A stretch of 35,807 nucleotides of DNA from Fimbriiglobus sp. (GTDB taxonomy: Bacteria > Planctomycetota > Planctomycetia > Gemmatales > Gemmataceae), in the NCBI GenBank assembly GCA_025351325.1, contig JANXWE010000275.1, positions 1 to 35,807 of the forward strand, read 5' to 3'. The notes under the pieces are model-generated. The model searched no databases. It was not told where the DNA came from and was given only the letters and a program-made list of their open reading frames with translations. The position numbers and the translations under genes are program-made. This document shows, piece after piece, positions 1 through 35,807 of the stretch. Positions within the stretch are counted from its first letter, which is position 1; each line of letters starts with the position of its first letter.

Positions 1-1011
1 CTGTTTCTGTTCCACCGGATCGAGAATGACGAAGTGCTGACAGCGCTCGATCCGGCCAGTGGTAAGGAACTCTGGAAGTTCGCCTACCGCACCAAGTACC
101 GGGACGATTTCGGCTTCGACAACGGGCCGCGGTGTGTGCCACTGATCGTGAAAGATCGGGTGTTCCTCTACGGAGCCGATGGCGACTTACACGCCATCGA
201 TACCCAAGGCAAAAAACTCTGGGGCAAGAATCTGTTGGCGGAGTACAAGCCGAAGAAAGGGTATTTCGGGGTCGGAGCCGGGCCGGTATTCGTCGGTGGG
301 AAACTCTTGGTGAATGTCGGTGCGAAAGGGGCTGGGATCGTCGCCTTCAATCCGGAGACGGGTGCGGAACTCTGGAAGAGTTCCAACGACGGCCCGAGTT
401 ACAGCACCGGTACCACGATGCAATTGAACGGCAAGCCGCACGCCGTCTTTTTCACCCGCGCCGGCTTGCTCGTGGTCGACCCCGTGGACGGCAAAGTGGC
501 CTTGAGCCACCCGTGGCGGCCCCGCATCGACGCCTCAGTCAACGCGGCAACCCCGTTGATTCGCGGTGAGGAGATCTTCCTGACCACGTCGTATGGAACC
601 GGCGCGGTTCTGCTGAAACCCAAGGGTGCCGAGGTCGAAGAAATCTGGGCGTCCGACAAAGCGATCTCGGCCCATTACAACACGCCGGTGCGCGTCGGTG
701 ACTCCCTCTACGGCATCGACGGTCGGCAGGAAGGCAAGGGTGCCCGGTTGCGCTGCATCGAATGGAAGACGGGCGCCGTGCAGTGGACGCAAGAGAAGTT
801 CGGAATCGCCAGTCTGATCGCGGTGGATGGTGGCATTCTCGCCGTCAACGAGGATGGCGAAGTGGTGCGGTTCGATGCCTCGGAGAAGAAATACGTCGAA
901 CGCGGGCGAGCGGCCATGTTGACGGGGGTAGTGCGAGCCGCACCGGCACTGGCCGGCGGTCGGTTGTACCTGCGGAACGAGAAAGAGCTGATCTGCGTGA
1001 AGTTGAAGTGA
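1..1011 (+). CDS. PQQ-like beta-propeller repeat protein (5' partial)
   Basis: The reading frame is open from the first base of the window, so the N-terminus lies upstream; 336 residues are visible. Repeats of the type LTALDPASGKELWKF, LHAIDTQGKKLWGK, IVAFNPETGAELWKS and LRCIEWKTGAVQWTQE each hold the alternating beta-strand plus terminal Trp pattern of PQQ/quinoprotein-type propeller blades. The protein probably folds as a beta-propeller acting outside the cytoplasm. Proteins of this kind are common in planctomycetes and mostly lack a known substrate; no dehydrogenase active-site residues are visible in this fragment. It ends at TGA and is followed directly by a strong hairpin shared with the convergent PEP-CTERM gene. 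The family call is confident; the role is unknown. Confidence 0.85.
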   Translation: MFLFHRIENDEVLTALDPASGKELWKFAYRTKYRDDFGFDNGPRCVPLIVKDRVFLYGADGDLHAIDTQGKKLWGKNLLAEYKPKKGYFGVGAGPVFVGGKLLVNVGAKGAGIVAFNPETGAELWKSSNDGPSYSTGTTMQLNGKPHAVFFTRAGLLVVDPVDGKVALSHPWRPRIDASVNAATPLIRGEEIFLTTSYGTGAVLLKPKGAEVEEIWASDKAISAHYNTPVRVGDSLYGIDGRQEGKGARLRCIEWKTGAVQWTQEKFGIASLIAVDGGILAVNEDGEVVRFDASEKKYVERGRAAMLTGVVRAAPALAGGRLYLRNEKELICVKLK

Positions 1012-1024
1012 AGTGGGTGTGGCT

Positions 1025-1062
1025 ACGGAGAAACCCGAGCCAGTTGGCTCGGGTTTCTCCGT
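1025..1062. terminator. bidirectional terminator hairpin
   Basis: A perfect 17-bp inverted repeat (arms 1025-1041 and 1046-1062) with a 4-nt AGTT loop lies between the convergent PQQ-repeat gene and PEP-CTERM gene. The stem combines a GC-rich core (CCCGAGCC) with a base of AAA/TTT pairs, so each strand carries a short U-run inside or after the hairpin. Placement and symmetry suggest it stops transcription from both sides. Confidence 0.8.
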
Positions 1063-1076
1063 GACATCCGGACGAC

Positions 1077-1799
1077 TCAGGCTTTGCGGCCGAAGTAGCG
1101 GCGGAGGCCGAACACGGGCAGAGCGGCCAAGGCGAGGAGCACGGCCGGCGGTGCCGGAACCTGCTGGACGGGTGGCGTGGTCAGAGCAATTTGATCCAGA
1201 CGGAAGTCGTCGGCGGTTTGGCCGTTGACCGTCAGGCTGATCCCGGTCACTTGCGAGAGATCGCCCGTGCCGGTCAAGCTGGTGAAGGCGACATCTTGGT
1301 CGATGAACCCGGCTGAGTTGGCGAAGCTGCCCGTGGTCGAGAGCGTGCCGGTGGCGGTCAGAACGCTGAGGGAGTACGCGACGTTCGGATTCCCGACGCT
1401 GGCGGACGACTGCGTGCTGAGGCGAACGGCCCCGGTCGAGCCGCCGATCCCGCTGAAATCGAGTGGGGCGCCGAATGCATGGCTGATGACCGCATTCCCA
1501 CTGCTGCTGGAGTCGAGGAACATGTCGACGGTGCCGCCACCGACGACGCCGAGGAGTGAGAAAGGCCCCGCCGGGGTCGGGCTGGTCACGGTGAACGTCG
1601 CCGTGCGGACGGTGCCGCCGGCGAGGTTCGTCGTGATCGTGTACGGGTTGGCATTCAGGGACGCGATCACGAATTGGGCACCCGGAGTCGGGTTCGTGAA
1701 GTCGTCGAGAATCACGTCGGCCGTGGCTGCGGTCGAACTCACCAGCAAAGCCGCGAGTGCGGCGAACGCGCGTGAGACGGAGAAGAATCGGAGCGTCAT
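1077..1799 (-). CDS. PEP-CTERM-like secreted/surface protein
   Basis: A 240-residue protein. Residues 1-27 are a typical signal peptide (FAALAALLVSSTAATA before DVILDDF). The C-terminus has the tripartite PEP-CTERM layout: a VPAPP motif (variant of VPEP), a hydrophobic helix (AVLLALAALPVFGL) and a basic tail (RRYFGRKA). The central region is rich in Thr, Ser and Gly, predicted beta-rich, with no recognised enzymatic motif. Proteins with this tail are thought to be sorted to the envelope by an exosortase; no exosortase gene is in this window. The start follows a GGAG 10 nt upstream. A possible promoter lies about 130 bp upstream (1932-1961). Confidence 0.8.
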   Translation of the reverse strand: MTLRFFSVSRAFAALAALLVSSTAATADVILDDFTNPTPGAQFVIASLNANPYTITTNLAGGTVRTATFTVTSPTPAGPFSLLGVVGGGTVDMFLDSSSSGNAVISHAFGAPLDFSGIGGSTGAVRLSTQSSASVGNPNVAYSLSVLTATGTLSTTGSFANSAGFIDQDVAFTSLTGTGDLSQVTGISLTVNGQTADDFRLDQIALTTPPVQQVPAPPAVLLALAALPVFGLRRYFGRKA

Positions 1800-2121
1800 G
1801 GGCTGATGACTCCAGCGGACGATATGGGCGCGAGAGGAAAATTACCCCCGCACTAATAATTTCTCAGTTTTGGCAAAGTTCACAACGGGACTTTAGGTTT
1901 TTAAGCAATATGCCGATAATAACGTGTCGGGAATATAGACTTGTAAACCCACTGTTTACAACTTTGAATGGGCGCCCGAAATCCGGCTGAAAGGGCAGAC
2001 CCATCAACACGTTGCGGCAATCGGGCTTCTAACAAGTGGGTTGCGCGAACGCAAAAGTCCGCCGTTTTCGGACTGAAACGACGCAGACGTCCACCACGGT
2101 GGCACAGGATGGGCGGTCTGC
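1800..2121. other. AT-rich intergenic region upstream of the PEP-CTERM gene
   Basis: This 322-bp gap lies between the start of the PEP-CTERM gene and the stop of the first kinase, both on the minus strand. It is clearly AT-richer than the flanking genes between 1850 and 1970 and holds the dyad/promoter candidate listed separately. No credible coding signal was seen; the ORFs here have no recognisable protein features and are interpreted as chance. Confidence 0.6.
1932..1961 (-). promoter_or_regulatory. candidate promoter overlapped by a TTGTAAAC dyad
   Basis: On the minus strand a -35-like TTGTAA (1956-1961) and a -10-like TATATT (1932-1937) are separated by 18 bp and point toward the PEP-CTERM gene. 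A perfect 8-bp dyad, TTGTAAAC-N5-GTTTACAA (1941-1961), covers the -35 and much of the spacer, the geometry of a repressor operator. The regulator is unknown. This is a motif match only. Confidence 0.35.
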
Positions 2122-4503
2122 TCACTTTTGAGAATGGTCTTCTTGGGTCGCTTTGAGAACTTCGTAACTGCGAATCCAGAGGGTCTGATCCGACTCGGCC
2201 GAGTTGTGAAACTCGAATTTGACAGGCCCCTTCGAGCGGCAATCGAGAACGACATCGATGGTTTGCCAAACGGCATTGGGTTCGATCCCTTTCGCGTTTT
2301 CCGCTTTTTTGCCTTCTGGCAAGATGCGAATGTTGGCGCCGAATTTCTTCCCGGTGTAAAGCACCTCACAACGCAGCCGGCAGTAGCCAGTGCTGCTGGT
2401 GAAACTCGGGGCGAAGAGCATGGCTGAAGGTGGCCCTTCCGCGTTGCGAACGCCGATGGCCCAGCTCCCCTGAGATTGATTGACCACGGCTTCGCCCAAC
2501 GTCTCGGGTTCGTACGTCCAAACATCCCAACCGGCCGGCAGTGCGCCAGCACCCGTGCTGTCGATGAGCTTGTTGATTTTCTTGCCCGGTTGCTTGGGGT
2601 CGTCCATCAATCGCTTATGAAGCATGACTGGCTTCGCACCTTGCCACGAGAGTTTACTCAACGAAGTCTCCGGGTTCGGGACGCCCGTGGTTCCGGCCTC
2701 GTCGAGCTTCACCCGAAATGCTCCGAAGTAAAACGCGCTTTCGTTTCCTTCGGCGAAGGAATCGATCACGATCCGAACCGGGGTCTTCGCATCCCTTTGG
2801 AACGGCAACACCACGGTCTTCCAGTCGCCCGCCGTGTCGGGGAGGAGTTCGGTCGCCAAGTTCTTGTAGTCCAACGATTGCACGCTCACGCCCCCGCTGC
2901 CATTGCCGACTGTGGCGTATTCGACGACCACAACATACTTCCCGCCCGGTTTGAGGGTGACTCCGAGTTCCGTTTCGAGTTGCACCCCGAGCTGCGCCGA
3001 TCTCAACTCCCGATTCTCGTGGAGGTTGGTGATCGCCAGTGCCGGCCGCCCTCGGTAGTCCTCGCGGCGGAATCCCCCGCGCGAGCCTTCCCTGTAAGAA
3101 AATGGCCCGATCCCGGCGGGAAAAATCGCGAGTTTGCCTTCCACGGGGGTCCCCATGTCGAGCACCGCCCGGAAGGGCTGTATCGTCCCCGCTTCAAACG
3201 CAAACAAGGCTTTGGTATCCGGATTTGGTGGGGTCGGCGCAGGGGATGTGGGCCGGGTGATTTCCGGGTTCGTACCCGCACGATTTTGATTCGAACCGCT
3301 GCTCAGTGCCACGGCCAGAGCAACCCCGACTCCGAGTAACATCAAGGCGACGAAACCACCGACCACTGCCCAGATCCAGTTCGGCTTTTTGCGGACGGGG
3401 ATGCGGTCTTGACCCAGAACCAAGTTGCGCGAGCTGAGTTGACCCGTGCTCGCCGCGCGGGTCTGCGACAGTCCTGCCATCAAAGAGGGTGTTTCGATCA
3501 GCCAGGGCTGGAGCGCCGTGATGACGTCGGCCGGGGTTTGATAGCGGTCGCCCGGCTTCTTCGCCATCATCTTGGCGACGACCTGGGCCAAGACTTTCGG
3601 GATCGTCCGATCCAGCTTGGTCAGGGACGGCGCCTCTTTCATTTGGTGCTGGAGCAACTTGCTCGCCGTGGGGCCATCGAAGGGGGGTCGCCCGGTGAGG
3701 ATCGAAAAGAACGTCGCCCCCAAACTGTAGATGTCGGTGCGGATATCCACCTTGGGATCGTTCACCGCCTGTTCCGGCGAAATGTAGTCCGCCGTCCCGA
3801 CGACCGCATCGTGATCGAGCAGGGCCGTCAATTGATCGTCTGCGGCGAACGAGCGGGCCAGCCCCATGTCGAGGATTTTCACCGTCCCATCTTTGCTGAG
3901 GATCAGGTTGCTCGGCTTGATGTCGCGGTGGATGAACCCTTTTTCGTAGGCGTGCTGGAGCCCCGTCGCCGCTTGGGCGATGAATTCCACCGCCCGTTGG
4001 GTGGAGAGTGGCCCGCCCGTCGTCACCAAGCGGTCGAGCGTCTGACCTTCGACGTATTCCATCACGAGAAAATGGACTTCGCCATCGCGGCCGACATCGT
4101 GGGTCCGGACGATATTCGGGTGATCGAGCGCGGCGGCGGCGCGGGCTTCGCGCAGGAAGAGTTCGACGGAGAGTTTGTCGCCACCGGGCGGGAGCACCTT
4201 GATGGCGGCCTTCCGGCGCAGGGTGTCGTGCACGGCCAAGTAGACGGCCCCCATTCCCCCCTGCCCGAGTTGATCTTGAAGGAGGTACGCACCGAGGCGG
4301 AAACCCCGGTAGCGGCCGACGAGCAACAATTTCGCTTGGAACGCCGTGAGGAGCTGCGACTGCACCAGTCGATTCGCGACCTGAATGGGGTCGGTGGACA
4401 GAGCGGGGTGATCCGCGACGAATCGCTCCAGCCGATCTTTCGAGATGACACCGCTTTTGCGGATGAATTCGAACAATTCCGAACTGGATGCGGGTGCGGC
4501 CAT
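2122..4503 (-). CDS. membrane-anchored Ser/Thr protein kinase (paralogue 1)
   Basis: A 793-residue Hanks-type kinase. Residues 1-70 are an N-terminal segment seen in planctomycete kinases (FEFIRKSGVISKDRLERF, LLTAFQAKLLLVGRYRGF). The kinase domain runs from about 73 to 335: Gly loop GQGGMGAV (80-87), catalytic Lys102 in AIKVL, HRDIKPSN (Asp194, Asn199), DMG in place of DFG (212-214) and SPE (242-244). A single membrane helix lies at about 376-400. The remaining ~390 residues should be extracytoplasmic; they begin with a Pro/Thr linker and hold beta-rich segments that may bind a ligand. It probably transmits an envelope signal to cytoplasmic phosphorylation; the substrate is unknown. It lies 152 bp downstream of a close paralogue on the same strand. 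The start matches the paralogue's MAAP start. Confidence 0.9.
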   Translation of the reverse strand: MAAPASSSELFEFIRKSGVISKDRLERFVADHPALSTDPIQVANRLVQSQLLTAFQAKLLLVGRYRGFRLGAYLLQDQLGQGGMGAVYLAVHDTLRRKAAIKVLPPGGDKLSVELFLREARAAAALDHPNIVRTHDVGRDGEVHFLVMEYVEGQTLDRLVTTGGPLSTQRAVEFIAQAATGLQHAYEKGFIHRDIKPSNLILSKDGTVKILDMGLARSFAADDQLTALLDHDAVVGTADYISPEQAVNDPKVDIRTDIYSLGATFFSILTGRPPFDGPTASKLLQHQMKEAPSLTKLDRTIPKVLAQVVAKMMAKKPGDRYQTPADVITALQPWLIETPSLMAGLSQTRAASTGQLSSRNLVLGQDRIPVRKKPNWIWAVVGGFVALMLLGVGVALAVALSSGSNQNRAGTNPEITRPTSPAPTPPNPDTKALFAFEAGTIQPFRAVLDMGTPVEGKLAIFPAGIGPFSYREGSRGGFRREDYRGRPALAITNLHENRELRSAQLGVQLETELGVTLKPGGKYVVVVEYATVGNGSGGVSVQSLDYKNLATELLPDTAGDWKTVVLPFQRDAKTPVRIVIDSFAEGNESAFYFGAFRVKLDEAGTTGVPNPETSLSKLSWQGAKPVMLHKRLMDDPKQPGKKINKLIDSTGAGALPAGWDVWTYEPETLGEAVVNQSQGSWAIGVRNAEGPPSAMLFAPSFTSSTGYCRLRCEVLYTGKKFGANIRILPEGKKAENAKGIEPNAVWQTIDVVLDCRSKGPVKFEFHNSAESDQTLWIRSYEVLKATQEDHSQK

Positions 4504-4655
4504 AGAAGAAACAATGATCGTGTGTGCCGAAAGGATCGGCGAGCGAATTCGGGCCGGCTTCAGCCGGTTCCAGAGCGATATCGTTTAAGCTATTGCGGTG
4601 GAGACAAACGGGGAAGATGGATCGCGGAGGAAAGGCGCGCGGGCCGCCCGACAGG

Positions 4656-7112
4656 TCACTTCTTGACGAAGTCTTTGGCATCGGCTTCGAAGACTTCGTA
4701 TTTGCGAATCCAGAGGATCTGATCCGGATCGTCCCAGATGTGGAATTCGAGTTTGGCCGCCCCTTTCGAGCGGTAATCGATCACGGCATCAATGGTTTGC
4801 CAGCCCTCTTGCGGCTCGATGACGACGGCGTCTTCCGCCTTCAACCCGTCAGGACAGAGGCGGATTTTTCCGCCAGACTTCCTCCCGTTGAACAGCACCT
4901 CGCACTGCACTCGGCAATAATCCGTTTTGCAGGCGAATCTCGGGGTGAGCAGCATCGCGCTGGGTGGCCCTTCTAAGTTGCGAAGACCGAGGGCCCATTC
5001 TCCTTGAGACCGATCAATCACCACTTGTGCGACCGTTTTGAAATCCCAGGGCAATAGAAGCCAATCTTCCGGTAATTTTCCATCGCCTTTGCTACTGACG
5101 GTATTGGGAAAATGCTGGCCAGGACGATCGGGACTCTCTGAAACCTTCACGTTGACCGTGTAGGCTCTGGTACCCTCCCACGAGAGCTTGCCGAGCGGTT
5201 GGCCCAATTTCGAGGGTTTCACGACTGCGACCGTATCCGCGTTGTGATCGCGGACGCGCAGTCCCCCGATCACCAGAGCGTTTTCCTGACTCGTTCCATG
5301 AGCATAAGCCACGATCCGGACGGGGATACTCGGATCGCGTCGGAAGTGGAGTTCGGCCGACTTCCATTCGCCTGAGGTTCCAGGCAGCAATTGTGTATGG
5401 AGGTTTTTGAAATCGAATGATTGAACGACGAGTCGCCCGCTCCCTATCCCAGTCGTGGAGTAGTCGACCTCCACGGAGTATTTCCCGCCGGGCTTCAGGT
5501 TGTAGCCGAGTTCCTTCTCGAGTTGGAAAAACACCTCCGCCGAATCGAGTTCGCGATCCGCATTCAAATTGGTCATCGCGAGCCCGGGTCGGCCGTTGTG
5601 CTCCAGGCGACAGAACCCCCCGCGCGACCCCTCCTTGTACGAATCCGGCCTGAGTCCGTCCGGCTGAAACGGGAATACGGCGAGTCTCCCCTCGGTCGTA
5701 TTCCTGTTGCTGATGACGGCGCTGAAGGCTTCGACGGTTCCCACGTCGAATGCGAAGATGACTTTGGCATTGGGATCTGGACGAGCCGGTTGCGCCGTGG
5801 ACGTTTTGTCACTCGGTGGGACGTAGACCGGGGTGCGGGTCGAAGGAGGATCGATTTTGGATGGCGCGCTTGGCGGTGTCGGGACTGTCGATCCGAGTGC
5901 TCTGTTGTTGTCCGAACCCCCGCCGAATCCAACGGCCAGCCCGATCCCCAACACGACCACGGCTGCGATGCCACCAACCAAGGGCCAGAGCCATTTCGGC
6001 GTCGCCTTGGCGGAGCTGCGTAATCTCCCAGAGTCCCGCTTGCGCAGTTGGCCGGTGCTGCCCGCGAGTGTCTTCGACATTCCCGCCAGCAGCGAGGGCG
6101 TGTCGATCAGCCACGGCTCCAGTGCCGCGATCACGTCGGCCGGAGTTTGATAGCGGTCGGCCGGCTTCTTCGCCATCATCTTGGTGACGACCTGGGCCAG
6201 CGCTTTCGGGATCGTCTTGTCGGACAGCGTCAGCGACGGAGCTTCTTTCATCTGGTGCTGGAGCAACTTGCTCGCCGTGGGGCCATCGAAAGGGGGTCGC
6301 CCGGTGAGGATCGAGAAAAACGTGGCACCCAAACTGTAAATGTCGGTGCGGATATCCACCTTGGGATCATTCATCGCCTGTTCCGGCGAAATGTAGTCCG
6401 CCGTCCCCACGACGGCGCCTTGATCGAGCAGGGCCGTGAGTTGATCGTCTGCGGCGAACGAGCGGGCCAGCCCCATGTCGAGGATTTTCACCGTCCCATC
6501 TTTGCTGAGGATGAGGTTGCTCGGCTTGATGTCGCGGTGGATGAACCCTTTTTCGTAGGCATGCTGAAGCCCAGAGGCAACTTGGGCGACGCACTCCAAA
6601 GCCAGTTGGGTGGACAGTGGCCCGCCCGCGTTCACCAACCGCTCGAGCGTCTGCCCTTCGACGTATTCCATCACGAGGTAATGCAGGGTTCCTTCGCAAC
6701 CGACATCGTGCATCCGGACGATATTCGGGTGATCGAGCGCCGCCGCAGCGCGCGCTTCACGCAGAAAGCGTTCGACGGCCAGTTTGTTACCATCCTTCGG
6801 TAGCACTTTGATCGCGGCCTGACGACGCAGCGTTTCATGGACGCCCAAATAGACCGCACCCATGCCCCCTTTACCCAACTGATCTTGCATCAAATACTGG
6901 CCGATGCGGAAGCCACGGAAGCGGCCGGCGATCAGCAACTTGGCCTGAAAACTCGTGAGGAGTTTTTTCTGAACAAATAGATTCACGGTCTTGTTCGGGG
7001 CGGATTGGAGATCGATTTGCTCGGACACGAATCGTTCCAGTTTGTCGGACGGAACGACGCCGCTTTTGCGGATGAAATCGAGCAGTTCTTCGGTGGAAGT
7101 TGGTGCAGCCAT
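4656..7112 (-). CDS. membrane-anchored Ser/Thr protein kinase (paralogue 2)
   Basis: An 818-residue kinase with the same plan as its downstream neighbour. It has the N-terminal segment (1-70), kinase domain (about 73-335) with GKGGMGAV, Lys102, HRDIKPSN (Asp194) and DMGLAR, a membrane helix at about 373-397, and a roughly 420-residue exterior domain. The ORF could begin 31 codons upstream, but the ATG at 7112 is preferred because it aligns with the paralogue's MAAP start and the extra segment looks like leader sequence. The kinase domains are nearly identical even at the DNA level, while the N-terminal segment, linker and exterior halves have diverged, suggesting similar outputs but different signals. 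It is divergent from the lipoprotein gene at 7362, sharing a 249-bp upstream region. Confidence 0.9.
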   Translation of the reverse strand: MAAPTSTEELLDFIRKSGVVPSDKLERFVSEQIDLQSAPNKTVNLFVQKKLLTSFQAKLLIAGRFRGFRIGQYLMQDQLGKGGMGAVYLGVHETLRRQAAIKVLPKDGNKLAVERFLREARAAAALDHPNIVRMHDVGCEGTLHYLVMEYVEGQTLERLVNAGGPLSTQLALECVAQVASGLQHAYEKGFIHRDIKPSNLILSKDGTVKILDMGLARSFAADDQLTALLDQGAVVGTADYISPEQAMNDPKVDIRTDIYSLGATFFSILTGRPPFDGPTASKLLQHQMKEAPSLTLSDKTIPKALAQVVTKMMAKKPADRYQTPADVIAALEPWLIDTPSLLAGMSKTLAGSTGQLRKRDSGRLRSSAKATPKWLWPLVGGIAAVVVLGIGLAVGFGGGSDNNRALGSTVPTPPSAPSKIDPPSTRTPVYVPPSDKTSTAQPARPDPNAKVIFAFDVGTVEAFSAVISNRNTTEGRLAVFPFQPDGLRPDSYKEGSRGGFCRLEHNGRPGLAMTNLNADRELDSAEVFFQLEKELGYNLKPGGKYSVEVDYSTTGIGSGRLVVQSFDFKNLHTQLLPGTSGEWKSAELHFRRDPSIPVRIVAYAHGTSQENALVIGGLRVRDHNADTVAVVKPSKLGQPLGKLSWEGTRAYTVNVKVSESPDRPGQHFPNTVSSKGDGKLPEDWLLLPWDFKTVAQVVIDRSQGEWALGLRNLEGPPSAMLLTPRFACKTDYCRVQCEVLFNGRKSGGKIRLCPDGLKAEDAVVIEPQEGWQTIDAVIDYRSKGAAKLEFHIWDDPDQILWIRKYEVFEADAKDFVKK

Positions 7113-7361
7113 GGCTGGAGAGAAACTGGAACCCAAATGGGAAAAGAGGATTCTGCCCGGAGCGCAAATTGAAGGAGATCCCAACAATGGCGTCGGATAG
7201 AACACGATTTCTTAGCACGCGGTTACCCGGTGGGACTGCCAATTGCCAAATTCGGACTGAAATCAGAAAAATTCATTCGCCAAACTGAACCGACTGACCT
7301 AACGACGACAGGGGCAAATCGGTTAAGATCAAAACTCAATGATCTGCACGGAGGAATGATG

Positions 7362-8393
7362 ATGGGTAAAACTTTACTAGGGCTGTGTGTGATCGGTTGG
7401 GGCGCCGTGATCTGTGGTTGCCAGCCGGAGTCGTCGGCGCAGGATAAAACACCGGCGCCACCCAAGGTGGGGTTTGCGGAGAATCGCGTGCCGAAACCGG
7501 GAGAGACGAAAATTGAGCGGAACAGCGTCGATGGCGACCGGGCCATGAAGTACCTCAAGCAACTCTGCGACATCGGCCCCCGCATCAGCGGCTCCGAAGG
7601 GATGAAGAAGCAGCAAGAGTTGCTCACCAAGCACTTCGAAGCTCTCGGCGGCACAGTCGCCCGTCAAGAATTTTCCGCGCGGCAACCGAGCCAATCGGCG
7701 GACGTCGCCCTCGTCAATTTGATCGCTTCGTGGAATCCGGAACGCAAGGACCGCATCATTCTCTGTGCCCACTACGACACGAGGCCGTACGCCGACCAGG
7801 AACCAAATCAAAAGAACTGGACGAAGCCGTTTGTGAGCGCCAACGACGGCACTTCGGGTGTCGCCCTCTTGATGGAACTCGCCCACCAATTGCGCGAGAC
7901 TGTCACCACCGTGGGCGTCGACCTCGTGATTTTCGACGGCGAAGAATACGTGTTCAGCGGGCCGGAACGCACGGAAGACAAGTACTTTCTCGGTTCGGAA
8001 CACTTCGCCAACGACTACACCGCAAAGCTCAAAGCTCGGAAAATCGAGTTCAAATACTCCGCTGCGATTCTCTTCGACCTCTTCGCCCACCCGAACGCCA
8101 AATTGAACATCGAGTGCCATTCCTGGGAGAATGCCCGAGAGTTGGTCACGGAAATCTGGAAGACGGCCGAAGCGAACAAAGCCAAGTCCTTCAAATTTGT
8201 GCGCGGCTTCGACCGGGCCACCCATGTGAACGACGACCACATTGCCCTCCAGCATGCGGGCATCGCCGCCATCGACATCGTCGATTTCGACTACGACGAT
8301 TGGCACAAACTCTCGGATACGCCCGCCAAGTGTTCGGGTGCGCAGATCGCCGAAGTCGGTGGCGTGATCTTGGCTTGGCTCAAAAAGAAATAA
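7362..8393 (+). CDS. M28 / glutaminyl-peptide cyclotransferase-like lipoprotein
   Basis: A 343-residue protein with a lipoprotein-like signal (hydrophobic stretch ending ICGC, Cys20). It has the residues of the zinc aminopeptidase/glutaminyl cyclase fold: HYDTR (His137, Asp139), NDG (Asp162), FDGEE (Glu194/195), LFD (Asp239), NDDHI (Asp291/292) and DDWHKLSDT (His315). By comparison with animal glutaminyl cyclase these match the zinc ligands and catalytic acids, so the protein is probably active either as a cyclase forming N-terminal pyroglutamate or as an aminopeptidase. Three ATG codons lie in tandem (7356, 7359, 7362); GGAGG at 7350-7354 gives the best spacing, 7 nt, to 7362. The frame is open further upstream to 7230 without an RBS. 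The next gene follows after 21 bp and may be co-transcribed. Confidence 0.85.
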   Translation: MGKTLLGLCVIGWGAVICGCQPESSAQDKTPAPPKVGFAENRVPKPGETKIERNSVDGDRAMKYLKQLCDIGPRISGSEGMKKQQELLTKHFEALGGTVARQEFSARQPSQSADVALVNLIASWNPERKDRIILCAHYDTRPYADQEPNQKNWTKPFVSANDGTSGVALLMELAHQLRETVTTVGVDLVIFDGEEYVFSGPERTEDKYFLGSEHFANDYTAKLKARKIEFKYSAAILFDLFAHPNAKLNIECHSWENARELVTEIWKTAEANKAKSFKFVRGFDRATHVNDDHIALQHAGIAAIDIVDFDYDDWHKLSDTPAKCSGAQIAEVGGVILAWLKKK

Positions 8394-8414
8394 CGAATCC
8401 CCACGGAGATCGGC

Positions 8415-8978
8415 GTGCTCACCCCGGCTACCACTGCGTTACTTCTCTCGGCCGGGCTGCTGCTCTTTGGCCTCACGACGTCGTGGTTTCAAATTCGCGG
8501 GCGTCGACGGCTGAAGGAACGTTCGGTGGTGCCCAGCGATGAAGCGGCATACTACGGTCAGCGGTACCGTCGCCGGCTCATCAACGGTGTGTTGATCACC
8601 ACCATCGGACTGATGATCGGTGGGGCATACTTGACGGGACTGGAACGCCAAGCCGACAACTTGGGCGAACACAACCCCGATGCCGATACGCCGCTGGAAA
8701 AACCGAAGATGACCGACGACCAAAAGATGTTCGTCCGCTTGTGGGCGGTCTACTGGGCCGTTGTGATGGTACTGGTGTTTGTCATCCTCACGCTGGCATT
8801 CCGAGATGCCTGGGCCACCCGCCGCTATGCCCTGGGGCAATTCGCCCACATCAAAGAAGAGCACGAGCAGAAGCTTCGTCGGGATTTGGCGGTCTACCGC
8901 CAGCACAAACTCAACGCCAGCGATGGTGGCAACCGAGTTGGTGGCCACCTGCCGGACGATGACATTGTGGAGTCGTGA
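8415..8978 (+). CDS. small integral membrane protein of unknown function
   Basis: A 187-residue protein starting at GTG with GGAG 6 nt upstream. It has three hydrophobic segments: about residues 3-23 (TTALLLSAGLLLFGLTTSWF), 54-75 (NGVLITTIGLMIGGAYL) and 109-132 (WAVYWAVVMVLVFVILTLAF). Charged loops lie between them, and the C-terminal ~50 residues are charged and probably helical (AHIKEEHEQKLRRDL). I recognise no family. It sits 21 bp after the M28-like lipoprotein gene on the same strand and is convergent with marR, whose stop is only 4 bp away. Confidence 0.75.
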   Translation: MLTPATTALLLSAGLLLFGLTTSWFQIRGRRRLKERSVVPSDEAAYYGQRYRRRLINGVLITTIGLMIGGAYLTGLERQADNLGEHNPDADTPLEKPKMTDDQKMFVRLWAVYWAVVMVLVFVILTLAFRDAWATRRYALGQFAHIKEEHEQKLRRDLAVYRQHKLNASDGGNRVGGHLPDDDIVES

Positions 8979-8982
8979 TGGG

Positions 8983-9480
8983 TTAGCCCGCGAATTGGTT
9001 CAACCATTGCCGCAGCAAATCTGCCAGCGCGTCTTGCTCCTTCATCGGCAATTTCGGTAGCGATGCGGCCGCTTCGTCGAAGCGTGTGGCCGTAGCCGCG
9101 TCGATCAACTTGCAACCCTTCGCGGTCAGTTCGACGACCACCCCACGCCGATCCGACTGGTCTTGCCGACGGACGACCCAACCTGCTGCTTCGAGCTTGT
9201 CGAGACGGTTGGTCATGCCGCCCGACGAGAGCATCACACTTTGAAGCAACTGCGATGGAGCCAGCGCTCCACGTGTGCCTTGCCGTCGCAATGTGGCCAG
9301 AATGTCGAACTGCCCCAGCGCCAGTCCGTGTTGTTCGAGTGCGGACTCCACCGAGCGTTCGAGGTGCTTGGCGAGCACGATCACACGGCCCACCAAACCC
9401 AGTGGACTGGGATCGAGATCTGGGCGGGCCGCGCTCCAGGCCGCGAGCAAGCCATCGACGGCATCGGGAGTCTGTTTCAT
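8983..9480 (-). CDS. MarR-family transcriptional regulator
   Basis: A 165-residue regulator. Residues about 30-150 form a MarR winged-helix domain: LGQFDILATLRRQG, the recognition-helix region LAPSQLLQSVMLSSGGMTNRLDKLEAAGWV, and the wing RRQDQSDRRGVVVELTAKG. It should bind DNA as a dimer at palindromes. It is transcribed divergently from ilvC across a 47-bp dyad containing two ATCTTG-N4-CAAGAT-type sites that overlap both promoters, so autoregulation and control of ilvC are likely. No Shine-Dalgarno sequence is visible. The predicted transcription start falls at or next to the ATG, so the mRNA may be leaderless. The ligand is unknown. Confidence 0.88.
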   Translation of the reverse strand: MKQTPDAVDGLLAAWSAARPDLDPSPLGLVGRVIVLAKHLERSVESALEQHGLALGQFDILATLRRQGTRGALAPSQLLQSVMLSSGGMTNRLDKLEAAGWVVRRQDQSDRRGVVVELTAKGCKLIDAATATRFDEAAASLPKLPMKEQDALADLLRQWLNQFAG

Positions 9481-9486
9481 TCCGGT

Positions 9487-9549
9487 AACCTAATGCGAAA
9501 GTATCTTGCTGTCAAGATTCTTGACGACAAGATACTTTCGCGGTATCCT
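9487..9549. promoter_or_regulatory. divergent marR/ilvC promoters with tandem MarR-type operators
   Basis: Toward ilvC: TTGACG (9521-9526), 17-bp spacer, TATCCT (9544-9549). Toward marR: TTGACA (9510-9515, complement), 17-bp spacer, TAGGTT (9487-9492, complement). A 47-bp dyad centred at 9518 spans 9495-9541. Its outer arms (9495-9508 and 9528-9541) are perfect over 14 bp, its inner arms (9511-9517 and 9519-9525) perfect over 7 bp, and only the two pairs between them mismatch. Read differently, it is two palindromes of the form (A)TCTTG-N4-CAAGA(T) centred 15 bp apart (9503-9518 and 9519-9532). Binding there would cover both -35 elements. Confidence 0.75.
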
Positions 9550-9583
9550 GATGGTGCCTGAACACATACCGAGGAACCGTCCG

Positions 9584-10639
9584 ATGAAAGAACTGCACCT
9601 AGGGAACAACCACGACACCGCCGTCGAGCGCGGCGACTACCCACCTGCGAAGGTCAAAGAAATCTTGAAGGACGAAATCGTCGCCGTGATCGGCTACGGT
9701 GTGCAGGGCCGTGGCCAGTCGTTGAACATGCGTGACAACGGCGTGACCGTGATCGTCGGCCAACGTCAGGGCGGCAAAGCCTACGACCTCTGCCTCGAAG
9801 ATGGCTGGGTCCCCGGCGAGACTCTCTTCGATCCCGAGACGGCCGCCGCCAAGGGCACCGTGATCCAGTACCTCCTGTCCGACGCCGGGCAGAAGGAAAT
9901 GTGGCCGAAGATCAAGCCGCACCTGACCGCTGGCAAAGCACTCTACTTCAGCCACGGCTTCAGCATCGTTTACAAAGACCAAACCAACGTGGTGCCGCCG
10001 ACGGATATCGACGTGATCCTCTGTGCCCCGAAAGGTTCGGGCACCACGGTGCGCCGGCTCTTCCTCGAAGGCCGCGGCATCAACAGCAGTTTCGCCATCC
10101 ACCAAGACGCGACCGGCAATGCCCGCGAGCGCTGTCTGGCCCTCGGCGTCGCCATCGGCTCGGGTTACTTGTTCGAGACGACTTTCCAAAAGGAAGTCTT
10201 CAGCGACCTCACCGGCGAGCGCGGCGTGCTCATGGGCGCGATCTACGGGTTGTGGTTGGCCCAGTACGAAGTGCTGCGGGAACATGGCCACAGCCCGAGT
10301 GAAGCGTTCAACGAAACGGTCGAAGAAGCGACGCAGAGCCTCTACCCGCTCATCGCGGAGAAGGGCATGGATTGGATGTACGCCAACTGCAGCACGACCG
10401 CCCAGCGCGGCGCGCTCGACTGGTTCGCCAAGTTCCGCGACGCATCGAAGCCGGTTTTCGAGAACCTGTACCACTCGGTGGAAACGGGCGAGGAGACCCG
10501 CCGGGTGCTGGAAGCGAACAGCCGGCCGGACTACCGCGAGCAGCTCGAAAAGGAGCTGAAAGCGATCTCGGAAAGCGAGATGTGGAAGGCCGGCGCGTGG
10601 GTGCGCTCGCTCCGCCCGGAACGTGCCGGCGATGAATGA
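9584..10639 (+). CDS. ilvC: ketol-acid reductoisomerase
   Basis: A 351-residue enzyme that converts acetolactate or acetohydroxybutyrate to the dihydroxy acid with NADPH in branched-chain amino acid synthesis. Visible motifs: nucleotide-binding GYGVQG (37-42) and VIVGQRQGG, catalytic-region His124 (FSHGFS), PKGSG around Lys150, and metal ligands Asp208/Glu212 in FSDLTGERGVL. The length fits the short class I form. The N-terminal sequence (GYGVQGRGQSLNMRDNG) resembles the fungal/Bacteroidetes-type branch more than the proteobacterial one. The ATG at 9584 has GAGGAA 7 nt upstream; the longer frame starting at 9506 lies inside the operator and is unlikely. It stands alone, without ilvB/N, under a promoter overlapped by MarR-type sites. 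Confidence 0.93.
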   Translation: MKELHLGNNHDTAVERGDYPPAKVKEILKDEIVAVIGYGVQGRGQSLNMRDNGVTVIVGQRQGGKAYDLCLEDGWVPGETLFDPETAAAKGTVIQYLLSDAGQKEMWPKIKPHLTAGKALYFSHGFSIVYKDQTNVVPPTDIDVILCAPKGSGTTVRRLFLEGRGINSSFAIHQDATGNARERCLALGVAIGSGYLFETTFQKEVFSDLTGERGVLMGAIYGLWLAQYEVLREHGHSPSEAFNETVEEATQSLYPLIAEKGMDWMYANCSTTAQRGALDWFAKFRDASKPVFENLYHSVETGEETRRVLEANSRPDYREQLEKELKAISESEMWKAGAWVRSLRPERAGDE

Positions 10640-10666
10640 TTCCAACTGACTCTGGTATGACATGAA

Positions 10667-10710
10667 TTAAAATAAATCAGTCTTAGTACAATAAGACTGA
10701 TTTAATTTAA
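10667..10710 (+). terminator. ilvC terminator
   Basis: An AT-rich hairpin with a perfect 12-bp core (10674-10685 and 10692-10703) and a 6-nt loop, extended by A/T pairs and followed by TTTAATTTAA. It lies about 35 bp after the ilvC stop. Confidence 0.7.
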
Positions 10711-11142
10711 TGCTCTGCCTCAATTCTGACGCTCATAAAAACGCTAGCAATTTGGCTTGATCAATTCGCAAAGGCACGTCGGCACACCAACCGAACAGCG
10801 CCCACAGATTTCGTTGGAAATTGTTTCCGGAGGGATGTCGGCGCCTAACTCCGGTGCGCACAACGGCGTTCCGGCGGCGGCCGCGCGGGTCAACTTGGGT
10901 TGCCCTCCAATCGCCGCTGTCAACCCCTTGACAGTGACCCATGACCGGCTCTATGATGATCGAGCACTGAATGAGCCGTTCCCAGTAAAGCACTCTTCCG
11001 TAGTGAGTCGATTTCTTCGGGCGGCCTGAATACCCAACACGCACATCGGCCCAAGTGCTGTCTGTGCCTTACGTTCTGTAAAATGCGATCCGTGCCACGG
11101 AATTGCATTTGCGTCGACTTTCCGAATCGGGAGGGTTTCGTG
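10711..11142. other. gene-poor stretch between ilvC and the next operon
   Basis: About 430 bp between the ilvC terminator and the start at 11143. Overlapping ORFs exist in several frames but none has an obvious family. The only stretch with coding-like texture is the short cysteine-rich minus-strand ORF listed separately. Remnants of a decayed gene are possible. Confidence 0.5.
10744..10923 (-). CDS. possible small cysteine-rich ORF (uncertain)
   Basis: A 59-residue frame starting at TTG, with GGGG immediately upstream but no good spacing. The C-terminal part contains LCAPELGADIPPE, ICGRC and TCLCELIKPNC, six Cys in about 40 residues, which resembles a small zinc-ribbon or a Cys-rich peptide. 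No recognised family. The rare start, poor RBS and short length make it doubtful; it could be the 3' remnant of a decayed gene. Confidence 0.2.
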   Translation of the reverse strand: MTAAIGGQPKLTRAAAAGTPLCAPELGADIPPETISNEICGRCSVGVPTCLCELIKPNC

Positions 11143-11544
11143 ATGCTGTCTGCCAAAAGTTTGCTTGAATTTGAAACACAATGGTTGCCCCATGTCACCG
11201 ACACAGGGTTGAATCGTCTGATCGACCTCATCGGATCCGGTAGTCCCTTGCTCATCCACGGTGCTTTTACGAAAGCTTGTGCCATGGGTTGCCTCGCGAC
11301 CCACATTGCTTGGCACCATCCGGTTACGAAGTTGCATAATGAAGAAGCCGGCGTGTTGTGGCTGACGCGAGTTGCCGGATTGAACCCAGCGACCTCGCAT
11401 GTGATCCTCGAATGGGATCGAGTCGGGGCGAGTGACTGGCACCTGCGGTCGCGTCTATTGGAAGCGTGTCGACAAGAGCGGGACGCGCGCAACGAAGAAC
11501 CGGTCGAACAATCCGAAGCGTTGTGCGAATTGCAAAGCTGTTAG
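11143..11544 (+). CDS. hypothetical protein, first gene of a three-gene unit
   Basis: A 133-residue protein, probably soluble and cytoplasmic. The ATG at 11143 has GGAGG 8 nt upstream; an extension to 11083 lacks an RBS. It contains a run of small and hydrophobic residues (GSGSPLLIHGAFTKACAMG), conspicuous His and Trp residues (ATHIAWHHP) and an acidic, polar C-terminus. I do not recognise the family. The next gene starts 10 bp after its stop, so it is likely co-transcribed with the methyltransferase and the MlaE-type permease. Confidence 0.65.
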   Translation: MLSAKSLLEFETQWLPHVTDTGLNRLIDLIGSGSPLLIHGAFTKACAMGCLATHIAWHHPVTKLHNEEAGVLWLTRVAGLNPATSHVILEWDRVGASDWHLRSRLLEACRQERDARNEEPVEQSEALCELQSC

Positions 11545-11554
11545 GAAACCGACG

Positions 11555-12217
11555 ATGTTGCCACGAGTCCTCGAACCCGAAGTGATGGACACCCCGGACG
11601 ACGCGACTGATTACGACAGCATGGATCACTCGGCCGTGAACCACCGATTCGCGGCCGATTTTCTTGCGCTCCGGTCGAATGACACCGGGTTGACACTCGA
11701 TGTCGGAACCGGAACCGCACAAATCCCCATTGAACTTTGCAAGCAATCGACGACGATCCAAATTGTCGCCATTGATCTCGCCGACGAAATGCTGAACCTC
11801 GCCCGGCGGAACGTGGAACGGGCCGGCTTCGCGCAGCGTATTCGCGTGGAGAAGGCCAACGGTCGAACCATGAAATACCCCGATGGTCACTACTCCGCCT
11901 TGGTGTCGAATAGCATCATCCACCACATACCCGAACCGGCCGAGTGCTTCGCGGAGATGGTGCGGGTCTGCACGACCGGCGGTCGCTTGTTCGTCCGCGA
12001 TCTTCTGCGGCCCGATACCGAAACGGAACTCCAGCAACTGGTGACGACCTACGCCGGCGACGCCAACCCCCATCAACGACAGTTATTCGCAGACTCACTC
12101 CATGCCGCGCTGACCGTTGCCGAAGTGCAGTCGATCATCGGCAGACTCAGCTTCGCACCGGAGACGGTAATCCAATCGAGCGACCGTCACTGGACGTGGT
12201 CGGCCATCAAGGGGTAA
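11555..12217 (+). CDS. class I SAM-dependent methyltransferase
   Basis: A 220-residue Rossmann-fold methyltransferase. Motif I is LDVGTGTAQIP (48-58). The acidic residue that binds the SAM ribose is in VAIDLADEML (Asp74). Later motifs are KANGRTMKYPDGHYSALVSNSIIHHI and a post-motif strand, GGRLFVRDLLRP. The pattern is closest to the UbiE/Methyltransf_25-type small-molecule methyltransferases; the substrate is unknown. The ATG at 11555 has AGGA 8 nt upstream, better than the in-frame upstream start. The permease gene starts 3 bp after its stop, suggesting translational coupling and possibly a role in lipid metabolism. Confidence 0.82.
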   Translation: MLPRVLEPEVMDTPDDATDYDSMDHSAVNHRFAADFLALRSNDTGLTLDVGTGTAQIPIELCKQSTTIQIVAIDLADEMLNLARRNVERAGFAQRIRVEKANGRTMKYPDGHYSALVSNSIIHHIPEPAECFAEMVRVCTTGGRLFVRDLLRPDTETELQQLVTTYAGDANPHQRQLFADSLHAALTVAEVQSIIGRLSFAPETVIQSSDRHWTWSAIKG

Positions 12218-12220
12218 GGC

Positions 12221-12985
12221 GTGGCCGCGTTCGATCTCTTCCGCAGCATCGGTGAATTCACTCACTTTGCCACCCTCGGGCTACGTGCCGCAGTCGCCTC
12301 GGTTCCGCACCCCGCCCGTTGGCTGCGGCCGTTTTATTCCGTCTTCATCGGTGGCATCCCGATGGCCATCGTGTTGGGCTTGGCACTCGGTGCGGTCATC
12401 TGGTTGCAGACGCGGGCGGTGCTGGAACAATTCCCCGGTGCGAACGATTTGCTACCGACCGTCCTCACAGCGGCTGTGTTGCTCGAACTCGCGCCGGTGG
12501 GGGCCGGGTTGATCGTGGCGGCACGTACGGGGGCCAGTTTAGGTGCGGAACTATCCGCGATGAAACTCGGGGAACAGATCGATGCGCTCGAATTGCTCGG
12601 TCAGTCGCCACGACGGGTCTTGGTCGGCCCACGGATCCTCGCCTGCATTTTGGCGGTGCCGCTGTTGCACGTGTTGGTCTCAATGCTGGCCATCGGAAGC
12701 AGCTTCGTCAGCGAAGCGGTCGCGGGCCATGGAAACTGGTTGAAGTACAGCGGGGCGGTCGAAGCCGAGCTATCCAACCGGTTGTGGGAAGTGCTGTTGG
12801 CAGCATTCAAGCCGGTGATCTTCGGGGCGTTGATCGGCGCGATGGGCTGTTGGGTCGGCCTGCGGGCCGACGGTGGTTCGGAAGGGGTCGGTCATGCTGC
12901 GACCGACAGCGTGGTGCGTTGTTCCCTGTTGGTTCTCGCCGCCGATGTGCTGCTCGTCGGCACGATCCGCAGTCTCCTCGCCTGA
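12221..12985 (+). CDS. mlaE: MlaE/YrbE-type ABC transporter permease
   Basis: A 254-residue polytopic membrane protein of the MlaE permease family (PF02405), which moves phospholipids between inner and outer membranes with an MlaF ATPase and an MlaD MCE-domain protein. Visible features are a cytoplasmic N-terminal amphipathic region, PFYSVFIGGIPMAIVLGLALGAVI, the signature region ELAPVGAGLIVAARTGASLGAELSAMKLGEQIDAL, and five or so hydrophobic helices. The GTG start at 12221 is placed by the 3-bp gap to the methyltransferase stop and the AAGGGG upstream. No ATPase, MCE or MlaB-like gene is adjacent, so its partners must be elsewhere. Confidence 0.85.
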   Translation: MAAFDLFRSIGEFTHFATLGLRAAVASVPHPARWLRPFYSVFIGGIPMAIVLGLALGAVIWLQTRAVLEQFPGANDLLPTVLTAAVLLELAPVGAGLIVAARTGASLGAELSAMKLGEQIDALELLGQSPRRVLVGPRILACILAVPLLHVLVSMLAIGSSFVSEAVAGHGNWLKYSGAVEAELSNRLWEVLLAAFKPVIFGALIGAMGCWVGLRADGGSEGVGHAATDSVVRCSLLVLAADVLLVGTIRSLLA

Positions 12986-13049
12986 TTCCAGGAAGGGGTG
13001 TGACAACGATTCTTGGAGTCTTTGCAAAAACCCAGAGGAACGCGGATGA

Positions 13050-13067
13050 GACCCGGGATCACGGGTC
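13050..13067 (+). terminator. weak hairpin after the permease gene
   Basis: GACCCG (13050-13055) and CGGGTC (13062-13067) can pair across a 6-nt loop about 65 bp after the permease stop. There is no U-run, so a factor-independent terminator role is uncertain. Confidence 0.3.
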
Positions 13068-13106
13068 AATCTGAGCTTCTGTGGCGAGGTAACCGATGAT
13101 ACTCAG

Positions 13107-13223
13107 GGTTAACCCGATGCGCAAGCAACGGAAACCACCGCTGACCTTCGACCCCATTCGGGAATTTCCTGTTGCAGTCGACCCGTCGTTCCGCACCGCC
13201 GATGCTTGCGCATCGGGTTAACC
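13107..13223. repeat. 117-bp element bounded by perfect 21-bp inverted repeats
   Basis: The arms at 13107-13127 and 13203-13223 are exact reverse complements over 21 bp (GGTTAACCCGATGCGCAAGC plus A). They enclose 75 bp with no coding sign. The right arm also holds a local hairpin (CCGATGC-TTGC-GCATCGG, 13199-13216). The layout recalls a small non-autonomous mobile element or a dispersed palindromic repeat. No target-site duplication was evident. Confidence 0.6.
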
Positions 13224-13263
13224 TGACCCGTGAGCAGAATAGTACGCCCGAGAGAGTCCTTCC

Positions 13264-13803
13264 ATGAATGATCCCAACCGAGTGATGTTTGCCGCAGTCG
13301 CGTTCGCGGCACGGGCGCATCGCCATCAACTTCGTAAAGACGGAACCACGCCGTACGTTTCGCACGCATTCCGGGTTTGCATGATCGTCCGGCACCTCTT
13401 CGGCATCCACGATCCCCATGTGCTCGCGGCCGCACTTCTGCACGACACCATCGAAGATACCGCCACCGATTACGACGACATCGCCGACGAATTTGGCACC
13501 GATGTGGCCGATTGGGTCTCGGCCCTGACCAAGGAGATGCGGTTGCCGGAACGCGAGCGCGAAGCGAACTACCACGCGGCCCTCTCGGCGGCACCGTGGC
13601 CCGTCTACGCCTGCAAACTCGCCGACATTTACGACAACCTCACCGACAGTGAAGCGCTGGATTCGGGTGCCCGCGTGAAGACCATCCGCCGCAGTGAAGC
13701 CTATTTGGCCATTTTGCAACCGGGAGTGTCAGCGGAAACGGAAGCGGCGTACTCTCTCACGGTGGCCCGTTTGGCGGAAGTGAAAGCGTTGCGGCCCGTA
13801 TAA
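13264..13803 (+). CDS. HD-domain small alarmone hydrolase-like protein (MESH1/SAH type)
   Basis: A 179-residue protein, essentially only an HD phosphohydrolase domain. It has the SpoT/MESH1 pattern: ARAHRHQLRKDGTTPYVSHAFRV (His34), ALLHDTIEDT (His60-Asp61, Glu64-Asp65), ALTKE, and the downstream KLADIYDN motif. In SpoT and MESH1 these residues bind Mn and remove the 3'-pyrophosphate of (p)ppGpp. There is no synthetase, TGS or ACT domain, so a stand-alone hydrolase of (p)ppGpp or a related nucleotide (NADPH has been reported for MESH1) is inferred. It stands alone between the inverted-repeat element and the CxxC gene pair. Confidence 0.83.
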   Translation: MNDPNRVMFAAVAFAARAHRHQLRKDGTTPYVSHAFRVCMIVRHLFGIHDPHVLAAALLHDTIEDTATDYDDIADEFGTDVADWVSALTKEMRLPEREREANYHAALSAAPWPVYACKLADIYDNLTDSEALDSGARVKTIRRSEAYLAILQPGVSAETEAAYSLTVARLAEVKALRPV

Positions 13804-13866
13804 TGTTCCTGCTAGGATCACCCACCCCGGATCATTCACCTTCGGCGTCACGAAGAGGGTTCACCG

Positions 13867-15108
13867 ATGTTCCTGCGTTCGCTCGGGTTCGCCCTTTTGG
13901 GACTCGTTCTCGTCGGCCTACCACCCGTTCAAGCTTGCCCGTTTTGCTCCACTCAGGGCCAGACGCTCTCGAGTGAAGTCGGCCAAGCCGACTTCATCGT
14001 GTTGGGGACGCTGAAGAACGCGAAGCGTGATCCGGACGATTTCACGAAGGGTTCGACCGATCTTGAAATCGTCACGGTCGTGAAGCCGCACGCGTACTTG
14101 AAGGGGAAGAAGACGATCGTGCTGCCGCGCTACGTGCCACTCGATGCCAAAGCCGGCGACGGGGAAAAGTTCCTCGTCTTTTGCAGCTTGTACAGCCCGA
14201 GTGGCGATGTCGGCATCGCCGCCATCGCGTCGAGCACGGTGATGGCCGATTCCAACCGGGCCACGCTCGACCCGTACCGGGGTGAGCAGATCAAAGGCAA
14301 AAGTGACCTTCCGGAATACCTCCAACAGGCCATCGTGGCCCGCGACCAAGACGCGACCGGCCGCCTGAAATTCTTCTTCAAATACCTCGACCACGCCGAG
14401 TTGGTCATCAACACCGACGCCTTCACGGAGTTCGGGAACTCCGAATACAAGGATGTTCGCAAGCTCGCCGAGACACTCCCGCCCGAGAAGTTGTTGAAGT
14501 GGCTCAAAGACCCGAACACCTCGGCGTCGCGTTTCGGCCTGTACGGGTTGATGTTCGGCCACTGCGGCAAAGCCGACGATGCCGGTGCGATTCAGGCACT
14601 CCTCGACGACCCCAAGAACGCTTTCAGCAGTGGGTTGGATGGACTGTTCGCTTGCTACATTTTGTTGAAGCCGAAAGAGGGTTGGGACTACCTCAAAACG
14701 ATCTTGAGTGATCCGAAGAAAGACTTTTCCACCCGGTACGCGGCGCTGAAAGTTCTGCGGTTCTTTTGGGACGAACGGAAGGATGTGGTGAAACAGGAAG
14801 ATCTCCTCGATGCCATGAAGATGCTCGTGGGTCAAGAAGAGATTGCCGACTTGCCCATCGAAGACTTGCGCAAGTGGGGCGCCTGGGATCAAACCGGGTT
14901 CGTCTTGCAAGAAGCGGCCAAACCGAGCCATAACAAGCAGATCGTCAAGCGGGCCGTCCTCCGGTTTGCCCTGGGTGCAGCCGAGGACGGGAAGAACGTG
15001 GCCGCGGCGGCTTACGTGGCGAATGCCCGCAAGGAAGACGCGGAGCGGGTGAAGTTCGTCGAAGAGATGCTCGCGGACGAGCGACCGAAGCCGCCTGCGA
15101 AGAAGTGA
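13867..15108 (+). CDS. secreted CPFC-motif protein (paralogue 1)
   Basis: A 413-residue protein with a signal peptide (residues 1-23, ending VQA). The predicted mature protein would begin with Cys24 in CPFCS. An N-terminal domain of about 120 residues (ADFIVLGTLKNAKR, KKTIVLPRYVP, KFLVFCSLY) looks beta-rich. The C-terminal part is helical, with HEAT-like segments such as TRYAALKVLRFFWDERKD and EDLRKWGAWDQT. The N-terminal Cys pattern followed by an ADxIVLG strand vaguely recalls NTR/TIMP-type OB folds; this is speculation. The tail is Lys/Pro-rich. It is followed 32 bp later by a paralogue, so the pair is probably one operon. I know of no assigned function. Confidence 0.75.
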   Translation: MFLRSLGFALLGLVLVGLPPVQACPFCSTQGQTLSSEVGQADFIVLGTLKNAKRDPDDFTKGSTDLEIVTVVKPHAYLKGKKTIVLPRYVPLDAKAGDGEKFLVFCSLYSPSGDVGIAAIASSTVMADSNRATLDPYRGEQIKGKSDLPEYLQQAIVARDQDATGRLKFFFKYLDHAELVINTDAFTEFGNSEYKDVRKLAETLPPEKLLKWLKDPNTSASRFGLYGLMFGHCGKADDAGAIQALLDDPKNAFSSGLDGLFACYILLKPKEGWDYLKTILSDPKKDFSTRYAALKVLRFFWDERKDVVKQEDLLDAMKMLVGQEEIADLPIEDLRKWGAWDQTGFVLQEAAKPSHNKQIVKRAVLRFALGAAEDGKNVAAAAYVANARKEDAERVKFVEEMLADERPKPPAKK

Positions 15109-15140
15109 ATTCTCGAATTGTTCCCCAAGGCAGGATGCCC

Positions 15141-16283
15141 ATGTTCAAGTTCATTTCCGCGCTGTGCCTTGCGTTCACAATCTCAAACCATTTGCAGGCT
15201 TGCTCGTTTTGTTCCGGCGGGCTGATCGACCGAGGCACCCTGCGCGAGCAGGCTCTCAAGGCCGATGCGATCGTGCTCGGGAGGCTCAAGAACGCGAAGC
15301 TCGGCGAGGACATCCGCACGGGAACCACCGAGTTCCATTTCGACGACATTGTGAAAAGCGGCCCGGAATTCAAAACCACCAAGATGATTGTGCTGCCGCG
15401 CTACATCCCGACGCCCGGTGGCCCGGCCGATTCGCAGTTGTTCCTCTTCGGCACCGTCGATGGCAAGCCGGACATCGTGGCCAGCGTACCCGGCTCTGCG
15501 GCGATTGCGGCGTACATCCGCAACGTCGTGAAGTTGAAAGATCAACCCGTGGCCGCACGGCTCGGATTCTTCTTCCTGCACCTCGACTCGACCGATTCCA
15601 CTATCGCTGCGGATGCGTTCACGGAGTTCGCCAAGGCAACCGATGCCGAGATTTTGTCGTCCAAGGCGAGATGGAAACCGGCCGTGCTCCGCCAGTTTTT
15701 AACAGACCCGAAAACGCCCGTGGAACGGCTCGGGGTCTACGCCATGCTCCTCGGGCTATGCGACGACCGCGAATCGGCACCGCTGTTGGCGAAGTCGCTG
15801 AGCGGTGCGCTTTCGGACCGCGTCGCCGCCAACTTGGGTGGCTTCCTCGCGGGCTATGTTCTGCTCGATGCCAAGGCCGGTTGGAAGTGCTTAGCTGAGA
15901 TCGTCCACGATGGCCAACGCCCATTCGAGCAGCGTCTTTCGGCCATCAATGCCATCCGCTATTTTCAGGCCAATCGTCCGGTGGAATCGAAGACCGAAGT
16001 GCTGGGCTGTTACCGCGAATTACTTTCGAATCCCGACTTCGCCGATGTAGCCCTCGACGATCTCCGCCGCTGGGGCTGGTGGGATCTCACGGCCGAAGTG
16101 CTGACGCAGTATGGTAAGCCGACGCACACCGCTCCGATCATCCGCAACGGCATTATCCGTTACGCGTTGACCTGCACCGATGCCGATTGCCGGAAGTTCG
16201 TGGGGACCTTGCGGACAACGGATGCCAAGCTGGTGGCCCGCGTCGAAGAGTCGCTGAAGCTGTTGGAACTCCCCAAGAAGTGA
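15141..16283 (+). CDS. secreted CSFC-motif protein (paralogue 2)
   Basis: A 380-residue paralogue of the preceding protein. It has a signal peptide ending LQA, then a mature N-terminus CSFCSGG, then the same blocks: ADAIVLGRLKNAKLG, TKMIVLPRYIP, AADAFTEFAKA, a helical repeat region, and DLRRWGWWDLTAEV. The ATG at 15141 gives MFKFISAL, aligned with the paralogue's MFLRSLGF, and has AGGA 5 nt upstream; the ATG at 15135 is also possible, and a GTG at 15105 overlapping the previous stop is less likely. The gene ends 1 bp before the stop of the convergent sbcD-like gene. Confidence 0.75.
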   Translation: MFKFISALCLAFTISNHLQACSFCSGGLIDRGTLREQALKADAIVLGRLKNAKLGEDIRTGTTEFHFDDIVKSGPEFKTTKMIVLPRYIPTPGGPADSQLFLFGTVDGKPDIVASVPGSAAIAAYIRNVVKLKDQPVAARLGFFFLHLDSTDSTIAADAFTEFAKATDAEILSSKARWKPAVLRQFLTDPKTPVERLGVYAMLLGLCDDRESAPLLAKSLSGALSDRVAANLGGFLAGYVLLDAKAGWKCLAEIVHDGQRPFEQRLSAINAIRYFQANRPVESKTEVLGCYRELLSNPDFADVALDDLRRWGWWDLTAEVLTQYGKPTHTAPIIRNGIIRYALTCTDADCRKFVGTLRTTDAKLVARVEESLKLLELPKK

Positions 16284-16284
16284 G

Positions 16285-17520
16285 TCAGCCGCCCTCCGCC
16301 TCCGCCAGCAATTCTTCCGCTAAGGTGAGCAACGCGGTACGTTCCTCGTCGCTGTGGTTCTGTAGTTCGCCACCGAGGTAATCGCGCACCGTATCACCGA
16401 ACGATTTGCTGCGGTCGGCTTCGGCGGGGGCGAGCGATGGCCCGAGCTGACTCTGCTCTTTCCAATCGCGGGCGTACCAGCGCGGGTAGATCTCCGCGAG
16501 TTGTTTGAGGGTCTCTTCGAGGCTGTCCTTGCCCGCCGTGTAGCGGATGTGCAGGTTCACCAGGTCGTTCTCGGCCCCCTCGGCTTCGGCCTTCAACCGC
16601 GGCAGGTCGACCTCCGGATCGAGGATGGTCACTTCGTAAATCGGCGTGCTCGGCAGCGGCAGCACGCGGATTTCCCCGACGCGGCCACTCGCCCCGAGTT
16701 CGAAAACGCAGACCGATTTGTGGTCGGTCGCTTCGCCCAAATCCATCTTCTCGATACTGCCCGAATAGCGGATGTGCTCGTGCCCCAAGAACTGCGGCTT
16801 GTGGATATGCCCGAGGGCGACATACTCGAACTGATCGGCGAACGCTTGGCCGTTCACCACCACGTCTTCTTGCGGAGTGATGCGGAAGAGCGATTCGCCG
16901 ACAACGGCCCCGAAGACGTTGGCGTGCGCCGCCAGCACACTCGGGACACCGGCGCGGTAGTTCGGGTGCTTCCGCAGCGTCTGAATCGTCTCCTCGAAAG
17001 CCTGCACGAGTAACCGATTCTTCTCGTCGGGGTCGGTGTACTTTTGCCCGCTCGCCCCCACGAGATACCGCGTCGGCGTCGGGTAGGGCATCAAGATGAA
17101 CTGCACTTCGAACTCGTCGCTCGGATCACGCAGCCGTAGGTACGTCGGTTCGGCCGCGAGATAGAGGCGACCGGGTGGCACGAGGTCGCCGTTGCCCCCG
17201 CCGCCCGGCGCGGCCAGCCCCATGGCGTGCCGGAGGGTTTGGCAGAAGTTCTCGTTGTCGTGGTTCCCCGTGAGCGTCAGCACGGTGCCACCGCGGCCCA
17301 AGAACTCCGCGAAGACGTCTTGCCAGTGGTGGATGGTTTCCCGCAGCGCGTCGGCCCGCGCCAGTTCGCTGAAGAGATCCCCGGCCACGAGCAGCACGTC
17401 GATGGCTTCGTCGTGACAAATCGCCGCGACCCGTTCCACGGCCCGGCGCAGGTCGTCGGTGCGGTCGATGCGGCCGAGTCGGTCGTTGAGGTGCCAGTCG
17501 GCGGTGTGCAGCAGTTTCAT
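16285..17520 (-). CDS. sbcD: SbcD/Mre11-like DNA repair exonuclease
   Basis: A 411-residue calcineurin-like phosphoesterase of the SbcD/Mre11 type. The metal-binding motifs are present: HTADWHL (Asp8, His10), VAGDLF (Asp48), GNHDNE (Asn86, His87), AHANVFGA and GHIHKPQ. The C-terminal ~150 residues after PLPSTPIYEVTI correspond to the capping and partner-binding region, here charged and helical. In the usual complex SbcD pairs with the SbcC ATPase to process DNA ends and hairpins; no sbcC is adjacent. It is divergent from rnpB (72-bp gap) and convergent with the CxxC gene pair. Confidence 0.85.
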   Translation of the reverse strand: MKLLHTADWHLNDRLGRIDRTDDLRRAVERVAAICHDEAIDVLLVAGDLFSELARADALRETIHHWQDVFAEFLGRGGTVLTLTGNHDNENFCQTLRHAMGLAAPGGGGNGDLVPPGRLYLAAEPTYLRLRDPSDEFEVQFILMPYPTPTRYLVGASGQKYTDPDEKNRLLVQAFEETIQTLRKHPNYRAGVPSVLAAHANVFGAVVGESLFRITPQEDVVVNGQAFADQFEYVALGHIHKPQFLGHEHIRYSGSIEKMDLGEATDHKSVCVFELGASGRVGEIRVLPLPSTPIYEVTILDPEVDLPRLKAEAEGAENDLVNLHIRYTAGKDSLEETLKQLAEIYPRWYARDWKEQSQLGPSLAPAEADRSKSFGDTVRDYLGGELQNHSDEERTALLTLAEELLAEAEGG

Positions 17521-17591
17521 GCAATCGTTTTATGCAGCGGGTGCGGATGTGAACCTTTCGATCCCGCGGCGCTTCCCGTACGTTGGTAGTT

Positions 17592-18098
17592 CGGTTGGTC
17601 GGTCGGAGGGATGATCGCCGCCCGGCGCGAGTCGGGGGGAGGAAAGTCCGGGCTTCGTAGGGCGCGGTGGTGGGTAATCCCCACCCCCGGTAACGGTGGG
17701 CACTCCCGGGTGCCGCCGCCAACGGGCGGGACAGTGCAACAGAAAGTAAACCGCCGGGGAAGTGCGGAACGGGGAGTGCGGAATGCGGAATTGAAGAAGC
17801 TCTTTCCTCGATTCCGAACTCCGCACTCCGAATTCCGCACTTCCCCGGTAAGGGTGAAACGGTGCGGGGCGAAAGCCCTTAATGTAAGAGCGCACCAGCA
17901 GCCTAGTGATAGGCTGGCTCGGCAAACCCCACCGGAAGCAAGGCCGAGCAGAGAGCAGGACCGGCCCGGTCCGTTACGACTCTCGGGTAGGCTGCTCGAT
18001 CCTGCCAGTAATGGCAGGGCTAGATAAATGATCGTCGCCGGCGGAACCGCAAGGTTCCGTCGGGACAAGACCCGGCTTATACGCCGGTCGACCAATCG
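17592..18098 (+). ncRNA. rnpB: RNase P RNA, type A with expanded helices
   Basis: Conserved cores match bacterial RNase P RNA: GAGGAAAGTCCGGGCT near 17637, GCAACAGAAAGTAAACCGCC near 17736, GGTAAGGGTGAAA (17847-17859), GTAAGAGCGCACC (17884-17896), GGCAAACCCCACC, AGATAAATGATCGTC and GACCCGGCTTAT near 18069. The ends are set by a 10-bp P1 helix (17592-17601 with 18089-18098). Two unusual features stand out. The P12-position hairpin is about 95 nt (17754-17848) with a perfect 16-bp base. The stem 17861-17866/17891-17896 holds an extra GGGC-GAAA-GCCC hairpin (17867-17878). The RNA cleaves tRNA precursors with RnpA protein. A strong terminator follows at 18117. ORFs read through this region are artefacts. 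Confidence 0.95.
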
Positions 18099-18116
18099 TT
18101 CCGGGATTGTTTTCGC

Positions 18117-18149
18117 CGCCGCAATGGGCCGTCCCATTGCGGCGATTTT
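18117..18149 (+). terminator. rnpB terminator
   Basis: A perfect 12-bp GC-rich stem (18117-18128 and 18133-18144) with a CCGT loop, followed by ATTTTC. It lies 18 nt after the P1 helix of the RNase P RNA. Confidence 0.8.
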
Positions 18150-18225
18150 CGGTGAACCGAGGCTCGTTCGAAAAGGGCACACCGGGATGATTTAATGTGG
18201 TCGTGAATTGAGAAGTACCGCACCG

Positions 18226-18350
18226 ACGGCTCACGCCAGTCGGCTCGCCAAGTAAAACAAATCCCGGCGAGCCGAACCGCGTAAGCGGTCGGGTGTTTTC
18301 GCTTCACTGCACCCGTCCCCTCACGGGGATCGGCTCGCCAAATCCAGAAA
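18226..18350. repeat. cluster of CGGCTCGCC hairpin repeats
   Basis: Copies of CGGCTCGCC occur at 18241-18249 and 18331-18339, with the inverted copy GGCGAGCCG at 18266-18274. The first and the inverted copies form a 9-bp hairpin. Between and around them are ACCGC-GTAA-GCGGT (18276-18289) and a CCCGT/ACGGG hairpin. Such arrays resemble REP-type dispersed palindromes. The block lies just downstream of the sigma-factor fusion gene on the minus strand and may also act as its terminator region. Confidence 0.5.
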
Positions 18351-18377
18351 TTTGCGTGCACTGCAAGGTAAAGCGGC

Positions 18378-20351
18378 TCACTTCTTCTTGACGCGCTCCA
18401 TCACGGCGACCGTCACGCCCTTGCCGGCTTTGGCCTCCGCCGGTCGCTCGGCACCCAAGCCACCCGAATACATCGATAACTTGTCGTCCTTCCAAGTGAA
18501 CCGTCCGAGCATCGGCTTGCCGCGCGCCGCATCCGGCCCGGTGATCGCCGTGATGTCGAGGAAGCCCTTCTCCACGTCCAAGGTGATGATGGCTTTCTCA
18601 GTTTTGTCGCCGTGAGTCATCCACATGACATCGCGGTAGATGTCCACCGTGCCGGAATCGTCCGGCCCATCCGATGTTACAGTCCACCCGCCGGCCAGAT
18701 CTTTCAACTCCCGGATGCCAACTTCAGGGACACGTTCGAGTTCGATCAATGTGGCCGTACCGAATTTGACCAAATCGGTCGCGGGGGGTCGCGCTTTACC
18801 GAATTCGGCCATACAAATCCGGAGTTTGTCCCCGTTCCACTCGTAGAGGCCGTCCATGGTTTTGCCAATCGCCGCTTCGGGGCCAGTCACAGCGGTGAAG
18901 CTGATTTCCTTGGGTGTTTTCGACGAGTCCAGAACGATCGTCGTGGTCTCTTTCTGAATGTCGTCGCCATTTTTATCGATGAAGCTGAACGTTTTGTCGA
19001 CGATTTCCAAGCGCCTCGACTCGATTTCCTTGGCCGGTGCCACCCCCCGTTTGCTCTCGGATCGCGTCACCTTCCACGTCCCTTGGATCTTCTTCAGTTC
19101 GGCCGCATTTAGCTTCTCTTGATCGGGCGCTTTCTCATCGGGCTTGGGCACACGCTCCAGTTCGACCAACACACCGTTGACACCCTTCGCCACTTTGAAC
19201 TCCGTCGGCACCTGTTGGCCACCGCTCAAGTAGCAAATGCGAAGCGTGTCGCCTTTCAATTCATAGATGCAGGTCTCGGTCACTTCCGCGCTCAGTGTCG
19301 TCGTCATTTCTTTCGGCGATGTCGTGACATCGAGTGTAAACGGGTTCTTCTCCGTCTGGCCCTCCCACGGACCAATGACAGTTGTGCCGATAAACTCCAA
19401 GCGCATCTGCTTGATTTCCTCGTCCGGTACGACGCCTTGTTTGTTCAAGAATTTCTTGACTTGCCACACCCCTTGCAGCTTCCTGATTTCAGCCGCTTCC
19501 GGCGTTTCCTTCACCGGGGGCTTCGGTGCCGGCTTCACCAACGGCTTCGGTTCATCCGGTGCCGGGCCGGCCGTGAGCACCATCATCCCGAGGCCACCGG
19601 TCAGCAGCAGGGCCGCTAGAACGCCGCCGCCGATCCACTTTGCTTTTGCCTGTGCCATGACGATCAAGACCTCGCGTGAGAGTTCGGTCAGAAGTGTCGG
19701 CACCGCCGACGGGGTCGTCGCCATCGTCACGGCCGCCCGCACGGTCAACGCGGGGACGCCGATCCCGGCCAACGCGGCGGGGAGCGCCAAACCCCGGTGG
19801 GTCAGGCGAATCCGCAGGCGATCCTTGGCGCGGGCCAGCCGGCTGGCGACCGTGCCGACCGCCCAGCCGAGCCGGTTCGCCGCTTCGGCGTGGGTGCAAT
19901 CCTCGAAGAAGCAGAGCAGCACCGGCAAGCGGAACTTGTCCGGGAGCCGCTCCACTTCCTCGATGACGGCCATCGAGCATTCGTATGGCTCGGCCGGTTC
20001 CACCCCGACTTCGACAGCACCCGCAGAGACGTTCCCGATCCGCTTGCGCACCCGGAGGGCCGCGTTGCGCGCGACCCGGAACAGGTAGCCCGCGACCGTG
20101 CCGCCACGCACCGAACGTGCCTTCCGTGCCAACACCAGGAACGTGGTTTGGAAGGCATCCTCGGCCGAGTGCCGATCGCCCGGCAGTTCGCTCCGGCAGA
20201 CCCGCCAAACCAACTCCGCGTGCCGGCGGACGAGCAGTTCGAACGCTGCGGCATCGCCGGTGTCGGCGAAGCGCAACAGCAGTTCCGCATCCGGGGTCGA
20301 CGAGTCGGCCACGGAGAGCGTCAGGGCGTAAGCGAGGGAATCCGACCGCAT
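18378..20351 (-). CDS. ECF sigma factor fused to a membrane helix and three TIGR03067-type domains
   Basis: A 657-residue fusion. Residues about 20-105 are sigma-70 region 2 (LLLRFADTGDAAAFELLVRRH, DAFQTTFLVLARKARSV, YLFRVARNAALRVRKR). Residues 127-183 are region 4 (LPDKFRLPVLLCFFEDCTHAEAANRLGWAVGTVASRLARAKDRLR). A hydrophobic helix (240-261) follows a Lys-flanked segment, then a Pro/Lys linker, then three related domains at about 287-400, 412-530 and 535-655. These share KIQGTWKV/LQGVWQV openings, LKGDTLRIC/WNGDKLRIC/WKDDKLSMY strands and ELERV-type ends, the TIGR03067 pattern found largely in planctomycetes. It probably tethers the sigma domain to the membrane while the outer domains sense a signal, doing away with a separate anti-sigma factor. 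Related C-terminally extended ECF factors are known in planctomycetes. Confidence 0.88.
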   Translation of the reverse strand: MRSDSLAYALTLSVADSSTPDAELLLRFADTGDAAAFELLVRRHAELVWRVCRSELPGDRHSAEDAFQTTFLVLARKARSVRGGTVAGYLFRVARNAALRVRKRIGNVSAGAVEVGVEPAEPYECSMAVIEEVERLPDKFRLPVLLCFFEDCTHAEAANRLGWAVGTVASRLARAKDRLRIRLTHRGLALPAALAGIGVPALTVRAAVTMATTPSAVPTLLTELSREVLIVMAQAKAKWIGGGVLAALLLTGGLGMMVLTAGPAPDEPKPLVKPAPKPPVKETPEAAEIRKLQGVWQVKKFLNKQGVVPDEEIKQMRLEFIGTTVIGPWEGQTEKNPFTLDVTTSPKEMTTTLSAEVTETCIYELKGDTLRICYLSGGQQVPTEFKVAKGVNGVLVELERVPKPDEKAPDQEKLNAAELKKIQGTWKVTRSESKRGVAPAKEIESRRLEIVDKTFSFIDKNGDDIQKETTTIVLDSSKTPKEISFTAVTGPEAAIGKTMDGLYEWNGDKLRICMAEFGKARPPATDLVKFGTATLIELERVPEVGIRELKDLAGGWTVTSDGPDDSGTVDIYRDVMWMTHGDKTEKAIITLDVEKGFLDITAITGPDAARGKPMLGRFTWKDDKLSMYSGGLGAERPAEAKAGKGVTVAVMERVKKK

Positions 20352-20428
20352 GGGGCACCGCGTGAAGACAACGACTCCCTAACAGAGCCGCGCCGTTGGG
20401 AATCGCATCCCGGAATTGGAAACAAATG

Positions 20429-21016
20429 CTACAGCACGCCTTTGGTACTCGGCACACCGAGGGCGCGCGGGTCGAGTTCCACGGCGGCACGCAACGCCCG
20501 GGCACACGCTTTGAAGATCGTCTCGACGATGTGGTGGGTGTTGCGGCCGTGCAGCAGCACGACGTGCAACGTGAGCAGTCCGGCGCTCGAAACGGCCCGC
20601 CAGAACTCTTCCGCCAACTGGCTGGAGAACTCGCCGAGGAGTTCCGTCGGAAACTCGGCGTTCCAGACCAAATACGGCCGACCGCTCAGGTCGACGGCGG
20701 CCGTCACCAGCGCTTCGTCCATCGGCACGGTGGCATCGCCGTAGCGGCGCACGCCCGCTTTGGTGCCGAGCGCTTGCAGCATCGCTTTGCCGAAACAGAT
20801 ACCGACGTCTTCGACGGTGTGGTGGGCGTCGATGTGCAAATCACCTTGGCACTTCACGCCGAGGTCGAAGAGTCCGTGCTTGGCCAGATGGGTCAGCATG
20901 TGATCGAAGAAGCCGATCCCCGTGGCGACGGTCGCTTGCCCGGTGCCATCCAGTTGGAGGGTCAGTTCGATCTGGGTCTCGGCGGTTTCCCGCCGGATGG
21001 TGCTGACACGCGACAT
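20429..21016 (-). CDS. hisB: imidazoleglycerol-phosphate dehydratase
   Basis: A 195-residue enzyme for the sixth step of histidine synthesis (IGP to imidazole-acetol phosphate), of the monofunctional length. The Mn-binding motifs are visible: GFFDHMLTHLAKH (His39, His43), HHTVED (65-70) and a second pair in GRNTHHIVETIFKACARAL. The SGRPYLVWN block and the terminal STKG also fit. No phosphatase domain is fused. It lies alone among envelope genes, 77 bp before the sigma-factor fusion on the same strand; a terminator separates it from the upstream BNR gene. Confidence 0.95.
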   Translation of the reverse strand: MSRVSTIRRETAETQIELTLQLDGTGQATVATGIGFFDHMLTHLAKHGLFDLGVKCQGDLHIDAHHTVEDVGICFGKAMLQALGTKAGVRRYGDATVPMDEALVTAAVDLSGRPYLVWNAEFPTELLGEFSSQLAEEFWRAVSSAGLLTLHVVLLHGRNTHHIVETIFKACARALRAAVELDPRALGVPSTKGVL

Positions 21017-21052
21017 GGAAGAATCTCGTGGGGGGTCGGGTGCAATTTCAAA

Positions 21053-21081
21053 GCCGAGCCGGACGCGGCGTCCGGCTCGGC
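21053..21081 (-). terminator. terminator of the BNR-repeat gene
   Basis: A GC-rich inverted repeat (21053-21066 with 21068-21081; in practice a stem of about 12 bp with a short loop). It sits 8 bp after the BNR gene stop and is followed on the minus strand by TTTGAAATT, before the hisB start. Confidence 0.65.
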
Positions 21082-21088
21082 AGGATCA

Positions 21089-24000
21089 TCACTTCTTTTC
21101 AAACGACCAACGGCCCGGTGTCCACGGGGCGCCGATGGCGTCCAGTTTCTTATCGAGGGCGGGCAGTTCCTTTTCCAGTAGCGTGCGGATTTTCACCAAC
21201 GCCTCCGCGAGTTCGGCCTTGCCATCTTGCAGCGCCGTCTTCGCGGTGCCCGTCGGCAGGGTGATCGCATCGTTGTGCGTCCCGCCGGCGAAGCCGAGTC
21301 GCTCCGAGATACTCATCGGGGCGTTTTCGTACCGGTCGGTCAGGAATCGATCCCCTTCCAGTTCTCGTCGGAGCGACTTCAGCGCGGTATCGATGGCCTT
21401 GAAGTCCGCCTCGAGTGTGTCGTCGGTTCGTTCCGCGAGCTTCACTGCGCTGCGCATTTGGTCGAGCCGAGTGCCGGCTTCCGCGAGTGTGCTCGTCGCG
21501 GCGGTGAGGCTCTTCTGTGCCGTTCGCAATTCTTTATTGAAGCGGCCCAAGGCGACGAAATCTTCGGCTTTCAGCCCCGAGAGCGGGTCGGCCTTGACCG
21601 AGAATTCAACGGGGTCGGTCAGGTCGGATGTTTTCCCCTTCGAGGTTTGCACCAGCGCGGCACGATACCGGCCCGGCGTCACGAAGTGGGAACTGCCCGC
21701 TTCGTGCAAGTTCCAGGTGACGCGGTGGACGCCCGAACCGGTGGGTGCCCCGACGCGGTTCAACGTGTTGCCGTCGAAGTCGCGGATCACCAGTTCAATG
21801 AGGAACGGATCTTCCTCGCTCTCCGCCCGGAGTTCCTGGATTGTCGGATACGGCACCGGTTTGCCGGCTTTCTCGGCATCGCGCACCGCGTCGAGACGGA
21901 TCTGCTTCAGCGTTTTGTGCCCGTCCTTCAAATGCACGGTGAAGGTGGCCCCGACCGGCGGGTTCTCGGCGAAGTAGTGCGAACTCCCCTGGAAACTCTT
22001 CCCGCCGCCGCCGAGTTGCGACGATGGCACGTAGGCCATGGTGGCGTCCGGGGCGATCAGCAGCGCCGGCTTTTGCACGGCCGCTTCGGTGAGCGACCGC
22101 AGTGCCGAATAATCATCCAGTACATAGATGCCCCGGCCGAAAGTGCCGACCACGAGGTCGTTATTGTGTTTCTGAATCACCAAGTCTTTCACCTGGATCG
22201 TCGGCAGTCCGTTGTTCATCCGGTGCCACTTTTTACCGCCGTCGACCGTGGCAAATAGCCCGAACTCGGTTCCGCAAAACAGCAAGTCCGGGTTCGTGTG
22301 ATCTTCGGCCAAGCAGTACACCGTCCCGCGTTCGGGGAGGTTGCCGGCGATGGTCTTCCAGCTCTTCCCGGCATCGGTGGACTTCAACAGATACGGTTTG
22401 AAGTCGGCGTTCTTGTGATTGTCGAACGCGGCGAACACCGTGTCGGCGTCGTGCTGGCTCGCCACCAGTTTGGCGACGTACGTCCCGGCGGGCACGCCGG
22501 GGAACTCGTTCGATTTCTTCCAAGTTTTGCCGCCGTCTTCGGTGATCTGAAGCAACCCGTCGTCGGTGCCGACGTAGAGCAACCCCTCGGTTTTGAGACT
22601 CTCGGCGAGGGCCACGATGTTCCCGTACAGACTGGTGCTGAGGTGCTTGGCCACCGCTTCGGGCGCCTGGATTTTGCCGAACACTTTCAGTTTGTCGCGG
22701 TCGAGTTGCCGGGTGAGGTCGCCGGACACGGCCGTCCAGTTGTCGCCCCGGTCGTCGCTGCGGAACAGTTTGTTCGCGGCGAAGTAGATCCGCTTCGGGT
22801 TGTGCGGTGAAATCATCAGGGCACTATCCCAGTTCCAACGCAGCGGCGGTTCGCCTTTGCCGGCGATCGGTCGGATATCGACGTGGTTGCCAGACTTGCG
22901 GTTGAATCGCGTCAAGCCACCGTACTGAGACTCGGCGTACACAGTGTCCGGGTCGGTCGGATCGACTTTGCAATGGAAGCCGTCACCGCCCTGCACGACG
23001 TACCAATCGGCGTTCACGATGCCGTTGTTACTGCGGGTGCGCACGGGGCCACCGAGCGTGTAGTTATCTTGGGTGCCACCGTAAACGTGGTAGAACGGCC
23101 CGCTCGCCGGGTTCTGATCGACGCCGATGTCGTAAAACTGCGTGACCGGCAGGTTCGCTTTGAAGTGCCACGTCGCGCCGGCGTCATGGCTTTCGTACAC
23201 GCCGCCGTCGCAACCGCAAAGGTAGTAATTGGTGTCCTTCGGATCGATCCAGAGGGCGTGGTTGTCCACGTGCTTGTTGGCTTCGCCCAAGTTCTGAAAC
23301 GTCTTGCCGCCGTCATTCGAGACTTGGTTCAACACGTAATTCAAGATCACGCGATCCTTGTTCTTCGGATCGACCACGAGCGTGCAAAAATATTGCATCT
23401 GCGCGCTGAACGGATTCCGCTTCTCCCACGTCTTCCCGTTGTCCGTGGAACGGAACACCCCACCGGCATTCTCGGCCGCTTCAACTTCGGCGTAGATCGT
23501 GTCCGGGGCGCTCGGGGCGGTCGCCAAGCCGATGCGGCCGAGTTCGTTGCCGGGTAGGCCCGCGGTGATTTTCTTCCACGTTTTGCCGCCGTCGGTGGTG
23601 CGGTGCAGGGCCGAACCCGGCCCGCCGTTCACGAGTGTCCAAACGTGGCGACGCCGCTGGTAGGATGCCGCGAGGATGATGTCCGGGTTGCGCGGATCGA
23701 GCTCGAAGTCGGTCACGCCGCTGTTCTCGTCGGTGGCCAGCAGCTTCACCCACGTCTTGCCGCCGTCGGTCGTTTTATAAAGCCCGCGATCACCGCCCGG
23801 CCCCCAGAGCGGCCCTTGCGCGGCGACGAAGACCGTCTCGGAATCTTTCGGATGGACGACGATCTTGGCGATGTGCTCGCTCGCCTTCAGCCCCATGTTC
23901 GTCCAGCTCTTGCCACCGTCGGTCGATTTGTAAACGCCGTCGCCGTAGGCCACGCTGCGCTGGCTGTTGTTCTCCCCGCTGCCGACCCAGATGGTGTTGG

Positions 24001-24316
24001 TATCAGCCGGATCGATCGTGATCGCCCCGATGCTGAACGACCCTTCGCCGTCGAAGATCGGGATGAACGTGGTGCCCGCGTTCGTCGTCTTCCAGACGCC
24101 GCCGGACGCCACCGCCACGAAATAGTGCGAACGATTGGTCGGGTTCACCGCCAGGGCCGCCACTCGCCCAGAGGTAATCGATGGGCCGATATTCCGCAGT
24201 CGGAATGCATTCACCGGTGGGACGAAATCGGGTTTGGCAGGTGGATCGGTTTTGGCTGGAGTCGCCGCTTGGCCGGAAACGAACAGGAGCGAAAGTAGCA
24301 GCGAGGACGCGGACAT
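21089..24316 (-). CDS. secreted BNR/Asp-box (VPS10/sortilin-like) beta-propeller protein
   Basis: A 1075-residue protein. The ATG at 24316 is chosen because it gives a clean signal peptide (MSASSLLLSLLFVSGQAA); the frame open to 24514 lacks one and overlaps the upstream gene. About ten Asp boxes (S/T-x-D-x-G-x-x-W/F) are visible, including STDGGKSW, TTDGGKTW (twice), STDNGKTW, SNDGGKTF, SHDAGATW, SDDRGDNW, TEDGGKTW, STDAGKSW and TVDGGKKW. They indicate one or two large propellers over residues ~40-720. A conserved FGRGIYVLDDYSALR block follows, then a beta-sandwich-like segment and a C-terminal helical part. Such proteins are often annotated as glycosyl hydrolases, but no catalytic residues are evident. 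Role unknown. Confidence 0.85.
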   Translation of the reverse strand: MSASSLLLSLLFVSGQAATPAKTDPPAKPDFVPPVNAFRLRNIGPSITSGRVAALAVNPTNRSHYFVAVASGGVWKTTNAGTTFIPIFDGEGSFSIGAITIDPADTNTIWVGSGENNSQRSVAYGDGVYKSTDGGKSWTNMGLKASEHIAKIVVHPKDSETVFVAAQGPLWGPGGDRGLYKTTDGGKTWVKLLATDENSGVTDFELDPRNPDIILAASYQRRRHVWTLVNGGPGSALHRTTDGGKTWKKITAGLPGNELGRIGLATAPSAPDTIYAEVEAAENAGGVFRSTDNGKTWEKRNPFSAQMQYFCTLVVDPKNKDRVILNYVLNQVSNDGGKTFQNLGEANKHVDNHALWIDPKDTNYYLCGCDGGVYESHDAGATWHFKANLPVTQFYDIGVDQNPASGPFYHVYGGTQDNYTLGGPVRTRSNNGIVNADWYVVQGGDGFHCKVDPTDPDTVYAESQYGGLTRFNRKSGNHVDIRPIAGKGEPPLRWNWDSALMISPHNPKRIYFAANKLFRSDDRGDNWTAVSGDLTRQLDRDKLKVFGKIQAPEAVAKHLSTSLYGNIVALAESLKTEGLLYVGTDDGLLQITEDGGKTWKKSNEFPGVPAGTYVAKLVASQHDADTVFAAFDNHKNADFKPYLLKSTDAGKSWKTIAGNLPERGTVYCLAEDHTNPDLLFCGTEFGLFATVDGGKKWHRMNNGLPTIQVKDLVIQKHNNDLVVGTFGRGIYVLDDYSALRSLTEAAVQKPALLIAPDATMAYVPSSQLGGGGKSFQGSSHYFAENPPVGATFTVHLKDGHKTLKQIRLDAVRDAEKAGKPVPYPTIQELRAESEEDPFLIELVIRDFDGNTLNRVGAPTGSGVHRVTWNLHEAGSSHFVTPGRYRAALVQTSKGKTSDLTDPVEFSVKADPLSGLKAEDFVALGRFNKELRTAQKSLTAATSTLAEAGTRLDQMRSAVKLAERTDDTLEADFKAIDTALKSLRRELEGDRFLTDRYENAPMSISERLGFAGGTHNDAITLPTGTAKTALQDGKAELAEALVKIRTLLEKELPALDKKLDAIGAPWTPGRWSFEKK

Positions 24317-24402
24317 GAAAATAGCCCCAAGACAAAGTGGAAACCGAACAAGGAGGTTCAGTTGTCTTATTGTGCGGGCTGCGTTTCCGACAGGGACGAT
24401 CC

Positions 24403-25008
24403 TTATGGGATGCTGCTGAGGAGGTGCGTACTGCGGGCGGAGTGATAGAAGCCGAAGTGCGTGCCATAGACGGAGTGTTGAACGGCGTGCAGGAAGACAC
24501 CGAGGTGGCCCCACTTGCCTTCGACGAGTACCGTGCCATCGTCGAAAACGCTGCGAACGAGGGCTGTGTGGAGAATCATGTTGGATTCATTTCGGTAGAC
24601 ACAGAGATCGCCGGCCTGCGGAATGGTTGAAGGTTGGTACTCATTTTCCACCAAAATCGTATCGACCTCATGACCGAGGATGGCGTACTTTCCACCCGTG
24701 AAGACCCAGCCGTGGCAATTGGAGGTGTCGTCCGCCGGCCCGCGCCGGATCACGTAATCGTCGAGTCGTGTCGATTGGAGCGTCTGATACTCGGTTGCCA
24801 AAAGCAGCTCCGCAGACTTCGCTTCGGCGGTCGTCAGTAAGTGAATGGCACTCCCGCGATCCGTCTTGGCCGCCCGCGAATCGTCCGCGACGTACGGCGT
24901 CGTTTCTTGCAGCTTCAACCAGGCATCGTGCTCATCGAGATCGGCCGCCTCCACGCCGTCGAAGCGGGCGGACTCGAAACCGAGCAACCCGAATCCCGCC
25001 AAGGCCAC
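24403..25008 (-). CDS. NlpC/P60- or CHAP-like domain, 3' part of a frameshifted gene
   Basis: A 201-residue frame starting at GTG. The N-terminus is a hydrophobic helix (LAGFGLLGF). After residue 90 comes a Cys-His hydrolase-like pattern: TSNCHGWVFTGGKYAILG, the GDLCVYRNES strand, ILHTALVRSVFDDGTVLVEGKWGHLGVFLHA, and YHSARSTHLL near the end. The Cys in NCHGW and the His in LHTA are candidate catalytic residues; this is an inference from the pattern. The frame overlaps the upstream membrane ORF by 77 bp. Removing one base of the C6 run (25012-25017) joins the two into a continuous four- to five-helix membrane protein with this domain. It is therefore probably the C-terminal half of one gene. 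Confidence 0.6.
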   Translation of the reverse strand: MALAGFGLLGFESARFDGVEAADLDEHDAWLKLQETTPYVADDSRAAKTDRGSAIHLLTTAEAKSAELLLATEYQTLQSTRLDDYVIRRGPADDTSNCHGWVFTGGKYAILGHEVDTILVENEYQPSTIPQAGDLCVYRNESNMILHTALVRSVFDDGTVLVEGKWGHLGVFLHAVQHSVYGTHFGFYHSARSTHLLSSIP

Positions 25009-25315
25009 CAGCCCCCCAAGCCAGTCGCGGCTTCCGGAGTTGATGGTAAATGGAAGTCAGGCTCCGTTGAAACATTCCGGACTGCGCGAGCATTAGCAAG
25101 AATAGCAAGCCGACACCAGAAAGAGCGAGTGCATCAACCGATTCGGGAATCAACGCGAACCCCGCCCCGACTGAAACCACCAAACCGACGCTGGCCATCA
25201 ACAAACGAATCCACTGAGTTCGCGGACCGAACAGAGCGTTTCCCGCACCGGCTACAATGAATCCCAGTGCCGCCGAGAACGCGAGGAACAGTCGGTCGTT
25301 GTGCGAGACATCCAT
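24932..25315 (-). CDS. membrane-anchor half of the frameshifted gene
   Basis: A 127-residue frame starting at ATG. Three hydrophobic helices are visible: FLAFSAALGFIVAGAGNALFG, RLLMASVGLVVSVGAGFALI and ALALSGVGLLFLLMLAQS. After RKPRLAW the frame becomes a run of Gly and Arg (RVRPLRRRGGGRSR), typical of out-of-frame translation of GC-rich DNA. This change coincides with the six-base G run (C6 at 25012-25017 on the plus strand). With one base fewer, the frame continues as RKPRLAWGLVALAGFGLL, a further helix leading into the hydrolase-like domain. It is a real frameshift, a sequencing error or a slippage site. Confidence 0.6.
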   Translation of the reverse strand: MDVSHNDRLFLAFSAALGFIVAGAGNALFGPRTQWIRLLMASVGLVVSVGAGFALIPESVDALALSGVGLLFLLMLAQSGMFQRSLTSIYHQLRKPRLAWGAGGLGGIRVARFRVRPLRRRGGGRSR

Positions 25316-25481
25316 CGCCGTGTCGACTCCTCATATCCAATCATCGCATTGAATCCGCTCCAGATTTCTAGCACGAGTTCGATGAGCAAAAGGTGAGTTT
25401 CACCATGAAAAGCCTATGAGAGAAGGACTTCCGATTTCGGACGCAATCCTGTGGCAGTGCAGTAAGTCGTTCCCTTTCCCG

Positions 25482-25509
25482 TTGACACCGCCGGCCACTT
25501 TGCTATCTA
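25482..25509 (+). promoter_or_regulatory. sigma-70-like promoter of the MazG-like gene
   Basis: TTGACA (25482-25487), 16-bp spacer, TATCTA (25504-25509), leaving a leader of about 75 nt before the ATG at 25591. The rest of the 275-bp gap (25316-25590) shows no coding or RNA signal that I recognise. Confidence 0.5.
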
Positions 25510-25590
25510 CCCGCACCGTCTGCGTGTGAACCTCGGGGGAAACTTGGCCGCACGCAGGCATTGCACCCGCTTGAAAAGCAGGCTCGCCGG

Positions 25591-25926
25591 ATGGCCGACG
25601 ACACCACGCCCGTGGCCGCGCTGAAGGAAGCGATCCGTCGCTTCGCCGAGGCGCGCCACTGGGAACCGTACCACAGCCCGAAGAATCTCGTGATGGCGTT
25701 GGCCAGCGAGGTCGGGGAACTGTGCGATGTGTTCCGCTGGATGACACCGGACGAATCACGGGCGGCCGTGAATGATCCGATCCTGCGGGTGGCGATTGCC
25801 GACGAACTCGCCGATGTCGCCAACATTGTGCTGTTGCTCAGCCTGCATACGGGGCTGGATCTCAGCGAGGCGATCGGGGCGAAACTGTTGAAGAATGCGA
25901 TCAAATATCCGGCCCCGCCGGGATGA
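25591..25926 (+). CDS. MazG-like nucleotide pyrophosphohydrolase (dCTPase type)
   Basis: A 111-residue all-helical NTP-PPase. The Mg-binding motif is complete: EVGEL (E-x-x-E) in LVMALASEVGELCDVFRWM, then DELADV (E-x-x-D) about 40 residues later. The RFAEARHWEPYHSPKNL opening matches the small DCTPP1/RS21-C6 group, which hydrolyses dCTP and modified dCTP to the monophosphate and cleans the nucleotide pool. The ATG at 25591 is preferred over a TTG at 25561. A good promoter lies 80 bp upstream. Confidence 0.88.
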   Translation: MADDTTPVAALKEAIRRFAEARHWEPYHSPKNLVMALASEVGELCDVFRWMTPDESRAAVNDPILRVAIADELADVANIVLLLSLHTGLDLSEAIGAKLLKNAIKYPAPPG

Positions 25927-25964
25927 ACTTTTAGTCCGATGTTTTTTCCGTTGGGGGACGCGTG

Positions 25965-27989
25965 ATGCGAAATCGCTTGAAATTCGGCTTGAAGATCGTG
26001 GGGACACTCACCCTGTTGACAGCGGCGGTGGCCGTACCGGTGTTCGCCCAAACACCGCAATATTATCCCACGACGACTTCGCCGGCACCTCCCGGTACGT
26101 TGCCCCCATCGAACGTCCGCCCCAGCTACGGGGTGAACACTAACTCCGGCGCGGCGACCGGGAAAAATAATCCACGCCTCACCCAGCCGGTGATTGCTGG
26201 TTCGGATGGCGTTCGACCAGTCTCCGCCACGGAATTCGACTTCGGTAAACCGGAAATGCCGAAGCTGCCACCAATCAGTGGCCCCGGCTCGGCACCGCCG
26301 ATGTTCTTCCCGCCAACGGCTCCCAGCACTGGCCCACTGCCGACACCGTCGATGCCAACCGGAGTTCCAGCACCCGCTTTACCAAGTGCGATGTCGGAAC
26401 CGAAACAGCCGACGGTGACCGCGGAGCGAGCGACCATTGTCACTCCGAGTGTCAGCCCGTTGACAGCACCGCCGATCATCCCGCCAATGGGCTTGCCCAC
26501 GGCACCGGCGACAATTCCATTCAACCCACCGAGCGCGACGATCCCTAGTACGATTCCGATGGCCGGATCGTTGTCCGCACGGGTCGCACCGAATGTCAGC
26601 GTCGAATTCGAAGCCCCGGAATCGGTCGGCGTGGGCCAGTCGCTCACGTACGCTTTGGTGGTGCGGAACACCGGCACGGCCGGGGTTTCGAGCGTCCGGG
26701 TCGAAGAAGAATTGCCCACCGGCGCGACCTTCGTGTCGAGTGAACCCGCCAGCGAAACCAATGCGGATGGTCGGTTGTCTTGGGCTTACGGAAGTCTTGA
26801 GGCCGGTGGCGAGAAACGGATCAAGATCACCGTGAAAGTGGCCGAAGAAGGAGAGATCCGAAGTCGGGCGATGGTGAACTTCGCGGTCGGGGTCGAAAGC
26901 AAAGTGAAGGTCACGCGGCCCAAGATGGTGCTCGCGCTGTCGGGGCCAGAAACCGCCCGCGTCGGCGACAAAGTCCCGTTCCAGATCAAGATCTCGAACA
27001 CGGGTACCGGCCCGGCCGCCAAGGTCGTATTGCAAGCCCGCTTCAGTGCCGGTCTGCAGCATCCGCAGGGCGAGGTCATCGAAGCCGAGCTTCAGAACCT
27101 CGCTGCGGGGGCCACCAAGCCACTCACACTTGAAGTTTTGGGCGCCAAGCCGGGTCAACAGTTATGCAGCCTCACGGTCTGGGCCGATGGCAACCCACCC
27201 GAAACGATGAAACTCGCGGTCGCGCTCGTTGAGCCGCAACTGGTCGCCAAGCAGACCGGCCCGGCCCGCTGCCTTGTAAAAGCCGAACCGGTCTACGCTA
27301 TCGAACTGACGAACCCTGGGACCGCGACGACTGACCCGATCTCAACTTGGACGGTTGTTCCCGAAGGCTTTGAATTCGTGGCCGCGTCTGAAGGGGGCAC
27401 CTTCACCGCGGCGAACAAATCGGTGATGTGGAAACTCGCGGGATTGGCTGCGAACGGGTCGAAAACGCTCACGGTGAAGTTGCGGGCCATCGGGCCGACC
27501 GATGCGGTGATCCGCACCGTGGCCCAAGCCGGAAGCGGCGAACCGACGGCACCGGGGATCACCCAAGCCGCCGCGAAATCGAAGACGCTCGAAGCCCGGG
27601 CGGAGTCGCCGGTGAAGTCCGAAGGCGTCCCGGCCCTGCGGTTCGAAGTGATCGGATCCGAAGGGGCCGTCGAGGTCGGTAAAGAAGTGACCTACGAAGT
27701 GAAGGTGAGCAACCCGGGTACCGGTGCCTGTAGCAACGTGCAACTGATCGTCGAACTCGCCGAGAGTACGACCGCCACCGACGCCAAGGGGCCGACCGTG
27801 GGGCGCACCACCGGCCAGCAGATACTCTTCGACCCAATCGGGTCGGTGGGAGTCAAGGGTGAAGCGACTTACCGGGTCAAAGTGAAGGGGATGCAGCCAG
27901 GCGACATGCGGTTCCGCGTGAAGATGACCAGCGACCAGAACCGGACGCCCGTGGTCAAGGAAGAGAACACGCGCTTTTACAAAGAGTAG
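25965..27989 (+). CDS. secreted DUF11-repeat protein
   Basis: A 674-residue exported protein. The signal peptide ends at VFAQ (about residue 28). Residues ~30-205 are low-complexity Pro/Thr/Ala-rich sequence. Then come four DUF11/CARDB-like beta-sandwich repeats starting near residues 208, 321, 426 and 557, each with the pattern V(x)VGxxVTYxVxVxNxGTxxxxxVxxxxxLP (for example GVGQSLTYALVVRNTGTAG and EVGKEVTYEVKVSNPGTGA). Such proteins are structural or adhesive parts of the cell surface, with OmcB-like relatives. The ATG at 25965 has GGGGG 7 nt upstream; a GTG directly before it is in frame. Function is inferred only from fold type. Confidence 0.85.
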   Translation: MRNRLKFGLKIVGTLTLLTAAVAVPVFAQTPQYYPTTTSPAPPGTLPPSNVRPSYGVNTNSGAATGKNNPRLTQPVIAGSDGVRPVSATEFDFGKPEMPKLPPISGPGSAPPMFFPPTAPSTGPLPTPSMPTGVPAPALPSAMSEPKQPTVTAERATIVTPSVSPLTAPPIIPPMGLPTAPATIPFNPPSATIPSTIPMAGSLSARVAPNVSVEFEAPESVGVGQSLTYALVVRNTGTAGVSSVRVEEELPTGATFVSSEPASETNADGRLSWAYGSLEAGGEKRIKITVKVAEEGEIRSRAMVNFAVGVESKVKVTRPKMVLALSGPETARVGDKVPFQIKISNTGTGPAAKVVLQARFSAGLQHPQGEVIEAELQNLAAGATKPLTLEVLGAKPGQQLCSLTVWADGNPPETMKLAVALVEPQLVAKQTGPARCLVKAEPVYAIELTNPGTATTDPISTWTVVPEGFEFVAASEGGTFTAANKSVMWKLAGLAANGSKTLTVKLRAIGPTDAVIRTVAQAGSGEPTAPGITQAAAKSKTLEARAESPVKSEGVPALRFEVIGSEGAVEVGKEVTYEVKVSNPGTGACSNVQLIVELAESTTATDAKGPTVGRTTGQQILFDPIGSVGVKGEATYRVKVKGMQPGDMRFRVKMTSDQNRTPVVKEENTRFYKE

Positions 27990-28017
27990 TGCGGTTGCGG
28001 ATGGATGAACGGGGAAG

Positions 28018-28051
28018 GTCGCAGTTTTTGCCGGGGGGCTGACGCTGCGAC
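28018..28051 (+). terminator. possible terminator/repeat after the DUF11 gene
   Basis: GTCGCAG (28018-28024) and CTGCGAC (28045-28051) can pair around a 20-nt loop that starts TTTTTG. This is a weak hairpin 29 bp after the DUF11 stop. The 14-nt string GAATTCCGCACTTC at 28077-28090 is also found inside the rnpB P12-position hairpin (17830-17843). Confidence 0.35.
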
Positions 28052-28203
28052 TAGTTGGGGGAGGAAGGGCGGAGGCGAATTCCGCACTTCTTGATTTCCG
28101 GAGGTTCGGGGCTGCGGTCGACCGTACCGCGCCGAACCATTTGGAACGGATTATTACCGCGTGTGTCCGCATGCCGGGCCACGGGGTTGGGGGAGATCCG
28201 GGA

Positions 28204-28731
28204 ATGAATGCAGGAAGCATCGATAGCCTGTTGCAAGTCAAGGTTCACATCCGGTGGATGATCCGCCGCGATATGGCCGAGGTGTTGCAGGCCGAGCGTC
28301 AGAGTTTCGAGTTCGCTTGGACGGAGGATGATTTCCTCCAGTGCCTCCGACAACGAAACTGCATCGGTATGGTCGCCGAAGCCAACGACCACATCGTCGG
28401 GTTCATGATTTATGAACTCCACAAGAACCGATTGCACGTGCTGAACTTCGCGGTCGCGCCGGGCTACCGCCGGCAAGGCATCGGTTCGCAGATGATCGTC
28501 AAACTCATCGGCAAACTGGCGAGCCACCGCCGCAGCAAAATCAGCCTCGCCGTCCGCGAACGCAACCTCGCGGCCCAAGTCTTCTTCCGCCGCCAAGACT
28601 TCCTGGCGACCCGCGTCCTGCGGAACTACTACGAAGACAGCGGCGAAGACGCCTTCCAGATGGAACTCGACCTCGGGGAAGAAATCCATTCGGGCAAGGT
28701 CAACCGCATCGCCCAGTACGAAGAAAAGTAA
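28204..28731 (+). CDS. rimI: RimI-like GNAT N-acetyltransferase
   Basis: A 175-residue GNAT-fold acetyltransferase. The acetyl-CoA loop is RRQGIG (89-94) within LNFAVAPGYRRQGIGSQMI. The segments before it (VGFMIYEL) and after it (ISLAVRERNLAAQVFFRRQDF) match the RimI family that acetylates the N-terminal Ala of ribosomal protein S18. The end, EDAFQMELDL, also fits, with a ~20-residue extra tail. The ATG at 28204 has GGAG 8 nt upstream; upstream in-frame starts to 28141 lack one. The S18 substrate is an assignment by family only. Confidence 0.82.
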   Translation: MNAGSIDSLLQVKVHIRWMIRRDMAEVLQAERQSFEFAWTEDDFLQCLRQRNCIGMVAEANDHIVGFMIYELHKNRLHVLNFAVAPGYRRQGIGSQMIVKLIGKLASHRRSKISLAVRERNLAAQVFFRRQDFLATRVLRNYYEDSGEDAFQMELDLGEEIHSGKVNRIAQYEEK

Positions 28732-28743
28732 TTCTCTAGTGTG

Positions 28744-28775
28744 ACCCGTTCGCCGCTCGAACGGGTTGAACTTTT
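28744..28775 (+). terminator. terminator of the rimI-like gene
   Basis: A perfect 9-bp stem, ACCCGTTCG (28744-28752) and CGAACGGGT (28758-28766), with a 5-nt loop, followed by TGAACTTTTA. A second small hairpin (GTTCGC-GGA-GCGAAC, 28782-28796) lies just beyond. Confidence 0.65.
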
Positions 28776-28832
28776 ACGCCTGTTCGCGGAGCGAACGGAC
28801 GATCACCGCTCAACCCACGGACGGGCATTGCC

Positions 28833-30080
28833 ATGGCCAAACACCGCGCATCGCGCTCTTCGTTCACTCGCGTGGTTGCGGCCGGGCTGCTTCTCGGCGC
28901 CGGCGGCTTCGGCATTTTGCATGTCACCCATGCGGAACCGCTCCCCGTCCCGCCGCCACTCTCGATTTCAGAACCGCGCCCCGACCCGAACCTGCCGACG
29001 CTCGGGTCGTTCTCGATACCGACCGTGCCGACCACTGTTCCCACGGCTCCGGCACTCTTGCCGCCACCGTCACTGCCAGTCGCCCCCGTGATCGCCGCAC
29101 CCGCTTTGCCTTTGCCATCGCTACCGACTTTCGAACCCCTGCCGACAGTTCCGTCGTTGCCAAAACCGGTCGATATTGCGCAGCCCCCTCAACTTCCGGC
29201 ACCGACGGTGCCAATCGTCCCATTGCAACCGGCCAAACCCGAAAATCCCTTGCAGCCGGCCCCGATCCCGCTTAATCTCATCCCTACGGAACTGGCACCG
29301 TCGGCGCCGTTGCTGCCTGAAACGATTCCGGTCGGGAATGAGGTGCCACTGCCTCCACGGAAGATCGGGAACGAGATTCTCGTGCCGCCGAAGCCGGTCT
29401 TCGAACGTACTCCCAGTCCGACGCCGACGCCGATTCCGTTGGACGTTCGACCCACGATTTCACCACCACCGCTGCCCGCACCCGGAGATCCCACCATGCT
29501 GTCCCTCAAGAAACTCACCCTGTCCACCGGCTTGGGCGTCGCACTCGCACTCGCCCCGACGACCGAAATCCGCGCCGACGATGCGAAGCCGATGACCGTC
29601 GGCAGCACGGTCGAAGAGACCCTGAAGACACAGATCAAAGACCTCAAGAAAGAATTGACCGATTCCAAGAAATTGTTGGACGCGCTCGATGAGCAAGTGA
29701 TGGGCCGCAAAGATGGCAAAGTGGTGGTACCCGCCGACGCGGGTTTGATGCTGCGGATGGAAAAGCTCGAGAAAGCCATCGCCGCGATCGACACGAAGCT
29801 GACGGCGATGAATGAATCACTGTCGAAGCGCACGGTCGGGTCGTCCCCGACCGAAGGAACCAAGCCGGCCGCCGGCATGGGCCTGGTGAAGGTCGTCAAC
29901 TTGTTCACCACGAAGATTTCGATCACGGTGAACGACAAGTCGTACCCGCTCGACCCCGCGCAGACGAAAGAAATCGAAGTGCCGATGGGGAGCTTCAGCT
30001 ACATGCTCATCGCCGACGACATGGTCAAGAAGAGCAGCTTGATCAAAGAAGGCGAGACCGTGACGCTGCGGATTCGGTGA
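28833..30080 (+). CDS. proline-rich exported protein with an internal second signal-peptide-like segment
   Basis: A 415-residue protein. Residues 1-35 form a signal peptide with a basic start (AKHRASRSSFTR) and a hydrophobic core ending THA. Residues ~36-218 are Pro-rich (PxxP and LPxP repeats), probably extended. From Met221 a second signal-peptide-like segment appears (MLSLKKLTLSTGLGVALALA, ending IRA-DD), preceded by its own GGAG 8 nt before the ATG at 29493. A coiled-coil-like region (LKTQIKDLKKELTDSKKLLDALDEQ and LRMEKLEKAIAAIDTKLTAMNE) follows, then a beta-rich C-terminal domain. It could be one membrane-spanning protein, a fusion, or two nested products. The stop overlaps the next start (GTGA). 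Confidence 0.75.
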   Translation: MAKHRASRSSFTRVVAAGLLLGAGGFGILHVTHAEPLPVPPPLSISEPRPDPNLPTLGSFSIPTVPTTVPTAPALLPPPSLPVAPVIAAPALPLPSLPTFEPLPTVPSLPKPVDIAQPPQLPAPTVPIVPLQPAKPENPLQPAPIPLNLIPTELAPSAPLLPETIPVGNEVPLPPRKIGNEILVPPKPVFERTPSPTPTPIPLDVRPTISPPPLPAPGDPTMLSLKKLTLSTGLGVALALAPTTEIRADDAKPMTVGSTVEETLKTQIKDLKKELTDSKKLLDALDEQVMGRKDGKVVVPADAGLMLRMEKLEKAIAAIDTKLTAMNESLSKRTVGSSPTEGTKPAAGMGLVKVVNLFTTKISITVNDKSYPLDPAQTKEIEVPMGSFSYMLIADDMVKKSSLIKEGETVTLRIR

Positions 30081-30622
30081 GTGTCATCCGCCGAAAATGG
30101 TCGCAGTGGCTCATCGAAACAGGTGAGCTGTCGCAAGATCAACTCGATGATGCGATAGCATTGTCGAGCCTTCGACAACTATGCTGTTGGGATGCACTTC
30201 TCACATTAAAATACGTTGATTGTTGGACTCTGACCCGAGCTTTGTCGGTCGAATACGGGTACCCAACCTTCAATTTTTACGACACTCCGACCACAGACGA
30301 AATCTGCCGTACAGTTCCAGAAATAGTTGCTCGGGATTTCAATATTCTTCCGGTGATGATTTCCGAGTCTGTTCTGTATTATGCCACACCGCACATTGAA
30401 GACATCAACCACCGCTCCCGACTCGAACACATTCTCAATCGCGATCTACGACCCATGTGGGCTCCGGCCAGTTGGGTTCATGACACCGAGCGTAAGTACT
30501 ACGCAGTATGCCATGTGACCGAATACGGGTCTGCAATGCATTTTGCCAAGTATGGCGATCTGGATTGGCTATTGGTGGAAGGCAATCGATATCGAGAGGA
30601 TGCTGCCCATCGCGACGATTAA
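30077..30622 (+). CDS. orphan MshEN/GspE N-terminal-like domain protein
   Basis: A 181-residue protein. Its pattern matches the GspE N-terminal (MshEN) domain: WLIETGELSQDQLDDAIALS, a helix pair around LTRALSVEYGYPTFNF, the VPEIVARDFNILPVM strand, SVLYYATPHIEDINHRSRLEHILNRDLRPMWAP. In secretion and pilus ATPases this domain sits before the motor ATPase and can bind c-di-GMP; here no ATPase follows. The GTG start overlaps the previous stop by 4 bp, so it should be translationally coupled to the proline-rich protein. Base composition is more AT-rich than its neighbours. Its last 188 bp overlap the convergent hicA reading frame. The family call is moderately sure. Confidence 0.65.
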   Translation: MSVIRRKWSQWLIETGELSQDQLDDAIALSSLRQLCCWDALLTLKYVDCWTLTRALSVEYGYPTFNFYDTPTTDEICRTVPEIVARDFNILPVMISESVLYYATPHIEDINHRSRLEHILNRDLRPMWAPASWVHDTERKYYAVCHVTEYGSAMHFAKYGDLDWLLVEGNRYREDAAHRDD

Positions 30623-30848
30623 AAAGCAAACTGTGTCGAGTTCGGTTCGCTAAAGCAGCTTCTGTTATACCCGCGTCGCGGACGATGTTGCCCATCGTAA
30701 TCGCATGAATCGGATTGTGACGCGGGATGGTCAGTACTCTGCTCCCATCTGTCATGATGATGTGCTTGCCTTGGCGAAGGATCCAAAATCCGGCTTTCTC
30801 CAAAGCGCGGACGGCGGCGAGGTGATTCACACCCGGCAATTTGGGCAT
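30435..30848 (-). CDS. hicA: HicA-type toxin with C-terminal extension
   Basis: A 137-residue frame. Residues 1-66 are a complete HicA mRNA interferase: MPKLPGVNHLAAVRALEKAGF, catalytic His29 in RQGKHIIM, VLTIPRHNPIHAITMGNIVRDAGIT. HicA proteins normally end here (about 60-80 residues). The remaining ~70 residues (NRTRHSLLFNRRDGQHPLD onward) show no family and run antisense to the MshEN-like gene. The usual stop seems to have been lost, giving a tail that may or may not impair the toxin. It lies 2 bp after hicB in the antitoxin-first order. Translation of HicA degrades mRNA when HicB is limiting. Confidence 0.8.
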   Translation of the reverse strand: MPKLPGVNHLAAVRALEKAGFWILRQGKHIIMTDGSRVLTIPRHNPIHAITMGNIVRDAGITEAALANRTRHSLLFNRRDGQHPLDIDCLPPIANPDRHTWQNALQTRIRSHGILRSTYARCHEPNWPEPTWVVDRD

Positions 30849-30850
30849 GG

Positions 30851-31048
30851 TTAAACTTCCACTTCTACAGGCCGGGAATTGGCCGACACGGCCAATTCCG
30901 CCACCGCTTCCCGATACTCCCGGATGGCGTCAGCGATATTCTCCAGCGCCTCCGCTTCAGTATTACCTTGGGAATGGCACCCGGGCATTCCCGGCACCGA
31001 CGCGGCGAAACCCTCTTCGGATTCTTCGAGTCGAACGGTGTATCTCAT
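30851..31048 (-). CDS. hicB: HicB-type antitoxin
   Basis: A 65-residue HicB_like antitoxin: MRYTVRLEESEEGFAASVPG, PGCHSQGNTEAEALENIADAI, REYREAVAEL. The partial RNase H-like fold binds and blocks HicA. No DNA-binding C-terminal domain is present, so it is the short form. The ATG at 31048 has GGAG 7 nt upstream, and the further 20 codons of open frame lack family residues. The order hicB-hicA with a 2-bp gap supports a coupled toxin-antitoxin pair. queC ends 46 bp upstream on the same strand. Confidence 0.85.
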   Translation of the reverse strand: MRYTVRLEESEEGFAASVPGMPGCHSQGNTEAEALENIADAIREYREAVAELAVSANSRPVEVEV

Positions 31049-31094
31049 CCCGGTTCTCCAAATACTATCCGTGCCTCCAGTATATACCCGAAGA

Positions 31095-31757
31095 TCAACC
31101 CACCTCATACTCCGTCGGATCCGGCACCCCCGATTCCACGAACGCCGCCCGGCGGTCCGCGCACGTCCCGCATTTGCCGCAGTGAGTCTCGCCCCCGCGG
31201 TAGCAACTCCACGTCCGCTCGAACGGGACGCCCAACTCGGCGCCGCGCGTCACGATGTCCGCCTTCGACCAATTCACGAACGGTGCCCAGACTTCGATCG
31301 GCGCCGTGTGGCAGACCCGCGCCGCGGCATCCATCGCGGTGGCGAATGCCGGCCGGCAGTCCGGGTACGGGGTGTACGTGCCGCCGTGCGCCCCGAAGGC
31401 CACGGCCTGCGAGGCACTGTCGATGGCCCACGCGATCGCCACGGAGAGGAGCACCATGTTCCGGTTCGGCACGAGGGTTTGGGCCATCGTGTCGGGGGAG
31501 TAGGCGCCGGCGGGCACCGCATGGGTCGAATCGGTGAGGCTGTTCTGGCCGAAGAATTGGACGAGGCGGGTCAAGTCGAGCGGACGCCAGTCGATCCCGA
31601 ACTCGGCGCCGAGTTCCCGGGCGAAAGTCAACTCGCGACCGTGCCGTTGGCCGTAATCGACGGACAACGCGCGGAGGGAATGGCCCTCCGCGCGGAGTTG
31701 GTACAGCAGGGTGGTGGAGTCGAGTCCACCCGAAACGAGTGCGATGACGTCAGCCAC
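31095..31757 (-). CDS. queC: 7-cyano-7-deazaguanine synthase
   Basis: A 220-residue enzyme that converts 7-carboxy-7-deazaguanine to preQ0 with ATP and ammonia, in queuosine tRNA modification. The PP-loop is VSGGLDSTT (8-16). The zinc site has four Cys (about 185, 193, 196 and 199) in WSCYRGGETHCGKCGTC. Other family blocks are SVDYGQRH, PNRNMVLLSVA, GAHGGTYTPYPDCRP and WSKADIVTRGAELGVP. The GTG at 31757 gives the usual VADVIALVSGG start and overlaps the stop of the upstream gene by 8 bp (GTGGCTGA), so translation is probably coupled to that very different protein. No other que genes are adjacent. Confidence 0.93.
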   Translation of the reverse strand: MADVIALVSGGLDSTTLLYQLRAEGHSLRALSVDYGQRHGRELTFARELGAEFGIDWRPLDLTRLVQFFGQNSLTDSTHAVPAGAYSPDTMAQTLVPNRNMVLLSVAIAWAIDSASQAVAFGAHGGTYTPYPDCRPAFATAMDAAARVCHTAPIEVWAPFVNWSKADIVTRGAELGVPFERTWSCYRGGETHCGKCGTCADRRAAFVESGVPDPTEYEVG

Positions 31758-34700
31758 CGACGCTAAATCCACCGAAGTAGTCTTCGAACACGGTCGTTGA
31801 TCGGAACTCTTGCAGGCCGGTGGCAATCGTGTTGCCGAAGGCGTCGCGGCGGGCGAGTTTGAACGATCTCAAAATCGACCGCGATCCGCGACCCTTGGAG
31901 GTCAGAATTTCGGCGATGCCGTCGCCGTCGAGGTCGGCCGCCGCCACACTGACCCCGTATTCGTACACCACGCTGGAAATGGCGTCCGGCGAGAACTCTT
32001 CGTTCACGTAGAAGCTGGCCAACTCGCCGCCCGTGGCACCGCTGAACACTTTGACGTGCGGATTGCCGGCGCGGCCGGCCCCGATGATCACATCGGCGAA
32101 GCCGTCACCGTTGACGTCCCCGGCCGAGATGAAGATTCCCCCGGTGAACTCGGCCGCGAAGGCCAAGCTGCTTTGGAGCAACTTGTTCGAGGCACCGTCG
32201 TAGATGCGGTATTCGGGTCGGCCCCCGAAACTCGCGCCGACCAGAACCTCGGAGAAGCCGTCGCCGTTGACGTCGCCGCCCGCCACCCGAACCCCGAATT
32301 CGTAGGTCGGACTGAAGCCGTAGAAACTCCTCAGTTCCTGGACGTTCTTGCCGTTGAAGACTTTGACGTGCGAGTTGCCCCCCGCGTCGGCCCCGGCGAT
32401 GATATCGACGAAACCATCCCCGTTCACGTCGCCCGTGCCGACGTTCACCCCGCCGGCGAAGAGCGGCGAAAAGGCGTAGAAGCTGAACAATTCGCTGCCG
32501 TCGGCTCCATTCAACACCACGATCCGCGGCCCGCCACCCGGCCCGGCGGCCACGACGACGTCTTTGATCCCGTCGCCGTTGATGTCGCCCACGGCGAGTC
32601 GCAACCCGCCGGTGAAGCTCCCGAACGGCCGCGCGACCCAACGCACGGCACCGGTGGTGGGATCGAGCGCGCGAACTTCGCCGTCCACACCCGCGTCGGT
32701 GGCCACGGCGACGATGTTGGCACCCGGTACGGCTTCGAAGGCGAGGAAGCTGAAACCCGCCCCGTCGGCGGTGCGTGTGTACCGATTGGTACCGGGGGCA
32801 AAGGGATCGGGGGACAGGGTGAAATCCCCCGTCGAATTCACGATCAATCGGTCGCCCGGCCGGCTGCGCTGCGGCCCCATACCGTCCACGATAATGTTCA
32901 TCGTCAGCGAGGGGGTCACGGTGACCGTGTCGCCGATCTTGCCGGTTTCGTTGCCACCCCGGACGTACAAGCTCGAGAAGGTGCTGCCGAATGCCACGCT
33001 TCGCAAATTGCCGGCCGTACTGTCGGAGATCGACACCGACTGATCCGAAACGTTGATCGTGTCGATCCCGGTCCCGAAGGCCGCCTCGAAGTACCCGGAT
33101 TGTCCACCCGCTTCGCTCGGGGCGAGCACCGTCAGCGTGTCGCGGTCGCCCGAGCCGTCCCGGTCGCCGTTGAGCACGAAGCTGCCGTTGATGTTGGCGA
33201 AACTGAAGCCGGACGTGTTGTTGTTGATCCGGACTTCGCCCGCGTCGCCGCTGACGGGGACGTAGACGATTCCGGAGAGCGGGGCGGCCAGGCTCCCGTA
33301 CGATTGGTTCGACGTGTCGATCCACGAGAGCGAATTGGTTCCGGCGCCGCCGTCGAAGGAGATCTTTTGGATCCCCGTGTAGTTGACGACCGTCCCGTTG
33401 TCGACGATGGTTCCCGACGCGGCCCCCGACGAGAAGAACGTGAACCGATCATCGCCCACGCCGCCGACGACGGGCATGGTGTCGATCCCGCCGCCGCCGG
33501 TGAACAGCACATCGGTGATGGTCATGGGGCCGGTCATTAAGAACGTATCGTTGTCGCTGCTCCCGCGGATGCGGAGCGACGAAATGTTCGCGGCCAAATC
33601 GCGGTAATACAAATTCCCGTTGACGACGATGTAGAGATAACCGTCCACCTCGGACACCGAGATCGTGTCGGCGATTTTGTCATCCCCGGCGACTTGCTTG
33701 GCCATGTCGAGCACGAGGGGGTACTTCGTGACCGTCGGGTTCAGCACCGTGTCGAGGACCGCGGCGAAGGTCGACACGCGGGTGTTCAGCTCCAGTTGTC
33801 CGAACCGGAAGCCCCCGTTCGAAACGATCGAGGCGATTTTGTAACGGCCGCTCCCCACGTCGATGAATCCGGCGCCGCCCGAGTCTCCCTGGCCTTCGAA
33901 CTGGTCGGTCGAATTCGAGGTGAAGTCCGACTGTAAAAACGTGGTTCCCCGCGGAGAGGAATCGTATCGGTTTTCGCCGATGCGGAAGGTGCGGGCGCCG
34001 CCGTTTTGAATGGTCTGAACGGATCCCGTCCCGGCGAGCGTATCCTGGGCCAGAAACACCATCTGGGCGATGTCGCCGTTGCGGTCGAACTGAACCGAGT
34101 AATTCCCGGGGGCGGATTTGTAGACCGTCACCGGGCCGAAACCGGGTACGGCGTTGATCGCATCTTCGACTTCGCGGGCGGTCGCATTGAAATTGATCGG
34201 CGCGGTGACGACAGTCTCGGGGGGGAAGAAACCGACGCCGGGGGCCGGACGAGCCACCGGTGGCAGCGTCAGCGCCAGTTGGAATGTCCCAGAGGTGCCG
34301 TTTTCGATCACCCGTTGGAACTCGGTGTCGGCCCCGTTGTGCAACGTCACGAAATCGACGTTGCCCGGGTTGAAGCCGTTCACCAGCACGTTCGTGCCGG
34401 TGTCGGAGACGAATTTCAACTCCGGTTGATTGCCGCTCGGGTCGAGCCAGAGGATTTCGAACGAACCGGCATACGGGCCCGCCGCGATCTTGGTGACACG
34501 CACGCTGTTGACGATGAACAGTTGATCGATGGCCGTCTGGATCTCGGCCGCCGTCGATGTCGCCGTGAGTGGGATGTCGCCCACGTCGTCTTCGATGTTC
34601 CCGTCGGGAATCGAGACGAAGAACCGGCCACCGGTGGCGTTAATGGTCATCCGCTGGAGTTCGTAGTCGGCATTCTGTCCGCCCGCGAAGAGCGTTTGAC

Positions 34701-35262
34701 CGGACGTGCCGGTGCCCGTGGCACCGTACCCCGAGATGACGAATTTCTTACCGATTTCATCCCGGGCCGTGTTGAGTTGGTACGCCGTCGCGCCGAACGG
34801 GGCCACCGATTCGAGCGTGGCGATCGCAATGTCATTCTTCGCGGTGAATCGATCATAGGCCGGGTGAATCCAGACACTCGTCACCGGGATGGTGATCGTT
34901 TTGAGCGTGCCATCCGGAACCCCGAGCGGAGCGTTCGGCAAGTAGAACGTGACCAGATCGCCCACGGCCGGTTGGCAGTGCGCTGCCAAGATGATGTGGC
35001 GACTCCCGACGACGACCCCGCCGCGATCCACCAGCGCACCGGTACACGATTCGGCGTAGTTGACCACGCCGGCGAAGTTGTCGGAGATGCTACCGGGCAT
35101 CAGCGAATAAGGTTCCTGCGTCAGCGGCAAGATGTCGTATCCGCCGAGAACAGGCGTGAGACGGTCTTCGAGCTGCTCGCATTGGAGTCGCCGAGTGCGG
35201 AGCGGTCGGCCGGTCTGGTGTGGCTTCAACCACGAGGCCAGATGGGGAGATTCTGCGGGCAT
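31750..35262 (-). CDS. giant secreted trypsin-like / FG-GAP repeat protein
   Basis: A 1170-residue protein. The planctomycete-type N-terminal motif RRLQCEQLEDRLTP lies at 24-37 in place of a standard signal peptide. The trypsin-like triad is His95 (ILAAHC), Asp144 (NDIAIATL) and Ser461 (GQGDSGGAG), with Cys73/Cys96 placed to form a disulphide. Between Asp144 and Ser461 there are 317 residues, of which ~200-425 look like an inserted beta-rich domain of two similar modules. The middle (about 510-830) has Ca-binding, hemolysin-like repeats. The C-terminus has five FG-GAP/VCBS blades, with D-x-N/D-G-D-G-x-x-D/E motifs such as DINGDGIKDVVVAAG and DVNGDGFADVIIGAG. The ATG at 35262 has GAGGG upstream. 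It may be an adhesive secreted protease. Confidence 0.88.
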   Translation of the reverse strand: MPAESPHLASWLKPHQTGRPLRTRRLQCEQLEDRLTPVLGGYDILPLTQEPYSLMPGSISDNFAGVVNYAESCTGALVDRGGVVVGSRHIILAAHCQPAVGDLVTFYLPNAPLGVPDGTLKTITIPVTSVWIHPAYDRFTAKNDIAIATLESVAPFGATAYQLNTARDEIGKKFVISGYGATGTGTSGQTLFAGGQNADYELQRMTINATGGRFFVSIPDGNIEDDVGDIPLTATSTAAEIQTAIDQLFIVNSVRVTKIAAGPYAGSFEILWLDPSGNQPELKFVSDTGTNVLVNGFNPGNVDFVTLHNGADTEFQRVIENGTSGTFQLALTLPPVARPAPGVGFFPPETVVTAPINFNATAREVEDAINAVPGFGPVTVYKSAPGNYSVQFDRNGDIAQMVFLAQDTLAGTGSVQTIQNGGARTFRIGENRYDSSPRGTTFLQSDFTSNSTDQFEGQGDSGGAGFIDVGSGRYKIASIVSNGGFRFGQLELNTRVSTFAAVLDTVLNPTVTKYPLVLDMAKQVAGDDKIADTISVSEVDGYLYIVVNGNLYYRDLAANISSLRIRGSSDNDTFLMTGPMTITDVLFTGGGGIDTMPVVGGVGDDRFTFFSSGAASGTIVDNGTVVNYTGIQKISFDGGAGTNSLSWIDTSNQSYGSLAAPLSGIVYVPVSGDAGEVRINNNTSGFSFANINGSFVLNGDRDGSGDRDTLTVLAPSEAGGQSGYFEAAFGTGIDTINVSDQSVSISDSTAGNLRSVAFGSTFSSLYVRGGNETGKIGDTVTVTPSLTMNIIVDGMGPQRSRPGDRLIVNSTGDFTLSPDPFAPGTNRYTRTADGAGFSFLAFEAVPGANIVAVATDAGVDGEVRALDPTTGAVRWVARPFGSFTGGLRLAVGDINGDGIKDVVVAAGPGGGPRIVVLNGADGSELFSFYAFSPLFAGGVNVGTGDVNGDGFVDIIAGADAGGNSHVKVFNGKNVQELRSFYGFSPTYEFGVRVAGGDVNGDGFSEVLVGASFGGRPEYRIYDGASNKLLQSSLAFAAEFTGGIFISAGDVNGDGFADVIIGAGRAGNPHVKVFSGATGGELASFYVNEEFSPDAISSVVYEYGVSVAAADLDGDGIAEILTSKGRGSRSILRSFKLARRDAFGNTIATGLQEFRSTTVFEDYFGGFSVGG

Positions 35263-35384
35263 GGTTGATCCCTCAATTGAGTTCCCGGGCCGATGATCGT
35301 GGCCCACAAGGAATGCCGGATAGTGTTCGGAATGAAAATTACAATCGTATCTGGGAGGAAACCGATTCGGAATTTTTAGTAAGA

Positions 35385-35410
35385 GGTCGGGCTTGCTAAC
35401 AAGCCCGACC
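35385..35410 (-). terminator. terminator of the downstream FG-GAP gene
   Basis: A perfect 11-bp stem (GGTCGGGCTTG, 35385-35395, and CAAGCCCGACC, 35400-35410) with a CTAA loop. On the minus strand it follows the partial FG-GAP gene by 25 bp and is followed by TCTTACTAAAAATT. The remaining gap to the giant-protein start (35263-35384) is AT-rich and probably contains that gene's promoter. Confidence 0.65.
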
Positions 35411-35435
35411 CGAGATTCCAGTCACCGAACGCGCC

Positions 35436-35807
35436 TCAGCCACCGACGAAGACCCCGTTGGCGTAGTTGTCCGCGAACGCCTGGGTCCTGCTGGCGAGGA
35501 AGACGTTGCCGGCCGCGTACTTGTAGAACCGCAGGATCGGGAAGGTCCCCGGCCCTTTCGCCGTCAAGATCTCGACGACACCGTTGTTGTCGAGATCGAC
35601 GGCCGCCACGCGAACTCCGCCTTCGTACGGCACGCTTCCGACCGTATCGATGAGTTCATCGTTGGCGAAGAAGTCGGTGAGGTGGGCACCGGTGCGTCCA
35701 TCGACCACCGAAACCGCGGGCAATCCGCCCGATCCCGCCCCGATGATCACGTCCGCGAAGCCGTCGCCGTTGACGTCGCCGCAGGCCACGAACACGCCGC
35801 CCCCGAA
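35436..35807 (-). CDS. FG-GAP repeat protein, C-terminal part (5' partial)
   Basis: The frame runs off the right edge of the window (124 residues visible). One full FG-GAP blade (CGDVNGDGFADVIIGAGSGG) and a second (AAVDLDNNGVVEILTAKGPG) are seen. The end (ADNYANGVFVGG) resembles that of the neighbouring giant protein (EDYFGGFSVGG): the same short Gly-Gly tail after the last blade. It is probably a tandem paralogue of the C-terminal domain of that protein. Confidence 0.8.
   Translation of the reverse strand, partial: FGGGVFVACGDVNGDGFADVIIGAGSGGLPAVSVVDGRTGAHLTDFFANDELIDTVGSVPYEGGVRVAAVDLDNNGVVEILTAKGPGTFPILRFYKYAAGNVFLASRTQAFADNYANGVFVGG

Follow-up and report, generated by a model that had tools for sequence, protein, structure and literature searches.

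The window, that is, the whole stretch of 35,807 nucleotides that was analysed, was found to contain an ilvC gene on the plus strand at 9584..10639, which encodes a ketol-acid reductoisomerase of 351 aa (TIGR00465, 320 bits, over the cut-off), an enzyme central to the synthesis of valine, leucine and isoleucine. A regulator gene, referred to as marR, was found on the minus strand at 8983..9480 and encodes a protein of 165 aa, identified as a UrtR-type MarR regulator by Pfam, PDB, fold and residues. One copy of ilvC only was found in the genome, and an acetolactate synthase gene was located elsewhere in it. In L005, L058 and L061 (G036), the match to ilvC was split in two, with the reading frame changing near residue 84-91, which is either a frameshift or an assembly error. 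A 46-bp AT-rich dyad (10666-10711), which occurs once in the genome and may be a transcription terminator, was found a short way past the stop codon of ilvC. A perfect G+C-rich hairpin, ACGGAGAAACCCGAGCC-AGTT-GGCTCGGGTTTCTCCGT, terminator-like and lacking a T run, was present at 1025-1062 after the ORF at 34-1011.

The region between the two genes was found to contain a long inverted repeat at 9495..9541, not assigned to a strand, in which the 23-nt arms (9495-9517 and 9519-9541) were 91% complementary around the single centre base 9518. The nested dyad described in the initial annotation was thereby confirmed, with the outer 14 bp (GCGAAAGTATCTTG / CAAGATACTTTCGC) and the inner 7 bp (GTCAAGA / TCTTGAC) perfect. 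With a score of 18.6 it was the strongest dyad of the window and far beyond chance, as the best dyads of 60 simulated windows with the same dinucleotide frequencies had a mean of 10.2 and a maximum of 12.8. The dyad was made up of two overlapping 18-bp palindromes, namely site 1 on the marR side (TATCTTGCTGTCAAGATT, 9502..9519) and site 2 on the ilvC side (ATTCTTGACGACAAGATA, 9517..9534), neither of them stranded, which overlapped by 3 bp and had their centres 15 bp apart. These were the sole matches to TATCTTN6AAGATA at no more than two mismatches within the window, and two such matches were obtained in 1 of 100 shuffles. Comparison with relatives placed the conserved unit in the 33-bp core at 9502-9534 and not in the full 47-bp dyad; the sequence of the 7-bp outer extensions (9495-9501 and 9535-9541) was not conserved. 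The unconserved spacer bases of the two sites (window 9502-9534; L003, L005, L016, L024) were found to mirror each other beyond arms shuffled among species, with 58 matches vs 48.9 in the shuffled arms (p ~0.01, without correction for phylogeny), as though the palindrome were repeatedly made more perfect by template switching.

The ilvC promoter was called by the promoter scan as TTGACG-N17-TATCCT (9521-9549, plus strand), with the -35 box TTGACG at 9521..9526 inside site 2 and the -10 box TATCCT at 9544..9549, followed by the presence of a likely ribosome-binding site GAGGAA at 9571..9576 on the same strand. A -10 element of the form TAnnnT was found at 17+-1 bp beyond the TTGAC of site 2 in 33 of 40 intergenic regions of relatives, where about 5% would be expected per sequence. 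On the minus strand, the sequence reads as a marR promoter TTGACA-N17-TAGGTT (9515 down to 9487), with the -35 box at 9510..9515 inside site 1 and the -10 box at 9487..9492, 6 nt ahead of the ATG; TAnnnT was found at this -10 place in 18 of the 26 relatives that contain two sites. Because the -10 box stands so near to the ATG, a leaderless marR mRNA is predicted, and a distance of 6-7 nt was also observed in several relatives. Both divergent promoters thus had their -35 boxes within the inner half-sites of the operators. The initial annotation had proposed -35/-10 pairs with 17-bp spacers facing each way and both -35 boxes inside the dyad; the placement of the boxes and the ilvC pair were upheld, and the marR pair reads as described but has a weak -10 box and was not called by the scan. 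The marR start assumed for some Gemmata-like loci was very near site 2, so that a marR promoter is hard to place there, a point against the double-operator reading.

The regulator contained the MarR domain PF01047 (43.6 bits vs a cut-off of 24.6; 2.7e-11), and its domains were of the MarR and related winged-helix type only, none of them LysR-type. The closest solved structures in PDB were 8ylf (3.5e-31) and 8ylh (5.5e-29), named in the structure library as MftR of Burkholderia thailandensis and PecS of Pectobacterium atrosepticum, respectively, both of which are urate-responsive UrtR proteins; the match to HucR was much weaker (7e-9). The AlphaFold model of the regulator (mean pLDDT 87.8) was superposed on the MftR and PecS structures, DNA complexes included, with TM 0.81-0.90, above other MarR structures. 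The model contained an N-terminal helix at residues 7-18, the extension typical of UrtR proteins, with W15 conserved in 40/40 ilvC-linked proteins. The urate signature, which we take to be W20, D73, R106 and R118 of HucR with the numbering verified on the HucR chain, was represented by W15, D59, R92 and R104, invariant in all 40 ilvC-linked proteins and throughout the homologues compared; in E. coli MarR, 2 of the 3 alignable positions were missing. By these features the regulator is a UrtR protein of the PecS/MftR/HucR type, so that the earlier label of a MarR-like regulator holds for the family but not in its generic sense.

The residue R133 was found in 40/40 ilvC-linked proteins, in a helix that contained further changes among them, whereas 45 of the 48 UrtRs from other phyla had histidine at this position, as did MftR, PecS and HucR. 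Arginine was also present here in four related planctomycete UrtRs located away from ilvC, and the change from histidine is therefore not tied to the new target. HucR H142 was considered as a key residue and rejected, being not conserved in MftR or PecS. The regulator of L028 (G009) was found to contain an in-frame insertion of ~37 residues just ahead of the DNA-recognition part and still adjoined ilvC.

Close homologues of the regulator, defined by about 50% identity or more, were present in 27 genomes of 119 relatives and were divergent from ilvC in 26 of them, the exception being the homologue of G117, a member of another planctomycete family. In the named collection, the divergent pair was found in 31/31 loci at >=51% identity, mostly labelled as Gemmataceae, Gemmata or Fimbriiglobus and some merely as planctomycetes; beyond these loci the similarity dropped to <=48% (Proteobacteria). 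A divergent efflux-pump target, the usual but not obligatory UrtR trait, was replaced by ilvC in all 31 named loci, and other UrtRs in the data set faced EamA or MFS transporters. Across 392 genomes of the phylum, the other strong matches to the regulator did not adjoin ilvC. In a tree of 103 UrtR proteins, all 40 ilvC-linked proteins were placed on one branch with a support of 100/99. The UrtR-ilvC clade is essentially Gemmataceae, and the tree fits a pairing that arose once.

Beside the ilvC clade branched the UrtRs of L065-L068 (G401, G483, G117 and G449), which belong to another planctomycete family. They shared the change from His to Arg, had good operators and stood beside a neighbour other than ilvC, which in G117 and G449 was a divergent ORF for an APH-type phosphotransferase. 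These proteins are candidates for the pre-capture state of the ilvC-linked UrtR.

The operators were compared over 40 distinct marR-ilvC intergenic regions, with mismatches scored over 12 positions. Site 2, which lies on the ilvC -35 box, was the best-conserved element and was recognisable in ~38/40 regions, with <=3 mismatches in 36 of them and in a shifted register in two more (L087, L090). Site 1 was kept in 26/40 and lost in 14/40, notably in Gemmata-like genera, and autoregulation through this site would therefore not be universal. An apparent deletion of the 15 bp between the two repeats, leaving one site, was found in L008 and L078, which suggests that a single 18-bp palindrome is a functional unit. 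No site was found in ~20 ilvC promoters that could be read in relatives lacking the regulator nearby, the best matches containing 5-7 mismatches. The conservation of the dyad upstream of ilvC, set beforehand as the test that could refute the proposal, was therefore borne out at site 2. The division into two sites 15 bp apart also stood, and the view of one 47-bp dyad gave way to two overlapping 18-bp operators, of which the marR-side one is dispensed with in part of the clade; the proposal that one regulator gates both its own gene and ilvC is well supported by the comparison.

The same operator was found well beyond this clade. TATCTTN6AAGATA was present at <=1 mismatch upstream of 45/49 UrtR genes of Proteobacteria and Actinobacteria, a level that shuffled sequences almost never reach, and UrtR genes of other planctomycetes also carried it. 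Both sites of the window showed the traits of UrtR operators, that is, an 18-bp palindrome in a divergent intergenic region with the first 6 bp of each half best conserved. The pattern equals the footprinted PecS operator of Vibrio vulnificus, TATCTTTATATTAAGATA, of which two sites occur in the pecS-pecM region, and overlapping sites have been reported for PecS of A. fabrum (PMC6391409).

At <=2 mismatches, the genome itself contained the two dyad sites and one probable chance match, fewer than were found for a reversed control pattern. In 12 relatives, matches with <=1 mismatch were found at the coordinates of the marR-ilvC locus and the remainder was near the control rate. A wider regulon was rejected, as the extra sites with 2 mismatches occurred near the rate of the reversed control (somewhat above it in G013 and G010), and the regulon seems from these searches to consist of marR and ilvC alone. 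In L010 (G004), a third operator-like site, TATCTTGATATCGAGATA, was observed between the dyad and ilvC, overlapping the ilvC -10 region.

The dyad is very probably a double operator for a dimer of the divergently encoded UrtR-type MarR protein, which would act as a local repressor of ilvC and of itself. Sequence comparison shows the two sites and how they are conserved, the linkage of the genes, the overlap with the promoters and the subfamily of the protein; from these we infer binding, repression rather than activation, and release by a ligand. Each 18-bp palindrome of the TATCTT-N6-AAGATA type would take one dimer and, with the centres 15 bp apart (~1.4 turns), the two dimers would lie on different faces of the DNA. 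Both -35 boxes lie in the inner half-sites, so the bound dimers would cover them and shut RNA polymerase out of marR and ilvC at the same time; entry of a small molecule into the UrtR pocket would then release the protein and de-repress both genes. Simultaneous repression by occlusion is the simplest reading, and PecS and MftR are repressors of both of their divergent genes. As the ilvC-side site is the conserved core, control of ilvC would be the selected function.

The position of a site over the -35 box suggests repression and falls short of proof. Activation of ilvC in the manner of IlvY is an improbable alternative: the linked genes are ilvC and the regulator's own gene only, and some MarR proteins do activate, but the ilvC -35 box itself lies under the site, so that a dimer bound there would obstruct the polymerase, and the UrtR relatives are repressors. 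A long and near-perfect inverted repeat might also be an RNA hairpin (terminator or attenuator), the end of a mobile element or a chance palindrome instead of an operator. This is very improbable for the present dyad, whose half-sites match the UrtR operator across phyla and are conserved whereas the outer arms are not; a role as RNA hairpin or terminator was rejected, since both predicted start sites lie downstream of the dyad and neither transcript would contain it.

Under the preferred reading as a ligand-released double operator, xanthine, urate or an acid of the branched-chain pathway is a possible ligand. The regulator may still sense xanthine or urate, so that purine breakdown, e.g., after starvation, would switch ilvC on; this is put at somewhat less than an even chance. 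In its favour, the four urate-signature residues are invariant and PecS of Vibrio answers xanthine better than urate. Against it, uricase was found in none of the 15 pair genomes searched, a xanthine dehydrogenase above the family cut-off was likewise found in 0/15, with not even a distant one in the genome of the window, and the histidine common to other UrtRs is arginine in every ilvC-linked protein. That arginine, clade-wide and accompanied by neighbouring changes in the same helix, would fit a pocket retuned to 2-acetolactate, 2-aceto-2-hydroxybutyrate or a keto acid, so that ilvC would be induced by the substrate of its own enzyme, as with IlvY. The locus adjoins ilvC only and the regulon is local, and the logic of E. 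coli ilvY-ilvC (PMC6483228) points the same way, but the urate signature is intact and the same arginine occurs in the four related UrtRs that do not adjoin ilvC; retuning is likewise put at somewhat less than an even chance. It is conceivable, though rather unlikely, that an ancestor of the Gemmataceae captured a urate/xanthine sensor on a single occasion and so made ilvC respond to purine breakdown; if true, the capture would be a direct transcriptional link from purine catabolism to branched-chain amino acid synthesis.

Among known systems, PecS-pecM and MftR-mftP share with the present pair the protein branch, the N-terminal helix with Trp, the urate-signature residues, the 18-bp operator TATCTT-N6-AAGATA, the divergent target and the two or overlapping sites (PMC6391409). 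Their target is an efflux pump, whereas a biosynthetic enzyme is found here, their conserved His is replaced by Arg133, and the genomes tested contained neither uricase nor a bona fide xanthine dehydrogenase. HucR of Deinococcus radiodurans is a UrtR divergent from an enzyme gene, uricase, which it represses (PMC5487221), as is predicted here for ilvC; however, its target degrades the ligand itself, it uses a single site and it is the weaker match in sequence. MhqR of S. aureus, also a repressor of the MarR family, has an operator that resembles the present one, TATCTCGAA-ATCGAAATA, and an allosteric loop like that of UrtR proteins (PMC12893000), but it is more distant in sequence and structure and controls quinone detoxification. 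In arrangement the locus resembles IlvY-ilvC of E. coli, in which the regulator is also divergent from ilvC, with overlapping promoters and two adjacent operators and a site over the -35 region (PMC6483228). IlvY is, in contrast, a LysR-type activator with acetohydroxy acids as co-inducers, and the regulator here is an unrelated MarR protein and most likely a repressor. The locus is thus most likely a MarR analogue of ilvY-ilvC with an unrelated regulator of opposite sign.

In the literature searched, of which the coverage was incomplete, no paper was found that describes ilvC under a MarR-type regulator or a marR-ilvC pair, and none on such control in planctomycetes. The novelty lies in the target, ilvC, which is of a kind new for a UrtR regulator. 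The targets known for UrtR regulators are efflux pumps, uricase and virulence genes, and here one bacterial family has fixed such a regulator on a core biosynthetic enzyme. If confirmed, the ilvY-ilvC design would have evolved here independently, around an unrelated regulator. The pair would then also make TATCTT-N6-AAGATA an operator rule that can be carried over to UrtR genes in different phyla, and it would offer a convenient case for testing how the ligand of a urate pocket is retained or altered.
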